Assembly (NCBI RefSeq): GCF_038002345.1 | Contig: NZ_JBBOCJ010000001.1 | Coordinates: 558,001-622,000, forward strand | Direction: 5' to 3' | Length of the DNA: 64,000 nt | Source: Paenibacillus sp. FSL M7-0420 | Lineage (GTDB): Bacteria > Bacillota > Bacilli > Paenibacillales > Paenibacillaceae | Shown: positions 1 through 64,000 of the stretch, in pieces | Layout: each line of letters begins with the position of its first letter | Numbering within the stretch: the stretch's first letter is position 1 | Program-made: the position numbers and the translations under genes | Notes under the pieces: model-generated | Told to the model about the DNA's origin: nothing | The model's database searches: none | Seen by the model: the letters and a program-made list of their open reading frames with translations, nothing else

Positions 1-593
1 TGCAGGTTGCGGCTTCCATGCTGGCCAAGCGGATCGGCTATCTGTGGATCGCGCCAATACTGACCGCCATGACCGTTCATAATCGTGAAGTCTTCTTCCC
101 GCTGGACAGAAGCTTCCTCTATCATCCGGCTTCTGCAGAAGAGACGACATTCCCATTCCTGGCGCTGGACGGGCTGCAGTCAGCCTCCCCGCCGGATGAT
201 CGGGGAGTGTGGCGCGAAGCTGTTGTTAAGGAGAATTTTGCGGCACGGCTTGCGCCGATGCTGCAGACGCTTGCCGCAGTTGGACCTGTCTCCATGGCTG
301 TGCTGTGGGAGAATATTATGGTGCGTATTGCCCCGCTGTATGCGCCCGGAGCAGATCTGTCCGGCGAAGAAAGGCTGCGGATGCAAGAGGATTTTACGTA
401 TCTAACCCGGATGGCCGCCGGTCCATTGTTCAGCGCAAGACGCAACCCGTTCACCCGGTTCACCGAGGGGAGTGACGAGGCTCCGGTTGCGAAGAGCAAG
501 CGTATCACCTGTTGCTTTTACTACCGGATGTCCGGGGAATATTGCAGAAAGTGTCCGAAAATTGACAATGAGAATGAATCTCAATTAAAATGA
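1..593 (+). CDS. FhuF-type siderophore ferric-iron reductase, 5' partial
   Basis: C-terminal part of a ferric-siderophore reductase of the FhuF type, a cytoplasmic [2Fe-2S] protein that releases iron from imported siderophores. The frame is open from base 3, so the true start lies upstream; the first in-window ATG is at 18. The diagnostic feature is the cysteine cluster near the C terminus, CC-x9-CxxC (CCFYYRMSGEYCRKC), which binds the iron-sulfur cluster in this family. About 195 residues are visible, against roughly 250 expected. The next gene, 51 bp downstream, is an AraC regulator fused to a siderophore-binding domain, which supports the iron role. The 3' end of this gene overlaps a Fur-like box. 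The cysteine motif is seen directly; the reductase function is inferred from the family. Confidence 0.75.
   Translation, partial: QVAASMLAKRIGYLWIAPILTAMTVHNREVFFPLDRSFLYHPASAEETTFPFLALDGLQSASPPDDRGVWREAVVKENFAARLAPMLQTLAAVGPVSMAVLWENIMVRIAPLYAPGADLSGEERLRMQEDFTYLTRMAAGPLFSARRNPFTRFTEGSDEAPVAKSKRITCCFYYRMSGEYCRKCPKIDNENESQLK
569..583. promoter_or_regulatory. Fur-like box
   Basis: TGAGAATGAATCTCA is a 7-1-7 inverted repeat matching the Bacillus Fur core TGATAATNATTATCA at 11 of 14 defined positions by my count. It lies inside the last codons of the FhuF-type gene and 62 bp before the start of the AraC/siderophore-binding gene, so it probably iron-regulates that gene. Confidence 0.55.
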
Positions 594-644
594 CAGCAGG
601 TCTATCCGTTAAGCAAAGGATACTGTTGTCAGGAGATGAGAGAA

Positions 645-2366
645 ATGCCGCAACAAGAACAGGCAAGTCTATGGAGTGATACGGCGGTCAAGATGCTTGA
701 TGTGCGTAGCGGTACTGTGCCGCCCGGCGGTGTGCTTAGCGAAACGGGCCTGGCGTCTAATCAGCTGCTGCTGGCCATCGGCGGGCAGGGAGGGCTTGTG
801 ATGAATGGTGAAGGCTGCCATGTCCAGGCCTCTTTTGCTTGTCATGCTGCCAAAGGATCAGCCTATACTCTGAGTGCGGGAACAGACAACATTCATTATA
901 CAGCGATTAGCTACAAGGCCATTCCTGTTGCGGGAGCCGCCCATGTGCTCTTCCCGCAGCGCAATCACCCGCTGCGGACTTCGTTCATTCACCATTCCGG
1001 GTCCCCGGCGGAGCTGCATATGGCGGCGGAGAGAATTGCCGCAAAATGGAGCCGGGGAGAAGGGCTGGAACGCTTCCATGCCAATGCGCTGCTGCAAGGC
1101 ATGCTCTACGAGCTTATGATGGAGCATGAACGCGGTCAGGGCGGGGGTGAGCCCGATATGGTGGAGGTTGTTGCCGCCTATATCGCGGGGCATTATCGTC
1201 AGGAGCTGGGGCTGAAAGAGCTGGCCGCGCTGGCCGGATGCGGCGTGCGGCAGCTCCAGCGGCGGTTCAAACAGGAGAAGCGGCTCGGGCCAATGGAATA
1301 CGTAATCCGGCTGCGGATGGAGAGCGCAGAGCGGATGCTGCGTTATACGGATGCTTCCATCGGCGAGATCGCTGAGCGGACAGGCTACCGCGACATGTAT
1401 TATTTCAGCAGGGCGTTCAAGAAGCATTATGGAGTTCCTCCGCTGCTCTACAGGCGTGCTGCTGCTTCAGAACAGGGGACGGTTACCGTTCCTTCGGGAT
1501 TGCCGGAACGCTCGGCCTTCCCGCACGGCTCAGCACAGGGTCCGTTGATCCACCATCTGCGCGGCGAATATCGTGTTACCGCTGCTCCGCAGCGGATCGC
1601 CGTGCTGGACGTCCAATATGCTGACCATCTACATGCGCTGGGGATGTCCCCCGCAGGAAGTGTAGGCTTCGGAAGCGGGGCGCTGAATTTCCCCGCTTAT
1701 TTCCAGGAGAGGCTTGTGGCAACGGAAATGCTCGGCACCTATGAGTACCCGGACCTGCAGGCTGTTGAACGGCTGCGCCCGGATCTGATTATCTGCACCG
1801 AGGTGCATGCTCCACACTACGAACGCTTAAGGCAGGTGGCGCCAACGATCATGTTCAAGCGCAATGAGAGCTGGCAGACGATTCTGAGGCTGTTCGGCGA
1901 GCTGACAGGCAAGCAGGCGGAGGCGGAACGTATGATTGCCGATTACCTGCGCCGTACGGCATTGCTGTCCGCAGAGTTGGCTCCGGTACTCGCGGGTAAG
2001 AGTGTGGCTCTGATCCGTCCGCGGGAGTCCATCGTCCGGGTACATACGGCTTCTCACCGCACAGGCGCTGTGCTGTACCGGGACCTTGGTCTGCCTGCTC
2101 CGTTATTTGTGGCGGACACCGCCTCTGACACGGCCTATCATATTTCCGTTGATAGACTTCCGGCTGTGCATGCTAACTACTACTTTTTGCTCAGCAACGA
2201 GAGGATGCAGGGAGGAATATCAATGACAGAACAAAGCGTGAGAGGCATGCTGGGTACAGACCAGCAGCGTATATACCCGGTAGATGCGGCTACCTGGATC
2301 GGCTGCTATGGACCGACAGGCATTAATTGTATCGTGGATCAGGTCGCCCAGGCCTTGCTGGCTTGA
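645..2366 (+). CDS. AraC-family regulator fused to siderophore-binding (PBP) domain, Btr-like
   Basis: 573-residue iron-responsive transcription factor resembling Bacillus subtilis Btr. The N-terminal third looks like a cupin-type sensor. Residues about 165-270 form the double helix-turn-helix AraC domain (GLKELAALAGCGVRQLQRRF, then SIGEIAERTGYRDMYYFSRA). Residues about 315-570 match the periplasmic-binding-protein fold used for ferric siderophores (RPDLIICTEVH region), here fused to a cytoplasmic regulator so that it can sense siderophore directly. The ATG at 645 is chosen because AGGAG at 631-635 sits 9 bp before it; the in-frame ATG at 636 touches that SD. A Fur-like box lies upstream. Target genes, likely a siderophore uptake operon, are presumably to the left of the window. 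Confidence 0.85.
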   Translation: MPQQEQASLWSDTAVKMLDVRSGTVPPGGVLSETGLASNQLLLAIGGQGGLVMNGEGCHVQASFACHAAKGSAYTLSAGTDNIHYTAISYKAIPVAGAAHVLFPQRNHPLRTSFIHHSGSPAELHMAAERIAAKWSRGEGLERFHANALLQGMLYELMMEHERGQGGGEPDMVEVVAAYIAGHYRQELGLKELAALAGCGVRQLQRRFKQEKRLGPMEYVIRLRMESAERMLRYTDASIGEIAERTGYRDMYYFSRAFKKHYGVPPLLYRRAAASEQGTVTVPSGLPERSAFPHGSAQGPLIHHLRGEYRVTAAPQRIAVLDVQYADHLHALGMSPAGSVGFGSGALNFPAYFQERLVATEMLGTYEYPDLQAVERLRPDLIICTEVHAPHYERLRQVAPTIMFKRNESWQTILRLFGELTGKQAEAERMIADYLRRTALLSAELAPVLAGKSVALIRPRESIVRVHTASHRTGAVLYRDLGLPAPLFVADTASDTAYHISVDRLPAVHANYYFLLSNERMQGGISMTEQSVRGMLGTDQQRIYPVDAATWIGCYGPTGINCIVDQVAQALLA

Positions 2367-2396
2367 GCGGATCACGACAGTCAGAACGGTCGCCGC

Positions 2397-2828
2397 TCAC
2401 ATCTCCCGATCATACTTGAACCGGTAATAGATGCCGTATCCAATCGTGAACAGGTAGGCGAATACCAGTAACAGCACAACGGTGAGTTCAGTTTCCATTA
2501 AGGCGAGAGCCAGCATTAAAGCCCCGAATATAAACACCATCATATCATAGGCCTTCGCCTTCGCCCGGGTTGCAATGGCAACATTACGTTCATCGTTCTT
2601 GTTGATCTCCATCTGCTTGGCGATGGCGGGGCTATTCTTCAATGCGCGCTGTCCGATGAGTTCCCCCATCCCGCTGCCGAACAGGCCGGAGCCCAGTCCG
2701 ATACAGATAAAGGGCAGTGTCCGCAGCACCCCCTCCGGCTCTTGAACTGTTCTAATGAAGTACAGACTGCCTGCCAGCAGGACGACACCTGCAATAACCA
2801 GAAGATAAACCGAGACGGGTTTCTTCAT
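2397..2828 (-). CDS. Small four-helix membrane protein, partner of XRE regulator
   Basis: 143-residue integral membrane protein with four hydrophobic segments: two near the N terminus (VYLLVIAGVVLLAGSLYFI and a Gly-rich LPFICIGLGSGLFGSG) and two near the C terminus. A charged loop containing INKNDERN separates the pairs. It follows the XRE gene with stop and start overlapping by one base, so the two are co-transcribed. The ATG at 2828 is used; a TTG at 2831 is an alternative with slightly better spacing to GGAGG. Small XRE-plus-membrane-protein pairs of this type are common in Bacillota and their function is unsettled. I do not assign one. Its 3' end meets the AraC/PBP gene tail to tail across 30 bp with no obvious terminator. 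Confidence 0.7.
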   Translation of the reverse strand: MKKPVSVYLLVIAGVVLLAGSLYFIRTVQEPEGVLRTLPFICIGLGSGLFGSGMGELIGQRALKNSPAIAKQMEINKNDERNVAIATRAKAKAYDMMVFIFGALMLALALMETELTVVLLLVFAYLFTIGYGIYYRFKYDREM

Positions 2829-2830
2829 CA

Positions 2831-3031
2831 ATTCTCTTCCTCCTCATAAATAAAAATCTCCTCAATGCTGAGTCCGAAATAACGGGCAATCTTGAACGCG
2901 AGCAGGATGGACGGGTTATAGCGGCCGTTCTCCAGTGAACCTATCGTCTGCCTGGACACCTCAAGCGCCGCTGCTAATTCCTCCTGCCTGATTCCGCGCT
3001 GCTTGCGTAATTCTTCCAAACGGTTGTTCAT
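2831..3031 (-). CDS. XRE-family helix-turn-helix transcriptional regulator
   Basis: 67-residue single-domain Cro/C1-type repressor. The HTH reads RQEELAAALEVSRQTIGSLE followed by NGRYNPSILLAFKIARYFG, the classic pattern of this family, ending in an acidic tail (IFIYEEEEN). The start is ATG at 3031 (MNNRLEELRK), preceded by a GAGAG SD; longer readings to 3082 lack homology and cross the promoter. The coordinates given stop before the TGA at 2828-2830, which overlaps the next start. It probably autoregulates: a perfect 12-bp palindrome lies between its predicted -10 and its start. Confidence 0.85.
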
Positions 3032-3050
3032 GGAATCACTCTCTTCATGG

Positions 3051-3100
3051 AAAGTTAACTTTACATGGAGAGTGTATCGCATGACGTTCCAAATGTAAAG
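3051..3100 (-). promoter_or_regulatory. XRE promoter with palindromic operator
   Basis: On the minus strand a TTTACA -35 (3094-3099) and a TACACT -10 (3071-3076) are separated by 17 bp. Just downstream is the perfect palindrome AAAGTTAACTTT (3051-3062). CTTTACAT (3059-3066) and its inverse ATGTAAAG (3093-3100) flank the -10, so one copy covers the -35 and one overlaps the palindrome. This arrangement suits an autorepressor. Confidence 0.5.
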
Positions 3101-3200
3101 CTTGCTTTCCGTTTTCAGGTGAATGGAGAGGTTGGCACTCCCTATATGCGAACGTCCGTGCTACAATATTCCTTGTGAATATATGGAAGGCGGTGGGGCT

Positions 3201-4934
3201 TTGACTCCGAGACAATGGATCATCAAGTTCATACGGATGCATAAATGGGTGTTTGTATGCGGTTTCTTTGTGACTACTATAATGACTCTGGTGAACCTGT
3301 TGTATCCGTTCCTGGGCGGGAGGCTGATCAATATCGCTTTTTATGACCAGGATCTGAATGCCTTCCTGAAGCTGTGCCTGATCTATGCCGGAATCCTTCT
3401 GTTCAATCAGTTCATTGTGGCGACGCTCAATAATCTGATCTCTTCTCAAATAATGACGGGATTCGTGTTCGATATCCGGCGGGCGCTGCTGCGCAAGATT
3501 CTGCATCAGAAGGGGAAGGACCTCTCCGGGATGTACAGCGGCGATCTGATCAGCCGGATGAACCGCGATGCCAAGGACATTATGAATCTCGTCTTCTGGA
3601 GCGGACTGTGGGGGTATTCGAATCTGCTGCATATCGTGTTCGCGGTGGGGTTCATGTTCTATTATCATGTCCTGCTGGGCGTGTTCACGGTGGTGCTGGT
3701 TCCTGTCGTGTTCATGGTCTCCAGGGTTTTCAAGCAGAGAGCGCTCAGGGTCAACCGGGATCTGGCGGCAGAGCAGGGAAGGCTGTCCTCGTACTTATTT
3801 GAAATTGTGGCCAATATGCGGGAGATCAAGCTGCTGAATGCGGGGAGGCTCGTAACCCGTACATATCTGAGGCGTACAGTCTCTATCCATCACAAGAATG
3901 TGGACAATGGAAGAATCGAGGTAACCACCGAGCGGGTGAACGCATTTATCATGCTTGCCGCACAGCTGCTGCTGTTCATTATCTGCGCCCGGCTGATTGT
4001 GAAGGGGCAGATGCAGCTTGGTGTTTTTGTGGCTGCCGCCAGCTATTTCAATATGGCTGTGACTTACTTCAGCTCGATGGGCAGCAAGATTACCGATACT
4101 TGGGGGCAGACGGTGTCCTTGCAGCGTGTTGCGGAGCTCCTGAATGAGCAGGAGGAGGACTACAGAGAAGCCCAGGTGCCCACACTGATTAAGGAGGGGA
4201 CGATTGAATTTCGTAATGTCAGCTTCGGATATACGGAGGAGAGGCGGGTACTGGACGGGTTCAATCTCCGTGTCGAGGGAGGAAGCACTGTGGGCATTGC
4301 CGGAAGGAGCGGAGCCGGGAAAACAACGCTCGGAAGCCTGATTTGCAACCTGTATCCTGTTGACGGCGGCGAGCTTCTAATCGATGGCCGCAATGTGAAC
4401 GAATATAACCTGCACAGCTTGCGGAGTCAGGTGGGCGTGGTTCATCAGGAGACGGTTCTGTACGATAACACGCTGCGGTATAATCTCTCTTTTACTAATA
4501 ACCGTGATCGGGACAGTATGTTAATTGAAGCACTTAAGAGAGCTGCGCTGCATGAGCTGGTCCTGAATCTCCCGGACGGGCTGGACACAGTGCTGGGAAC
4601 TTCCGGGCAGGAATTATCAGGCGGCCAAAAGCAGCGTCTGGCTATTGCGCGAATCCTGGTCAAGAATCCGAGAATTCTGGTCTTCGATGAAGCGACTTCA
4701 TCCCTCGACAGCAAGAATGAGGCGCTGATCCGGCAGATGACCGGTGAGCTTGGGCAAGACCGGACGCTGATCATCATCGCCCATCGGTTGTCCACGCTTA
4801 GAGGCTGTGACCGGATCGCAGTGCTGGAGGACGGCCGGGTCACAGGCTACGATACTCACGATGTGCTGATCAGAAGCAACAAAACGTATATAGATCTATT
4901 CAGCGAACAGTGTGCAGGAGGCGAAGCGGTATGA
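3201..4934 (+). CDS. ABC exporter half-transporter (TMD-NBD), subunit 1
   Basis: About 577 residues: six-helix type-IV exporter membrane domain (about 1-320) fused to an ATPase domain. Walker A is GRSGAGKTT, signature LSGGQKQR, Walker B ILVFDEATSSLD and H-loop IIAHRLST, so the ATP site is fully canonical. The TTG at 3201 is preferred because GGAAGG lies 10 bp upstream and the protein then begins just before the first elbow helix; ATG at 3183 is possible but has no SD. It overlaps the next ABC gene by four bases (ATGA), so the two form a heterodimeric exporter. No peptidase domain is present. Substrate unknown; divergent from the XRE pair. Confidence 0.85.
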   Translation: MTPRQWIIKFIRMHKWVFVCGFFVTTIMTLVNLLYPFLGGRLINIAFYDQDLNAFLKLCLIYAGILLFNQFIVATLNNLISSQIMTGFVFDIRRALLRKILHQKGKDLSGMYSGDLISRMNRDAKDIMNLVFWSGLWGYSNLLHIVFAVGFMFYYHVLLGVFTVVLVPVVFMVSRVFKQRALRVNRDLAAEQGRLSSYLFEIVANMREIKLLNAGRLVTRTYLRRTVSIHHKNVDNGRIEVTTERVNAFIMLAAQLLLFIICARLIVKGQMQLGVFVAAASYFNMAVTYFSSMGSKITDTWGQTVSLQRVAELLNEQEEDYREAQVPTLIKEGTIEFRNVSFGYTEERRVLDGFNLRVEGGSTVGIAGRSGAGKTTLGSLICNLYPVDGGELLIDGRNVNEYNLHSLRSQVGVVHQETVLYDNTLRYNLSFTNNRDRDSMLIEALKRAALHELVLNLPDGLDTVLGTSGQELSGGQKQRLAIARILVKNPRILVFDEATSSLDSKNEALIRQMTGELGQDRTLIIIAHRLSTLRGCDRIAVLEDGRVTGYDTHDVLIRSNKTYIDLFSEQCAGGEAV

Positions 4935-6685
4935 CTATGACAAGATGGGCCGCCTATAAAGCGCTGACTCAGGGAATTGAAGGTGTCCGTAAGCCGCTGC
5001 TGACGCTCGCGCTGTTCAAGCTGTGGAATCTGGTCTGCGGGCTGCTTCCGTTATTCCTGTACTCCCTGCTCGTCAACCGCGTGCTGGTAGAGAAGCAACT
5101 GAGTGGCCTATGGCCGGTTATGGCGGGGTATCTGGCGGTATTCCTGCTTACGACGGCCGGGATTGCGGTCAGCCAGCGCTACTCCAACCAGTTGCTCCTG
5201 AAGTATGACCTGAGGCTTAAGCGCAAGCTGCTGAATACAGTGAGCAGCCTGGATTATGAGGAGTATAGCGGGTACAGCATTGGTGATCTAAAAAGCCGGA
5301 TCGAGCAGGATTCAGCCGCAGCCGGACGGTTCTTCACGGTGCATCTGTTAGATTTCAGCTACGCTGTCCTGTATGCTGCTGCGCTGGCTGTGATTCTTGT
5401 AAGCTATGACTGGCGGATCGCCCTCCTTAGCTTCGTCTTCGTTCCGGTCTCCCTGCTGACGGTGAATGTCCTGGGCGAGAAGACGAGAAAGGCGGGGGAG
5501 GAGCTGTGGACGCTGCAGAACAGGTACGAATCTTTTTTACATGCGAATCTGCAGAACTGGAAGGATATTAAGACCAATAATCTGGAGGAGGCCCAGCTGG
5601 AGGAGTTGAACGGGCATTATGCAGCTATCCGTCCGGTGTGGTTCCGCAGCCAGCTCTACCAGCATCTGGGCGTTACTTATTCATTCTTCACCAAGAACTT
5701 CATTACCCAGCTGTTCATCTATTTCATTGGCGGACTCTTCGTGATTAAGGGTTATTCGGAGGTCGGTGTGCTGCTGGTGTTCATCAGCTTCTACGGGCAG
5801 TTCTTCGGGTTCATCGAGACGATCAGCAACGGCCTGATGAATTACAAGAATGATTCGGTGAATATCAGTAAAGTAATCGGACTGTTGCAGGCAGAGACGG
5901 ACCAGCGGCCTTACAAACGCATTAGCGGACAAAAGATTGAGGTTCAGAATTTGCAGTTCCGCTATGAGGGGGAGGCTGCCTTCGCACTGGACGGGATTTC
6001 GTTCTCGGTGGGGAAGGGAGAGCATCTAGCCATCGTAGGGCAGAGCGGCAGCGGCAAGTCTACCCTTGCCAGGCTGCTGACCGGACAGATGAAGCCTCAG
6101 GGAGGGAGCGTCCGCATCGGCGGCACGGATCTGCATGCAGTGAACAGCGGGAGTGTGGCGGCCAGGGTAAGCATCGTGGTGCAGGAGCCTGTTCTGTTCA
6201 ATATGACGATCCGGGAGAACCTGCTACTGGCGAGGGACGGGGCAACGGAAGCGGAGTTGATAGCCTGCTGCCGCAGCGCCAATATTTATGACTTCATTGT
6301 ATCACTCGAGCAAGGGCTGGATACGGTTATCGGGGAGAAGGGGATGAAGCTCTCCGGGGGCCAGAAGCAGCGGCTGTCGATTGCCCGGGCGCTGGTGCAG
6401 GGGCGGGACATTATTATTTTCGATGAAAGTACAAGCGCCCTGGACCCTGAGAATGAGAGCGACATTAGGAATGAGCTGAAGCGTCTGTCTGCCGGCACAA
6501 CCATGATCTCAATCGCGCACCGCCTCTCTACGATTCAAGACTGTGATAAGGTGCTGGTTCTGCAAGCCGGGAAGGTGGCAGCCTGCGATACCCATGCTAA
6601 CCTGCGTAACCGGAATGAAGCGTATGATCTGCTGTTCCGCAGCCAATACGACGCCTTAAGCCATACCACAGAACTTGTTCATTGA
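4931..6685 (+). CDS. ABC exporter half-transporter (TMD-NBD), subunit 2
   Basis: 584-residue partner of the preceding subunit with the same architecture: membrane domain about 1-320, then ATPase domain with Walker A GQSGSGKST, signature LSGGQKQRLS, Walker B IIIFDESTSALD and H-loop SIAHRLST. Both subunits keep the catalytic glutamate and switch histidine, unlike the asymmetric pair at 38887-42424. The start ATG at 4931 has AGGAGG at 4916-4921 (9 bp spacing) and overlaps the upstream stop as ATGA. Such tightly coupled pairs export drugs, lipids or peptides; nothing here identifies the cargo. Confidence 0.87.
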   Translation: MTMTRWAAYKALTQGIEGVRKPLLTLALFKLWNLVCGLLPLFLYSLLVNRVLVEKQLSGLWPVMAGYLAVFLLTTAGIAVSQRYSNQLLLKYDLRLKRKLLNTVSSLDYEEYSGYSIGDLKSRIEQDSAAAGRFFTVHLLDFSYAVLYAAALAVILVSYDWRIALLSFVFVPVSLLTVNVLGEKTRKAGEELWTLQNRYESFLHANLQNWKDIKTNNLEEAQLEELNGHYAAIRPVWFRSQLYQHLGVTYSFFTKNFITQLFIYFIGGLFVIKGYSEVGVLLVFISFYGQFFGFIETISNGLMNYKNDSVNISKVIGLLQAETDQRPYKRISGQKIEVQNLQFRYEGEAAFALDGISFSVGKGEHLAIVGQSGSGKSTLARLLTGQMKPQGGSVRIGGTDLHAVNSGSVAARVSIVVQEPVLFNMTIRENLLLARDGATEAELIACCRSANIYDFIVSLEQGLDTVIGEKGMKLSGGQKQRLSIARALVQGRDIIIFDESTSALDPENESDIRNELKRLSAGTTMISIAHRLSTIQDCDKVLVLQAGKVAACDTHANLRNRNEAYDLLFRSQYDALSHTTELVH

Positions 6686-6758
6686 CGGCGTCTCCGCCCG
6701 GTAATATATTAAAATTAAGATTAACTATGTCCGTGACAGACTGTAGAGGAGAAGAGAA

Positions 6759-8306
6759 ATGAGCCCGACCCATGTATGGATACCTGTCGTATTTTATTGG
6801 CTGCCGATGCTCTTCTTTTTCTACATGGGAATGGATGTGCTGCTGCGCAACCCGCGGAAGATTGAACATCGTCTGGTAAGCGCTACAATTCTGTGCTATT
6901 TCCTGATGTTCCTGGAGGAGTACTTCCGGTATATGCTGCCAATGGAATATAGTCCGCTGCTGGCTGCGGTCTGGTTCGCCAATGCGGGTATCCTTATTCC
7001 AGGGCTGGGCTTCCATCTGATTGCCCGGTTAATCGGCTTACATAAGCGGATGCCCCGGCCATGGTACCCCTATCTGTTCCACATATTAACGCTGGCCATT
7101 CCGGCGGGACTTATTGGTCAACGCTCCTATACCTCCGTCCAACTGTTCACGGTATCCGGGGTGTGGAAGTGGCCGGTGGCCAATACAGCCTATTACGGGA
7201 CCTTGACGGCAAGCCTGCTGCTTAGCCTAGTCCCCATCGTCATGCTGCGAAGTAGGCGCAAGTGGAGTGCCGCAGATCCTGCCTATCAGGAGCATGACGG
7301 TATCTTCAGGCTGCTGGAGTATGGCTCCTGGGTGACGTTCCTCTGGGTAGCGGTGTTCGGCTATTTCCGCTTCAATGAAGTGCTTCCGCCTTATACGTAT
7401 ATCTACGGAGGGCTGATCTGGTGCTTCGTGCTGCGGCTGTCCATGCAACGGTATGAGTTCCTTAATCATTCAGGACAGCGCTACAAGAAGATGTTCCAGA
7501 TCAATTCGCAGGCTGCGCTGCTCGTCTCGTTGTCCGGCAGCATTAAGGAAGCGAATCCGAGTGCCGGTAAGATGTTCGACCGTCTGACTCTGGGGAAGGC
7601 TAACCTTGCTGATCTGGGCGGTGCGGGGATCGTAGCGAAGCTTAAGGCACAGGACGATATCGGTGAGCTGGAAATGGTGCTGCATAACGGGGACAGTCTG
7701 ATCGAGGTAATGATTAACGGAGACTATGTGACCGTGGACCATGAGCTTCATGCCGTCCTGCTCATCCGCGATATCCGGCTGCGTAATCAGCATGTGCGGC
7801 AAATTGCCTTCATGGCCTATCATGATCCGCTAACCGGGCTGCCGAACCGCAGGCAGTTCTACGATAAGCTGGAGGAGGCACTTGCGGAAGCCGGGCAGAC
7901 CGGCGGGGAGCTGGCGATCCTGCTGCTGGATCTCGACCGGTTCAAGCAGGTGAACGACCGCTGGGGGCATGAGGCCGGAGATCAGATGTTATGCAAGGTA
8001 GCGGCTATGCTCCATCAGCTGGTCCAGCCGGACGGGCTTGCGGCCCGCTTCGGCGGCGACGAATTCGTGCTGTTCTGCCCCGTGGCCCGGGGCGGGCTGA
8101 CCGCCGCCGAGCTTGAGCACCGGCTGCTGGCAGCGGCTGCACAGGCCACGCTGGATTATGAAGGCGAAGAGCTGAAGATCGATATGAGCATCGGCATCAG
8201 CTTGTATCCGCAGGACGGAACGGCTCCGGATGTTCTTTTGCGCCAAGCCGACAAGCGGATGTATGCGATCAAGCGGGGAGAGGCGGAGGGAAATCATGAG
8301 ATTTGA
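6759..8306 (+). CDS. Membrane-bound diguanylate cyclase (GGDEF)
   Basis: 515-residue c-di-GMP synthase. The first about 235 residues hold roughly seven hydrophobic segments, a membrane sensor module. A PAS-like region follows (about 240-340, containing the INSQAALLVS segment). The GGDEF domain starts at DPLTGLPNRRQF and carries the intact active-site motif RFGGDEF. The residues five positions before GGDEF (QPDG) do not form the RxxD inhibitory site, so product feedback through an I-site is unlikely. SD GAGGAG precedes the ATG. The next gene overlaps its end by 11 bp, suggesting co-transcription. Confidence 0.92.
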   Translation: MSPTHVWIPVVFYWLPMLFFFYMGMDVLLRNPRKIEHRLVSATILCYFLMFLEEYFRYMLPMEYSPLLAAVWFANAGILIPGLGFHLIARLIGLHKRMPRPWYPYLFHILTLAIPAGLIGQRSYTSVQLFTVSGVWKWPVANTAYYGTLTASLLLSLVPIVMLRSRRKWSAADPAYQEHDGIFRLLEYGSWVTFLWVAVFGYFRFNEVLPPYTYIYGGLIWCFVLRLSMQRYEFLNHSGQRYKKMFQINSQAALLVSLSGSIKEANPSAGKMFDRLTLGKANLADLGGAGIVAKLKAQDDIGELEMVLHNGDSLIEVMINGDYVTVDHELHAVLLIRDIRLRNQHVRQIAFMAYHDPLTGLPNRRQFYDKLEEALAEAGQTGGELAILLLDLDRFKQVNDRWGHEAGDQMLCKVAAMLHQLVQPDGLAARFGGDEFVLFCPVARGGLTAAELEHRLLAAAAQATLDYEGEELKIDMSIGISLYPQDGTAPDVLLRQADKRMYAIKRGEAEGNHEI

Positions 8307-9234
8307 GATTGGCGGGGGGATGGAGTGCATTGAGCAGACTGTGCGGCAATTCCTGTCTGATAAGGCAAAGGTCCTTGATATCGACAGCACTCCGCTACAC
8401 TCTGGCTATCAGGCGGTGGATTTATTCCGGCACAGGATTCTCGTGGAGATTGAAGGCAGACAAGAGTATAGCTCTGTGATTACCAAAATGGCGAATGGAA
8501 TTGAACGGCGGGTAATGCACCGGTTATTGGATCAGGGGGCTAACGTCCCTTTTAGCAGAGCGGGTAATCTGGATTCGGACCATAGGGTGCTTCTGTGTAT
8601 TCAGGACGTAGATTATAAGACGGATTATCAGAATCTGGATATCGGGATGCTTCAGCGCAAGGAAATGCAGGCTCTGGCTTATATACATACCCGTAATCGT
8701 GGATTGCAGGAGGAGTTATCCTGGCTCCCCCGGGTTAGCCGTGCATACATAGAGACTATAATTGATGGACTATGGAGACCCGTATGGGAAGAGGCCAAGC
8801 ACAATGAACGGTTCGTGGAGACCTTCGGGACGTATATATCTGAGATCGATGCCTTATCGGGGAAAATAGTGGACGAGCTTGAAGCCGTCTGGAAGGATGA
8901 AACCACACACACGCTTATACATAATGATCTGAATCCCGGAAATGTATTGGTACACAATAATGATGACGTTATGTTCATTGACTGGGAAGAAGCGCGGTAC
9001 GGCTCCCTGTTCCTGGACATCCCGATGCGAATTGACCGGACTCAAGCTGGAGAATACCGTGAGGTGCTGACTTCGCTGGGATGGGAGCATCCTGCGGATA
9101 CGTTCGGGCAGAGCTATAGAGCTGCTTCGCGGTATCTCGGCCTGCGTTATATGACTTGGAGCCTGGGGGAGTGGCTAAGGGACCCTGGTACTGAGGCGGG
9201 GCTGCGGCGGTATTTGGATATGGTTATTGTGTAG
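8296..9234 (+). CDS. APH-like phosphotransferase family protein
   Basis: 312-residue protein of the aminoglycoside phosphotransferase/choline kinase fold. The catalytic loop is LIHNDLNPGNVL (HxDxxxxN) and the metal-binding segment is FIDWEEARYG. Start ATG at 8296 follows GGAGGG and overlaps the diguanylate cyclase stop by 11 bp. The family phosphorylates small molecules such as antibiotics, homoserine, choline or macrolides; no residue here tells which. A resistance role should not be assumed. Translational coupling to a c-di-GMP synthase is an odd pairing and probably only operonic convenience. Confidence 0.8.
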   Translation: MRFEIGGGMECIEQTVRQFLSDKAKVLDIDSTPLHSGYQAVDLFRHRILVEIEGRQEYSSVITKMANGIERRVMHRLLDQGANVPFSRAGNLDSDHRVLLCIQDVDYKTDYQNLDIGMLQRKEMQALAYIHTRNRGLQEELSWLPRVSRAYIETIIDGLWRPVWEEAKHNERFVETFGTYISEIDALSGKIVDELEAVWKDETTHTLIHNDLNPGNVLVHNNDDVMFIDWEEARYGSLFLDIPMRIDRTQAGEYREVLTSLGWEHPADTFGQSYRAASRYLGLRYMTWSLGEWLRDPGTEAGLRRYLDMVIV

Positions 9235-9316
9235 TAGAATACTGAACTAGCGAAGGATTATGCTATCGTTTATACTGATACAACCAATTCATTTCATAGG
9301 AGCTGTGTCACAACCC

Positions 9317-10486
9317 ATGATCAAGAAAGAAGCCGCACATATACGCAAGCAGTTCAAGATGGACCATGATCAGCTGAATCTGTACGATATTCTGAATGTC
9401 TATATTATGAAAGAAACGAATGAAATCTACCACTTCGAACGCCAGCCGTTCGCCATGCTGGAACGTGAGAAGCAGGAGCTGTATATGAGCAACTTCCGGA
9501 AGCTGCTGACGGGCGAGCTGGACCAGAAGCTGTTCGAGCTGAAGTTCCTGGAGGAAGCGGAGGAGCCGTCGCAGGTGATGCTGCACCAGGGGCTGATAAC
9601 CGGTGACCCGGAGGAGTGGCAGGACCTGATGCTCATGCTGGTGGACAAAATGCTGGTGGATGCCAAGTATGAGAAGGATGCGGTCATCACATTCGTAAGG
9701 GGGCAATACTTCCGGCCGACCAAGGCGCGTAATGACGAAGCCGAGGAGACCGGCAAGGACGAGGTATTCGCGCATCCGTTCATTCTGTGCAGCGTGAATT
9801 CCACGGAGCAGCAGCGCAAGACGCTTTTGTTCGATTATGTGGAGCGGGAGTTCAAATATAATATCATGGTTGATCCCATCATTAAGCTGAGCACGCCGGA
9901 GCAGGGCTTCTTCTACCCGAGTGTGACCGACAACTATTCGGATATCAACCGTGTGCTCTATTGCACAGGGAGTTCGAATAACCCGAATGCGCAATTTATC
10001 GAGCAGGTTCTCAATGCGGAGCGGTCGGTGACGGCACTGGAGGAACGGTCCATTTTTGAAGATATTGTGAAGGAAGTGGCGGGCGAACAGATCGATGTGG
10101 CGACCATTGCCCAGGTGTACGAGGAGATTCATCAGGTGATTGAAGACAACGCGGAGGAGGAAGAGCCGCCGAGACTCGATTACCGCGATGTGGAGCGTGT
10201 GCTGAAGGCCAGCGGCGTGGAGGATGTGACGGCGGAGAAGGTGGAGCGCGCGTTCGAGACCATTGTGGACAATAAGCACTATGAGCTGAAGGCCAGCAGC
10301 GTCATCCCGAAGTTCACCTCCAAGTCGATCAAGATCGATACGAAGGTCGCTTCCATCACGATCAGCCCGCAGGACCTGAGATATGTACGGCAGGTGAATT
10401 ACCAGGGCAAGCGCTGCATCATGATTGAGATTGATGAGGATGCGGTGATCGAAGGCTTCACGCTGCTGACGGAGAACTTATCCTAA
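9317..10486 (+). CDS. DUF4317 family protein
   Basis: 389-residue soluble, acidic protein with no signal peptide or membrane segment. The N terminus (MIKKEAAHIRKQFKMDHDQL) and overall length match the DUF4317 family of Bacillota, whose function is unknown. The start at 9317 fits the family N terminus, and AGGAG lies about 14 bp upstream, an unusually long spacing. The upstream in-frame ATG at 9260 would add a hydrophobic leader not seen in the family. It is followed by an intrinsic terminator and then by the first 51-bp repeat array. Family assignment is from recognition of the N-terminal pattern. Confidence 0.75.
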   Translation: MIKKEAAHIRKQFKMDHDQLNLYDILNVYIMKETNEIYHFERQPFAMLEREKQELYMSNFRKLLTGELDQKLFELKFLEEAEEPSQVMLHQGLITGDPEEWQDLMLMLVDKMLVDAKYEKDAVITFVRGQYFRPTKARNDEAEETGKDEVFAHPFILCSVNSTEQQRKTLLFDYVEREFKYNIMVDPIIKLSTPEQGFFYPSVTDNYSDINRVLYCTGSSNNPNAQFIEQVLNAERSVTALEERSIFEDIVKEVAGEQIDVATIAQVYEEIHQVIEDNAEEEEPPRLDYRDVERVLKASGVEDVTAEKVERAFETIVDNKHYELKASSVIPKFTSKSIKIDTKVASITISPQDLRYVRQVNYQGKRCIMIEIDEDAVIEGFTLLTENLS

Positions 10487-10510
10487 CCTGAACAGATGTA
10501 TATTGAAAAA

Positions 10511-10554
10511 GGGCTATCCCGATGTCTCCTTACGAGAGCGGGAAGCCCTTTTAT
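10511..10554 (+). terminator. Intrinsic terminator after DUF4317 gene
   Basis: GGGCTATCCCG (10511-10521) pairs with CGGGAAGCCC (10539-10548) with one bulge, followed by TTTTATTT. Confidence 0.75.
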
Positions 10555-10693
10555 TTGTGGAGGGTGGGTGCGAGTACGCACGGCCCAACCTATGCCACAA
10601 CAAACCTGCCTTTCAAGGCACAACGCCAGCATGAAAATGAGTAGCGGGAGTTTATCGCAGGTTGTACCAAACGTATTTTCACAGAAAACCAAC

Positions 10694-10900
10694 CACAATT
10701 GGACCGGGTGCGCCGGGTAGGCGAAATGTAGTCGGAAAAGCGATCACAATTGGACCGTGTGCGCTGGGTAGGCGAAATGTAATCGGAAAACCGATCACAA
10801 TTGGACCGTGTGCGCTGGGTAGGCGAAATGTAGTCGGAAAACCGATCACAATTGGACCGTGTGCGCCGGGCAGGCGAAATGTAGTCGGAAAACCGACTAT
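10694..10900. repeat. Tandem array of four 51-bp units
   Basis: CACAATTGGACCG recurs at 10694, 10745, 10796 and 10847, an exact 51-bp period with few differences between units. The last unit ends in a perfect hairpin, TAGTCGG-AAAA-CCGACTA (10882-10899); in the others only TCGG/CCGA can pair. The array lies between two convergent genes. Because 51 is a multiple of three and the unit lacks stops in some frames, spurious ORFs run through it on both strands. There are no unique spacers, so it is not a CRISPR. Confidence 0.9.
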
Positions 10901-10911
10901 AATGCGCTGCG

Positions 10912-11514
10912 CTAGGAAGGGCTTCCGTATTTCTCCCAGACCGCTGCATACTTCTTCTCCAAGATCCCCCAGCGCTTCTCCGCGCCGTATTTCGCTTGGA
11001 GCTGCTTCAGGTATTGCTCCGCAGTCTCTGTATCCCCAGTATCCAGCAGGAACCCGAAGGTCTCCTCACTTAAATGCAGTGCTGTCCGCTGCATATAGTA
11101 TTCAATAATGGCCCTGGCATCGGTTAAGGTGTACAAGAATTGAAGACCCTGATCCAAGTGGAGCAGCAGGTCTGCCGTGAACTTGTCCACATCTACCTCC
11201 GGCGTCAGGAAGTAGCGTTCCGGGGCGGCGGGGACGATGTTCCCGATCCGGGTATAGAAGTGAGCCAAGCCCAGAGACACAGCAGGCCTATATTGCGCAA
11301 GCTCTTCGGAGTGAATACTGTAATTCACATAGAAGCTGAGTTGCTTGTGTGTATTGTACTTATATTTCTGAATATTGATTTTATAGCTGAGCTGGCCCTC
11401 TGTTCTGTAGAAATTCAGATCCTTTGTACGATAATCCTGTGCGGCGAAAAAAGGTTTGACGTCTTGCTTGATGATCTGCTTGAACAATTCCTTCATATCT
11501 AACAATTCATTCAT
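10912..11514 (-). CDS. DUF4304 domain protein
   Basis: 200-residue cytoplasmic protein. The N-terminal two thirds (MNELLDMKELFKQIIKQDVK, then KPFFAAQDYRTKDLNFYRT) follow the DUF4304 pattern, a family often found among Bacillota orphan or immunity-like genes, without known activity. The C-terminal third is helical and charged (EQYLKQLQAKYGAEKRWGIL). The ATG at 11514 is chosen because AGGAGG lies 11 bp upstream; the longer GTG reading at 11535 starts inside that SD. It ends right against the 51-bp repeat array. Confidence 0.75.
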   Translation of the reverse strand: MNELLDMKELFKQIIKQDVKPFFAAQDYRTKDLNFYRTEGQLSYKINIQKYKYNTHKQLSFYVNYSIHSEELAQYRPAVSLGLAHFYTRIGNIVPAAPERYFLTPEVDVDKFTADLLLHLDQGLQFLYTLTDARAIIEYYMQRTALHLSEETFGFLLDTGDTETAEQYLKQLQAKYGAEKRWGILEKKYAAVWEKYGSPS

Positions 11515-11668
11515 AGTAAATAAATCCTCCTTCACCTGGGTTGATAATAGGCTGCATATTATAACATGTGGCCGACAGCTATAATTGTACTATAAACAGG
11601 ATCGCCTCAAATGACTTCATTCTGGGTAAATATAGGATAGGAGGCGGGAAAGGAGAATGGATTAAGTG

Positions 11669-12400
11669 ATGAAGAATGTTAAGATTCTATTGTTTTTCTT
11701 TGGGTTTGCGGCTGTGATGGTGCTGCTGTTTGGATGGGGGCTGCCGGTAGTTTTTCAATTTTTTCTACATAACGATTACATAAGAAGTCTGACGTTGCTG
11801 GTTGTGTTCAGTATTGTGGTGTTAGTCAAAAGGTTGAATTGGTCCGCTTATTTGGTCTTTGCCGTCGCCCTCTTCTCGTTCTTGGGCATGATGATCGACA
11901 CAGCCGGGAACCCCTTAACCAACAAGCCGCTGGAATGGATCGTCTCACCTATAGGTCAATTGCAGCTGAACCAGGATGTTAATAATTATGCGCCAGGCCA
12001 ATACGTCATTTCGGATAATCTCGCCATTCTGAAGCCAGGTGGGAAGGTAGTCACGCTAAGTACCATATGGTTATACCTGTACCGTTTGGCCCAGTATATG
12101 GTGCTCTATTCGCTTGTAGGTACTTTGCTCGCAGCAGTCCGGGGGAATAAGCCGGAGCGCTGGCCGGTGCCTGCCGCGGCTGTAGACGAGACGTTGACAC
12201 CGGATATGGAGCAGCGAGTAGCCGCAGAGCTGAAGCGCCGGGAGGCAGCAAGCACTTCGTTGAAGACCGTTCCCGAAGAAGTTCAGAAGCATGTCCGTCA
12301 GCTAAAAAAGGAGGGACAGCTCATTTCCGCCATCAAGCTGGTCCGCCAGCATACGGATATGCCCCTTGGTGAAGCCAAGCGGTATGTGGAAGAAATGTAG
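11669..12400 (+). CDS. Membrane protein with C-terminal L7/L12-like helix-turn-helix tail
   Basis: 243 residues. Three hydrophobic segments lie in the first 85 residues (LLFFFGFAAVMVLLFGWGLP and two more), with a fourth near 135-150. The cytoplasmic C terminus ends in GQLISAIKLVRQHTDMPLGE followed by AKRYVEEM. This closely resembles the ribosomal protein L7/L12 C-terminal motif (IxxIKxVRxxTGLGLxEAKxxV) that recurs as an add-on module in Bacillota membrane proteins. GTG at 11666 and ATG at 11669 are both possible; AGGAG lies at 11651-11655. Function unknown. A terminator follows at 12413. Confidence 0.75.
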   Translation: MKNVKILLFFFGFAAVMVLLFGWGLPVVFQFFLHNDYIRSLTLLVVFSIVVLVKRLNWSAYLVFAVALFSFLGMMIDTAGNPLTNKPLEWIVSPIGQLQLNQDVNNYAPGQYVISDNLAILKPGGKVVTLSTIWLYLYRLAQYMVLYSLVGTLLAAVRGNKPERWPVPAAAVDETLTPDMEQRVAAELKRREAASTSLKTVPEEVQKHVRQLKKEGQLISAIKLVRQHTDMPLGEAKRYVEEM

Positions 12401-12412
12401 AAGATATTCATC

Positions 12413-12448
12413 AGCCCGTTCTGTTCAATCGGCAGAGCGGGCTTTTTT
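12413..12448 (+). terminator. Intrinsic terminator
   Basis: AGCCCGTTCTG (12413-12423) pairs with CAGAGCGGGCT (12433-12443) at 10 of 11 positions plus a G-U pair, then a run of six T. Confidence 0.85.
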
Positions 12449-12497
12449 GCGCGTATTTGCGTCTTTTTATTTCGCGCAAGGACTTAATACACATTTA

Positions 12498-12530
12498 TTG
12501 TCGGAATATTTAAAAATAATTTGTCGGAAT
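12498..12530. repeat. Direct repeat upstream of SLH gene
   Basis: TTGTCGGAAT occurs at 12498-12507 and 12521-12530, 23 bp apart, in the 225-bp AT-rich leader of the SLH protein gene. The related ATGTCGATAA lies at 12551-12560. The near two-turn spacing suggests a binding site for a dimeric activator; the protein is not identifiable. Confidence 0.4.
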
Positions 12531-12673
12531 TGTTAACTTAATCGCGAAAAATGTCGATAAACCAGTATGAAAAACTAATGCTTGCTAATGCCGGGCATGT
12601 GCAGAGCATGTTCAGAATTTTGCGGAAGCGTTATCAATATTATGGAAATGGTCATTCGACAAGGAGGAAAGCG

Positions 12674-15600
12674 ATGTTTAAGAAATTGGGGAAAATCGGG
12701 CTGGCTGTGGTATTGGTGATCGGACTGCTGCCCATGATGTCACTCCGTGTCTATGCGGCGGTGTCGTCGTTCAATGAAGCGGCTGATTTTGTAATTGAGC
12801 CTCCGGTTACGTATGCGGCGGGCAAGAATCTGGCAGATGCGCAGGGTCTACAGGATGGAAGTACGGCGGTCCTGCTGAATTCATTCGTCTATCAGGGGAA
12901 TTCTTACACGGCATCTAACTTTTTGAGAGTCTTTAACAGCGCAGGAACGCTTATGACGGACGTTAACCTGGGCAGCCTGATGGACACCTATTACAAAATG
13001 ACGTATGTGAGTATGCTTGCACTCAATAACGGCAATTTGCTGATTATGTACAGTAAAAGCGACTCCAGCGAGTACAACACGCAGCTAGGCACAGTTATCG
13101 AGAGTACACCAAATGCCTATTTCATAGTGCTGGATAAGAACGGCCAGAAGGTGACCGGCCAGACCCGGCTGAATACCTTCAGTGCGGCCAGTCTGCCGCA
13201 GCTAACGCGCTTTATCTCTGCGGCTGAGCTGTCTAACGGCGATATCGCTTTTTCCTGGCAACGAAATGACAATAAAAGCACGGTTACCCGTGTCTTCACT
13301 GCTGCCGGCGTACCGGTATCAAGCGAAACCCTGTTGGTAGATGCTAATGCGAGCATGTCCTACGTAGCCGCTGGTGATGGCGTGTATATGGCTGCGTACA
13401 ATTCGGGACCCTCAAACGATAATATCTATCTGCAGTTATTCAATAACAACGGAACCTCCATAACCACCATTAATGTTGGCGCGAGAACGAATGAGAAGCA
13501 GCTATATCTGTCTACGCTGAGCAACGGGAATTTCATGTTCAGTCAATACAGCTGGCAAACCGGAATTACCAGTGTCTCCTTATATGACAATGCGGGGGTA
13601 AGCCAAGGCGGATTTAACGTAAATGGTTCGCTGGGCGAGGCATCTGCCGCTGTCTATAAGGCAGGCGCACTGCCGGGATTCGTAACGGTAAGCACGGACG
13701 CCGCGTCGAATAAGGCCATTGACGATGCCTATAACTACGGCGCAGAGTGGTCAGGAACCCAGTACGCTTACCTGAATTACTATGACAATGATGGAACCCT
13801 GCTGTATACAACGGATCAGGCTGTGGCTTCCGCTCCGGCTGTATTTCAGGGATACAATGAAGACACCTGGATGTTCAATGTGGAGTACTATGCGAAGTTC
13901 GCTGTATATCCGGCCTTTGGCGACAAGATTGTTTTCATCACAACAGATAACACAGATGCCACTCATTTCCGAATCACCGGCAAGCTGTTCAACAGGGTGG
14001 CCTTAACTCCGGTAGTGCTGCAATCGGCAGTAGCAGACGGCGTACCCGGAACAACCACTTCAACGAAGATTGACCTGACCTTTGATACTGCGATTACCGG
14101 ACTGACGGCAGATGATATCACCATTACAGATGGTACAGGCTCTGCGGTAAAAGGGTTCTTGAGCGGGTCGGGGACGGCCTGGAGCCTTGCGCTTACTTCA
14201 GTGACCGGCGAGGGCGATGTATCCGTAGCTGTGAATTCGCCAAGCGGATACACGGTCAGCGGTTCGCCGCTGACAGCAACCGTATCGCTGTTCAAGCCGG
14301 CGCTGGAGCCGACACCGGCAGCGGTGATCGACTATGAGGCCGAGCAGCTGAGCGGTCTGACGGCGAATGGTACGTATACCGTGAACGGTACAGCGGTAAC
14401 GGCGACTGCGGCTGGCACGCTGGCGCTGGAGCAGAACTGGCTGGGAGAGTCCCTGAGTATTGTGAAGCAAGGAAATGCTACGACAACCGTAGATAGTGCG
14501 GCGCAGGTGCTGGTCATTCCTTCCCGTCCTGGGGCACCAACAGGTGTGACGGCAACGGATGAACTGGGAATAGAAGCGAACAACGGTACACTTGCGAATG
14601 TGAATGCTGCGATGGAGTACAAGCTAAGTACCGGGGGAGTATGGACAGATGTGACCGGTACAGCAGTGACGGAACTGGCTCCGGGTACGTACGAGGTCCG
14701 TGTGAAACGGACGGCGTCGTCTTTTGTATCGGAAGCGTATAGTGTAACGGTGAAAGCGTATGTGCCAACGGTAGAGACAACCCCGGCAGCGGTGATCGAC
14801 TATGAGGCCGAGCAGCTGAGCGGTCTGACGGCGAATGGCACGTATACCGTGAACGGTACAGCGGTAACGGCGACTGCTGCTGGCACGCTGGCGCTGGAGC
14901 AGAGCTGGCTGGGAGAGTCCCTGAGTATTGTGAAGCAGGGGGATTCTACGACAACTGTAGACAGTGCGGCACAGATGCTAAACATTCCATCCCGTCCGGC
15001 GACACCAACAGGTGTGACGGCAACGGATGAACTGGGAATAGAGGCGAACAACGGTACACTTGCGAATGTGAATGCTGCGATGGAGTACAAGCTAAGTACC
15101 GGGGGAGTATGGACAGATGTGACCGGTACAGCAGTGGCGGGCCTGGCTCCGGGTACGTACGAGGTCCGTGTGAAACGGACGGCGTCGTCTTTTGCCTCGG
15201 AAGCGTATAGTGTAACGGTGAATGCGTATGTGCCACTGGTAGAGACCACCCCGGCAGCGGTGATTGACTATGGGGCCGAGCAGCTGAGCGGTCTGCTGGC
15301 GAATGGTCTCTATACGGTGAATGGCACGTTATCGATACAGGCGGATGCGGCGGGCAAGCTGGCGCTGGATAGCTCGTGGCTGGGAACCACCCTGAGCCTT
15401 GTGAAGCAGGGGAATACGTCCACGACTATTGACAGTGCGGTGCAAACCGTGAGCATTCCTGCCCGTCCGGCAGCACCTGTCGGAGTTACGGCAACGGATG
15501 AGACGGCGATTAACGCGAAGAACGGTACGCTTACGAATGTGACTCCGGCCATGGAGTACAAGCAAGGTGTCGCAGGCGCATGGACGGATGTGACGGGCAC

Positions 15601-18520
15601 ACAAGTGTCGGGGCTTGCTCCGGGAACGTACTACGTCCAGATCAAGGCGACTTTGACGGCTTTTGCCTCGGAAGCACAGAGCGTGAATGTGGTAGCGTAT
15701 GTAGCGATACCGGAAGCGACCCCGGCAGCGCTCATTGACTACGAAGCTGAGCAGTTGAACGGTTTGACGGCGAATGGCCTGTATACACTGAACGGTACGT
15801 TGACCGTAACAGCGGATGCAGATGGCAAGCTGGCACTGGATAGCTCTTGGCTGGGCAGCTCCCTGAGCCTGGTGAAGCAGGGGAATGCGTCCACAACCAT
15901 TGACAGTGCGGCGCAGAGCTTGACTGTTCCTGCCCGTCCGGCAGCACCTGTGGATGTAGCTTCAACAGACGAAACGGCGATTCAAGCGAAGAATGGCACG
16001 CTCACGAATGTGACAACAGCCATGGAATATAGAAAAGGTACAGCAGGCGCATGGACAGATGTTCCAGGCACCACCGTCACAGGCCTTGCACCAGGCGTCT
16101 ATGATGTCCGCACGAAGGCGACAGCAACGGCGTTCAGCTCCGCTGCGGTGGAAGTGACAGTGAATTCCTTTGCCTCTGAGGCGGAAGTGACGCCTGCGGC
16201 GGTGATTGATTACACCGCTGAGCGATTGACAGGTCTGATTCCAGAAGGGGTATACACCGTAAATGGTGCGGCTGTTACGGCCACTATAGACGGAACGCTG
16301 CCGCTAGACAGCAGCTGGCTGGGAACCACCCTGATTATCGTGAAGACGGGCGACGGGGTGACCACCACCGATAGTGATGCGCAAGTGCTGGGTGTTCCTG
16401 CGCGTCAGGCCGCTCCAGTCGGAGTGAGTGTAACGGATGTGACCTATAACGGAGCCAATGACGGAACACTGCAGAATCTGACCGTCCAGATGGAATACCG
16501 GATTGGGGACACTGAGGCTTGGACAGAAGTAACAGACACTACAATTACCGGTCTTGCACCAGACACGTACTATGTGAGGGTGAAGGCTACGTCAACGGAC
16601 TTTGCTTCTGCTATTGCTCAGGTGACTGTGCATGACTCGGATGCCGTGATCCCGGGGGCTCCAGAAGTAGTGGCGGATGATCTGAACAATACGATTGCGG
16701 GCCTGAACACCAGCATGGAATTCTCCGTGGATGAAGGACCCTTCGTTCGTTATGACGGAACCAACCTGCCGGACCTCAGCGGGGAGCATACTGTGAAGGT
16801 ACGGGTGGCGGCCAGCGGATCGGTTCCGGCGGGACCGGCAACTACGTTGACTTTTACAACGAATGTCTTGATCCCTGCCGGGGACTTGGCTGTGAGTGCC
16901 AGTGATCCGAGTGGTGCAGAGAATAACGGCTATACACAAATTAAGGTTACGCCTGCACCGGCTGATGGACATAAGCTGCTGTATAAGAATTTTGGTGCTG
17001 GCAGCATCATCGTGCCGAATGTGGGAGAGCTCCTGAACGGATACACGCTTGTAGGCAGTCAGGGACTGATTCCGGCAGCCGACGGAGATACGATTGGCAT
17101 TGCTGAGGCAGATGGAGACGGCAAGGTGTTAAAATACGGCAGCGTCATTGCAGTAGTTACGATGACTACTCCGGTAACGCCGACTCCCGATCCGGTTAGC
17201 CCGGGAAGCGGAAGTAACCCGAACAGCGGGACCCCTTCCGGGAATCCGGCCAGTACGGTTACCGATGTGATTGTCCTTGTGAACGGCAAGGAGGAGAATG
17301 CAGGCAAAGCAACCACAACGACCATCGGCAATCTCAGAACAACGACCATTGCTGTAGATCCGGCCAAACTTCAGGCGAAGCTGGATGCCGAGGGGAACGG
17401 AGCTGTAGTAACTATCCCGATGATGCTGGATTCGAATGTGATTGTCGGCGAATTGAGCGGCCAGATGATCAAGAATATGGAGAATGTGGCGGCCACCCTG
17501 GTGCTTCAGACCAGCAAGGGCAGCTATACGTTGCCTGCATCCGAGATTAACATCGGCGCATTGGCCGCAAGATTAGGCAACGGGGACGGAGTTAAGCTTG
17601 AGGATATTACGCTGAGAATTACCATTGGTGATGCTTCGGCTGCCATGAATCAGGTGGTTACCGCTGCGGCAGACAGAGGCGGCCTGACCCTTGCAGCGCC
17701 TATCCTGGATTTCACAGTTACTGCTTCTTCCGGAACCTCAACAGTAGAGCTGAGCCGGTTCAATGCATATGTATCGCGGACAGTGACGCTTCCGCAGGGG
17801 GTTAACCCGAACCGGCTTACCACGGGTATCGTTGTCGATCCGGATGGAACGGTGCGCCATGTACCGACCAGATTCATTCAGAAGGATGGTAAATATTACG
17901 CAGAGATCCACAGTCTGACGAACAGCACCTATTCGGTGGTCTGGCATCCGCTGACGTTCGCGGATGTGGAGAAGCATTGGGCGAAAAATGCAGTGAATGA
18001 CATGGGCTCCCGTCTGGTCATTAACGGGGTGAACGAATCCACGTTCAACCCGAACGCTGACATCACCCGTGCAGAATTCGCAGCGATCATCGTACGCGGT
18101 CTGGGTCTGAAGCTTGGAGAGGGAGCTGCGAAGTTCGCAGATGTTCCGGCGAATAGCTGGTATGCAGCAGCAGTTGGGACAGCGTCCGGGGCGGGGCTGA
18201 TTACCGGCTTCGAGGACGGAACCTTCCGTCCCGGAGACCGGATCACACGCGAGCAGGCCATGAACATCCTCGCCAAGGCGATGAAGCTGACCGGTCTCGC
18301 GGAACAGACGGGCACAGTGGACACCGCAGGCGTGCTTGCAGGCTTCACGGATGCAAGCCGCACGGGAGCCTGGGCGAAGGACAGTCTGGCGCTCGCAGCC
18401 TCCGCCGGCTTAATCACTGGCCGCAGCGGCAATAAGCTGGAGGCCAAAGCCAACGTGACCCGCGCAGAAGTGGCGGTGCTGATCCAGCGTCTGCTCCAGA
18501 AGTCAGAGCTGATTGATTAA
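12674..18520 (+). CDS. Giant SLH-anchored surface protein with five 156-residue repeats
   Basis: 1,948-residue secreted wall protein. Signal peptide MFKKLGKIGLAVVLVIGLLP ending near RVYAA. Residues about 30-450 form a Tyr/Asn-rich N-terminal domain, perhaps a propeller. An Ig-like domain follows at about 455-540. Five tandem repeats of 156-157 residues span about 545-1325 (units begin near 14315, 14783, 15251, 15722 and 16193). After further linker and C-terminal domains come three S-layer homology domains (about 1758-1948) with ITRAEFAAII, ITREQAMNIL and VTRAEVAVLI. SLH domains bind pyruvylated secondary wall polymer, so the protein should sit on the cell surface. Start ATG 12674 has AAGGAGG six bases upstream; readings from 12551 put 41 residues before the signal peptide and are rejected. 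Units 1 and 2 are nearly identical. Confidence 0.92.
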   Translation: MFKKLGKIGLAVVLVIGLLPMMSLRVYAAVSSFNEAADFVIEPPVTYAAGKNLADAQGLQDGSTAVLLNSFVYQGNSYTASNFLRVFNSAGTLMTDVNLGSLMDTYYKMTYVSMLALNNGNLLIMYSKSDSSEYNTQLGTVIESTPNAYFIVLDKNGQKVTGQTRLNTFSAASLPQLTRFISAAELSNGDIAFSWQRNDNKSTVTRVFTAAGVPVSSETLLVDANASMSYVAAGDGVYMAAYNSGPSNDNIYLQLFNNNGTSITTINVGARTNEKQLYLSTLSNGNFMFSQYSWQTGITSVSLYDNAGVSQGGFNVNGSLGEASAAVYKAGALPGFVTVSTDAASNKAIDDAYNYGAEWSGTQYAYLNYYDNDGTLLYTTDQAVASAPAVFQGYNEDTWMFNVEYYAKFAVYPAFGDKIVFITTDNTDATHFRITGKLFNRVALTPVVLQSAVADGVPGTTTSTKIDLTFDTAITGLTADDITITDGTGSAVKGFLSGSGTAWSLALTSVTGEGDVSVAVNSPSGYTVSGSPLTATVSLFKPALEPTPAAVIDYEAEQLSGLTANGTYTVNGTAVTATAAGTLALEQNWLGESLSIVKQGNATTTVDSAAQVLVIPSRPGAPTGVTATDELGIEANNGTLANVNAAMEYKLSTGGVWTDVTGTAVTELAPGTYEVRVKRTASSFVSEAYSVTVKAYVPTVETTPAAVIDYEAEQLSGLTANGTYTVNGTAVTATAAGTLALEQSWLGESLSIVKQGDSTTTVDSAAQMLNIPSRPATPTGVTATDELGIEANNGTLANVNAAMEYKLSTGGVWTDVTGTAVAGLAPGTYEVRVKRTASSFASEAYSVTVNAYVPLVETTPAAVIDYGAEQLSGLLANGLYTVNGTLSIQADAAGKLALDSSWLGTTLSLVKQGNTSTTIDSAVQTVSIPARPAAPVGVTATDETAINAKNGTLTNVTPAMEYKQGVAGAWTDVTGTQVSGLAPGTYYVQIKATLTAFASEAQSVNVVAYVAIPEATPAALIDYEAEQLNGLTANGLYTLNGTLTVTADADGKLALDSSWLGSSLSLVKQGNASTTIDSAAQSLTVPARPAAPVDVASTDETAIQAKNGTLTNVTTAMEYRKGTAGAWTDVPGTTVTGLAPGVYDVRTKATATAFSSAAVEVTVNSFASEAEVTPAAVIDYTAERLTGLIPEGVYTVNGAAVTATIDGTLPLDSSWLGTTLIIVKTGDGVTTTDSDAQVLGVPARQAAPVGVSVTDVTYNGANDGTLQNLTVQMEYRIGDTEAWTEVTDTTITGLAPDTYYVRVKATSTDFASAIAQVTVHDSDAVIPGAPEVVADDLNNTIAGLNTSMEFSVDEGPFVRYDGTNLPDLSGEHTVKVRVAASGSVPAGPATTLTFTTNVLIPAGDLAVSASDPSGAENNGYTQIKVTPAPADGHKLLYKNFGAGSIIVPNVGELLNGYTLVGSQGLIPAADGDTIGIAEADGDGKVLKYGSVIAVVTMTTPVTPTPDPVSPGSGSNPNSGTPSGNPASTVTDVIVLVNGKEENAGKATTTTIGNLRTTTIAVDPAKLQAKLDAEGNGAVVTIPMMLDSNVIVGELSGQMIKNMENVAATLVLQTSKGSYTLPASEINIGALAARLGNGDGVKLEDITLRITIGDASAAMNQVVTAAADRGGLTLAAPILDFTVTASSGTSTVELSRFNAYVSRTVTLPQGVNPNRLTTGIVVDPDGTVRHVPTRFIQKDGKYYAEIHSLTNSTYSVVWHPLTFADVEKHWAKNAVNDMGSRLVINGVNESTFNPNADITRAEFAAIIVRGLGLKLGEGAAKFADVPANSWYAAAVGTASGAGLITGFEDGTFRPGDRITREQAMNILAKAMKLTGLAEQTGTVDTAGVLAGFTDASRTGAWAKDSLALAASAGLITGRSGNKLEAKANVTRAEVAVLIQRLLQKSELID
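14315..16650 (+). repeat. Five in-frame ~470-bp coding repeats
   Basis: CCGGCAGCGGTGAT and its variants recur at 14315, 14783, 15251, 15722 and 16193, giving periods of 468, 468, 471 and 471 bp. Translated units 1 and 2 differ at 12 of 156 positions by my count, and their DNA is nearly identical over long stretches; units 3-5 have diverged. Each unit ends in a LAPGTY(E/Y)V(R/Q) strand typical of Ig-like folds. Confidence 0.9.
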
Positions 18521-18544
18521 TGGTATAAACTAAACTGTACAAAC

Positions 18545-18587
18545 CCCAAAAAGCGGATTCAGGCATAAGCTGAATTCGCTTTTTGGG
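18545..18587. terminator. Strong hairpin terminator after SLH gene
   Basis: CCCAAAAAGCGGATTCAG (18545-18562) pairs with CTGAATTCGCTTTTTGGG (18570-18587) at 17 of 18 positions, the remaining one being G-U, with a 7-base loop. The T run lies within the stem, so it can act in both directions. Confidence 0.8.
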
Positions 18588-18629
18588 CGTTATATACACT
18601 TGCTGATTACCCGGGCGATTGGAAGCCTT

Positions 18630-18664
18630 GTATTTGCTATATGAGGTCTGGTATTTGCTATAAT
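18630..18664 (+). promoter_or_regulatory. Extended -10 promoter with direct repeat, Nudix gene
   Basis: TGCTATAAT (18656-18664) is an extended -10 element. The 12-mer GTATTTGCTATA occurs at 18630-18641 and 18651-18662, exactly 21 bp or two helical turns apart, and the second copy overlaps the -10. This suggests a regulator binding one DNA face. Confidence 0.45.
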
Positions 18665-18702
18665 TGGCTATAACAGAATCTTCAGGAGAGGGGCATGGCG
18701 GC

Positions 18703-19125
18703 ATGTTCATTGTTAATGTAGAAGCAGCAATCTGTAAGGGAGATAAGTGGCTTGTGATTACACGGAGTACCAAAGAAGAGCATGCAGGAGGGACTCTGGC
18801 TCTTGTAGGGGGAAAGGTGGATATGGAGGGCAACACGCTCGAAATCCTCGAACGGACGGTGAAGCGCGAATGCGAGGAGGAGGTGGGCATCATGATCAAG
18901 GATGCGGTTACTTTTGTGTATAGCTCCTCCTTCGTAACTGAGGATGGTCGCCATGTCATCAATATGGTGTTCCTATGTGAATATGAGAGTGGTACAGCAA
19001 CTAACCGGAGTCCTGATGAAGTGGAAGCCGTCCATTGGCTGACCTGTGATGAGATCCTGAAGCATCCCCTGGCTCCTCCCTGGACCCAAGAGAGTATTCG
19101 AAGAGTAGCGCTGGCAAGAAAATAA
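18703..19125 (+). CDS. Nudix hydrolase
   Basis: 140-residue pyrophosphohydrolase that cleaves nucleoside diphosphate derivatives. The Nudix box ends canonically, with E-x7-RECEEEVGI (metal-binding REUxEExGU). The loop between GGKV and the first Glu of the box is four residues longer than the textbook spacing, as in some Nudix subfamilies. The ATG at 18703 follows AGGAGAGGGG; a TTG at 18664 has no SD. It is convergent with the AraC gene, 7 bp away. Substrate unknown. Confidence 0.85.
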   Translation: MFIVNVEAAICKGDKWLVITRSTKEEHAGGTLALVGGKVDMEGNTLEILERTVKRECEEEVGIMIKDAVTFVYSSSFVTEDGRHVINMVFLCEYESGTATNRSPDEVEAVHWLTCDEILKHPLAPPWTQESIRRVALARK

Positions 19126-19132
19126 CCTGAAC

Positions 19133-20074
19133 TCACACCCACCCCGTGAACTCCAAAATACTCGCCTTCGCCGATTGTGCCTCAGACTGCGCACCCTTGC
19201 GCCATTCCTTGGGGGAGACGCCCATCAGCTTGGAGAAGCAGCGGTTGAAGCTGGAGATCGAGTGGAAGCCGACCTTTTCCGAGATCTCCAGAATCGAATC
19301 CTCGGTGCTCTTCAGTTGCTTGCAGGCTTCCTCAATCCGGGTGCTGCTCAGGAAATCGAGGGGGGATGTGCCCATAATGTCATGGAATTTGCGGCGGAAG
19401 TGGGTGGTGCTTAAGTGGCATAGCCCGGCCAGATCATTAATGGTCATCGGCGTCATATAGTTCCTGGTGATATACTCCAGCGCAGGGGAGATCACGAAAT
19501 CGCCCTTCAGGCTATGCCCGGCCTCCTGCCCGCTCAAGGCTTCGTTCGTAGAATGAATGCGGAGCAGCTCAATGTACAGGGACAGCAATAAGCCGTACGC
19601 ACTCTCCTGATAGTAAGGCTTCTGCTGCTGCAATTCGAGGACGATGGAGGTGGCCAGCGTATAGACGAGGGGGTGCTTGTCCCTGCTTAGGATACAATTG
19701 CTGCCCTGCACTGCCCAGAGATTCGGCTCGAAGCCGGCGTAGGCGCTCTTGAAGGAATGCTGAAACAGATCCTCCGGCGAGAAAAACAAATAGGACCACA
19801 GACTGGCCTCTCCCGGAGAGCTGTACGTCGTGTGGGGCAGATACCGCGGCAGGAAGGTCACATCTCCGGCGGCAAAAGGCACGTTCTCGCCCTTAATCTC
19901 CATGATCCCGCTATCTGAATAGCAGATCCCGATCTCCAGATGGTTGTGGAAATGCAGATGCTCGCTCTTGATATCGGAGATCTTCCAGCGTTCGCCGCTG
20001 AGCAGCAGGACAGGGAAATGGATCGGCAGGCTATAGTGGCGGTACTCAATGACGGGTTTCTTTTTTCTGGGCAT
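19133..20074 (-). CDS. AraC-family regulator with cupin sensor
   Basis: 313-residue activator. An N-terminal cupin-like domain contains HLHFHNHLEIGICYSDSG, typical of sugar-sensing AraC proteins. The C-terminal double HTH reads MTINDLAGLCHLSTTHFRRK and SILEISEKVGFHSISSFNRC, then FSKLMGVSPKEWRK. The SD AGGAG lies nine bases before the ATG. The gene is divergent from the GH105-GH112 operon across a 195-bp region with a cre-like site, so it is most likely the pathway-specific regulator of rhamnogalacturonan breakdown. The regulatory target is inferred from position only. Confidence 0.88.
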   Translation of the reverse strand: MPRKKKPVIEYRHYSLPIHFPVLLLSGERWKISDIKSEHLHFHNHLEIGICYSDSGIMEIKGENVPFAAGDVTFLPRYLPHTTYSSPGEASLWSYLFFSPEDLFQHSFKSAYAGFEPNLWAVQGSNCILSRDKHPLVYTLATSIVLELQQQKPYYQESAYGLLLSLYIELLRIHSTNEALSGQEAGHSLKGDFVISPALEYITRNYMTPMTINDLAGLCHLSTTHFRRKFHDIMGTSPLDFLSSTRIEEACKQLKSTEDSILEISEKVGFHSISSFNRCFSKLMGVSPKEWRKGAQSEAQSAKASILEFTGWV

Positions 20075-20194
20075 CTTCAGCAGCTCCTGTCCTTCTTGCG
20101 TTAGAATAGGAATGAAGAATAAAGGGTCGAAACTGCGCAGTTTTGATGTGAATGTGCTTAGATGTAGAACATTTTACTGCTTACAATAGATTCT

Positions 20195-20208
20195 GTAAAG
20201 CGCTTGCA
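20195..20208 (+). promoter_or_regulatory. cre-like site upstream of GH105
   Basis: GTAAAGCGCTTGCA contains the perfect core AAGCGCTT and matches the CcpA cre consensus at about 10 of 14 positions. It lies 62 bp before the GH105 start, suggesting catabolite control of the operon. Confidence 0.45.
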
Positions 20209-20269
20209 AGCGGATGGACGAATGATAGCTGCCTTCAAAAGACGCAAGGAACAGGAGAGGGGAATACAC

Positions 20270-21289
20270 ATGCTTCAAGTTCAATATAACCGGGAAGAAA
20301 TCTTAAGCGTAATCGATAAGGTTGCCAGGAAGACACTGGCGATGGATTTAACGTGGGAGTGGCCTTGCGGTGTTGCCTATTACGGGGTGTCCAGAGCCTA
20401 CCAGACGACGGGGAACCAGGAGTACCTGGACCAGCTGGTGAAGTGGGTAGATGAATATATTGAGCTGGGCCTGCCCGACTGGACGGTCAACACCTGTGCG
20501 ATGGGCCATATGCTGATCACGTTGTATGAGGAGACGGGGGACCAGAAGTACTGGGATATTGTGTTGAGTAAAATCGGTTATATCCGGGGGACAGCGCTTC
20601 GGTTCGGGGATCAGGTGCTGCAGCATACGGTCTCGGTATCCAATGACTTCCCGGAGCAGGCCTGGGCGGATACGCTGTTCATGGCGGCGTTCTTCCTGCT
20701 GCGTGTGGGCAGCAAGCTGGAGGATCAGGAGCTGATTCAGGACGCGCTTAACCAGTATTACTGGCATATCAAATACTTGCAGGACCCAAGCACCGGCCTC
20801 TGGTTCCACGGTTATAACCATGTGAAGCAGGACCATATGTCCGGGCTGTACTGGGGCCGGGCGAACGCCTGGGGAGCCTATACCATGTCGCAGGTGAAGC
20901 CGCTGCTTAAGGAGTGGTATCTGTACCCGCAGTGTATGGATGTGGAGTGCTCGCTGCGGGATCAGCTGGCGGCGCTGAAGCTGGTGCAGACGGAGAACGG
21001 CCTGTGGCGCACGCTGCTGGACGATGAGGAGTCCTATGAAGAGGTGTCGGCGTCCTGCGGGATCGCGGCGGCCATGGTGAATAACGGCAATCCGCTGCAT
21101 ACCCGGTATGTGCAAAAGGCCCTGAAGGGCATTCTGGAGAACATCACGGAAGACGGACGTGTATTGAACGTATCGGGTGGCACCGCCGTCATGAAGGACC
21201 GTGAAGGGTACCGCCATATTCCCAAGGACTGGACTCAGGGCTGGGGCCAAGGCCTCGCGCTTGCGTTCCTGTCGGATCTGCTTAAATAG
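20270..21289 (+). CDS. GH105 unsaturated rhamnogalacturonyl hydrolase (YteR-like)
   Basis: 339-residue cytoplasmic alpha/alpha-barrel glycosidase of the GH88/GH105 type. This family removes the 4,5-unsaturated galacturonyl residue left on rhamnose-containing oligosaccharides by rhamnogalacturonan lyases. Supporting motifs are EWPCGVAYYG near the N terminus, the catalytic-Asp segment QAWADTLFMA, GLWFHGYNH and GLYWGRANAWGAY. There is no signal peptide, which fits an intracellular step. GGAGAGGGG precedes the ATG at 20270. The GH112 gene follows after 12 bp, so the two form an operon. Whether substrates are rhamnogalacturonan or another uronide cannot be settled from sequence, but the partner favours RG-I. 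Confidence 0.87.
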   Translation: MLQVQYNREEILSVIDKVARKTLAMDLTWEWPCGVAYYGVSRAYQTTGNQEYLDQLVKWVDEYIELGLPDWTVNTCAMGHMLITLYEETGDQKYWDIVLSKIGYIRGTALRFGDQVLQHTVSVSNDFPEQAWADTLFMAAFFLLRVGSKLEDQELIQDALNQYYWHIKYLQDPSTGLWFHGYNHVKQDHMSGLYWGRANAWGAYTMSQVKPLLKEWYLYPQCMDVECSLRDQLAALKLVQTENGLWRTLLDDEESYEEVSASCGIAAAMVNNGNPLHTRYVQKALKGILENITEDGRVLNVSGGTAVMKDREGYRHIPKDWTQGWGQGLALAFLSDLLK

Positions 21290-21301
21290 GAGGGATTGGC
21301 G

Positions 21302-23473
21302 ATGGCGAATAAATCCACAGGCTCCACAGGAGCTTTTACTCTGCCGGGGGAAGCCGGTTATGAAGCACTGACCTTGAAGCTTGCCGAACGCTGGGGGGCC
21401 GATGTCATTCGTGACAGTGACGGCACGCAGTTGTCGGAAGAGATTATCAGTGCCGGTTACGGCATCTATTCGACCCTGTGCATCATCCGCGACCATAACG
21501 GCTGGGCGTCGAAGAACCCGGACAAGCTGCAGCAGACCTTCCTGATTACAAGGCCGAAGGTGGCTGTGCAGGATTACATATCCATTTATCTGCTGGAGGA
21601 TTTCTTCGCGGAGCAATTCAGGGTGAATGATTCCCGTGAGGCGTTCAAGTACTGGCAGGTGTACGACCGGACAACCGGGAAGGAGGTGCCGGGGGAGCAG
21701 TGGAATTACGACCGGGAGTCCGGCAATGTGGTGCTAACCGGCATTACGCCTTGGCATAAATATACCGTCAGCTTCATGGCCTACCGGATCTGGGAAGAGA
21801 TCTCCATGTACAACCACACGACGAATCACTGGGATAAAGAGCATCTGATGCAGATCGATCCGATGTATCCCGGGACCCGGCAGTACCTGTTGGACTGGAT
21901 GGAGGACTGGTGCGGGGAGCATCAGGCGACGACCGTGGTCCGGTTCACCTCCCTGTTCTACAATTTCGCCTGGATCTGGGGCAGCAGCGGGCGGAACCGC
22001 CATCTGTTCTCAGACTGGGGGTCCTACGACTTCACGGTGAGCGTCCGGGGACTGGATCTGTTCGCAGAGCAATACGGCTATTCGCTGACCGCAGAGGATT
22101 TCGTGAACGGCGGCAAATACCGAGTCAGTCATATTGCGGCGGAGCAGCGTAAGCTCGACTATATGGCTTTTATCAACGATTTCGTCATCGGGTTCGGCAA
22201 GCAGTTAATTGACATTGTTCATAAGCACGGCAAGCTGGCCTATGTCTTCTATGATGACAGCTGGGTGGGCGCTGAGCCCTACAATGACCGCTTCGGGGAG
22301 TTCGGCTTCGACGGGATGATCAAATGCGTGTTCTCGGGCTATGAAGCCAGACTCTGCTCAGGGGTGAAGGTGGAGACACATGAGATCCGGCTGCATCCGT
22401 ATCTGTTCCCCGTTGGCCTGGGCGGTGCACCTACCTTCATGGAAGGGGGCAATCCCACACTCGATGCGAAGCAATACTGGATTAACATCCGGCGCGCCCT
22501 TCTGCGTGAGCCAATCGACCGGATTGGCCTGGGCGGCTATCTGCATCTGGTCGAGCCTTACCCGGATTTCTGCGCGTATATTGAGAAGATTGCGGATGAA
22601 TTCAGGGAGATCAAGGAGCTGCACCGGCAGGGGAAGCCGTATCACATCAAGACTAAGGTAGCTGTTCTGCACTCGTGGGGCAAGCTGCGGTCGTGGACCC
22701 TCTCCGGCCACTTCCATGAGACGTATATGCATGACCTGATTCATATCAATGAGGCCTTGTCCGGCTTGCCGGTGGAGGTGCAGTTCATCGACTTCGAGGA
22801 TGTCCGCCAGGGTATCTTACAGGATGTGGCTGTGGTGATTAATGCAGGCAGCGCCGGTTCGGCGTGGAGCGGCGGGGACCACTGGAAGGACAGCCAGGCG
22901 GTGGACGCCTTGACGGAGTGGGTGTATAAGGGCGGTACGCTCATCGGGGTGAATCAGCCTTCCGCCGTGGATGGCTACGATCATTATTTCCGGATGGCGC
23001 ATGTTCTCGGGGTGGATGAGGACACTGGTGCACGGGTAGCGCACGGCAAATGGGCTTATGAGGTTCAGCCGGTGCCGGATCTGGTGCCGGATGGCGTCAG
23101 CCTCACACCGAAGAACGGGGTCTATCTGACCGACGGGGCTGCTGCGGTGGTCCATGAGGCAGAGGGCAAGCTGGCCCTGACTGTGAATAGCTTCGGGAGA
23201 GGAAAGGGCATCTACCTGCCGTCCTTTGCCTTCAGCTGGGAGAATGCCCGCCTGCTGCTGAATCTGATCCGCTATGCCGGCAACGAGCTGGAGGAGACCC
23301 GCTACCTCCCGGATAACCTCTATACCGAGTGTGCGTATTATCCGGAGAGCAAGCGCCTGGTTGTGATCAACAATAGCGGCCAGCCGCAGCTTACCACCAT
23401 CGGGACGGACTACGGTCCGCAGGTTGTGGAGCTGGAAGCTTTTGATACGGTGATTCGGGTGATGGGGGAATAA
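21302..23473 (+). CDS. GH112 phosphorylase, probably galactosyl-rhamnose phosphorylase
   Basis: 723-residue cytoplasmic enzyme of glycoside hydrolase family 112, which uses phosphate to cleave beta-galactosides and release galactose 1-phosphate. The family signature is visible in GSTGAFTLPGEAGYEAL at the N terminus and in VFYDDSWVGAEPYNDRFGEF, whose second Asp aligns with the acid catalyst. GH112 members act on lacto-N-biose/galacto-N-biose or on D-galactosyl-beta-1,4-L-rhamnose. The neighbouring GH105 gene and the plant-wall context argue for the rhamnose-linked substrate, which comes from galactan branches of RG-I. AGGAGGG at 21288-21294 overlaps the GH105 stop, seven bases before the ATG. 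No transporter is adjacent. Confidence 0.82.
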   Translation: MANKSTGSTGAFTLPGEAGYEALTLKLAERWGADVIRDSDGTQLSEEIISAGYGIYSTLCIIRDHNGWASKNPDKLQQTFLITRPKVAVQDYISIYLLEDFFAEQFRVNDSREAFKYWQVYDRTTGKEVPGEQWNYDRESGNVVLTGITPWHKYTVSFMAYRIWEEISMYNHTTNHWDKEHLMQIDPMYPGTRQYLLDWMEDWCGEHQATTVVRFTSLFYNFAWIWGSSGRNRHLFSDWGSYDFTVSVRGLDLFAEQYGYSLTAEDFVNGGKYRVSHIAAEQRKLDYMAFINDFVIGFGKQLIDIVHKHGKLAYVFYDDSWVGAEPYNDRFGEFGFDGMIKCVFSGYEARLCSGVKVETHEIRLHPYLFPVGLGGAPTFMEGGNPTLDAKQYWINIRRALLREPIDRIGLGGYLHLVEPYPDFCAYIEKIADEFREIKELHRQGKPYHIKTKVAVLHSWGKLRSWTLSGHFHETYMHDLIHINEALSGLPVEVQFIDFEDVRQGILQDVAVVINAGSAGSAWSGGDHWKDSQAVDALTEWVYKGGTLIGVNQPSAVDGYDHYFRMAHVLGVDEDTGARVAHGKWAYEVQPVPDLVPDGVSLTPKNGVYLTDGAAAVVHEAEGKLALTVNSFGRGKGIYLPSFAFSWENARLLLNLIRYAGNELEETRYLPDNLYTECAYYPESKRLVVINNSGQPQLTTIGTDYGPQVVELEAFDTVIRVMGE

Positions 23474-23523
23474 GGGGAGGGCGAACTGCGCCTCTGTCTT
23501 CGTACCGCTTGCTGCTGAATAAC

Positions 23524-23552
23524 TTGGCCGGGGGCCGGCGAGGGAATAATAT
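23524..23552 (+). promoter_or_regulatory. Putative sigma-A promoter of yaaA
   Basis: TTGGCC (23524-23529), 17-bp spacer, TAATAT (23547-23552). The spacer includes a GC-rich GGCCGG inverted repeat. Confidence 0.4.
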
Positions 23553-23603
23553 GATAGTATAGAGGTACATTTATTTTCCCGTAGGGGTAGAAAAGAGCGT
23601 ATC

Positions 23604-24362
23604 ATGAGAATCATCATTTCACCTGCCAAAAAGATGAAGACGGACACGGATTTCCTGGAATCCCGCCAGGCTCCGCAGTTCTTACACGAGTCACAGACGC
23701 TCCTGTCCCTGCTTCGTAAGCTGAGTTACGCAGAAGCCAAGGCGCTGTGGAAATGCAATGACGCTATTGCCGCGCTGAATATGCAGCGGATTGAAGAGAT
23801 GGATCTAACCCGGAATCTGACCCCGGCGATCTTCGCCTATGAGGGCATCCAGTACCAGTACATGGCGCCGGGGATTTTTCAGACGGAGGAGCTGGACTAT
23901 CTGCAGCAGCATTTGCGGATCCTGTCCGGGTTCTATGGCATCGTCCGGCCGTTCGACGGGGTGGTCCCTTACAGGCTGGAGATGCAGGCCAAGCTGGGCG
24001 GGCCGGGCTTCAGTACCCTCTATGAGTTCTGGAACAGAAGATTGGCGGACCAGCTGTTCGCAGAGAGTGACACTATTGTGAATCTGGCCTCCAAGGAATA
24101 TAGCAAGTGCATCTCTCCGTACTTGGGCAGCCATGTCCGGATGGTTAGCGTTGTATTCGGGCAGGAGATCGGCGGCAAGGTGGTGGAGCGGGCGACGCTG
24201 GTCAAGATGGCCAGAGGCGAGATGGTCCGGTTCATGGCGGAGCAGCAGATTACCAGCGTCGAGGAGATTCAGGGCTTCAGCGGGTTTGATTTCCGGTATG
24301 AAGCGGCCTTGTCGGACGAGAACACGTATGTGTTCGTTCAGGCTAAGCAAGACAAAGAGTAG
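23604..24362 (+). CDS. yaaA: YaaA family peroxide stress protein
   Basis: 252 residues, the usual length for YaaA (UPF0246). The characteristic N terminus MRIIISPAKKMK is present, as are GIQYQYMAPGIF, FYGIVRPFDGVVPYRLEM and the C-terminal GFDFRYEAALS. In Escherichia coli YaaA limits free iron during hydrogen peroxide stress and binds DNA; the biochemical activity is not fully known. The gene appears monocistronic with its own promoter and a following hairpin. The SD is weak (GGGG about 15 bp upstream). Identity is secure, physiology is by homology. Confidence 0.9.
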   Translation: MRIIISPAKKMKTDTDFLESRQAPQFLHESQTLLSLLRKLSYAEAKALWKCNDAIAALNMQRIEEMDLTRNLTPAIFAYEGIQYQYMAPGIFQTEELDYLQQHLRILSGFYGIVRPFDGVVPYRLEMQAKLGGPGFSTLYEFWNRRLADQLFAESDTIVNLASKEYSKCISPYLGSHVRMVSVVFGQEIGGKVVERATLVKMARGEMVRFMAEQQITSVEEIQGFSGFDFRYEAALSDENTYVFVQAKQDKE

Positions 24363-24384
24363 ACTGATAGAGCAAGCAGTATAG

Positions 24385-24440
24385 AGGGTAATCCTGAAGA
24401 TGGTGGAAGCACCGGATTCGGGGTTACCCTTTGGTTTGTT
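24385..24440 (+). terminator. Probable terminator after yaaA
   Basis: AGGGTAA (24385-24391) pairs with TTACCCT (24424-24430), and the inner AATCC/GGATT can also pair. A T-rich tail (TTGGTTTGTT) follows. Confidence 0.5.
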
Positions 24441-24505
24441 GCGGGCGGACTCCGGCTTTTTGTAAGATGAAAGAAATCAGAACCGATTCAAGAGGAGGAC
24501 TTACC

Positions 24506-27500
24506 ATGGTCAGACAGGACCTGCTTACCAAAGAGCGCTTACTTAAGGAACTGGATCAATTAGGGTATTCCGATAGAATCAAAAGAATAACAGCCTTAGG
24601 ACGGCAGCACCTGGGATCTCCAGAATACTCCCTGCTGCTGACTGCTTTGCTGGCGGGCGGGGCGTATGAGGCGCGCTTGGCCCTGATGGGAGCGATCGCC
24701 ACGCTGGATGCTTCTGTGATTCTGGCGGGGCTGAAGCACCCCATGGCAAGCATCCGGAATGTGGCTGCGGGCCTGCTGCCCAAAGTCGCCTCAGGCGAAG
24801 AGATTGAACGCGAGCTTCCGGAGCTATCACAGGACTGCCGCCGCAAGCTGCTGCGCACGGTTGCCCTGATGAACCGCCAGGAGCTGGCGGAACGGCTATT
24901 GCCTGTGGTCCAGGCCCGGTGGGGCCCGGAGGAGGCAGCGATTGTGCTGCAGGCCTGCTCTGCGGCAACCGTCCGTGCGCGGCTTGCGGAGCTGGGGTAC
25001 GCGATCAAGGACTGGAAGAAGCTGGCCAGCCGCCACCTGGAGGTGGTCGCGGAGTATTTCACCAGAGAGCTGGAAGCAGCTCCGCTTAGGGCCAAGGGGA
25101 CGGTCTGGTCACGGTTCTCCTCCGCGATGGAGCAGCTGAGTAGTCGCAAGCCTGACCTGGTGCTGGCCTATGCCGTGAACCATGGGCCGGCAGACCTGCT
25201 GCCGCCTGTGCTTAAGGCGAATCTCGGCACACTGATGCGCCAGAGGCCGGGCGCGGTGTATGAGCTGTTGATCCGGACGCAGACGCGTGGTGAGCTTATG
25301 GCTTACGGTGTGCCTGAAGCTGTGCTCAAGCGGGTGAAGCTCCTCTCCATGGACGAGTGGTCACAGCTTGCCAAGCTGCTGGCAGACCAGCCCCAGCATG
25401 TGGCGCGGCTGCTGGAGCATCTTGCGCCATCTAAGCGCCAGGAGATTTTTGATGCTGCGTATGAGGAGGAGAAGCGCCGGGAGTGGATTTTCCCGGAGAG
25501 GCTGCTGTATGTATTGCCGCATGCGCTGCGTGACCGGGAGGCCGCCCGGATGCTGGGCCTGCGTGAGATCAAGGAAAACCGGGAGCGTACCCTGCGCATT
25601 ACTGCTGCCCGCTCCATTCTTCAGGTTCGTGAGCAGCTTGAGCAGGCCACCCGGGTATCGAATGCCGACGAACGCGCCACGGCGCTGATGCAGCTAATCC
25701 GCAGCACGGTTCTGGCAAGACAGGGCATGGATGCCACACTGCTGACCTTAAGCCGTATTCGCAATGATCAGGACCCTGTGCGGGGGGCGGTGTTCAAGGA
25801 GCTGTCAGAGAGTCCGGCGTCTGTGTACGAGGCTGCTCATGTCCCTGCGCTTACTGTGCTGGTGGACAGTGTGATTGACGCCAGAGACACCTCCTACGGT
25901 ACGAGATACTCTGTGCAGCAATTGGCCTTCTCGATTCTGCGCCATCAGGCGGCAGAGCCGGGCGGGGAGCTGTTCAAGTTCGCGCTGAACACGCTCCAGA
26001 AGCTGGCGAAGCAGGACGGGCAGCTCTCCCTGCCGCCCCTTGCGAAGAATATGCCGCGGGGCGTGGAAGAGATCATCTTTGACAGTATCTATTCCTACGC
26101 CGCACAGGCGGGGAAGCGGGAGAATTACAACCTGGTGCTGAGCCTGGCAACTTCATTTGGTAAAAGAGGCTATGGCATCGTCAAGCTACAGCAGCTCTTA
26201 CGGGAAGCCACCCGGGCCAAAACCGAGGGAACCGCGATCCGGGCAACCCGGCTCTGGCTGGAGCCGCTGCAGACGCGCGATGAACGGGTGAAGGAGCTGC
26301 TGGATGCAGATCCATCGTACATCACGATCCACGAGGTGTTTCAGCATCTGCATCTGAAGCGTCAGGAATGGCTGGACCCTTACCTGTCGGGGGCTGTCAT
26401 CAAGGGTAAGTTCCTCTCAGGCAAAACGGTATATCCTGTTCCGGCTGCGGACGGGTTTCACCGCTGGCTGCCGCGTCAGCAGGAGGCATATGGCTCCCTT
26501 TTAAGCACAATCGCCTTCGGTCCCAAGTACAGCCTGTTTGAGCGTGCCAGAGCGATTAGAATCATGGCAAGCATGCCGGATGTGAACCCGGAGCGGCTGT
26601 ATGAGCTGGTACAGGACAAAGAGGTGGCGGTAGCGGAGGCAGCGCTTCATGCCCTGTCCCTGCTGGAGGAGCCGGAGAAATCCTTGCCTGTGCTGCTGGA
26701 GCATCTGGATAGCGACCGGGCCCGTGTAGCGATGTACTCCATCCCGAGGTGCATCCGCCGGGTCAGTCCGCAGCAGCTGTCTCAGGCACTGAAGGCGCTG
26801 CTGAGCCGGGAGAAGCTGAAGATCACCGTCCGCAAGGAAGCCATCCGCCTGCTTGGTGCATATAGAAGTGAGGACAGTCTTCCGCTGCTCCTGCGTGAGT
26901 TCGCGAAGCCTGCTGTGCATAAGGATGTGGTGATTGCTATAGGGCATGCTGCCAGGGGGCTGCTGGACGATGAACGGAGCTGGGAGGTGCTGCGTGCCAT
27001 CGCGGCTTCTCCAGAGCGTGATATCGCAGTGAGCTTGTTGTCCCAGCAGCCTGCTGCGCTTCCGCTTGCTTACAGACCGCGTTATCTGGACTTAATCATA
27101 GAGATTGCCGATCATCCGGATGTATCCGTCAGCAGCCAGGCTTATAGCTCCATGAGGTGGTGGACAAGCGGTTATGAAGGCACTGTTGCGGCAACTGCGG
27201 CCCAGGCGGTTGCGGGTCTGAAGGACAGCTCCAGCTGGGAGTTCGCGATGATGACACTGATTGAAGCCGCCCGGGACGGCAAGGTGAACGCGGTTGTAGC
27301 CGATATCTGCCGGGAGCTAGCGGCAACACCCGTGACGCAGGAATGGAATGCAGCAGCGGATAGAGACCTGCCGCACCGGCAGCGCCTGCAGGTGCTCATC
27401 AAGCAGTTAACCGGTCTGCCTAAGAGTACAAGCATACAGCTTACCCCGTTGTACCTGGAGCTGGCCGACACGCTGGCCGCCGATGAGACTTTACAAGAGC

Positions 27501-27883
27501 TTGTCTTGACCTTATATATCGCAGTGATCGATTGGAGTCACGCAGAGGAGGCATCCGTGTATGTGAAGCGGATCGCACGGGAGGTGACCCGTCAACCGCA
27601 GCTCTTGAGTGAGTTGTACCGCGGGTTTGCCGTCAGCCTGGAGAACAGCGCCGGATACTGGACAGCAGAGACATTGCTTGAGATTGTGGATGTGCTGCGG
27701 GCAGAACCCTCTTATGAAGCTCCGTATCTCGGACTGTCCTTGCTGGAAGCAGCGGGAACGGCGCTCCGCTGGAGCCCGGAACCATCAGAGCGTCTGCGGG
27801 AGTACAGGAATCATGCGAATCCCGCAGTCCGTACACAGGCGCTGAATATTTGGACGGCGAGAGAGTCACGGCTGTTCATGCTA
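24506..27883 (+). CDS. Very large HEAT-repeat protein, function unknown
   Basis: 1,126 residues, almost entirely alpha-helical and without signal peptide or membrane segments. Hydrophobic/Arg-rich helical pairs resembling HEAT or armadillo repeats occur throughout, for example ASIRNVAAGLLPKV near residue 95, RLYELVQDKEVAVAEAALHA near 710 and SDRARVAMYSIPRCIRRV near 745. Such solenoids are protein-binding scaffolds. The ATG at 24506 has GAGGAGG seven bases upstream; 25 extra residues from 24431 are rejected. The stop is TAA at 27884-27886 and overlaps the convergent GNAT gene by 6 bp. Monocistronic; no neighbouring gene suggests a partner. Confidence 0.8.
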
Positions 27884-28324
27884 TAACCGCATATGCAGGA
27901 TGGGCCATGGCTTGCCTTGCTCATCCTGTTCGGAGCGGCTGTAGACCCGGAAGCCTAAATGTTCGTAGAATCCGGCAGCCTGGGGATTGTCTTCATTCAC
28001 ATCCACGGAGTGTACGTTCAGAGCGTGTATGGCGTACATGACCAGTTCCTTGCCAATCCCCTGTCCCCGGGCTGCGGGATCAACGAACAGCATTTCAATC
28101 TTCTGATCCTGAATGCCGATGAAGCCGAGGGGATGCCCCTCCGGATGGGTATACGTAATCAGATGCCGGATCTCTGCAATCCCTTGCAGAACTAAGGGAC
28201 GCAAGTCTTCAATATCCTGCGGGGTGAGGAATAGGTGCGTAGCCCGCAAAGCGTTCTCCCAGATGACTAGCAGTTCTTGGGAGAGTGTCTGGTTCCGGTC
28301 TGTAATCTCTTGAATAGGGTTCAT
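27881..28324 (-). CDS. GNAT family N-acetyltransferase
   Basis: 147-residue single-domain acetyltransferase. The acetyl-CoA loop is MLFVDPAARGQGIGKELV (R/Q-x-x-G-x-G/A) and the C-terminal motif is NPQAAGFYEHLGF. It resembles the YjaB-like branch. SD AAGGAG lies six bases before the ATG. It converges with the HEAT-repeat gene with 6 bp overlap. The acceptor substrate is unknown. Confidence 0.85.
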   Translation of the reverse strand: MNPIQEITDRNQTLSQELLVIWENALRATHLFLTPQDIEDLRPLVLQGIAEIRHLITYTHPEGHPLGFIGIQDQKIEMLFVDPAARGQGIGKELVMYAIHALNVHSVDVNEDNPQAAGFYEHLGFRVYSRSEQDEQGKPWPILHMRL

Positions 28325-28395
28325 AGGCTTCTCCTTGGCTGATTTTTTTGATTATAACATACTAAAATAAAGTGTGAATCGGGATGAAGCGATAG

Positions 28396-28478
28396 GTTGA
28401 CCCGTCAACGTCCCAAAAGATTAATGACTTAACTTCCAATTCTTGATACAATAAAATCAATTAAGTGAAAATATTCAC
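28396..28478. promoter_or_regulatory. Inverted repeats upstream of ROK gene
   Basis: Within the 247-bp AT-rich gap are GTTGAC-CC-GTCAAC (28396-28409) and GTGAA-AATA-TTCAC (28465-28478). Both are compact palindromes of operator size. The second lies just upstream of the predicted promoter, so ROK autoregulation is plausible. Confidence 0.35.
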
Positions 28479-28496
28479 AATTAAAGCAGCCAATAA

Positions 28497-28525
28497 TTGC
28501 TATAACGAGTGTGATTGCATATTAT
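28497..28525 (+). promoter_or_regulatory. Putative sigma-A promoter of ROK gene
   Basis: TTGCTA (28497-28502), 17-bp spacer, TATTAT (28520-28525), 46 bp before the start codon. Confidence 0.5.
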
Positions 28526-28571
28526 ATGTATAAAATTATAAAGTACATTTGTAAAAGTGGGGGGGATTCGA

Positions 28572-29699
28572 ATGGCGACACATCGCTTGAACAGTATGGA
28601 AGTTAAAAAGATGAACCGAAACGCCATTTACCGGTACCTGTACCACCGTGAGTCCACTTCCATTCAGGAGATTGCGCAGGCGCTAGGTCTAAGTCTTCCC
28701 ACCGTGACACAGAATCTCAAGGAGCTGCAGGAACGCGGGCTGATTGAGGAGACAGGGCTGTATGAATCCACCGGAGGCCGTAAGGCCAAGTCGTTGGCCT
28801 GCAACAGTGTGGCGGGTTATGCTGTCGGACTGGATGTTACCCTGAATCATGTGGGAATTGTCGTCATTGATTTGAGCGGCAGGATCATTAAGAATGTCAG
28901 GAATCATTATCCATTTGCGAATGAGGAGAATTACTTCCGGGGAGTAGGCAAGCTGGTAGAGGATTTCATAGAGGCTTGTCAGCTGGAACGCAGCCAGATT
29001 CTCGGTGTAGGCATTGCGCTGCCCGCGATTCTATCCGGGGACCGGCAGACAGTGAGCTATGCTACAGTCATAGATTTCAAGGGAGGCAGTGTCCGGCGGT
29101 TCGCCGAATACATCCCTTATCCCTGCGTCCTGAGCAATGATGCGAATGCGGCGGGGCTCACTGAACTGTGGGGGGAGCAGGACATACACAATGTGGTCTA
29201 TCTGTCCCTTAACAATAGCGTGGGCGGTGCCATTATAGTAGGTAATCAGATCTATGCAGGCCAGAACCACCGCAGCGGGGAGTTCGGGCATATGACGATT
29301 CTGCCAGGAGGCCGGACCTGCTACTGCGGGCAGAAGGGCTGTGTCGATGCCTACTGCTCCGCGAAAATCCTCTCGGACAGCACCGGGGGCAGTATTGTGG
29401 AATTCTTCCGGCTCTTGGGAGAGGGCAAGAAGGAGCAGCAGGCTATCTGGCAGGAGTATGTGGGCTATCTGATCATTACAGTGAATAACCTGCGGATGCT
29501 GTACGATTGCGATGTGATTCTCGGCGGCTATGCCGGAGCTTACATGGAGGAATACATCGATGAGCTTCAGGCGTTAGCAGCGGGCAAGAACACCTTCGAA
29601 CAGGATGGTTCCTACCTGCGGGTCTGCAAATACAAGCTGGAGGCTACCGCTGTGGGCGCTGCCCTGGAGCTGGTGACGGAGTTTATCGACAGCATCTAG
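28572..29699 (+). CDS. ROK-family transcriptional regulator (XylR/NagC-like)
   Basis: 375 residues. An N-terminal winged HTH (STSIQEIAQALGLSLPTVTQ) is followed by the ROK sugar-kinase-like domain. Features are the ATP-type motif GLDVTLNHVGIVVIDLSG, VLSNDANAAGLTE, and the zinc site with GEFGHMTILPGG and CYCGQKGCVDAYCS. Full zinc ligands and intact HTH mark it as a repressor rather than a kinase. GGGGGG serves as SD six bases before the ATG at 28572. The polyol dehydrogenase gene downstream is the closest candidate target but has its own promoter 100 bp after this gene ends. Confidence 0.9.
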   Translation: MATHRLNSMEVKKMNRNAIYRYLYHRESTSIQEIAQALGLSLPTVTQNLKELQERGLIEETGLYESTGGRKAKSLACNSVAGYAVGLDVTLNHVGIVVIDLSGRIIKNVRNHYPFANEENYFRGVGKLVEDFIEACQLERSQILGVGIALPAILSGDRQTVSYATVIDFKGGSVRRFAEYIPYPCVLSNDANAAGLTELWGEQDIHNVVYLSLNNSVGGAIIVGNQIYAGQNHRSGEFGHMTILPGGRTCYCGQKGCVDAYCSAKILSDSTGGSIVEFFRLLGEGKKEQQAIWQEYVGYLIITVNNLRMLYDCDVILGGYAGAYMEEYIDELQALAAGKNTFEQDGSYLRVCKYKLEATAVGAALELVTEFIDSI

Positions 29700-29800
29700 A
29701 ACCGGGTTGATTTACCTAATACAATATCTGCTTTCCCCGCTCCTCCACAAGAGGGACGTTGCTGCAAGCGCGGCACTGTCCTGCTCTGGGGGAGTTTTTG

Positions 29801-29828
29801 TTGACTTCACTTTAAATCTGACTATAAT
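29801..29828 (+). promoter_or_regulatory. Sigma-A promoter of polyol dehydrogenase gene
   Basis: TTGACT (29801-29806), 16-bp spacer, TATAAT (29823-29828): a near-consensus promoter 114 bp before the ATG. Confidence 0.75.
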
Positions 29829-29942
29829 CTTATTTAAATAGTTTTATAAAAGTATATTATTATATAACTGAAGAAGGCAGAAGTCTTGAAGTAACAGTAG
29901 TTTTTATAAGAGCAAGCTAATGTCCCTGAGGAGGAGAAACAG

Positions 29943-30983
29943 ATGAAGAACAGAGCTTGTTATATGACAGATCTGAAGCAAATGGCAATGAAGGAAATCG
30001 GCATGCCTGTAGCCCAAACGGGCGAGGTCATTGTGAAGCTGGAGGTTGTCGGCATCTGCGGCTCGGATGTGCATTACCTGGAGCATGGCCGGATCGGCGA
30101 TTTCGTGGTGGACGGAGATTTCATTCTAGGGCATGAATGCGCCGGAGAAGTGGTGGAGCTTGGCCCTGGCGTGAAGCATCTGAAGGTGGGGGACCGGGTA
30201 GCCCTGGAGCCTGGTGTGACCTGCGGACAATGTGAGTTCTGCAAGAGCGGCAAGTATAATCTGTGTCCGGATGTACAGTTCCTGGCTACGCCGCCGTACC
30301 ATGGCTGTCTGATGGATTATATGGCTTTTCCGGAGAACATGGCCTTCAAGCTGCCGGATAATGTGTCTTCGGAGGAGGGGGCGCTGGTGGAGCCGCTGGC
30401 GGTGGGACTCCATGCTGCGGCGCAGGGCGGCGTTAAGCTGGGGGACCGTGTGGTGATTCTGGGAGCGGGCTGCATCGGGCTGGTCACCCTGTTGGCCTGC
30501 AAGGCGTACGGGGCTACGGAGATTGTGGTGGTGGACATCATTGAGAAGCGGCTGGAGGCAGCGATGAAGCTAGGGGCTACGCGGGTGATTAACGCCAGAC
30601 GGGAGGATGTACTGGAGGTTATTGCGGCTTGGACCGGTGGCGCGGGCGTGGATAAGGTCATCGAGACGGCAGGCAGCGAGCATACGGTGAAGCAGACCCC
30701 TTATCTGGTCAAAAGAGGCGGGACCATTGTCCTCGTAGGCCTAGCTGCCAAGGATATCATCGACTTTGACTTCATGCAGATTATGTTCAAGGAGGCCGAC
30801 ATCAAGTCGGTCTTCCGGTACCGCAACCTGTATCCGGCAGCCATCGGAGCCATCGCGGACGGCAAGATTGACGTCAAGGGCATCGTCACCCACGAATTCA
30901 ACTTCGCGGAGACGCAGCAAGCGTTCGATTACGTGATCGACAATAAGGAGGATGTGGTCAAGGCTGTCATCCGGATGGGCTAA
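29943..30983 (+). CDS. Zinc-dependent sorbitol/xylitol dehydrogenase
   Basis: 346-residue medium-chain dehydrogenase oxidising a polyol to a ketose with NAD. Catalytic zinc ligands lie in GICGSDVHY and ILGHECAGE, with the Glu in ALVEPLAVG. The four-Cys structural zinc lobe is CGQCEFCKSGKYNLC. The Rossmann fold has GAGCIG followed by VVVDI, whose Asp indicates NAD rather than NADP. Length and motifs match sorbitol and xylitol dehydrogenases such as GutB; the exact polyol is unresolved. The SD GAGGAG precedes the ATG. Upstream is a ROK regulator, downstream a terminator. Confidence 0.88.
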   Translation: MKNRACYMTDLKQMAMKEIGMPVAQTGEVIVKLEVVGICGSDVHYLEHGRIGDFVVDGDFILGHECAGEVVELGPGVKHLKVGDRVALEPGVTCGQCEFCKSGKYNLCPDVQFLATPPYHGCLMDYMAFPENMAFKLPDNVSSEEGALVEPLAVGLHAAAQGGVKLGDRVVILGAGCIGLVTLLACKAYGATEIVVVDIIEKRLEAAMKLGATRVINARREDVLEVIAAWTGGAGVDKVIETAGSEHTVKQTPYLVKRGGTIVLVGLAAKDIIDFDFMQIMFKEADIKSVFRYRNLYPAAIGAIADGKIDVKGIVTHEFNFAETQQAFDYVIDNKEDVVKAVIRMG

Positions 30984-31062
30984 GCGGCTGCAGGTGAACG
31001 GTGAGTATGTAGCGATGGATGAATAGTGACAGTAGTGACAAGTGAGCTATAGCTGAGTGTTG

Positions 31063-31089
31063 AGCTGTCTCGTTCCGGGGCGGCTTTTT
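31063..31089 (+). terminator. Probable terminator
   Basis: AGCTGTC (31063-31069) pairs with GGCGGCT (31079-31085) using two G-U pairs, then five T. Confidence 0.5.
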
Positions 31090-31197
31090 GGCGTTGGACG
31101 GATATGAAGGCGGGACGAGGTGGAAGAAAGGGACCGATCCCTTTGGTGGGCTGAAGGTGGGCCGGAGGATGAACTGAAAGGCCCACTCTCAGGTTAC

Positions 31198-31452
31198 GAA
31201 GAGCATTAGTGCACCTGATTCCAGCAAAAGTAGGCCGGATGAGCCAATGAAGAGCATTAGTGCACCTGATTCCAGCAAAAGTAGGCCGGATGAGCCAATG
31301 AAGAGCATTAGTACACCTGATTTCATCAAAAGTAGGCCGGATGAGCCAATGAAGAGCATTAGTACACCTGATTTCGGCAAAAGTAGGCCGGATGAGCCAA
31401 TGAAGAGCATTAGTGCACCTGATTACGGCAAAAGTGGGCTGAATGAGCAAAT
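31198..31452. repeat. Tandem array of five 51-bp units
   Basis: GAAGAGCATTAG recurs at 31198, 31249, 31300, 31351 and 31402, an exact 51-bp period. Units differ at a few positions (for example TCCAGC, TCATC, TCGGC and TACGGC before AAAAGT). The array lies between the polyol dehydrogenase and xylanase genes. No spacers, no plausible coding role. The period equals that of the array at 10694. Confidence 0.9.
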
Positions 31453-31588
31453 GTTAGTCCGCCGCTGACGAAATTTCCCGAATTTCCGCCACTTGCTTCC
31501 CGCGAGAGCAAAGATCCCGTCGATTAGACCCAATAATTTCATAATATCAATAAAAATTGGGGGTTAATCTTTAGTTTGCAGAGAGAAA

Positions 31589-31611
31589 TGTAAACGCTTA
31601 CTAGATATAAT
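31589..31611 (+). promoter_or_regulatory. xynA promoter region with cre site
   Basis: TGTAAACGCTTACT (31589-31602) is a near-perfect CcpA cre. It ends four bases before the TATAAT -10 (31606-31611), so bound CcpA would occlude RNA polymerase. A clear -35 is lacking. Confidence 0.75.
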
Positions 31612-31616
31612 CATCT

Positions 31617-31627
31617 CGAAAGGAGGA
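31617..31627 (+). promoter_or_regulatory. Shine-Dalgarno-like 5' mRNA stabiliser (STAB-SD candidate)
   Basis: GAAAGGAGGA begins within a base or two of the transcript 5' end predicted from the TATAAT at 31606-31611, about 100 nt upstream of xynA. It cannot be the xynA SD, which is GGGAGGT at 31708-31714. The placement and sequence match the cry3A-type STAB-SD that protects mRNA by binding ribosomes. Confidence 0.5.
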
Positions 31628-31725
31628 CGAGTAAATATATGGGATAACCATCAGGATAAGTTATATTCTGCTGGGAGCAGTAAGCTGTAAGCAAACACAT
31701 TATAATCGGGAGGTATTAATTTACA

Positions 31726-32349
31726 ATGAAAAAGAAACTTCTTACGGTATTAATGACAGCGGCACTGAGCTTCAGCGCGTTCGCAGCTACTGCAGGCGCA
31801 ACAGATTATTGGCAGAACTGGACCGATGGCGGCGGAACCGTGAATGCGGTGAACGGAAGTGGCGGGAATTACAGTGTGAACTGGTATAACACCGGGAACT
31901 TCGTAGTCGGTAAAGGCTGGACCTACGGCACGGCGAACCGGGTCGTCAATTATAACGCGGGTGTCTTTTCACCTTCCGGTAACGGATATTTGACCTTCTA
32001 CGGATGGACCCGGAATGCCCTTATTGAATATTACGTGGTCGATAGCTGGGGGACTTACAGACCTACCGGCCAGTTCAAAGGTACTGTGAACAGTGATGGA
32101 GGTACCTATGATATTTACACCACAATGCGTTACGACGCTCCTTCAATTGACGGAAATGCCACATTCCCTCAGTACTGGAGTGTAAGACAATCCAAAAGAC
32201 CGATCGGCAGCAATGTTCAGATCACGTTCAACAACCACGTGAATGCCTGGAAGAGCAAAGGCATGAATCTGGGAAGCAACTGGTCTTACCAGGTACTGGC
32301 TACCGAAGGATACCAGAGCAGCGGCTCCTCCAACGTAACCGTGTGGTAA
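31726..32349 (+). CDS. xynA: Secreted GH11 endo-1,4-beta-xylanase
   Basis: 207-residue extracellular xylanase that cleaves internal beta-1,4 bonds in xylan. Signal peptide of about 26 residues ending ATAGA before [10 protein letters not shown]. The beta-jelly-roll GH11 catalytic domain has the nucleophile Glu in [11 protein letters not shown] and the acid/base Glu in [10 protein letters not shown], and it keeps the thumb motif [10 protein letters not shown] (PSI in the family). Length equals a single-domain GH11 enzyme with no carbohydrate-binding module. SD GGGAGGT lies 11 bases before the ATG. Expression should be repressed by glucose through the upstream cre, and the message perhaps stabilised by the leader SD-like element. 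Confidence 0.95.
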
Positions 32350-32413
32350 AGGATAAGCTGACCGGCACTTGCCGTTCGGGCAGTACCGTAAGTTCAGCTA
32401 ATCGTTGACAGGC

Positions 32414-32455
32414 TAAGGCCGGCCGGGTGGACAAGCTGCCGGCCTTATCATTTTC
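32414..32455 (+). terminator. Probable xynA terminator
   Basis: AAGGCCGGC (32415-32423) pairs perfectly with GCCGGCCTT (32438-32446), followed by ATCATTTT. Confidence 0.65.
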
Positions 32456-32514
32456 GCGCACCGAACTTCGCTTAGGTCCTGTACCTTGCCCATCTGCTCA
32501 AAGGAGAGCTGTTC

Positions 32515-33375
32515 ATGAGAAAACGATTAATGATTCTGATTCTGTGCATGGCAATCGCGGTTATAGCCAGTGCCTGCTCGCAGGAGAAGCCTGCCGCTGA
32601 TGAGCGTTTAGTGCGGGTGGAAGGCGGTACTTTTAAGGATACGAAATCCAATTATTACGGGACAGAGATGACCCTCCCGGACTTCTACATCGGTAAATAT
32701 GAGATCACCCAGCAAGAATGGCTGGAAGTGATGAAGAATAACCCCTCGCAGTTCCAAGGAGATAAGCTGCCGGTAGAGAGTGTAACCTGGTATGATGCCG
32801 TGGAGTACTGCAATGAGCGGAGTGTGAAGGAAGGCCTGGCCCCCTATTATAATATAGACAAGAATACGGTCGATCCGAATAATACAAGTGACCGGGATTT
32901 CATGAAATGGACTGTAACGGCGAATGAAGGGGCGGACGGTTACCGTCTGCCGACAGAAGCCGAGTGGGAATATGCAGCAGGCGGAGGCCAGATGAGCACA
33001 AGCAACCCGTATAGCGGAAGCGACAATCCGGAGGAAGTAGCCTGGTACTGGAGGAACTCCGGCGATCAATTCCTGACCGGGGACTGGAACTGGCCTGCGA
33101 TTGAGAACAACCATAGCCAGCCGAGGAATACCGGCCTCAAGCAGCCCAATGAGCTGGGACTGTATGATATGTCAGGGAACGTAAGGGAATGGTGCTGGAA
33201 CTGGTATGGAGAAGGGGATTCGAATAGCAAGACCGGCTCGGTCCGGCTGGTGAAGGGCGGCGGCTGGATCGGCGGAGTGAACAACACAGAGGTATCCTTC
33301 CGCGGCAAATTCGAGCCGAGCAGCCGGGGGAATGACCAGGGCTTTCGTGTGGTTCGTGCTGTTGCTGGCAAGTGA
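32515..33375 (+). CDS. Lipoprotein with formylglycine-generating-enzyme-like (SUMF1) domain
   Basis: 286 residues. Lipoprotein signal with lipobox IASAC (Cys21). The rest is one SUMF1/FGE-sulfatase domain: IGKYEITQQEWLEVM, LPVESVTWYDAVEYCNE, YRLPTEAEWEYAAGGG, ELGLYDMSGNVREWCWNW and QGFRVVRAV. True FGEs need a Cys pair in the RGGSW...C...C region; the matching stretch here (KGGGWIGGVNNTEVSFRGKF) has none. It is therefore unlikely to make formylglycine and may serve as a binding or other non-heme-type domain on the outer membrane face. SD AAAGGAGAG precedes the ATG. Adjacent to xynA but after a terminator. Confidence 0.85.
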   Translation: MRKRLMILILCMAIAVIASACSQEKPAADERLVRVEGGTFKDTKSNYYGTEMTLPDFYIGKYEITQQEWLEVMKNNPSQFQGDKLPVESVTWYDAVEYCNERSVKEGLAPYYNIDKNTVDPNNTSDRDFMKWTVTANEGADGYRLPTEAEWEYAAGGGQMSTSNPYSGSDNPEEVAWYWRNSGDQFLTGDWNWPAIENNHSQPRNTGLKQPNELGLYDMSGNVREWCWNWYGEGDSNSKTGSVRLVKGGGWIGGVNNTEVSFRGKFEPSSRGNDQGFRVVRAVAGK

Positions 33376-33601
33376 TTACCCGTACGTATTCAACAGGAGG
33401 AGAATAGGTTAAGCAGCAAGCCTTCGGGAAGCTTTTCCGGCATGAGCGCATCTATGAATGCGGCGGCTGGAGAGGACCCGGAGGTTTTTGGCGTGTCTGA
33501 AGCATCCTTTCAACTAACATTCAGGTTCACTATGTATACTCCGTATATGGATTAAGGCACGTGCGAACGACTCGCCGGGCGCTGCCGGTCAGGAGGGTAT
33601 C

Positions 33602-35167
33602 ATGGTAAAAAGAATCCAGCAAATCGTAACACTCATCCTCGCCTTGTTCATGGGACTGTTCATCGCTTCATCCTTCTTGTTCCGGGCGAAATATAATTAT
33701 TCCGTGTATGGTGACCGGGCAGTGCTGGAAGGGCAGCAGCCACTTGTGTTCCTGCTATGGATTGTAGTTGTTCTGGGCCTGGGCTTTGTGCTGTACAGAC
33801 TCTCACGGAAGCTTGAAGGGTACAGCCGGGTCAAGGTTATTCCTGCCGTGCTGCTGTTGTCGGGTATCCTGCAACTCGTGATTATTTTCCTGTTCACCCG
33901 CATGCCTACAGATGATTCACAGACGGTGCTGTCCCTGGCCTGGGCTATGCTCTATGACAAGGATTATTCCTCCTTTCAGTCAGGCGGATACCTGTACATG
34001 TTCCCTTTTAATTTCTCCTTCGTGCTGTATCTGAAGACGCTGCTGCTTCTGTTCCCGGACAATTATCTGGTGATCAAAAGCTTCAACATCCTGTTCACGC
34101 TCGTCACCACGCTGGTCATCTATCTGCTCGGCCAAGAACTGAGACCCCAATCCCGCAGCAAAAACTATGGCCTTCTGATTGTGGCTGCGACCTATATACC
34201 GGCTATGTTCATGAGCAACTTCATCTATAATGATGGAATTGCCACGGCTCTGCTTACCAGCGCGCTCTATTTCGCAGTCAGGTTCATCCGCAGAAGATCC
34301 ATGAAGGATATGCTGTTCGCGGCGGTTCTGCTGACACTCGGCAACTACTTCCGCAGTATAGGTATGATCTTCCTAATAGCCATTGTCCTCAGTCTGCTCT
34401 TGAACCTGCGGGCGATTGGCGTGAAAAAGGTCATTGCTGCCTTTGGCATAACCCTGCTGCTGTGGGTTCTTCCTGCCTGGATTCAGAATACGGCGCTTCA
34501 AGCAACAGGCATTGTGGACGAATCGCCGTCCGGCAATTCTGCTCCAGTGTACATGTGGCTGAATATGGGGATTAATCTGGAGACACTCGGGTTCTGGGAT
34601 GACCGGGAGAGCTATAATATCTACCAGCAGGAGGCCGGCTACAATAAGGCGGAGAGTGTAGAACTGTTCAAGGCGTCTATCCGCAGCAAGCTCTCCGGTG
34701 CGACCTTAACCGGGCTTGCAGGAATGTATTATAAAAAGCTGGTCTGGACCTGGACGGAAGGGACGTACCAGATGGAGCGCTACGGGATTGGAAATGAAGC
34801 CGCCTCCTCCACAGGCGGGAGAGGCGGCATGGTGATGGGCCATTACAGCTATTCCACAGCTGCAAGCAGACTGTTTGAAGGTGCTTCTATGTACCGGAGC
34901 GGCTTGCTGTGGGTCTTATATATCCAGAATTTCCTGATGTACGTCTTCATTCTGATCCGGTTAATCCGGGGACTGCGGGCTAAGCGCTTCGCGGAGACCC
35001 CGCTCCTTCTGGTGATTCTTGGCTTCATCGGGTTCTACCTGCTCTGGGAGATCAAGTCCCGGTACCTGTATCCCGTATATCCGCTGCTGCTCGTCTTATC
35101 CTGCTTGGGTGTCCAAGACGTATATGTATTACTGACCGGGACAAGGAGGTCTAATCATGCGGACTAA
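33602..35167 (+). CDS. Multi-spanning GT-C glycosyltransferase-like membrane protein
   Basis: 521-residue polytopic protein with about ten to twelve hydrophobic helices. The loop after the early helices carries FTRMPTDDSQTVLSLAW, whose acidic pair fits the lipid-phosphate-sugar-dependent GT-C (GT39/ArnT-like) catalytic loop. A large extracytoplasmic loop (about 300-420) contains ESPSGNSAPVYMWLNMG and a Gly-rich stretch. Such enzymes move sugars from polyprenyl phosphate donors to surface acceptors. SD AGGAGGG precedes the ATG. Its last 11 bp overlap a small lipoprotein gene, implying translational coupling. Donor and acceptor unknown. Confidence 0.72.
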   Translation: MVKRIQQIVTLILALFMGLFIASSFLFRAKYNYSVYGDRAVLEGQQPLVFLLWIVVVLGLGFVLYRLSRKLEGYSRVKVIPAVLLLSGILQLVIIFLFTRMPTDDSQTVLSLAWAMLYDKDYSSFQSGGYLYMFPFNFSFVLYLKTLLLLFPDNYLVIKSFNILFTLVTTLVIYLLGQELRPQSRSKNYGLLIVAATYIPAMFMSNFIYNDGIATALLTSALYFAVRFIRRRSMKDMLFAAVLLTLGNYFRSIGMIFLIAIVLSLLLNLRAIGVKKVIAAFGITLLLWVLPAWIQNTALQATGIVDESPSGNSAPVYMWLNMGINLETLGFWDDRESYNIYQQEAGYNKAESVELFKASIRSKLSGATLTGLAGMYYKKLVWTWTEGTYQMERYGIGNEAASSTGGRGGMVMGHYSYSTAASRLFEGASMYRSGLLWVLYIQNFLMYVFILIRLIRGLRAKRFAETPLLLVILGFIGFYLLWEIKSRYLYPVYPLLLVLSCLGVQDVYVLLTGTRRSNHAD

Positions 35168-35405
35168 GAAATATTACATCACCTTAATTATTAGCATGCT
35201 TAGTTGTTCGCTGCTGCTCACTTCCTGCGAAGCGGTCACTGCTCAGAATATTACTAGTGCAGACTTCAATTCCCGGCCCGGCGGGTTCCCCGGCCTGAAC
35301 GGCGGCGGCACCAACTTCAAGGACGGGAGCAGGGGAATGAACCGGGAAGGCCCTGGCAGGAGGGGGATGCAAGCGCCAGACGGGAGGGCAGACAGCACGC
35401 AATGA
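35157..35405 (+). CDS. Small Gly/Arg-rich lipoprotein
   Basis: 82 residues. A basic N terminus (MRTKKYY), hydrophobic segment and lipobox LLTSC (Cys24) mark a lipoprotein. The mature part is disordered and rich in Gly, Arg, Asn and Pro (SRPGGFPGLNGGGTNF, REGPGRRGMQAPDGR). It starts inside the end of the GT-C gene with GGAGG eight bases before the ATG, so it is translated with it. I do not recognise a family. A partner or substrate of the membrane glycosyltransferase is the obvious idea but is inference only. Confidence 0.7.
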   Translation: MRTKKYYITLIISMLSCSLLLTSCEAVTAQNITSADFNSRPGGFPGLNGGGTNFKDGSRGMNREGPGRRGMQAPDGRADSTQ

Positions 35406-35459
35406 TTGGGAAGCATTGGATGCTATGCTGCTATGCGACTTTGTCAGACTTCCATTATT

Positions 35460-35990
35460 TTACTCTGCCAGTCCTTCAGGACAATGCTTTTTCCACTTCC
35501 GGATCTTCCCCCGGAAGGTCTTGAACGGAGCGGCGGAGTTAATGTGAATCCAGCGGGCCATCGGCCAGTTCTCCTTGGTTCCGGTCCACTTCCGGGCGCC
35601 TTGAATGAATAGTTCCTCCTCTGTTAAGGTGGCGATCCAATCCAGCCACTGCTCTTCGGATTGCCGGAAGAGCTCACGCAGCCCGGATAGGGAATACTCC
35701 GCATATTTACTATAGAAGGACTGATACAACCCGCCCAGCTGATTCCACTTGTAATCCGCAGCGGGCATCTGGACTGTTCGTTCCGCCAGCTCATCCTTCT
35801 CCCAGCCCCTCACCAGCCCCAGCCAGCCCAGCTGATAAGCAATGATCTCGGCAGGGGTCTTGTCCACCTCGGGAACTCGCGTATCCTTATATGTATCATT
35901 TATACCATCGAATTCGGCATCCAGCAGCAGGTATAGAGCGTGGATCGTGTCCATCAGCTCCTGCCGGGACGAGTATTCATAGCTTGCCAT
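35460..35990 (-). CDS. ClbS/DfsB-family four-helix-bundle protein
   Basis: 176 residues, soluble, helical. The pattern YEYSSRQELMDTIHALYLLL, then DKTPAEIIAYQLGWLGLVRG with WE, and the C-terminal KWTGTKENWPMARWIHINSA belong to the ClbS/DfsB (DUF1706) family. ClbS is a self-resistance hydrolase acting on colibactin; most relatives, including this one, have no known substrate. The ATG at 35990 has AGGAG eight bases upstream; the longer GTG reading overlaps the SD. No genotoxin genes are nearby. Confidence 0.85.
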   Translation of the reverse strand: MASYEYSSRQELMDTIHALYLLLDAEFDGINDTYKDTRVPEVDKTPAEIIAYQLGWLGLVRGWEKDELAERTVQMPAADYKWNQLGGLYQSFYSKYAEYSLSGLRELFRQSEEQWLDWIATLTEEELFIQGARKWTGTKENWPMARWIHINSAAPFKTFRGKIRKWKKHCPEGLAE

Positions 35991-35999
35991 AACAATCAC

Positions 36000-36346
36000 T
36001 CCTTTACCTGGTTATATCACAGGGTTGTGACAGCAGTCTGTCAAGTTCAATAGGATGGATGAAGCGTGATAGCTGTATTTTATACAATTAAAAAGCGTGA
36101 ATAGGGGGGCGTTCCTCTTCTAACTGTAATCCGTACAACTAAATTTGCCCCAATGGTGAGAACCCCGGTACAGATGGAAGTTTAATTGTACGACATGCAG
36201 CTAAACGGATATTTGGCTGTAAATCAGACGATTTAGTTGTACAGAGTGCATTTATGTATGCTGCTTCGTTTGCACCTTGATCAGGGCAGATTGTAAACCC
36301 ATAGATTCCGATGGTTAAAGGGATTTTCAGGGGCTTAAAATCTCTA
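36000..36346. repeat. Intergenic region with four TACAAYTAAA motifs
   Basis: This 346-bp gap has no convincing gene. TACAATTAAA (36083-36092) and TACAACTAAA (36134-36143) run on the plus strand, and the inverse copies TTTAATTGTA (36181-36190) and TTTAGTTGTA (36232-36241) follow. GTACAACTAAAT (36133-36144) and ATTTAGTTGTAC (36231-36242) form a perfect 12-bp inverted pair, so the segment can fold into a large hairpin. A short ORF crossing it (36139-36387, minus) looks spurious. Confidence 0.5.
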
Positions 36347-36901
36347 CTAGCGCCAAATACGCTGTACACCCTCAAGCTTGTCCTCATGGAAGCTTAGCTT
36401 ATAGATATCGGGCATTTCTAACTGCTTCCAGAAGCTATAATCATAACGCTTGTCCAGAGTATTCATGATCAGGACCATCAGATTACCGTGCGTTCCGATG
36501 GCGATTGATTTGCCTTTGTATTGCTGCAATACTCTGGAGAGTGCTTGTACTCCCCTTCTCTGTGCTGCTAGATTAGATTCTCCTCCAGGCCAGGCGAAGG
36601 AAAAGTCCTCCCACACCTTGGATATTGCCTGCCCGAAGTCGGGTACAGGATCTGAAGACAACACTCTTTCTCTAAAATCATCCTCGATTATAATCTTAGC
36701 ATTAAGCGGTTCCTCCAGCCCCTCAATGGTCTGTATAGCCCGTTTATAGGGACTTGAGATCAGAATATTAATATTCTCATGGAGGAGTAGTCGGGTAACC
36801 CTCCGGGCGTCTGCCCGTCCCTTCTCAGATAAAGGTCTATTCAATTCATCGGTAGAATAAGTAGAGTGGGCATGTCGTACGAAGTAGAGAGTGGTGACCA
36901 T
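36347..36901 (-). CDS. Histidine phosphatase family protein
   Basis: 184-residue phosphatase of the phosphoglycerate-mutase superfamily. The phospho-accepting His is in LYFVRHAHSTYS, with the second Arg in SSPYKRAIQTIE and the second His in AIGTHGNLM. The gene is divergent from the AraC-GyrI regulator; the SD is weak (GAGG). Substrate cannot be inferred. Confidence 0.88.
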   Translation of the reverse strand: MVTTLYFVRHAHSTYSTDELNRPLSEKGRADARRVTRLLLHENINILISSPYKRAIQTIEGLEEPLNAKIIIEDDFRERVLSSDPVPDFGQAISKVWEDFSFAWPGGESNLAAQRRGVQALSRVLQQYKGKSIAIGTHGNLMVLIMNTLDKRYDYSFWKQLEMPDIYKLSFHEDKLEGVQRIWR

Positions 36902-36967
36902 AGACTATCGCCTCATCCATTTATATTTGTACAGTATTGTAACACGAAGGGGACGGAGGATTCAGCG

Positions 36968-37906
36968 ATGCAGGAGCAGTATGGGGAGAGGATCAAGCAG
37001 GTTATTGCCTACATAGAAAATCACAGCAGCCAGCCGCTGCGGCTGGATCAGCTGGCGGAGGTCTCCCATTTCTCCAAGTATCATTTCACCAGAATATTTA
37101 CAGCCTTCACGGGCATGACGCCCATGGCCTTCGTAACCAGGAAGCGCATTGAGCGGGCATGGGTGCTGCTGACTGAGACGAACCTGACCATTCTGGAGAT
37201 CGCGGGGAATTGCGGTTTCGAGTCGGTATCTGCGCTGGGCGTTCATTTCAAGCGTCATTACGGCTGTTCGCCGGGCACCATCAGAAGCAGGAAACGTAAA
37301 CATAGCAATTTCCCGTCATTCCTCAGCAATAAGCAGGCAGAGCCGGGCGCCCTGGCAGATTACAATAAAGCAGCAGGTAATCCGCTGTTAAGGAGGGCGT
37401 GGGACAGTATGGTAGAACTCAGAGAAATTACAGAGGTTGAGGTCGCTTATGTCAGGCATATTGGAAGTTACCTGGATACGCATCACGCATGGGACAAGCT
37501 AACCGGCTGGGCTGCTGAGCAGGGGCTGCATCCGGCGAATCAGCAGTTCATCGGAATCTCACTGGATGACGGGGAGCTTACGGAAGAGTCGGCCTGCCGC
37601 TATGATGCTTGTGTAACACTGCCTGCCGACTTCGGGCCGGAGGCGCACCGGGAGGCAGTCGGGTTCAAGACATTGGCCGGCGGCCTGTATGCAGTGTATT
37701 CTTACTATGATACGGTAGATAGATTTGTCCTTGCGTACGATAGCATGTTCAGCGTATGGTTACCTCGCAGCGGCTATGAAGCCGATGACCGGCCGTGCCT
37801 GGAATTCTGTCTGAATGATCCTACGCAGGACCCGCAGGGCAAGTGCATGGTTGATCTGTACGTCCCCATCCGGCGAGGCATGCAGGAAGCAGAGAATGGA
37901 GTGTAA
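36968..37906 (+). CDS. AraC-family regulator with GyrI-like effector domain
   Basis: 312 residues. The N-terminal AraC double HTH (LRLDQLAEVSHFSKYHFTRI, then LTILEIAGNCGFESVSALGV) is joined by a basic linker to a GyrI-like ligand domain (about 150-310: VELREITEVEVAYVRHIGSY, and FKTLAGGLYAVYSYYDTVDR). This layout is that of the Rob/YdeT group of multidrug-responsive activators. SD GGAGG lies eight bases before the ATG at 36968. The GNAT gene starts 4 bp after its stop, suggesting an operon in which a small-molecule sensor controls an acetyltransferase. Confidence 0.9.
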   Translation: MQEQYGERIKQVIAYIENHSSQPLRLDQLAEVSHFSKYHFTRIFTAFTGMTPMAFVTRKRIERAWVLLTETNLTILEIAGNCGFESVSALGVHFKRHYGCSPGTIRSRKRKHSNFPSFLSNKQAEPGALADYNKAAGNPLLRRAWDSMVELREITEVEVAYVRHIGSYLDTHHAWDKLTGWAAEQGLHPANQQFIGISLDDGELTEESACRYDACVTLPADFGPEAHREAVGFKTLAGGLYAVYSYYDTVDRFVLAYDSMFSVWLPRSGYEADDRPCLEFCLNDPTQDPQGKCMVDLYVPIRRGMQEAENGV

Positions 37907-37910
37907 GGGA

Positions 37911-38516
37911 ATGAACATGGAGGTTGTGTTTGACCAGTTCCCTGTCCTAAGATCAGGGGAGCTTGTACTGCGCAAGATTGAGGAGCAGCATCTGGACGGG
38001 TTGTTCGAGATTTACAGCAATGACCATGTGTTCGAATATTGCGGGATTATCCCCAAGCACAATAAGACTACAGTCAGGAGCATGATCGGTCATTATGAAC
38101 GGGATTATGGCAAAAGATCGCGGATCAAGTGGGGTATCTTCGCCCCAGCAGATGATACGCACCTGCTCGGGATCATTGAAGCCTGCGACTTTAACCAGAG
38201 GGTCAATATGGTGACTATCGGCTACTTTCTCGCGGAAGCCCACTGGGGGCGGGGCCTTGCCTCCAGAGCGGTGGCTCTGCTGACGGAATTCCTGTTCGCA
38301 CAGGTGCAGGTGAACCGGATTCAGGCTGAGGTCATGCTGAATAATGAGCCTTCCAAGAAGGTGCTGCTGAAGAATGGATATGTCAAGGAAGGGATGCTGC
38401 GGCAAGCGGCCCTCTGGTCCGGCAAGGGAGTGGTCGATCTGGAGATCTACAGCATGCTTAGGGAAGAGTATATGAAGGTGATACAACAACCGGACCATGA
38501 GGCCCTTATTTTGTGA
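37911..38516 (+). CDS. GNAT acetyltransferase, RimJ/RimL type
   Basis: 201-residue acetyltransferase. The N terminus LRSGELVLRKIEEQHLDGLF is typical of RimJ/RimL-like enzymes. The acetyl-CoA loop is AEAHWGRGLASRAVALL and the following VMLNNEPSKKVLLKNGYVKE is also conserved in the group. It begins 4 bp after the AraC-GyrI gene and is co-transcribed. It might modify a ribosomal protein N terminus or a toxic small molecule. Confidence 0.87.
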   Translation: MNMEVVFDQFPVLRSGELVLRKIEEQHLDGLFEIYSNDHVFEYCGIIPKHNKTTVRSMIGHYERDYGKRSRIKWGIFAPADDTHLLGIIEACDFNQRVNMVTIGYFLAEAHWGRGLASRAVALLTEFLFAQVQVNRIQAEVMLNNEPSKKVLLKNGYVKEGMLRQAALWSGKGVVDLEIYSMLREEYMKVIQQPDHEALIL

Positions 38517-38804
38517 AAAAGACAGCTTTATCGCTTGCCTGCGGACTGAGGGGCCGTTATAGGACCAGTTGGTGATGAAAATGAGGCAGGCGGGGCTGGT
38601 TAAGTGCATGTGAGTCCGCTTAGCCCGCAAAATGGTGCAATGTACAGGAATAGCGGCTCTCCAGTCCGCATGGATCGCAGCAGGAGTGCTGCTTAATTGC
38701 ACAAATTGATGAAGCCAGCAACCAGCAGACTTAGGTGGTAACGGACCGTGCATGGAGACAGATTCTTCACTGAATAGGTGCTGTATGGTCCACCCAAGCG
38801 CGCG
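38517..38804. other. Intergenic region without recognisable gene
   Basis: About 290 bp between convergent genes. The only structure I see is the hairpin GCAGCA-GGAG-TGCTGC (38677-38692) followed by TTAATTG, possibly a weak terminator for the GNAT operon. Confidence 0.4.
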
Positions 38805-38843
38805 AAAAACCGCAGACAGGGGCGAACCCTTGCTGCGGTTTTT
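38805..38843. terminator. Bidirectional terminator
   Basis: AAAAACCGCAG (38805-38815) and CTGCGGTTTTT (38833-38843) form a perfect 11-bp stem with A and T flanks on each side, so it can stop transcription from both strands. It ends the ABC exporter operon on the minus strand. Confidence 0.85.
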
Positions 38844-38886
38844 GGCATACGCCTATTGGTATCTAAGCCTTATCCTGCGCCGCACA

Positions 38887-40662
38887 TCAGGCTTCCATCT
38901 TCTGCGCCGTATACAGCCTGTGGTACAGGCCGCGGCGGGCGATCAGCTCGTCATGGGAGCCGCTCTCGGCAATGCCCTTGTTCGAGACATACATGATCCG
39001 GTCGCAGTTCTTCACCGTAGACAGGCGGTGCGCGATGATGAACGAGGTGCGCCCCTTCAATAGCTCGTTCAGCCCCTTCTGGAGCAGGCGCTCGGTCTGC
39101 GCATCGATGGAGGAGGTGGCCTCATCCAGAATGAGAATCCGCGGGTTCGCCAGCAGCGTTCTGGCGAACGAGATGAGCTGCCGCTGTCCTTGGGAGAGCT
39201 TGGAGCCGCGTTCGTTCACCTCGGTCTGGTAGCCCTGATCGAATTCGCGGATGAAGTCGTCAGCGCAGACAGCCTTCGCGGCGGCGATAACCTCTTCCTC
39301 GGTCGCATCCGGTCTGCCGTAACGGATATTATCCAGGATGGTTCCCGAGAAGATGAAGCTGTCCTGCAGCATAATCCCCATCTGCCCGCGTAGCGATTTC
39401 AAGGTAATCTGCGAGATATCCTGCCCGTCGATCAGAATGCGCCCGCCGGTCAGGTTATAGAAGCGCGAGATCAGGTTGACGACCGTGGTCTTGCCCGCAC
39501 CGGTCGGACCAACCAGAGCAACGCTCTCTCCGGCTGCAACATCGAAGGAGATGTTCTCCAGGATATTCAGGCCCGGATCGTAGGCGAAGGTGACATCATC
39601 GAACGTCACCCGGCCCTGAACCGGTGGCAGCGCCTTCGCACCGGGAACATCGCTGACCGTTACCGGCTCATCCAGCGTCTCGAAGATCCGCTCCAGGTAA
39701 GCCACCGCATTAATGAAGTTGTTGTACAGGTTCGACAGATTCAGGATCGGCTGCCAGAAGCGGGCCGCATAGCTGCTCATGGCCAGAATGACGCCCAGCG
39801 TCATGTTCTGCGGGTCCAGGGTCAGCAGTCCGACCAGGAAGATCATAGCCGTAACAATGGTAGACAGGTTATCGACACTGAACGGAATCAGAATGTTGTA
39901 ACGCAGCGCCTTCATCCAGGCGGTGCGGAAGTTGCCGGCCAGCCGGGTGAAGATACCCTCATTGCGTGTCTCCCGGGAGAACATCTGGGTGACGCCGATG
40001 CCGCTGATACTCTCCTGCAGATAAGCATTCAGGTTGGAGCTCTTGTTCGACACGGCCTGCCAGGCCCGGCGCTGCCGGGTCTTGATCAGCAGCATGATGC
40101 CGAGGAAGACAGGCAGTCCGGCCAGAATGATGAAGGAGAGCCGCACATCCACGGCGAACATGAACACGGCGATGAAGATCAGGTTCACGATTTCTAAGAT
40201 AAAATTGATAATACCGTTGGACAATACATCGGATACCGCATTGACGTAGTTCACGACCCGGATCAGAATCTTGCCCTGCGGACGGTCATCGTAATATTTG
40301 AACGGCAGATCCTGCAGATGCTTGAACAGGTCGGTGCGGATATCGAAGATAATATCCTGTCCGACACTTGTCATAATCCGCGAGCGGATCGTAGCCAGGA
40401 TTACGCTGACCACGATGGTCGCCAGCATTAGCAGAGACCAGCCTGCCAGTGCGCCCATGTCTTTGGCCGGAATGGTCACATCCACGACATGCTGCATGAT
40501 CAGCGGAGCCGACAGGGCGATCGCCGCCGACAATGCGCTGAGCGCGAATGCGATAAGCATCGGCTTCTTCTTGCGTCTGATATAGACCATGGCCCGCCGG
40601 AAATGCTTGATATTAAACGGCGATTCCAGATTCTCATCAACATCGAATTTATTCCTGGCCAC
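38887..40662 (-). CDS. Heterodimeric ABC exporter, catalytically canonical subunit
   Basis: 591-residue TMD-NBD half-transporter. The membrane domain covers about 25-335. The ATPase domain has Walker A GPTGAGKTT, signature LSQGQRQL, Walker B ILILDEATSSID and H-loop FIIAHRLST: catalytic Glu and His are present, but the signature carries Q instead of G at the third position. It begins with GTG at 40662, inside the last 14 bp of the other subunit, so translation is coupled. Together they form an asymmetric exporter of the BmrCD/TM287-288 kind, in which only one ATP site turns over. Confidence 0.88.
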   Translation of the reverse strand: MARNKFDVDENLESPFNIKHFRRAMVYIRRKKKPMLIAFALSALSAAIALSAPLIMQHVVDVTIPAKDMGALAGWSLLMLATIVVSVILATIRSRIMTSVGQDIIFDIRTDLFKHLQDLPFKYYDDRPQGKILIRVVNYVNAVSDVLSNGIINFILEIVNLIFIAVFMFAVDVRLSFIILAGLPVFLGIMLLIKTRQRRAWQAVSNKSSNLNAYLQESISGIGVTQMFSRETRNEGIFTRLAGNFRTAWMKALRYNILIPFSVDNLSTIVTAMIFLVGLLTLDPQNMTLGVILAMSSYAARFWQPILNLSNLYNNFINAVAYLERIFETLDEPVTVSDVPGAKALPPVQGRVTFDDVTFAYDPGLNILENISFDVAAGESVALVGPTGAGKTTVVNLISRFYNLTGGRILIDGQDISQITLKSLRGQMGIMLQDSFIFSGTILDNIRYGRPDATEEEVIAAAKAVCADDFIREFDQGYQTEVNERGSKLSQGQRQLISFARTLLANPRILILDEATSSIDAQTERLLQKGLNELLKGRTSFIIAHRLSTVKNCDRIMYVSNKGIAESGSHDELIARRGLYHRLYTAQKMEA

Positions 40663-42424
40663 TCGCGGTCACCTGCCTTCCAATGCCCTCGTTCTGAAGC
40701 ATGAATACATCATAGTAATAACCCCGCTTCGCCAGCAGCTCGGCATGGGTCCCTTCCTCAATCAGCCGGCCGCCCTCCAGGATCAGAATGCGGTCAGCTT
40801 GGGCGGTAGTGGATACCCGCTGCGCAATGATGATCTTCGTGCAGGGGTACTCCAGCTCCCGCAGGCTGCGCTGAATATGCTCCTCCGTCTCCAGATCGAC
40901 CGCAGAGGTCGTATCATCCAGGATCAGAATCGGACGTTGGACCGCCAGCGCACGGGCCAGCGCTATCCGCTGCTTCTGTCCCCCGGACAACCCGACACCG
41001 CGTTCCCCGACTACGGTATCGTAGCCTTCAGGCATTTTGACAATGAAATCATGGGCAGCGGCCAGAGCCGCGTAAGCCTTCGCATCCTCTTCAGGCAGAT
41101 CAGGATCGCCATATGCGATATTGCCGTCGATGGTATCGGAGAACAGCAGCACATCCTGCGTAGCCATCCCGATGTTCCCCCGCAGCTCATCCAGCTCCAG
41201 CTCCCGGACATCTCTCCCGTCTACCAGTACTCGCCCGCCAGCCACATCATAGAAGCGGGGAATGAGGTTGATGAGCGAGGTTTTGCCGGAGCCGGTAGCG
41301 CCCATGATCGCAATGGTCTCGCCGGGGGCTATCGTGAAGCTCACATCATCCAGCACGGTAGCGTTATCATATTTGAACCGGACATGGTCGAATTCAATCC
41401 GTCCCTCATAGCGGCGGCGCTCCACCGGGTTATGGTCATTGGCAATCGCCGGGCGGGCGTAATAGATATCGACGATTTTGGATAAGCTGGCGAAGAAGCG
41501 CTGAATATCATTAATAATAATGCCGATATTGCGCATGGGATTGGAGACCGCCCAGATCAGCGAGGAGAACGCCGTGAACTCACCGAAGGTAATCCGCCCC
41601 TCCATCACGTAGTAACCGCCGGCCAGCATCAGGACCACGTTGAAGCCTTGTGCGAACGACTCCAGATAAGGGAAGTAGTCGAGCCAGACGAGGGCCGCTT
41701 TTTTATTCGCCACCGCGTAGTTGACATTCTTCTCTGTGAACTTGGCAATCTCGAACTCCTCACGGGCAAAAGCCTTCACCACACGGTTCCCGGAGATATT
41801 CTCCTGGGTCGTTGTATTGAGCTGGGACAGCCGCTCGCGCAGGTCGATGTACATCGGGCGCACTCTTTTGGCGAAGATAAAGGCCACCACAAAAATCGGC
41901 GGTGACAGGATCAGCATCCACAGCGTCAGCTTCACATCAATCGTGAGGAAATAAATGACGGCTGCCAGGAAAATCGTAAGCGATTCAATAATCGTCTTGA
42001 AAATCCACGCCATCGAGTGGCGGACCATATCCAGATCCCCCGTCATTTTGGTCATAAGGTCCCCGGTGCGGTTGCGGTCATAATATTCCCGGTCCTGGCC
42101 CTGAATCTTGTTGTACAGATAAATCCGGATATTGTACATCATATTCTGTGAAGAAATTTCGTACTGCATGGTCGTGAAGTATGCCAGCCCTGTACGGAGC
42201 AGGGAGAAGCCGATCATGCCCAGGCAGAGCGCAATCAGCAGCCCGCGTCCTGTAGCAAGATTCTCTCCTGCGTGGTCACCGGCAATGAACGTATCGACGA
42301 TGCGCTGGCTGATGTAGGGGTTCACAATCGTAAGACTTGATCCCACTACCGAGAGGCAGAGCGCCACGATATACCGCGCCCGGTTGCCCTCCAGGTTCTG
42401 CCACAGCCATTTGATTTCAAACAT
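40649..42424 (-). CDS. Heterodimeric ABC exporter, degenerate-site subunit
   Basis: 591-residue TMD-NBD half-transporter. Walker A GATGSGKTS and signature LSGGQKQR are normal, but Walker B reads ILILDDTTSAVD, with Asp for the catalytic Glu, and the H-loop reads IIIAQRVST, with Gln for His. This is the pattern of the degenerate nucleotide site in asymmetric exporters. Paired with the altered LSQGQ of its partner it builds the non-hydrolysing site. SD AGGTGA lies four bases before the ATG. An extended -10 promoter lies 43-51 bp upstream. Multidrug or lipid export is the usual role. Confidence 0.88.
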   Translation of the reverse strand: MFEIKWLWQNLEGNRARYIVALCLSVVGSSLTIVNPYISQRIVDTFIAGDHAGENLATGRGLLIALCLGMIGFSLLRTGLAYFTTMQYEISSQNMMYNIRIYLYNKIQGQDREYYDRNRTGDLMTKMTGDLDMVRHSMAWIFKTIIESLTIFLAAVIYFLTIDVKLTLWMLILSPPIFVVAFIFAKRVRPMYIDLRERLSQLNTTTQENISGNRVVKAFAREEFEIAKFTEKNVNYAVANKKAALVWLDYFPYLESFAQGFNVVLMLAGGYYVMEGRITFGEFTAFSSLIWAVSNPMRNIGIIINDIQRFFASLSKIVDIYYARPAIANDHNPVERRRYEGRIEFDHVRFKYDNATVLDDVSFTIAPGETIAIMGATGSGKTSLINLIPRFYDVAGGRVLVDGRDVRELELDELRGNIGMATQDVLLFSDTIDGNIAYGDPDLPEEDAKAYAALAAAHDFIVKMPEGYDTVVGERGVGLSGGQKQRIALARALAVQRPILILDDTTSAVDLETEEHIQRSLRELEYPCTKIIIAQRVSTTAQADRILILEGGRLIEEGTHAELLAKRGYYYDVFMLQNEGIGRQVTASGQE

Positions 42425-42466
42425 TTGATCACCTGTTTCCTGTTGTTCTTGTGAATAAACAAAGTG

Positions 42467-42475
42467 ATTATAACA
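42467..42475 (-). promoter_or_regulatory. Extended -10 promoter of ABC exporter operon
   Basis: On the minus strand TGTTATAAT combines the TG extension with a perfect TATAAT; no good -35 is visible. Confidence 0.5.
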
Positions 42476-42553
42476 CTATGGTTCAGAATGTATAGGTTTT
42501 CGGGCAATTTTATTGTTACAAATGGTGAAACTTTCTGATGGAGTAATTCTGCA

Positions 42554-42582
42554 TTGCGTTAATGTATATCACAGCATACAAT
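42554..42582 (+). promoter_or_regulatory. Sigma-A promoter of amino-acid permease gene
   Basis: TTGCGT (42554-42559), 17-bp spacer, TACAAT (42577-42582), 77 bp before the start. Confidence 0.55.
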
Positions 42583-42658
42583 GATGCTTACATATTAAGA
42601 TAGATTGCGTTGAGTACATGTGAGGTGTACAGGTGTACATATGAGGGGGAGCATTTCA

Positions 42659-44038
42659 TTGGAATCCAAACAGTTAACCAGAGGACTTAAGCCGCGGCAT
42701 ATCGAGCTGATCGCACTGGGCGGCACGATTGGCGTGGGCTTATTCATGGGCTCGGCAAGTACAATTAAGTGGGCAGGGCCTTCCGTGCTGCTTGCGTATC
42801 TGTTGGCAGGCATCATTATGTTTTTTGTGATGCGGATTATGGGTGAGATGCTGGTGGTGGAGCCGGTGACCGGTTCGTTCGCCACTTTTGCGCACAAATA
42901 TATCAGCCCGCTGGCCGGCTTCCTGACCGCCTGGAGCTATTGGTTCCTGTGGGTGACAGTCGGGATGGCAGAAGTTACGGCCATCGGCATCTATGTCGGG
43001 TACTGGTTCCCGGATATTCCGCAGTGGATTCCGGCGCTGATCGGTGTGGGCATCATTGCAGCAGCCAATCTGGCGGCGGTGAAGCTCTACGGGGAGTTTG
43101 AATTCTGGTTCGCGATGATCAAGGTGGTTGCCATTGTCGTGATGCTGGTGATTGGCACCGGGGTGATTTTCTTCGGTCTCGGGAATGGCGGGCAGCCGCT
43201 TGGACTGTCCAATCTGTATAGCCATGGCGGTTTTTTTGCCGGAGGACTGAAGGGGTTTCTGTTCGCGCTCTGCATTGTCACGGCGGCCTATCAGGGGATT
43301 GAGCTGGTGGGGATTACGGCAGGGGAAGCGGAGAATCCGAAGCAAACGCTTCGCAAAGCGATCAAGAATATCATTTGGCGCATTCTGATCTTCTACGTGG
43401 GGGCCATCTTCATCATAGTGACCATTTATCCGTGGAATGAAATCGGCGAGATCGGCAGTCCGTTCGTGTTGACCTTCGCCAAGGTGGGGATTGTCGCTGC
43501 GGCAGGCATTATCAACTTCGTGGTGCTTACAGCGGCGATGTCGGGCTGCAACAGCGGAATCTACAGCGCGGGCAGAATGCTCTACACGCTGGCCCAGAAC
43601 GGACAGGCTCCGAAGTTCTTCGGCAGAGTCTCTGCCAGCGGAGTACCCCGCAACAGCATTATCACAACGATCTCCCTGCTGCTGGTCGGCGTATTGTTAA
43701 ACTATCTGATGCCGGACTCCAAGCTGTTTCTCTATATTTACAGTGCCAGCGTGCTTCCGGGAATGATTCCGTGGTTCGCCCTGGCCTTCAGCCAGTTCAG
43801 ATTCAGGGAGCGGTGGGCAGGCGAGATGGCAGCCCATCCGTTCAAGTCCCGCTTTTTCCCGGTCAGTAACTACATTATTATCATCTTCCTGTCGCTGGTC
43901 ATCATCGGGATGTGGTTCAACCCGGATACGCATCTGTCGCTGATTGTGGGCGCGTCCTTCCTGGCTATTGTTGTGGCGGGATACTATGCGTTTGGGATTG
44001 GCAGACGCCGGATGCCCGGGGATGGGGAGGAAGGGTAG
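42659..44038 (+). CDS. APC-family amino-acid permease
   Basis: 459-residue, 12-helix proton-coupled amino-acid importer. The family hallmark is at the N terminus, [20 protein letters not shown], and the later [18 protein letters not shown] is the conserved loop of the AAT subfamily (AapA, GabP, YtnA-like). The TTG at 42659 is preferred because AGGGGGAG lies seven bases upstream and the protein then starts with the typical [13 protein letters not shown] at 42641 overlaps that SD. The amino acid carried is not determined. Divergent from the ABC exporter. Confidence 0.88.
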
Positions 44039-44126
44039 TTCCTCTAATTTGGATTGGAAACGAAGTGTCGGTTTTTAATGAGCGGCATGGCTTCAAGATG
44101 TGGTATGTCCAAATGTATCGTTAATA

Positions 44127-44165
44127 AAAAGGCTTCCGAAGCAAACTACGCTCCGGAAGCCTTTT
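44127..44165. terminator. Bidirectional terminator
   Basis: AAAAGGCTTCCG (44127-44138) and CGGAAGCCTTTT (44154-44165) form a perfect 12-bp stem between the convergent permease and DUF4003 genes. Confidence 0.88.
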
Positions 44166-44177
44166 GCATGTCAACCC

Positions 44178-45155
44178 TTAAGATGAAGCTGCCGCCGCAG
44201 CAGCAGAGGCCGCAGCTACAGCAATCGCTGTCTGCTGGGCAATGATGATGTTGGTCAGGCTGGTAGACAGCGTGGATTCAATGATGCCGTTTCTGACATC
44301 ATCGATATATTGATAGGAGACGAGCGCGGCAGACAGCAGGAGCAGCTCCTGCTTGTTAATCGACCAGCCGCCGAAGCCCTTCTGCGGGCGCAGGAACTCA
44401 TAGGTGTCCGAGACATCGCTTACCAGCTGCTGCTGCTCATAGGGAATCAGGGACAGGATGCCAAGCGACGAGAGTGTATACTCCTTATCCAGCCGGATAT
44501 CCCGTGCCCGGAACGCCTCACGCAGGCTAAGCACCCGGCTTGTGAGATCTCCGCCGCCTAGCACCAGCACCTGTGTTAGCGCCTGAACACTATTCCCGGA
44601 GAAGAACTCGGGCTTGAGCGTAACATAGAGCTGTTCCAGCTGCTCCACCCCTTGCTCCACAGGGATATCGGAGAGGCCTAGCATAGCAGCGAAGATATAA
44701 TCGTCCCGTCCGGTCAGGAAACGGTGCTTCGACCGCATCCCCTCATAAAAGGCCTGGGTGCGGTCTATGGCTGCGTTATATTGATCATAGGGGGTATGGG
44801 CAGCGATCTGATAGGCGGCAATGACCAGATAGTCGGAGGCCCGGAATTTACGTTCCTTGAGCAGGTCATATACAGCCAGAGTAGCTGCAAGCTGCTGCTG
44901 CGGCTGGGGGGACAGGGAGAGCAGTGCAGCAATACAGATGGCTGAGGTTCCCCGGAAAGAGGAAAAGCCCCGGGTGTTATCCTTAACCATCTCATGGTAC
45001 ATACGGATCGCTTCTACATTGGCGATCTTGTCCTCCACAGCGTAGAGCAAGGCTGCCAGCCGGTTCACGGAGGCATTTTGCCAGGGGAATTCCTGTTTAA
45101 TCTGCTGGGCGTTAGTTACGAATAATTCAAGTCTGGCTATGTACGATTGCTTCAT
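44178..45155 (-). CDS. DUF4003 family protein
   Basis: 325-residue soluble helical protein. The order of motifs (EFPWQNASVNRLAALLYAVE, then RGFSSFRGTSAICIAALLSL, then KGFGGWSINKQELLLLSAAL) matches the DUF4003 family of Bacillota, which has no known activity. The last residues form a low-complexity Ala/Ser tail (VAAASAAAAAASS). Expressed alone and ending at a shared terminator. Confidence 0.82.
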   Translation of the reverse strand: MKQSYIARLELFVTNAQQIKQEFPWQNASVNRLAALLYAVEDKIANVEAIRMYHEMVKDNTRGFSSFRGTSAICIAALLSLSPQPQQQLAATLAVYDLLKERKFRASDYLVIAAYQIAAHTPYDQYNAAIDRTQAFYEGMRSKHRFLTGRDDYIFAAMLGLSDIPVEQGVEQLEQLYVTLKPEFFSGNSVQALTQVLVLGGGDLTSRVLSLREAFRARDIRLDKEYTLSSLGILSLIPYEQQQLVSDVSDTYEFLRPQKGFGGWSINKQELLLLSAALVSYQYIDDVRNGIIESTLSTSLTNIIIAQQTAIAVAAASAAAAAASS

Positions 45156-45325
45156 AATGATGCACCTCTCATCTAGTGGTGGTTATTTGGGTTTATTCTA
45201 CTATAAAAACCAAATCGATGAAATTGAAACGGCTCCGGCAGACTTGCCGCCAAACCTATGAGAGCGTATTCTTAAACAAGATAGAATAGAGAGCAGAATG
45301 ATAATCCGGAAAGAGAGGCACGAGA

Positions 45326-47719
45326 ATGATAAGAGCATCTGAAGATAACGAATATTATGAGCTGTCCAGTCCCACCATTCTCCCCAAGGCTTCGGGGTTC
45401 CTGTGGAATGAGCAGATGATGATTCATATGAACTGCCGGGGCTATGCGGTAGCCCAGTTCATGCAGCCCGAGCCTGCCAAGTACTCCTATGCGCCGAATC
45501 TGGAAGCCAAGACGTTCATGCAGCCGGAGCAGCCTTATTACGCCCACCACCCGGGACGCTTCGTCTATGTCAAAGATGAGGAGAACGGGGAGCTGTTCTC
45601 TGCCCCTTATGAGCCTGTCCGCACCCCTCCGGATCATTATACTTTTGCGGTAGGTAAGCATAATATTGTCTGGACCATTGAGAAGAACGGGATCGCCATT
45701 GAAATGACGCTAACCCTGCCTAAGGATGACCCTATGGAGCTGTGGCGGGTGAAGGTGACCAATCTGTCCGCCGCTCCCCGCAAGATCAGCATCTACCCCT
45801 ACTTCACTATCGGCTACATGTCATGGATGAATCAGTCCGGCGAGTATAAGGAAGCCTTGCAGGCAATTGTGGCTACAGCGGTCACACCTTATCAGAAATA
45901 TCAGGATTATGCCGCAATCAAGCATCTGAAGGACAAAACCTTCCTGCTGGCCGACCATGCCCCGGCCTCCTGGGAAGTGAATCAGGAAGCCTTCGAGGGC
46001 GAAGGCGGAATCGGCTCGCCGTCAGCGCTTAAGGGCCAGCGGCTGGCGCAAGGCGAAGCCCGTTATGAGACCCCGGTTGCCGCCTTGCAATACAGTCTGG
46101 ACCTGGCTGCAGGGGAAGAGCGTGAATACCGCTTCATCTTCGGCCCGGCCCGGAGTGAGCAGGAGATTGTGGAGATCCGCCGGAAGCTGTTCCTGGATAC
46201 TGATGCGGCAGGCGAGGACGGATTCGTGCGCGCCGAGCGGGAATATGCGCAGTACATTGCGGAAGGCAGAGGGGGCATTGAGATTTCCACGCCGGATGCG
46301 GATCTCGACAATCTGGTCAACCACTGGCTGCCCCGGCAGATGTACTATCACGGGCAGACCAACCGCCTGACCACCGACCCGCAGACCCGGAATTATCTGC
46401 AGGATAATATGGGGATGAGCTATCTTAAGCCGCAGACGGCAAGAGAGGCGTTCCTGACGGCCTTAAGCCAGCAGGAGGCCAGCGGAGCGATGCCGGACGG
46501 GATTATTTTGCATGAAGCGGCTGAACTGAAATATATCAATCAGGTTCCGCATACAGACCATTGTGTCTGGCTGCCGGTTTGCCTCAGTACCTATCTGGAT
46601 GAGACCGATGATTACAGCATTCTGGATGAGGAAGTATCGTATGCGGGCGGCCTGGAGACAGGACCTGTGCATGAGCATATCGACCGGGCGGTGCAGTGGC
46701 TGCTCCATGAGCGGGATGAGCGCGGCCTGAATTATATCAATCAGGGTGACTGGTGTGACCCGATGAATATGGTAGGGTACCGGGGGCAAGGCGTGTCCGG
46801 CTGGCTGACCATCGCTACCGCGTATGCATGTGTGGTCTGGGCGGATATTTGTGAGCGGAGCGGCCGTACGGATGTCGCCAAGACCTTCCGCCTTGCAGCG
46901 GAGGAGATGAATGCGCTCGTCAATCAGTACTTCTGGGATGGCGAGTGGTATGCGCGGGGAATTACCGATGACAATGTGGTGTTCGGTATCAGCAGTGACA
47001 AGGAAGGCAGGATCTTCATTAATCCCCAGGGCTGGGCGCTGCTCAGCGGTGCGGCGGATGAGGAGAAGCGGGCGAAGCTGATGAAGTCGGTCCACGAACA
47101 GCTGGAGACCCCTTATGGAGTGGAAAAGCTGGCACCGTCCTATACCGCCATGCGCGAGGATGTCGGCCGGGTCACCCAGAAGCATCCGGGGACAGCCGAG
47201 AACGGCGCAGTCTATAACCATGCCGCAGCGTTCTATATCTATGGCTTGTATGCAGTAGGTGAGCAGGACCACGCGTACCGTCTGCTGCGCAAAATGCTCC
47301 CCGGGCCCGATATCGAGGATATCATCCGGCGGGGCCAACTGCCGGTGTTCATCCCTAACTATTACCGGGGGGCTTATAAGCAGTTCCCGCAGACTGCCGG
47401 ACGCTCCAGCCATCTGTTCAACACCGGAACCGTTCCGTGGGTGTACCGCTGCCTGATTGATGGACTGTTCGGCCTGCAAGGCTGCCGGGAAGGACTGCAG
47501 GTGAAGCCGCAGCTTCCTTCCGGCTGGAAGGAAGCAACCGTGAAGCGCAGCTTCAGAGGCGCTGAGCTGCAGATTGAGATGAAGCGTGAGTCTGGCGTAG
47601 CGGCAATCGAAGTGTATCTGGACGGCAGCTTAGTGGAAGACGGTGTTCTGAAGGAACTGAAACAGGGTAAGCAGTATCAGGTGCTGGTTAAGATACCGGC
47701 TGGGGCTGCTACTATCTAA
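45326..47719 (+). CDS. GH94-type disaccharide phosphorylase
   Basis: 797-residue cytoplasmic enzyme of the GH94 group, which phosphorolyses beta-glucosides such as cellobiose, chitobiose or cellobionate to glucose 1-phosphate. Order: beta-sandwich N-terminal domain (about 1-290), helical linker, (alpha/alpha)6 barrel (about 320-700) with the catalytic Asp in NQGDWCDPMNMVGYRG, and a C-terminal beta domain. HTDHCVWLP and GRSSHLFNTGTVPWVYR line the phosphate and sugar sites. The DWCDPMN variant differs from DWND of cellobiose phosphorylase; I recall it from cellobionate-type members but cannot verify this. An aldo/keto reductase follows 14 bp later. Confidence 0.8.
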   Translation: MIRASEDNEYYELSSPTILPKASGFLWNEQMMIHMNCRGYAVAQFMQPEPAKYSYAPNLEAKTFMQPEQPYYAHHPGRFVYVKDEENGELFSAPYEPVRTPPDHYTFAVGKHNIVWTIEKNGIAIEMTLTLPKDDPMELWRVKVTNLSAAPRKISIYPYFTIGYMSWMNQSGEYKEALQAIVATAVTPYQKYQDYAAIKHLKDKTFLLADHAPASWEVNQEAFEGEGGIGSPSALKGQRLAQGEARYETPVAALQYSLDLAAGEEREYRFIFGPARSEQEIVEIRRKLFLDTDAAGEDGFVRAEREYAQYIAEGRGGIEISTPDADLDNLVNHWLPRQMYYHGQTNRLTTDPQTRNYLQDNMGMSYLKPQTAREAFLTALSQQEASGAMPDGIILHEAAELKYINQVPHTDHCVWLPVCLSTYLDETDDYSILDEEVSYAGGLETGPVHEHIDRAVQWLLHERDERGLNYINQGDWCDPMNMVGYRGQGVSGWLTIATAYACVVWADICERSGRTDVAKTFRLAAEEMNALVNQYFWDGEWYARGITDDNVVFGISSDKEGRIFINPQGWALLSGAADEEKRAKLMKSVHEQLETPYGVEKLAPSYTAMREDVGRVTQKHPGTAENGAVYNHAAAFYIYGLYAVGEQDHAYRLLRKMLPGPDIEDIIRRGQLPVFIPNYYRGAYKQFPQTAGRSSHLFNTGTVPWVYRCLIDGLFGLQGCREGLQVKPQLPSGWKEATVKRSFRGAELQIEMKRESGVAAIEVYLDGSLVEDGVLKELKQGKQYQVLVKIPAGAATI

Positions 47720-47733
47720 ATACAGGAGGCTGA

Positions 47734-48579
47734 ATGAACATGACGAATCATATTCCGGAAGTACTGCTGAACGATGGAATGAAGGTGCCTGCGATTGGCT
47801 ACGGAACGGCCTGGATCAAAGGCACGAAGGGCGTGCAGAGTCTGAAGACTGCTCTGGATATGGGGTATCGTCTGATTGATTCCGCATTCAACTATGAGAA
47901 TGAGGGTGTTGTCGGGGAGGCGGTGCGGCAGAGCGGCGTGGCCAGAGACCAGCTGTTCATTACCTCGAAGCTGCCTGGACGCCATCACAAGTATGATGAA
48001 GCGCTCGAGACTGTTGAGGAATCGCTGTACCGGGCAGGGCTGGATTATTATGACCTGTATCTGATCCACTGGCCGAATCCCAAGGTGAACCTGTATGTGG
48101 AAGCATGGCAAGCACTGATTGATGCAAGGGCAAAAGGGCTGATCCGTTCTATCGGAGTCAGCAACTTCCTGCCGGAGCATCTGGACCGTCTGATCAAGGA
48201 GACGGGAGTGGTACCGGCTATGAACCAGATCGAGCTGCATCCCTTCTATCAACAGGCAGAGCAGCGTGCGCATCATGAGAAGCACGGAATCATCACAGAA
48301 TCCTGGAGTCCGCTGGGACGCGGCACGGAGCTGCTGAAGAATGAACAGCTAAGTGCGATCGCCGCAGTCCATGACAAATCGGTCTCACAGATCGTTCTGC
48401 GCTGGCATGTGCAGCTGGGAGCGGTTCCGATTCCAAGATCGCAGTCGGAGGAGCATCAGCGGGAGAATCTGGATATTTTTGGCTTCGAGCTGTCAGAGGC
48501 TGAGATGAAGGTGCTTTCTGAGCTCCCGTCCACCGGACCGCTGTGGGACCAGGACCCGGCCGTGTACGAGGAGTTCTGA
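47734..48579 (+). CDS. Aldo/keto reductase
   Basis: 281-residue NADPH-dependent carbonyl reductase of the AKR5-like bacterial group. The catalytic tetrad is visible: Asp and Tyr in LIDSAFNYENE, Lys in TSKLPGR, His in YLIHWPNP. The NADPH-phosphate site is IPRSQSEEHQRENL. It lies 14 bp after the GH94 gene with AGGAGG in the gap, so the pair is an operon. ATG at 47734 or 47740 may be used (SD spacing 4 or 10). It may reduce an aldose or keto-aldonate linked to the phosphorylase pathway. Confidence 0.9.
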   Translation: MNMTNHIPEVLLNDGMKVPAIGYGTAWIKGTKGVQSLKTALDMGYRLIDSAFNYENEGVVGEAVRQSGVARDQLFITSKLPGRHHKYDEALETVEESLYRAGLDYYDLYLIHWPNPKVNLYVEAWQALIDARAKGLIRSIGVSNFLPEHLDRLIKETGVVPAMNQIELHPFYQQAEQRAHHEKHGIITESWSPLGRGTELLKNEQLSAIAAVHDKSVSQIVLRWHVQLGAVPIPRSQSEEHQRENLDIFGFELSEAEMKVLSELPSTGPLWDQDPAVYEEF

Positions 48580-48599
48580 TCCATTGATGTTATACAGAT

Positions 48600-48635
48600 A
48601 TGGCCCCTTGCTTTTTGGCAGGGGGCTATTTTGTT
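48600..48635 (+). terminator. Intrinsic terminator
   Basis: ATGGCCCCTTGC (48600-48611) pairs with GCAGGGGGCTAT (48618-48629) with two G-U pairs, then TTTTGTT. Confidence 0.75.
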
Positions 48636-48736
48636 ACGGCGCTCATACATAATTCGTTTAGGAAAAAGGGAAGCTGGTTACATAGAAAGAGTCAGAAGCC
48701 TACACAATCAGAAGCGAACAGAGGAGGAATATTATC

Positions 48737-49633
48737 ATGAGTAATCAATATAAGATTCAAGATCCTGTGCAGCAATATGAAAAGGCGACACCTGAATTCG
48801 AGCAGCAGCAGCCCAGTCCGGGCTTAGAAACGAAAATGCACCCGCGTCCCGATGACGGAGCGGGCACCTACAAAGGCAGCGGGAAGCTCACCGGACGGAA
48901 GGCTGTTATTACGGGAGCGGACAGTGGAATCGGGCGGGCGGTAGCGATTGCTTTTGCCCGTGAAGGCGCCGATGTGGTGCTGGCCTATCTGCCGGAGGAA
49001 GAAGCTGACGCGAAGGAAGTGGTTAAGCTCATCGAGGAAGCCGGACGCAAGGCGGTGGCCCTGCCGGGTGATCTGAAGGACGAGAAGTACTGTGAGCAGC
49101 TGATTGCCAAGGCCGTAGAGGAGCTGGGCGGAATTGATATCCTGGCTAATATCGCCGGTAAGCAGCAATTCGTGAAAGACATCGCCGATTTGACCACTGA
49201 ACAGTTCGATGCTACCTTCAAAACGAATGTCTACTCGCTCTTCTGGCTCTGCAAGGCAGCAGTGAAGCACATGAAGCCCGGCAGTACGATTATTAACACT
49301 TCATCCATTCAGGCTTATGAGCCTTCAGAGATTCTGCTGGATTATGCGACTACCAAAAGCGCGATCAATACCTTCAGCAAAGCGTTCGCCCAGCAGGTGG
49401 CGCCTAAGGGAATCCGGGTGAACGTGGTTGCCCCCGGACCGGTGTGGACTCCGCTTCAGGTAAGCGGCGGACAGCCGGAGGAAGTCCTGAAGGACTTCGG
49501 AGCTAAGACCCCGCTGGGACGCCCCGGCCAACCTGCCGAGATGGCTCCGGCCTATGTGTTCCTGGCCAGCCAGGAATCAAGCTATGTCAGCGGTGAGACC
49601 CTGAATGCCAACGGCGGAATGCCGACCCCATAA
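48737..49633 (+). CDS. SDR family oxidoreductase (YhdF/YghA-like)
   Basis: 298-residue short-chain dehydrogenase with the roughly 45-residue polar N-terminal extension (QQYEKATPEFEQQQPSPG) seen in the YhdF/GsiB-era stress-type SDRs. Cofactor motif TGADSGIGRAVA, catalytic Ser in INTSSIQAY and YATTK active site. The NAG motif reads NIAG. SD GAGGAGG precedes the ATG. Monocistronic with a strong terminator. Substrate unknown; relatives are often stress-induced. Confidence 0.9.
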   Translation: MSNQYKIQDPVQQYEKATPEFEQQQPSPGLETKMHPRPDDGAGTYKGSGKLTGRKAVITGADSGIGRAVAIAFAREGADVVLAYLPEEEADAKEVVKLIEEAGRKAVALPGDLKDEKYCEQLIAKAVEELGGIDILANIAGKQQFVKDIADLTTEQFDATFKTNVYSLFWLCKAAVKHMKPGSTIINTSSIQAYEPSEILLDYATTKSAINTFSKAFAQQVAPKGIRVNVVAPGPVWTPLQVSGGQPEEVLKDFGAKTPLGRPGQPAEMAPAYVFLASQESSYVSGETLNANGGMPTP

Positions 49634-49664
49634 ATAAGAATGAGTAACAACACCCGTGAGCAGG

Positions 49665-49687
49665 AACCTCCGTCAGGAGGTTTTTTG
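49665..49687 (+). terminator. Intrinsic terminator
   Basis: AACCTCC (49665-49671), 4-base loop GTCA, GGAGGTT (49676-49682), then T run. Confidence 0.88.
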
Positions 49688-49859
49688 CTGTGGGGGGAAT
49701 ACTCGCTGGCAGTCTGCGTCAATTGGATTCAGCGGAGGCGGGGCGGCCTCTCCCCACTTTTGCAATCATAGGGGGTTCATGTGCTACACTTGAGTCATTG
49801 AATCGTATCTGCCAGTTCTGGTGCATTAGCGGTTTGTGGAGAAGACAGGAGGAGACGGC

Positions 49860-50561
49860 ATGGCATTCGTAACGGTGAAGGGCGAGTATAAGCGCTATAA
49901 GATGGGGGAGACCCTGATTGTCGCCAATGACGGCATTGAGTTCGAGATTGAAAAGGGTGAATTTGCTGTAATTGTAGGGCCCAGCGGGGCGGGGAAGTCA
50001 ACGGTGCTTAACATACTGGGCGGGATGGATTCCGCCGACGAAGGCCAGGTCATTGTGGACGGTACTGACATCGCACGTTTCAGCGCCAAGGAATTGACCG
50101 GCTACCGCCGTAATGACGTGGGTTTCGTATTTCAGTTCTATAATCTGGTCCCTAATCTGACCACTCTGGAGAATGTCGAGCTGGCCTCGCAGATCTCGCC
50201 CCGGGCACTGGATGCCCGGAAGGTACTGGAGGATGTGGGCCTTGGCGCGCGGCTGAATAACTTCCCGGCCCAGCTCTCAGGCGGGGAACAGCAGCGCGTG
50301 GCTATCGCCAGAGCGCTGGCGAAGCAGCCGAAGCTGCTGCTCTGTGATGAGCCGACCGGTGCGCTCGATTACAATACCGGCAAGCAGGTGCTTAAGCTGC
50401 TGCAGGATACCTGCCGCGACACCGGCACAACGGTGATTGTGATCACGCATAACCTGGCGATTGCTCCGATGGCCGACCGGGTCATTGAGATCAACAACGC
50501 CAAGGTACGGAAAATGGTGAAGAACGAAGCACCGGTATCCGTGGAAGATATCGAATGGTAA
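49860..50561 (+). CDS. MacB/LolD-type ABC transporter ATPase
   Basis: 233-residue ATPase partner of the following FtsX-like permease. Walker [11 protein letters not shown]-loop [11 protein letters not shown], signature [10 protein letters not shown], Walker [13 protein letters not shown] and H-loop VITHNLA are complete. These ATPases drive mechanotransmission rather than classic transport. AGGAGG at 49847-49852 lies seven bases before the ATG at 49860; the extra eight codons from 49836 are rejected. The permease starts 10 bp after its stop. Confidence 0.92.
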
Positions 50562-50571
50562 GGAGCCGGGA

Positions 50572-53133
50572 ATGATGAAGAAACGGGCATTATGGAAGGA
50601 TGTTTTTCGGGAGATCCGCCGCACCAAGGCGAGGTTCCTCTCGATCTTTGCGATTATTATGCTGGGGGTCAGCTTCTTCTCCGGGATCAAGTCAGCCGGG
50701 CCGGATATGCTGGATACCGCCGCGACTTATTATAAGGATCTGCGGCTGATGGATCTGCGGGTCCAGTCCACTTACGGGCTGTCGGAGCAAGGGATTAAGC
50801 AGCTCCGGGGGATTCCCGGATTGCAGACGGTTCAGCCTGTATACAGCTCTGACGTATTTCTTGGCGACAGCGGGCTGATTGCCAAGGTCTATTCGTATGC
50901 GGACAATAATGAACTGAACGGCTACAAGCTTACCGCCGGGCATCTCCCGGCAGCCCCGGGAGAGATTGTGCTGGATGAACATCTGCGCGAACAGGAAAAA
51001 TTCAAGCTCGGTGATTCCATTACCTTCGGCGGGGAGGCGGGGGAGAAGCCCGAACAGAGCTTCCGCACCAAGACCTATACCGTAGTAGGGTTCGCGCAGA
51101 GCCCGCAATATATTGAGACCGCGAACCGCGGAACCAGCCGGATCGGCAAAGGCACTGCCGATGCGTTCGCCGTCATCCCGGAAGGGGATTTCACACTTCC
51201 GGTGTATACGGAGGCCTATCTCAGCTTCAAGGATACGGCTGCGGAGACGGCCTATACTCCGGTCTACGATACGTTGGTTGAGCGCCACCTCACAGAGACA
51301 GAGGAAGCGCTGAAGGATTACCCGGCGCAGCGCCTGGAGGAGCTGAAGGCGGAGGCGGTAGCAGCGGCCAAGCAGGCGGCGGTTCAGCAGGGGGCGCAAC
51401 AGCAGCCGCAACAACAACAGGCAGCATCCGCCGCACAGAGCCAGCCGGAGCTGCCCAAGGTATACGTGGCTGACCGCACGATTAACCCGGGATACGCCGA
51501 ATACAAGGATAATGCGGACCGTCTGTCCGCGATTGCGTCGGCTTTTCCGGTATTCTTTTTCCTGATTGCCGCGCTTGTCAGCTTAACCACGATGACCCGC
51601 ATGGTGGAGGAGCAGCGGCTCCAGATCGGGACGTTGAAGGCACTCGGATACGGCGCTATGGACATAATGACCAAGTTTCTGGTGTATGGAACACTGGCCA
51701 GCCTTACGGCATCCATTGCAGGCCTGGCAGTCGGCTTCACGTTCTTCCCGGATCTGATCTATAATGCCTATAGCTCGCTCTACAACCTGCCTGATGTGAT
51801 CAAGAGCTTCTACCCTTCTTACGCCGTTATTTCCATAGTCGTGGCGCTGATCTGTACAACGATGACGGCGATGATCGCTTCACGGGTGGAGCTGCGGAGC
51901 AACGCGTCTGTGCTGATGCGGCCCAAGGCACCGAAGAGCGGGCAGCGGATTATGCTGGAGCGCTTCAAGTTCCTGTGGACCCGGCTCAGCTTCGTGCAAA
52001 AAGTGACAGCCCGCAACCTCTTCCGCTACAAGCAGCGGATGTTCATGACCGTTATCGGGGTGGCAGGCTGTACCGCGCTGATCCTCACCGGCTTTGGGCT
52101 GAAGGATTCCATCGGCAGCATCGCCGAGCGGCAGTTCGGCGGCATTATGAAATACAGCGCCCTGGTCGCCCTGCACGACAATGCAACGGCCGCAGATCAA
52201 GCTTCCTATAAGGAGCTGATTGAACAGGAGACTGCAGTTACAGGCACGCTGAATGTGCTGCAGGAGGCTACGACGGCCCGGGCCAAAGGCGTGAACGACC
52301 AGGAAGTGCGGATCTTTGTTCCCTCGGATACAGCTGAGCTGGCGTCTTTCGTTAATCTTAAGGACCGCAGCACCGGTAAGCCGCGTGTACTCAGTGACGA
52401 GGGCGCGGTCATTACAGAGAAGCTGGCCAAGCTGTATGATGTGGCACCCGGGGGGACGTTGACGCTTCTGGACAGCAACAATGAGCCATTCCAGATCAAG
52501 GTAGCGGCGGTCACCGAGAACTATGTGCTGCATTATGTGTACATGACTCCGGCTTACTACACAAAGGTGTTCGGCAAGGAGCCGGTCTATAATACTCAAT
52601 TATTGAATTACAGCGGCAAGGATAAGGAGTGGGAGAGTGCCTTCGGGGAGAAGCTGACTGCGAATGGACAGGTGGCCTTGGTCAGCTTTTCCAGCGGAGT
52701 GGGAGAGGCTTTCGAGGGAACTATGGACAGTATGGATATCGTCATTGTGGTGCTGATTGTCTCTGCTGCCGCGCTGGCCTTCGTAGTTCTGTACAACCTG
52801 ACCAATATTAACGTGTCCGAGCGGGTCCGCGAATTGTCTACGATTAAGGTGCTCGGCTTCTATGATAAGGAAGTCACTCTGTATATTTACCGGGAAAATA
52901 TCCTGTTGACCCTGCTCGGCATCCTGTCCGGCAGTGCCCTGGGGGTGATCCTGCACCGGTTCGTCCTGTCAACTGCCGAGCTGGATGCCACCATGTTCGC
53001 TCCGCTCATCAAGTGGCAGAGCTACATCTATGCAGCCTTGCTGACCATACTATTCTCAGGCATCGTAATGGCATTCATGCACATCAAGCTCAAGCGGATT
53101 CATATGATTGAAGCGCTGAAGTCGGTAGAGTAG
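50572..53133 (+). CDS. Large FtsX-type ABC permease with Gln-rich extracellular segment
   Basis: 853-residue permease with two FtsX domains. TM1 (FLSIFAIIMLGVSFFSGI, about 22-40) is followed by a large extracytoplasmic domain (to about 315). That domain ends in a helical stretch rich in Glu, Lys and Ala and a low-complexity Gln run (QQGAQQQPQQQQAASAAQ, about 272-290). Three TM helices lie at about 320-430, a second cluster starts with TM5 near 495, and the last helices are near 725-850. It resembles the large MacB-type permeases of Gram-positives used for peptide sensing, detoxification or export. No two-component system is adjacent, so a Bce-type resistance module is not supported. Confidence 0.88.
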   Translation: MMKKRALWKDVFREIRRTKARFLSIFAIIMLGVSFFSGIKSAGPDMLDTAATYYKDLRLMDLRVQSTYGLSEQGIKQLRGIPGLQTVQPVYSSDVFLGDSGLIAKVYSYADNNELNGYKLTAGHLPAAPGEIVLDEHLREQEKFKLGDSITFGGEAGEKPEQSFRTKTYTVVGFAQSPQYIETANRGTSRIGKGTADAFAVIPEGDFTLPVYTEAYLSFKDTAAETAYTPVYDTLVERHLTETEEALKDYPAQRLEELKAEAVAAAKQAAVQQGAQQQPQQQQAASAAQSQPELPKVYVADRTINPGYAEYKDNADRLSAIASAFPVFFFLIAALVSLTTMTRMVEEQRLQIGTLKALGYGAMDIMTKFLVYGTLASLTASIAGLAVGFTFFPDLIYNAYSSLYNLPDVIKSFYPSYAVISIVVALICTTMTAMIASRVELRSNASVLMRPKAPKSGQRIMLERFKFLWTRLSFVQKVTARNLFRYKQRMFMTVIGVAGCTALILTGFGLKDSIGSIAERQFGGIMKYSALVALHDNATAADQASYKELIEQETAVTGTLNVLQEATTARAKGVNDQEVRIFVPSDTAELASFVNLKDRSTGKPRVLSDEGAVITEKLAKLYDVAPGGTLTLLDSNNEPFQIKVAAVTENYVLHYVYMTPAYYTKVFGKEPVYNTQLLNYSGKDKEWESAFGEKLTANGQVALVSFSSGVGEAFEGTMDSMDIVIVVLIVSAAALAFVVLYNLTNINVSERVRELSTIKVLGFYDKEVTLYIYRENILLTLLGILSGSALGVILHRFVLSTAELDATMFAPLIKWQSYIYAALLTILFSGIVMAFMHIKLKRIHMIEALKSVE

Positions 53134-53182
53134 TTCAGTCACGATTTTGTCAAAAAAGATAAAAAAAGCATCAGCATATAAG

Positions 53183-53237
53183 GAAGGATAATGAGCCGGG
53201 GGCAGAGGGAGCCTGGAGCCGTTATCCTTCTTTTTTT
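53183..53237 (+). terminator. Intrinsic terminator
   Basis: GAAGGATAA (53183-53191) would pair with TTATCCTTC (53222-53230) over nine bases, then seven T; the 30-base interior is GC-rich. Confidence 0.75.
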
Positions 53238-53464
53238 GTGCCTGAAAAGCGGGCGATGACAAGGAAATAAGTGCTGAAACATGCGGAATTATAATGCACA
53301 ATGTCGAAAAAAAGCGAAAATGATAGAAAAGTGTCATTAAAACTAACCTTATTAAACTCATTGTAATTATGAGAAAAAGAGTTTTTTACAGTTTTTCCAA
53401 GATACATTGGAAGTAAATGTTTCAAGAGCAAAAAAGTAAGATTTCGCAGCGATAAATAAATATA

Positions 53465-53493
53465 TTGACGTAAGATATATTCACATGTAATAT
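53465..53493 (+). promoter_or_regulatory. Sigma-A promoter of oligopeptide operon
   Basis: TTGACG (53465-53470), 17-bp spacer, TAATAT (53488-53493). This predicts a leader of about 230 nt before the substrate-binding protein gene. Confidence 0.6.
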
Positions 53494-53499
53494 AAACCA

Positions 53500-53729
53500 T
53501 AATTTATCAGGGAAGTTGTGAGGCTTCCCGCCGGGAATGTTGTCCCTGACCTTAATTGACCCTCGGTCTATTCATCGCATTTCTACAATATATATTAGGT
53601 GTGATGTTATATCACATATAATGCGAAGGCGGTCATTAGGGGCTAGGCGCATAACGATCCGGAGCATCCCAGTCTCCCGAGAAGCTTTGAAGAGCAGGTA
53701 CAAGCACCTAACTAAGGAGGAGTAAAGGA
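53500..53729 (+). promoter_or_regulatory. Long structured 5' leader of the oligopeptide operon
   Basis: Three competing short stems lie at the 5' end: TCAGGGA/TCCCTGA (53507-53513 with 53543-53549), GGGAAG/CTTCCC (53510-53515 with 53524-53529) and TTCCC/GGGAA (53525-53529 with 53533-53537). Further on, TTAGGTG (53595-53601) pairs with CACCTAA (53705-53711), which abuts the SD AAGGAGGAG; inside are GTGAT/ATCAC and ATGCG/CGCAT. No T-box, S-box or other riboswitch consensus is recognisable. The region holds no ORF with an SD. Confidence 0.4.
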
Positions 53730-55475
53730 ATGGCGAAAAAGAGAAAATGGTGGTCAGGTTTACTAGTATTATCGTTGGTAGGGGTTCTATTTACAGGTTG
53801 CAGTACAAATAACACTGCGGGTTCTTCAACAAGTGCGCCTGCAGCCACTACAGCTCCGGCAGAGAGTACGGCGCCTGATGCTACGGAAGCACCTTCGGCT
53901 GACGTGCCTGTTGACGGCGGAACACTGGTTACAAGCTCATTCTCCGATATTGTTAATATTAATCCCCTCTTAGTTAATGACACCGCGTCTGGTGATGTGG
54001 CCCAGTTCGTCTTCGCCAAGCTGTACAATCTCGACCGTGAAGGCAATGTACAGGCAGAGGATTGGTCACTGGCTGCCGCACTGCCGGAGATTTCTGAAGA
54101 TGGCTTGACCTATACTGTGAAGCTGAAGGATACCGCCAAATGGAGTGACGGCCAGCCCGTCGTCGCAGATGATGTAATCTACACCGTTGAAATGGCCAAG
54201 AATAAGGAGACAGGCTCTCCGCTGATCAGTGCCTTTGACAAGGTGAAGAGCGTTGAGAAGGTGGATGACCACACCGTCAAGATCACAATGTCCCAAGTCT
54301 ATGCGCCGTTCCTGTATGCGCTGGTCCAGGAGATTGTTCCAGCCCATGTCCTGAAGGATGTGAAGCCGACCGAAATGCAGAAGAACCCCTATGGTACTGA
54401 TCCGGCCAAGACCGTTACAAGCGGACCGTGGAAGTGGACAGCCTGGAAGCAAGGCGAGAGCCATACCCTGGATGCTGATCCGAACTACTGGGGAACCGTG
54501 AAGCCTCATATCGCTCAGGTGATCTACAAGATCTATGCTGACCAGAACACTGAGGTTCAGGCGATTATGAAGGGCGACACGGATCATATCAGCGCGATTC
54601 CGGTAACCCAGGTTGAAGCAGTTAAGGCTGACGGGAAAATCGATATCATCCAGAAGCCGGGCGCGCAGTACGAATATGTTAACTTCAACTTTGACGGCAA
54701 GAACTTCCCGGATGGCTACGGCCTGTTCCAGGGACAGAAGACCAGACAGGCGATTGCCCATGCCTTGAACCGACAAGGAATGGTGGATAATATCCTGAAG
54801 GGCGTAGGCGCGCTGATGAATGCGCCGTTCCTGCCGGATACCTGGGCTGACCCGGGTGATGCTGCTGTGAACTATGATTACAATGCCGAAACGGCCAAGA
54901 AGCTCCTGGCTGAAGACGGCTGGGTTGCGGATGCCAAGGACGGCATTCTGGTCAAAGACGGCCACCGCTTCTCCTTTGAGCTGCAGTATAATGCCGGCAA
55001 CAGCCGCCGTGAACAGGTAGCCGCTGTTATCCAGCAGAACCTGAAGGATGTCGGCATTGAAGTGAAGCCTAAGGCGATCGACTTCGCTGCATGGATTGAC
55101 CAGAACGTAACGCCGGGTAAATATCAGGCCCTGCTGCTGGCATGGTCCCTGAATACACCGGACCCGGATGCAGAGAGCATTTTCTCCTCCAAGTACTTCC
55201 CGCCTGCGGGACAGAACAGCGGCTGGTATAAGAACGAGAAGCTGGATAAGCTGTGGGTAGACGGATATTCCACGGTAGATCAGGCTAAGCGCAAAGAAAT
55301 CTACAAAGAAGTAGGTAAGGAAATCTCAACCGACCTTCCTTATGTCTTCCTGTATCAGTATGGTCAGGCGATCGGAACAGGGCCTAGAGTGCACTGGGCA
55401 GAGGAGGACGCTCCAGAGCCGTCACTGGGCTACGGACAGTTCTTCCACGCTATCAAATGGTGGGTAACCGAGTAA
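53730..55475 (+). CDS. Oligopeptide-binding lipoprotein (SBP family 5, OppA/DppE-like)
   Basis: 581-residue extracytoplasmic lipoprotein that captures peptides for import. Lipobox LFTGC (Cys24) follows the basic MAKKRKWW and a hydrophobic core. A Thr/Ala/Ser-rich linker (APAATTAPAESTAPDATEAP) precedes the binding domain, which shows the family features YTVKLKDTAKWSDGQPVVAD and, later, RQAIAHALNRQGMVDN. SD AAGGAGGAG precedes the ATG. It is the first gene of an A-B-C-D-F operon. A perfect palindrome after it probably limits readthrough so that the binding protein outnumbers the membrane complex. Confidence 0.93.
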   Translation: MAKKRKWWSGLLVLSLVGVLFTGCSTNNTAGSSTSAPAATTAPAESTAPDATEAPSADVPVDGGTLVTSSFSDIVNINPLLVNDTASGDVAQFVFAKLYNLDREGNVQAEDWSLAAALPEISEDGLTYTVKLKDTAKWSDGQPVVADDVIYTVEMAKNKETGSPLISAFDKVKSVEKVDDHTVKITMSQVYAPFLYALVQEIVPAHVLKDVKPTEMQKNPYGTDPAKTVTSGPWKWTAWKQGESHTLDADPNYWGTVKPHIAQVIYKIYADQNTEVQAIMKGDTDHISAIPVTQVEAVKADGKIDIIQKPGAQYEYVNFNFDGKNFPDGYGLFQGQKTRQAIAHALNRQGMVDNILKGVGALMNAPFLPDTWADPGDAAVNYDYNAETAKKLLAEDGWVADAKDGILVKDGHRFSFELQYNAGNSRREQVAAVIQQNLKDVGIEVKPKAIDFAAWIDQNVTPGKYQALLLAWSLNTPDPDAESIFSSKYFPPAGQNSGWYKNEKLDKLWVDGYSTVDQAKRKEIYKEVGKEISTDLPYVFLYQYGQAIGTGPRVHWAEEDAPEPSLGYGQFFHAIKWWVTE

Positions 55476-55501
55476 CGTACCGACTAACTGAATAGACTTG
55501 C

Positions 55502-55539
55502 GGGAGGTGAAAGAGAATTCTCTTTCACCTCCCCCTTTT
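55502..55539 (+). terminator. 32-bp perfect palindrome, partial terminator
   Basis: Bases 55502-55533 are a perfect 32-bp palindrome centred on AATT (arm GGGAGGTGAAAGAGAA), followed by CCCTTTTG. It sits between the binding-protein and permease genes. Confidence 0.75.
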
Positions 55540-55596
55540 GTATAAATAGGGGGCCTTCCGTAATCTATCGCCTTACCATCTCTAGGAGGCTAGCCA

Positions 55597-56568
55597 ATGA
55601 CAGAATATCTGATACGTCGAGTGCTTCAATCGGTACTGGTCATCTTTCTGATTACCATACTGACCTTTCTTCTCATCCATGCAGCTCCGGGCGGCCCTAC
55701 GCAAGTGATGCTCGCGCCGGGCCTGACACCGGAAATCTTCGAGCAGCAGGCCAAGAACCTGGGTCTGGATCAGCCGATTCATATCCAGTATTTCCACTGG
55801 ATCGGCGACCTGCTGCAAGGAGATCTGGGGTATACCTTCAAGAACCATATTGCCATCTCGGACCTGCTGTGGCCGCGTATCGGCAATACCGTAATCCTGA
55901 TGGGCGCGGCTTGGCTGGTATCCCTGCTGATCGCTATCCCCTGGGGAATCTATAATAGTACCAAAGTCTATGGTTTATCGGATCAGACGGCTTCCTTCAT
56001 TTCCTATCTGGGCTTCGCCATGCCGACCTTCTGGTTCGGGATTCTGCTGCAGCAGTGGCTGTCGCTCAAGCTGGACTGGTTCCCATTGTCGGATATGCAT
56101 ACAAGAGGCAAGGAAGGCAGTATAGCTGATTTATTCATGCATCTGGTGCTGCCGGTAACGGTGCTGGCGCTTGGGTTCCTGGCCTCTTATATGAAGTATG
56201 CGCGGGCCAGTATGCTGGAGGTGCTGGATCAGGATTATATCCGTACAGCACGGGCCAAAGGCGTCAAGGAACGGAAGGTCGTCTTCCGCCATGCCCTGCG
56301 CAATGCGCTTATTCCAATTATTACGATACTCGGCCTTGATCTTCCGATCCTGGTAGGCGGGGCTGCACTAACAGAGAATGTATTCAACTGGCCGGGAATG
56401 GGCCGTTGGTTCGTAGAGATGGCCACTGCACGCGAATATTCGGCACTGATGGCTGTGACTATCGTAACGGCTGTGATGGTCGTCATTGGCAATCTGCTGG
56501 CAGATATACTGTATGTCGTAGTTGATCCCCGGGTGAAGCTCGGCAAGCAAGGGGGGAAGGCAGCATGA
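55597..56568 (+). CDS. Oligopeptide ABC transporter permease, OppB-like
   Basis: 323-residue inner-membrane permease with six helices. The N terminus ends in the long amphipathic region PGGPTQVMLAPGLTPEI and the conserved QPIHIQYFHWIGDLLQGDLG. The EAA loop that contacts the ATPase is YIRTARAKGVKERKVV followed by FRHALRNALIPI. SD TAGGAGG precedes the ATG at 55597. It overlaps the next permease by four bases (ATGA). Confidence 0.93.
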   Translation: MTEYLIRRVLQSVLVIFLITILTFLLIHAAPGGPTQVMLAPGLTPEIFEQQAKNLGLDQPIHIQYFHWIGDLLQGDLGYTFKNHIAISDLLWPRIGNTVILMGAAWLVSLLIAIPWGIYNSTKVYGLSDQTASFISYLGFAMPTFWFGILLQQWLSLKLDWFPLSDMHTRGKEGSIADLFMHLVLPVTVLALGFLASYMKYARASMLEVLDQDYIRTARAKGVKERKVVFRHALRNALIPIITILGLDLPILVGGAALTENVFNWPGMGRWFVEMATAREYSALMAVTIVTAVMVVIGNLLADILYVVVDPRVKLGKQGGKAA

Positions 56569-57587
56569 GTACAGACAATACAGAGCTTAGCAAAGGGAAG
56601 GTATCCAAGCCGCTGGGAACGCCGGATATGAGTCCTATGCCGGGCGGAACTGACCCCGAAATTCCGGTGGTGGATTTGGACAGACCTCCCGGCCCGTGGA
56701 GAGTGCTGTGGAAGAAGTTTTCGCGCAATCCTTTTGCTATGGGCGGGTTGATCGTCCTGCTTATCTTTGTGCTGCTGGCGATCTGCGCACCGTTCCTGAC
56801 CTCCTATGGGCCGGAGAAGATTGATCTGATGTTCGCCAACCTGAAGCCTGGAGCGGAGGGGCATCCCCTTGGCACTGACGAGCTGGGCCGCGATATTCTC
56901 AGCAGACTGCTGTACAGCGCACGGATCTCGCTGCTTATCGGTTTCTCGGTTGCTTTTGTATCCGTGCTGGTCGGATCGGTGGTCGGAGCCATTTCGGGTT
57001 ACTTCGGGGGATTCGTGGATACGGTATTCATGCGGATTGTTGACGTCATGAACTCCGTCCCATCCCTGTTCCTGAATATCCTGGTGATGGCGCTGTTCGG
57101 AACACAGATTAAATTCATGATCCTGATTCTGGCGTTCACGAGCTGGATGAGTATTGCCCGGCTGGTCCGGGGAACCTTCCTGCAGCTGCGGGAGATGCAG
57201 TATGTGGAGGCGGCCAGAGCAATCGGCGTATCCAGCTGGGGGATCATCTTCCGGCATCTGCTCCGCAATGCGAGCTTCCCGATCATTGTCAATGCGACCT
57301 TAATGGTCGGCGGCGCGATTCTCAGTGAATCCGCGTTGTCCTATCTGGGTCTTGGTATTCAGGCTCCGGCTACGAGCTGGGGGCTGATGCTCAGCAACGC
57401 GCAGGAGTTCATGCTGATTGATCCGATGCAGGCGGTGTATCCGGGCTTTTGCATCCTGATGGTGGTGCTGGCGGTTAACTTTATCGGCGACGGCATCCGG
57501 GATGCCCTTGATCCCAGACAGCAAGTGACCAAATCCCGGAGGAGGCTGGAACAATGGCGCAAAAACTACTCGAAATCCGGAAATTGA
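56565..57587 (+). CDS. Oligopeptide ABC transporter permease, OppC-like
   Basis: 340-residue permease partner. A polar N-terminal extension of about 45 residues (PLGTPDMSPMPGGTDPEIPV) precedes the first helix (GGLIVLLIFVLLAICAPF). The family marker HPLGTDELGRDILSRLLYSA is present and the EAA loop is YVEAARAIGVSSWGIIFRHL. Overlaps the upstream gene by ATGA and the downstream ATPase start by 34 bp. Confidence 0.93.
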   Translation: MSTDNTELSKGKVSKPLGTPDMSPMPGGTDPEIPVVDLDRPPGPWRVLWKKFSRNPFAMGGLIVLLIFVLLAICAPFLTSYGPEKIDLMFANLKPGAEGHPLGTDELGRDILSRLLYSARISLLIGFSVAFVSVLVGSVVGAISGYFGGFVDTVFMRIVDVMNSVPSLFLNILVMALFGTQIKFMILILAFTSWMSIARLVRGTFLQLREMQYVEAARAIGVSSWGIIFRHLLRNASFPIIVNATLMVGGAILSESALSYLGLGIQAPATSWGLMLSNAQEFMLIDPMQAVYPGFCILMVVLAVNFIGDGIRDALDPRQQVTKSRRRLEQWRKNYSKSGN

Positions 57588-58570
57588 CCGCCGGCTTTGC
57601 AACAGAGAAGGGATTGCTCAAAGCAACCGACGGCATCTCTCTTACTGTGGACAAAGGCCAGACGGTCTGTATTGTAGGCGAATCGGGCAGCGGCAAAAGT
57701 GTCACCTCGCTGGCGATTATGCGCCTGATTGATTATGCGGGCGGTATGATCCTGGATGGAACCATTGACTTCCATGGACAGGATCTGGGGGCGAAGAGCC
57801 AGGAGGAGATGCGGGAAATCCGCGGTAACCGGATTGCGATGATCTTCCAGGACCCGATGTCTTCGCTGAATCCGGTCTTTACCATAGGGGAGCAGATTGC
57901 GGAGAGTCTGCGGCTCCATCAGAACAAGAGTGACTCGGAAGCGTTGAGGCTGGCGGTTGATCTGATCCGGCTGGTCGGCATACCGGCCCCGGAGATCCGT
58001 GCGAAGCAGTACCCGCATGAGCTGTCCGGCGGGATGTGCCAGCGCGTAGTCATTGCGATTGCGCTGGCCTGTAACCCCGAGCTGCTGATTGCCGATGAGC
58101 CGACCACCGCACTTGATGTTACGGTCCAAGCGCAGATTCTGGATCTGCTGCGCAAGCTTCAGTCGGAGCTTGGCATGTCCATCCTGCTGATCACCCACGA
58201 CATGGGGGTTGCCGCCGAGATGGCTGACCGTATTGCTGTGATGTATGCGGGAGCTATAGTGGAAGAGGGGGGTGTGGAAGAGATTTTCGACCATCCCAGC
58301 CATCCGTATACGGTAGGTCTGCTCCAGTCGATTCCGGGGTTTGAAGGCGGACGCGGAGGCGAGCTCTATACGATCAGCGGAACGATTCCGCCGATAGGGC
58401 AGCTGCCAGCGGGCTGCCGCTTCCACCCGCGCTGTCCGCATGCTATGGATATCTGCAGAAGCGAGGAGCCGCCGGATTTCATGATTACAGGCGATCACCG
58501 GACCGCCTGCTGGCTGTTCAAGGATAAGCCGGTGTCAGCGGATACCAGCAGGGAGGCGAAGCGCGCATGA
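57554..58570 (+). CDS. Oligopeptide ABC transporter ATPase, OppD-like
   Basis: 338-residue ATPase. Walker [10 protein letters not shown], signature [10 protein letters not shown] (the M and C variant is common in OppD proteins), Walker [13 protein letters not shown] and H-loop LLITHDMG. The C-terminal oligopeptide-transporter extension with a cysteine cluster is [17 protein letters not shown] plus a later RTACW, which in relatives binds an iron-sulfur cluster. The ATG at 57554 is preceded by GGAGGAGG. The start lies inside the OppC gene, so translation is coupled. Confidence 0.93.
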
Positions 58571-59592
58571 TGAACAAGACAGCAACTATACCGGACCGTA
58601 AGCTATCGTCCTCCTCAGAAGTGCTGGTGGAGGTTAAGGATATTAAGAAGTATTTTCCGATCACCAAGGGCCTGCTTAACCGGACCGTCGGGCAGGTGAA
58701 GGCGGTAGATGGAGTCAATCTGGCGATCCGCCAAGGTGAGACGTTCGGGCTGGTCGGGGAATCCGGCTGCGGCAAATCCACCTTCGGACGGGTACTTCTC
58801 CGGCTGCAAAGTGCGACCGGGGGGCAGGTGTTATTCAAGGGCCAGGATATCCATTCGCTGGGTTCGCGTGACATGCGGAAGCTGCGGGAAGAGATGCAGA
58901 TTATTTTCCAGGACCCGTTCGGGTCGCTGAATCCGCGCTTCCTCGTCAAGGATATTATCGGCGAGCCGCTGCGTATTCACTGGAACATGTCCGGCAAGGA
59001 GATCGATGCCCGGGTGGTTGAACTGATGGAACTGGTGGGTCTGGATGCCAGCCGCCGGAACCGCTATCCGCATGAATTCTCCGGCGGACAACGCCAGCGC
59101 ATTGGCATCGCCCGGGCGATTGCGCTGAATCCGCAGTTTATTGTGGCCGATGAGGCCGTGTCCGCGCTTGACGTATCCGTGCAATCCCAGGTCATTAACC
59201 TGCTGATGAAGCTGCAGAAGGAGCTGGGCTTAACCTTCCTGTTCATCGCGCATGGTCTTAACGTTGTCCGGCATATCTCTGACCGTGTGGGGGTCATGTA
59301 CCTGGGCAAGCTGGTGGAGGTGGGGGAGACGGAGGCGCTGTTCGCGGCCCCGCTGCATCCGTATACTGCCGCCCTGCTATCGGCCATTCCGAAGCCGACG
59401 CCAAGGCGCAAGCAGGAGCGTATTATGCTGGAGGGAGATGTGCCCTCCCCGGCCAATCCGCCCTCGGGCTGCAGGTTCCATACCCGCTGCCCGTTCGTCC
59501 AGGACAAATGCCGTTCGGTGGAGCCGCTGCTGGAAGAGGTCCTGCCGGGCCGTCCGGTAGCCTGTCATTTCCCGTTGCTTCCGAAATCCTGA
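58567..59592 (+). CDS. Oligopeptide ABC transporter ATPase, OppF-like
   Basis: 341-residue second ATPase. Walker [10 protein letters not shown], signature [10 protein letters not shown], Walker [13 protein letters not shown] and H-loop LFIAHGLNV, which has HG where HD is usual. N-terminal [15 protein letters not shown] and the C-terminal Cys cluster [17 protein letters not shown] with a later VACHF are typical of OppF. ATGA overlap with OppD. Last gene of the operon, followed by two terminators. Confidence 0.93.
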
Positions 59593-59620
59593 TCAAGGAT
59601 TACCCTGTGCTGTACCGAAG

Positions 59621-59658
59621 AGGGACACTGCTGAATCTTACGCGGTGTTCCTTTTTTT
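59621..59658 (+). terminator. Intrinsic terminator of oligopeptide operon
   Basis: AGGGACAC (59621-59628) pairs with GTGTTCCT (59645-59652) with one G-U, then seven T. Confidence 0.82.
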
Positions 59659-59670
59659 GATTTTGGGGCG

Positions 59671-59728
59671 CCCCGCAAAGTACCTGAGTCATCAACTACG
59701 CTAAAGCTCCACTTTGTGGGGTTATTTT
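59671..59728 (+). terminator. Second hairpin in tandem
   Basis: CCCCGCAAAG (59671-59680) pairs with CTTTGTGGGG (59712-59721) over ten bases with one G-U, then TTATTTTG. Confidence 0.6.
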
Positions 59729-59818
59729 GTATGGTCGCCTCAAACTAATCATTGTGCTACAGGCATTTCTATAAGAAAATGAGGAAAAGACAACGCAAAC
59801 GTTGCGGAACCGGAGGCT

Positions 59819-61201
59819 ATGGTGAAAAAGGTCAATACAGCAATTTCAGCACTCTTTATCCTTGTTATGATAATAGCTGGCTGGGTATGGGCAGTGTCAG
59901 TACATACCTGGACCCTGGCGGGGACCATGGCTTCCCTGCTCTGTCTGGCCCTGTTTATCTGGACGGGCCTGCGGGCCATCCCTGCTATAACCGGGTACAT
60001 CCTGAGCCCCGGCGCACTGCGGACGGTGAATACGGACGACTCGCCGGAGGAACGGCAGCGGATCTGGTGGAAGATTGTGCTGTGGGTGATATTCAGCCGG
60101 GTGCTGCTAATCCTTGCGGCTTATGTATTCTGGGTGCTTCGGGAGGGAGGCTCCGGCAGCCTGTTCTCCCACTTCATTGAGATGTGGCATATCCGCGGAA
60201 TTGATGCCATGTCTTATCTGGGCATTGCCGAGCGGTGGTATGTGACGGAGGGAGATCCAAGATTTCATATTGTGTTTCTGCCGTTCTTCCCCGTGATGAT
60301 CAAGCTGGCGCAGTTCTTCACAGGCAATTATATGGCTGCCGGATTTGCCGTCGCCAATCTCTGCACGCTTGCGGCGGCGTTGTTCGCTTATGAGCTGGCT
60401 CGGCTGGATATGGGACGCAGGAATGCCCTGCGGGTGGTGAAGTACGTCTTCATCTTTCCGTCAGCCTTCTTTTTCTTCCTTCCCATGACAGAGGCGCTGT
60501 TCCTGCTGCTCTCCCTGATGGCGCTCTTGTTTGTCCGCAAAAAGCGCTGGCTGCTGGGCTGCCTCTGTGCGGCGCTGGCCGGATTCACCCGTTCCCCGGG
60601 GATTCTGCTGGCCGTGCCGATTGCCGTGGAATTTGCCCGGGAGCTGGCTGCTGGTTACAGGTCAATGGACCGGAGGGCTTTTACGAATAAGCTGATCTTG
60701 GCCGTTGTCTCCCTGGTGAGCGTCTCCTTCGGTCTGCTGGCTTATCTCTACATCAATTACAATGTGACGGGCAACGCGTTCCAGTTCAGTATTTATCAGC
60801 GGGAGCACTGGTCGCAGCGGTTCTACTTCTTTTTCGATACCGTGAGATATCAGATGGAATATGCGGTCAATACCTTCAAGGATGCCGATTACCGGTCGTT
60901 CCTGGGACTATGGCTGCCGAATTTGTGCGCAATCTTCCTGGTGCTGTTCATAATGCTCCGCAGTACGAAGAAGCTTAATCCCGCCTACATGGCGTACCTG
61001 ATCGCCTATTTCGTCTATGTGGTGGCCCCGACTTGGCTGCTGTCCGCTCCGCGTTATTTCGCTGTTGCTTTTCCGCTGGCGTTCGCGGCTGTGCTGTTGA
61101 CGGAGGATAAGAAGTGGAAGGATATCCTGCTCACTACGCTATTTATTGCGGGGGGTCTCCTGTATCTGGCGGTGTTTGTATCCGGTTATCCGGTGTATTA
61201 G
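59819..61201 (+). CDS. PIG-V-like mannosyltransferase family membrane protein
   Basis: 460-residue polytopic protein with about ten helices. The extracytoplasmic catalytic-type loop DAMSYLGIAERWYV followed by FHIVFLPFFPVMIKL matches the PIG-V (GT76-like) family of GT-C enzymes, where the Asp is essential for transfer from polyprenyl-phosphate mannose. C-terminal WLLSAPRYFAVAFPLAF is also family-like. GGAGG at 59812-59816 is only 2 bases from the ATG and 5 from the GTG at 59822, so GTG may be the real start. Bacteria lack GPI anchors, so the acceptor must be a wall glycan, lipid or protein. Confidence 0.8.
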   Translation: MVKKVNTAISALFILVMIIAGWVWAVSVHTWTLAGTMASLLCLALFIWTGLRAIPAITGYILSPGALRTVNTDDSPEERQRIWWKIVLWVIFSRVLLILAAYVFWVLREGGSGSLFSHFIEMWHIRGIDAMSYLGIAERWYVTEGDPRFHIVFLPFFPVMIKLAQFFTGNYMAAGFAVANLCTLAAALFAYELARLDMGRRNALRVVKYVFIFPSAFFFFLPMTEALFLLLSLMALLFVRKKRWLLGCLCAALAGFTRSPGILLAVPIAVEFARELAAGYRSMDRRAFTNKLILAVVSLVSVSFGLLAYLYINYNVTGNAFQFSIYQREHWSQRFYFFFDTVRYQMEYAVNTFKDADYRSFLGLWLPNLCAIFLVLFIMLRSTKKLNPAYMAYLIAYFVYVVAPTWLLSAPRYFAVAFPLAFAAVLLTEDKKWKDILLTTLFIAGGLLYLAVFVSGYPVY

Positions 61202-61225
61202 TGTGTATTAGAAATTACAGAAACG

Positions 61226-61891
61226 ATGGTGGCTATGCAGATTCAACTAGAAGATCAGATGGTTACGTTACATGTCCAGTATGCCAAGCGCAAGAAGCTT
61301 TCCGTAACGGTGGACGGCTCGGACCTCATTACCGTTAAGGCGCCCAAGGGAACGAGTGAAGAGACGATCCTCGGTGCGGTAGCAAGTCTAGGCCCGAAGA
61401 TTCTGGAGAAGCTGCGCAGCAATGCGGCGGCACGGCAGGTGCCGAGGGTTAAGGCTTATGAGGGCGACGAAGAAGCCTTCTTGTACTTGGGGAAGGAGTA
61501 TGCGCTGCATGAGCTGATTGGGGACCGGCAGGCGGATGCAGAGGAGCTGAAGCTTGCGCTGAAGAAGTTCTATACGGCCAGTCTGAAAAAAATCATCGCA
61601 GAGCGCATCAAGCCCTACCAGACGCAGCTCAGAGTGAAGCCGAAGAGTATGGAGATTGTGGAGTCGCGGACCAAGTGGGGGAGCTGCAGCTTTGACGGCA
61701 AGCTGACGTTCAACTACCGCCTGGCCATGGCGCCGCCCGAAGTGATCGACTATGTCATCATTCATGAGCTGTGTCATCTGCTGCATATGAATCATGACCG
61801 TTCCTTCTGGCGGCGCTTGGGCAGTATTATGCCGGACTATAAGGAGAAGGAGGCCTACCTGGCCCGGCAGGGGCAGTTCATGACGCTATGA
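61226..61891 (+). CDS. DUF45/YgjP-type zinc metallopeptidase
   Basis: 221 residues. The zinc site HELCHLLHMNHDRSFW (HExxH with a third ligand His downstream) and the preceding SRTKWGSCSFDGKLTFNYRL define the YgjP/DUF45 (M48-related) family. The N-terminal domain begins with a KRKKLSVTVDG beta segment. It follows the PIG-V-like gene by 24 bp and may be co-transcribed. The SD is weak, so ATG 61226 or 61235 may be used. Substrates of this family are unknown. Confidence 0.9.
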   Translation: MVAMQIQLEDQMVTLHVQYAKRKKLSVTVDGSDLITVKAPKGTSEETILGAVASLGPKILEKLRSNAAARQVPRVKAYEGDEEAFLYLGKEYALHELIGDRQADAEELKLALKKFYTASLKKIIAERIKPYQTQLRVKPKSMEIVESRTKWGSCSFDGKLTFNYRLAMAPPEVIDYVIIHELCHLLHMNHDRSFWRRLGSIMPDYKEKEAYLARQGQFMTL

Positions 61892-61923
61892 ACATTTTAC
61901 AAGGGTAAAAGTGTTGCGTACGC

Positions 61924-62799
61924 CTAGGCGATGGAAGTAGCCGGATGCTTAACGTTCGCAGGATATTGCTGCCCGCCCTGAGTGCGGACGAATAGGCCCT
62001 CTGAATGGCTGCTGCCTGACAGCTCCAGGCCATCATCATCAGGAGTGAAGTGAAAGACAATCGTCTCCGTGTCGCTGTCTGCAAGCTTCAGGGCAATTTC
62101 GCGGCAGGAGACGGGCTGTGCGCTGATTAGATCGAAGAGCTCAAGCTGCCCATTCTCCTGCTGGCAGATGGCAATGAGATTCTCGTCCTCCAGGTAATAG
62201 AGCTGGTCGCTGAATACGTTCAGGCAGTAGAACATCAATAGTCCATGGGCGCCGGCGATGCCAAAACGCTCAGATACCGGTACCCGCTGCGCTCCAAGGG
62301 TAGAGACCAGACTCAGATCACGCGGGTCGGCAAGATCCAGCTTGCGGATTGCCGCAGATCCGGCAGTGCCCCCGGGGCAGGCCATGGAGAAGATCTGTTC
62401 TTCCACCGGGTGGAAGCCGAATTTAGGATAGAACTCCAAGACTGACTCATTGGCAAAAAGATACATGAATTCACACGCTTGTCCATACTCCTCCAGCACC
62501 TTGTCCATCAACCGGGCAGACAGGCCGCGTCCTCTATAGTCAGGATGAGTCATCACCGTTCCGATCTGCACAGCAGGGGACTTCACTCCATTAATGGTTA
62601 GCTCCAGCAGATTTACCGAGACATTCGCCACGATCCGGTTTCCCTCCGCGTAAGAATATGGAACATACTTATCCGTCCAGAAGCCCTCCTCATACCAGCG
62701 CTCCAGCTCCAGCTCGAACGTGTCTTTTGCCAGCCCCAAAAAGCTATTCCGCAGCGGCTCTATATCTTTGTAATCCCTAACAAACTTCAATTCTTGCAT
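61924..62799 (-). CDS. GNAT family N-acetyltransferase
   Basis: 291 residues: N-terminal GNAT domain with the acetyl-CoA loop VMTHPDYRGRGLSARLMDKV and YPKFGFHPVEEQ, then a C-terminal extension of about 130 residues rich in beta strands, probably a second degenerate GNAT or sterol-carrier-like domain. SD GGAG lies nine bases before the ATG. Substrate unknown; the two-domain layout resembles Eis-like acetyltransferases. Confidence 0.85.
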   Translation of the reverse strand: MQELKFVRDYKDIEPLRNSFLGLAKDTFELELERWYEEGFWTDKYVPYSYAEGNRIVANVSVNLLELTINGVKSPAVQIGTVMTHPDYRGRGLSARLMDKVLEEYGQACEFMYLFANESVLEFYPKFGFHPVEEQIFSMACPGGTAGSAAIRKLDLADPRDLSLVSTLGAQRVPVSERFGIAGAHGLLMFYCLNVFSDQLYYLEDENLIAICQQENGQLELFDLISAQPVSCREIALKLADSDTETIVFHFTPDDDGLELSGSSHSEGLFVRTQGGQQYPANVKHPATSIA

Positions 62800-63061
62800 G
62801 GTCTATCACTCCATATAGTATATTTGTTACCCCTACAGTATAAGCCATTATATACCATAGGTCATATTTCAGGGTTCCAATACCACAGATTTTAACTATA
62901 GTCAATACGCTAAAGGATACCTTAAAGTACTCTCTGGTACTATTCACATTTAATGGCAAGAACGTTATCTTAGGTAATAAGAAGTGTTCACTATTAAGAA
63001 CCTGTTGTAATGAACCTATTACTGAAACGGTAGCGAAATTATAGACAGCTGGAGGTAACCC
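62800..63061. other. Intergenic region upstream of lasso cyclase
   Basis: 262 bp, AT-rich. No small ORF resembling a lasso precursor in any frame. AGTAC-TCTCTG-GTACT (62926-62941) is a short inverted repeat. GGAGGT at 63051-63056 is the SD of the cyclase gene. Confidence 0.5.
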
Positions 63062-64000
63062 ATGAGTGCAATCGCCGGGATCTATTCTATGCAGCATGGG
63101 CCGCTGGACCCGGAGCTTGGCCCGCGCCTGATGCAGGAGCTGCAGCGTTATCCGGCGGATGATGCCCGGGGCTGGAGTGCGGATGGGCTGTTTCTCGGGT
63201 GCCACGCACAGTGGATTACCCCGCAGTCCCGGGGCGAGGTGCTTCCTTATTATGATCCGCAGCGGAAGCTGGCGATCGTAGCTGATGCCATTATTGATAA
63301 CCGCAGCGAGCTCTTCGGACAACTTCAGGTTGTCCGGGAGGATCGGGAGTCGATGCCGGACAGCCTGCTGATTCTTCTGGCCTATGAGAAATGGGGAGAT
63401 CAGGCTCCGGTGCATCTGGTCGGAGATTTTGCCTTCATGATCTGGGATGCCGGCAGGCAGACGCTGTTTGGAGCGAGGGATTTCTCGGGGAGCCGGACGC
63501 TGTACTTCCACCGCTCAGGCAGACAGTTCTCCTTCTGTACCGTGATTCATCCGCTATTCACGCTAATGGATGGAGGGCACGAGCTGCATGAAGGCTGGAT
63601 CTCGGAATATCTGGCGGGCCAGGGCCGGATGGATGTCGCGGATATGTTCTCCACGGTCTATCAGGGTGTGGAGCAGCTGCCCCCGGCGCATTCGATGACG
63701 GTCAGTCCGCAGGGGATTACCTTCTCCAGGTATTACACCTTCCAGACTCCGCCGCCACTCCGGCTGCGCAGCAATGGGGAGTATGAGGAAGCGTTCCGTG
63801 AGGTGTTCGGACGGGCTGTCCGGGACCGGCTGCGTACCCACCTTGAAGCTGGTGCGAACTTAAGCGGCGGGCTGGATTCAGGGGCGGTGGTGAGCTTTGC
63901 GGCGGAGGAGCTTCGCCGTACCGGCAAGCTGCTCCACACGTTCAGCTCGTATCCTCTGGATCACTTTACAGGGTTCAAGCTGGGCCAGCGGGTGACTGAT
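63062..64000 (+). CDS. Lasso-peptide-type asparagine synthetase homologue (macrolactam cyclase), 3' partial
   Basis: First 313 residues of an asparagine-synthetase-like protein that runs off the window. The glutaminase-like domain (1-200) starts MSAIAGIY, lacking the Cys2 nucleophile needed for glutamine use, while GDFAFMIWD and FGARDFSGSRTLYF are kept. The synthetase domain shows the PP-loop SGGLDSGAVV at about 262-271. Loss of Cys2 is typical of lasso cyclases, which adenylate an Asp or Glu side chain of the precursor and close the macrolactam ring without glutamine. LGCHAQWITPQSRGE and IVADAIIDNRSELF also recall lasso cyclases of Bacillus and Paenibacillus. GGAGGT lies five bases before the ATG. 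Kinase, B1, B2 and precursor genes would be expected to the right. Confidence 0.78.
   Translation, partial: MSAIAGIYSMQHGPLDPELGPRLMQELQRYPADDARGWSADGLFLGCHAQWITPQSRGEVLPYYDPQRKLAIVADAIIDNRSELFGQLQVVREDRESMPDSLLILLAYEKWGDQAPVHLVGDFAFMIWDAGRQTLFGARDFSGSRTLYFHRSGRQFSFCTVIHPLFTLMDGGHELHEGWISEYLAGQGRMDVADMFSTVYQGVEQLPPAHSMTVSPQGITFSRYYTFQTPPPLRLRSNGEYEEAFREVFGRAVRDRLRTHLEAGANLSGGLDSGAVVSFAAEELRRTGKLLHTFSSYPLDHFTGFKLGQRVTD

Follow-up and report, generated by a model that had tools for sequence, protein, structure and literature searches.

A predicted paeninodin-type lasso peptide gene cluster cut by a window edge in Paenibacillus sp. FSL M7-0420, and the leader tyrosine of its clade

Introduction

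An asparagine synthetase homologue runs off the end of a 64,000-nucleotide stretch of DNA from Paenibacillus sp. FSL M7-0420 (hereafter the window; G000:C1:558001-622000 of a 7.67-Mb genome), raising the question of whether it opens a lasso peptide gene cluster and, if so, where the precursor of that peptide is encoded. The original prediction, drawn from the window alone, held that the gene probably encodes a lasso macrolactam synthetase, that the cluster appears to begin with this cyclase, and that the precursor must lie elsewhere. To follow the gene past the edge, the next 20 kb of the same genome were read (L002; window position = L002 position + 62000). The locus is almost certainly a Paenibacillus lasso peptide cluster of paeninodin type (class II) that the window edge has cut.

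A cyclase gene at the window edge

The window holds the first 313 of the 641 residues of the cyclase C (63062..64000, forward strand), the open reading frame remaining open to the window end; the full gene spans L002:1062-2987, equivalent to window positions 63062-64987. As first noted, the translation begins MSAIAGIY, with serine as residue 2 where AsnB has its N-terminal catalytic Cys2, and carries an intact PP-loop, SGGLDSG, at residues 268-274 (63863..63883, forward strand). This PP-loop was read in 159 of 168 distinct cyclases, the present one included, and SGGLDSS in another six. The best NCBIfam model for the full-length protein was NF033535 (lasso isopeptide bond-forming cyclase), at 359 bits (E 4.5e-107), which does not reach that model's curated cut-off of 525, whilst TIGR01536, the model for glutamine-dependent AsnB, reached 113 bits (cut-off 267). 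Pfam domains PF00733 (above cut-off) and PF13537 / GATase_7 were also matched. With NF033535 as the best model, though below cut-off, and PF00733 above cut-off, C is an Asn-synthetase-like macrolactam synthetase of the kind that lasso clusters encode.

The matches to PF00733 and GATase_7 and the intact PP-loop would also suit a glutamine- or ammonia-dependent AsnB of primary metabolism that merely happens to end the window. Such an identity is exceedingly improbable and was rejected: Cys2 is missing, the AsnB model scores far below the lasso model, lasso-type neighbours recur next to relatives of C, and the genes A, K, B1, B2 and D directly downstream already refute it.

The 262 bp upstream of C (62800..63061) separate it from a minus-strand 291-aa ORF, acetyltransferase-like by eye (61924-62799), and are presumed to be the site of the operon promoter. 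This gap contained no precursor-like ORF, as had been noted. One promoter-like match was found at L002:943-971 (window 62943-62971); the scan as a whole returned five matches against 4.1 expected from shuffles, which is no excess over chance, and promoter calls were rejected because the matches are no commoner than in shuffled sequence.

Gene content and order beyond the edge

Beyond the edge, the genes follow in the order C-A-K-B1-B2-D, all on the forward strand, with E convergent on the minus strand, and the cluster is compact and complete in sequence. The prediction of a lasso cluster that starts with its cyclase was thus borne out, whereas the displaced precursor was rejected, since A begins only 28 bp past the C stop codon. 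Nor is the gene order unusual, although it had been thought worth checking: it is the usual paeninodin order, since the construct used to express paeninodin was published as padeCAB1B2D (PMC5067487) and the stretch L297, with a precursor identical to the printed paeninodin precursor, shows the same order.

The precursor gene A (L002:3016-3141, forward strand) encodes 41 residues, within the 35-50 anticipated, and matches the paeninodin family model NF033524 at 60.3 bits (cut-off 27). Its sequence, leader then core, is MKKEYSKPALEVLDVKMTM followed by AGPGVSIADAFQADPDEIVSHS. The leader holds a YxxPxLE motif and the anticipated threonine at position -2; with the core start taken from paeninodin (KMTM/AGPGVSIAD), the core has Ala1 and, within the positions 7-9 at which lasso cores carry Asp or Glu, Asp9. 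The last residue is Ser41, and a C-terminal serine was present in 162 of 163 precursors tallied. Several close relatives of A are named 'paeninodin family lasso peptide' by NCBI, and none of the papers covered by a text search paired the core letters with 'lasso peptide'.

An HPr-kinase-like gene, also anticipated downstream, is represented by K (L002:3319-4257, forward strand), which is weakly HPr-kinase-like at 27.8 bits to PF07475, below the cut-off of 33.3. Lasso kinases are reported to have an essential His-Lys-Asp-Asp motif, the positions of which are not given (PMC9266682); candidates for it are H119, K140, D157 and D158, which all 162 of the 162 relatives aligned share. These retained candidate residues, alongside the sub-cut-off PF07475 match and the terminal Ser41, give the pairing of HPr-kinase-like protein and C-terminal serine that is typical of the paeninodin family.

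The leader-binding protein and the cysteine peptidase of a lasso cluster were both recovered above the cut-offs of their models. B1 (L002:4254-4559, forward strand) is the PqqD-like leader binder that had been looked for, at 117.5 bits to NF033536 (cut-off 80) and E 5e-25 against 9x90. B2 (L002:4556-5014, forward strand) is a transglutaminase-like Cys peptidase with 98.3 bits to NF033537 (cut-off 33) and PF13471 above cut-off, and no other PF13471 match occurs in the genome. Of the Cys-His-Asp triad proposed for it, Cys85 and His120 stood, being invariant in 160 of 160 aligned sequences, but the third acid is not conserved as aspartate (Asp133 in 41/160, Asp134 in 72/160). The expected ABC exporter is D (L002:5028-6824, forward strand; PF00664/PF00005), and E (L002:7470-8666, minus strand) is a nucleotidyltransferase with 211.8 bits to PF14907 (cut-off 31.2).

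A paeninodin-type cluster is supported by the genes present and their arrangement, by their profile matches and conserved residues, and by the pairing of Tyr with Asp described below. Against it count the scores of C and K below their cut-offs and the third B2 acid that is not a conserved aspartate.

The pathway that would operate here is modelled throughout on characterised relatives: all of its enzymatic steps, the ring and the modified tail, and likewise the contact between Tyr and Asp. B1 would bind the YxxPxLE motif in the leader of the 41-aa precursor and present the precursor to the other enzymes, the leader residue probably held by the B1 aspartate (Asp81 here, Asp79 in PadeB1) being a tyrosine and not a tryptophan. 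K would phosphorylate the C-terminal serine on the linear precursor, as in paeninodin and relatives, in which the kinase acts on that serine before B2 and C (PMC9266682). B2, as a Cys-His peptidase, would then cleave after Met-Thr-Met, with threonine at -2, and C would adenylate core Asp9 and link it to the amine of Ala1, giving a nine-residue ring threaded by the tail. D would export the lasso product, and E may attach a hexose to the phosphoserine, PsmN of pseudomycoidin having been linked to such a hexose (PMC9266682). The predicted product is a lasso peptide with a nine-residue ring and a phosphorylated, perhaps glycosylated, C-terminal serine, its ring and tail modification being modelled on those relatives.

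A cluster complete in sequence could nonetheless be a silent remnant without a product. This cluster is known here from its sequence, and colony MALDI did not reveal the paeninodin-like product in P. dendritiformis P1CEA3 (PMC11594732); however, the frames are open, conserved residues are retained in C, K and B2, and close relatives keep the precursor and the operon, which makes a remnant improbable.

RNA hairpin and tandem palindromes

A hairpin lies 3' of the A stop codon (L002:3161-3201, forward strand). An alignment of 17 loci gave it 14 consensus pairs, two of them with double-sided changes, and a hairpin was part of the predicted fold in 20 of 20 Tyr-type loci; the folding z-score of the A-K gap was -2.56. 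The hairpin may raise the level of the A transcript over that of the downstream genes.

Between the convergent D and E lies a tandem array of 51-bp units in 10.6 copies (L002:6840-7381, window-equivalent 68840-69381), each unit containing the palindrome AATGTAATCG(AAAAAC)CGATTACATT. Seven-unit versions occur in L004 and L007, and the same pattern found no array in L005, L006 or L008-L022. Within the window itself, a related palindrome (AATGTAATCGGAAAACCGATCACAAT type) is repeated in three units, likewise at 51-bp spacing, at positions 10727-10850. An Rfam search with the hairpin and the array gave two matches with E no higher than 0.1, both far under gathering scores; these were taken as chance, and an Rfam family was rejected for either element.

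Relatives and known systems

NF033524 was matched in 62 of 100 genomes of the genus, in 239 of 394 of the family (the loci compared below being drawn from the matches listed) and in none of 14 controls. Among the best 80 of 285 relatives, P. silagei DSM 101953 has the closest cluster with a species name, its C being 97 % identical and its precursor identical. Since NF033524 is this widespread in genus and family, and P. silagei has the same precursor, the cluster is of a known kind; it enlarges a family common in Paenibacillus by a single predicted product, a phosphorylated lasso peptide. P. silagei DSM 101953, P. tritici, P. phytohabitans and P. piscarius share the architecture, reversed E included, and the cores of the latter three differ at few positions. 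The tandem array is present in P. silagei and P. piscarius, whilst the same pattern finds none in P. tritici and P. phytohabitans.

The paeninodin cluster of P. dendritiformis (padeCAKB1B2D) is arranged in the same way, C-A-K-B1-B2-D, judging by L297. We take the precursor printed for P. dendritiformis P1CEA1 to be PadeA of the original strain C454. The L297 precursor is identical to that printed sequence, which is labelled paeninodin in a table of PMC11594732. Shared with paeninodin are the Tyr leader, the B1 Asp79, the core pattern AGPG....D, the C-terminal serine and membership of the same cyclase-tree clade, whereas C is only about 54 % identical in the best tblastn segment and the core is AGPGVSIADAFQADPDEIVSHS here and AGPGTSTPDAFQPDPDEDVHYDS in paeninodin. 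Furthermore, E is downstream and convergent here, with the tandem array between, and no E match was found in the 12-kb stretches L297-L300.

Two further systems resemble the locus in part. The pseudomycoidin cluster of Bacillus pseudomycoides has a kinase gene (psmK) and a nucleotidyltransferase-annotated gene (psmN) beside its lasso genes, as here (PMC9266682), but E here is opposite in strand to the operon, and its likeness to PsmN is one of annotation. Linear polyphosphorylated peptide (LPP) clusters share a Tyr-type leader motif, a discrete RRE, an HPr-like kinase, a nucleotidyltransferase and an ABC exporter (PMC13381572). They are described as having an archaeal-type signal peptidase and neither cyclase nor B2 (PMC13381572), whereas the present cluster has both of the latter, and no signal peptidase match was found among its eight proteins scanned; the archaeal-type signal peptidase I without a cyclase that marks an LPP cluster is therefore not the arrangement found here.

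The leader tyrosine and the B1 aspartate

A 2026 paper described tryptophan as "nearly invariant" in paeninodin leaders and tyrosine as the corresponding residue of LPP leaders (PMC13381572). In a crystal structure LppB Asp70 hydrogen-bonds the leader Tyr; PbaB1 Gln79 bonds the Trp, and PbaB1 has Gly42 where LppB has Asn33 (PMC13381572). The Trp/Tyr choice, with the B1 difference, was proposed to let lasso and LPP pathways coexist (PMC13381572). The present cluster departs from this scheme, A having a leader tyrosine and B1, aligned to 9x90 and 9x8z, having Gly44 and Asp81 at the PbaB1 Gly42 and Gln79 positions.

The pairing was examined in 197 loci with a cyclase (183 plus 14 added; L197 was dropped, its stretch holding no cyclase), which reduced to 168 distinct cyclases. 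These loci are relatives of this cluster plus the top-scoring rows of longer lists, and do not constitute a random paeninodin sample. For the 183 loci, the precursor pattern left the first motif residue free and required Pro (or Leu) and Thr, whilst for the 14 added loci that first residue was limited to Y, W, F, H or L; because the threonine is built into the pattern, Thr-2 in the relatives is no independent observation. Spurious pattern-matched ORFs were replaced by the Y/W match of the same locus. B1 was taken as the best-scoring RRE on the cyclase strand or, in 18 split clusters, as the RRE beside the distant B2. Twelve of the 168 gave no usable pair: for two no precursor was found (L037, L071), nine Trp loci had no B1 within the stretch taken and one Trp locus had a truncated B1.

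All 47 distinct cyclase loci with Tyr leaders had Gly/Asp in B1. The 109 Trp leaders with a readable B1 residue were paired with 78 Gln, 22 His, 3 Glu, 3 Asp, 1 Asn, 1 Arg and 1 Ser, the Trp leader and Asp combination being that of L083, L301 and L303; glycine occupied the PbaB1 G42 position in every B1 read. The cyclases of the 47 Tyr-leader loci formed one clade (support 0.94), with L297 and the present C inside, nested among Trp leaders in a FastTree phylogeny rooted on a single distant Trp-leader cyclase (L134). Every member of this clade, paeninodin included, has the tyrosine (47/47), so leader tryptophan is not a defining paeninodin trait.

On this tree the leader state changed once and residue 79 four times, three of these without a Tyr leader, so that Asp alone does not dictate Tyr. 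As the leader switched only once, the Tyr/Asp pairing is one evolutionary event and not repeated covariation. Nor is Asp81 (mutual information 0.78) the sole B1 position to sort the Tyr and Trp groups: Ile67 (0.81) does so marginally better, although position 67 (PbaB1 L65) lines the same pocket.

We consider it likely, by analogy with these structures, that the leader Tyr contacts B1 Asp81 in this branch. The PadeB1 substitution D79A weakened leader binding from 5.3 nM to 150 nM, a 28-fold loss (PMC5067487), which fits a Tyr-Asp contact because the paeninodin leader, as printed for P. dendritiformis P1CEA1, has the tyrosine (PMC11594732). Tyr and Asp81 could instead be unrelated neutral marks of one clade: the tree gives them just one origin, several further B1 positions likewise distinguish the clades, and three loci combine Asp with a Trp leader. 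This is rather unlikely in view of the LppB Asp70-Tyr bond, the bonding of Trp by the aligned PbaB1 Q79 (PMC13381572) and the affinity lost in D79A with a Tyr-containing leader, and a contact pair is retained as the favoured interpretation. PadeA, PadeB1 and dendritiformis are all absent from the main text of PMC13381572 by term search, and a limited literature search, covering PMC13381572 and PMC10368454, did not find the Tyr/Asp pairing within paeninodins in print.

The two leader types also differ in cluster layout. The Tyr-type clusters read were compact, whilst in all 18 Trp-type genomes of the genus that were tested (G025 being outside the test) B2 lay approximately 14-24 kb from C-A-K on the opposite strand. 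In L311 (G028:C1:2866000-2885500) a capsule-type polysaccharide operon separates C and K from E, B1, B2 and a gene that by eye is D-like. Two genomes, G029 (L132, L133) and G089 (L149, L256), each harboured a paeninodin cluster with a Tyr leader and a second with a Trp leader, a natural pair for the study of leader orthogonality.

Coexistence with LPP clusters

LPP RREs were identified in 6 of 100 genomes of the genus, at 98-123 bits as against 56 or fewer for all other matches. Three of these are Tyr-type lasso genomes of an early-branching subgroup (G076, G097, G098), in which the LPP locus lies elsewhere in the genome and its precursor reads MAKKTYIAPAVLEQQEIVFETKISG..., and three are without NF033524 (G024, G033, G042). 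LPP domains were scanned in L268, and the other two loci are alike in gene order, lengths and starts. The three clusters (L267, L268, L269) are on other contigs than the lasso genes or more than 0.5 Mb from them, and adjoin small ORFs that by eye resemble spore-coat genes. A further RRE-like ORF was seen at L278:4893-5186 in another Tyr-type lasso genome (G085), in a neighbourhood that is not LPP-like by eye.

By leader type, LPP loci were present in 3 of the 43 genomes classed as Tyr, in none of the 19 classed as Trp and in 3 of the remaining 38, indicating no avoidance, with numbers too small for a test. The 43 Tyr-type genomes comprise 42 read and G094 (leader alone, from L113), G029 and G089 being placed among them despite having both types; the 19 Trp-type genomes comprise 18 read and G025. 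In the four Tyr-type genomes that belong to a different genus (G262, G264, G271, G274) the search gave no match at E 1e-8. Family-wide, with at most 12 candidates scored per genome, an LPP-profile match of at least 51 bits was counted by eye in at least 48 of 394 genomes, at least 27 of which also matched NF033524, compared with 239 of 394 overall.

All three genomes of the genus with both pathways have a Tyr-type lasso leader, which argues against tryptophan as a necessary safeguard between the lasso and LPP pathways. Whether the founding paeninodin clade returned from a Trp-leader ancestor to an older Tyr-Asp key whilst keeping the paeninodin glycine (PbaB1 G42), the Trp/Tyr choice in these three genomes leaving separation to another safeguard (the glycine, the rest of the leader, or timing) or permitting cross-talk, we regard as evenly balanced.

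The Trp-versus-Tyr rule, proposed in PMC13381572 to explain how lasso and LPP pathways stay off each other's precursors, fails for the very clade that named the paeninodin family. The cluster itself is ordinary, and the part that merits a specialist's time is the Tyr-leader clade together with its coexistence with LPP clusters: with three genomes that carry both Tyr-leader pathways, the interference hypothesis can be put to the test in natural strains, no engineering being needed.
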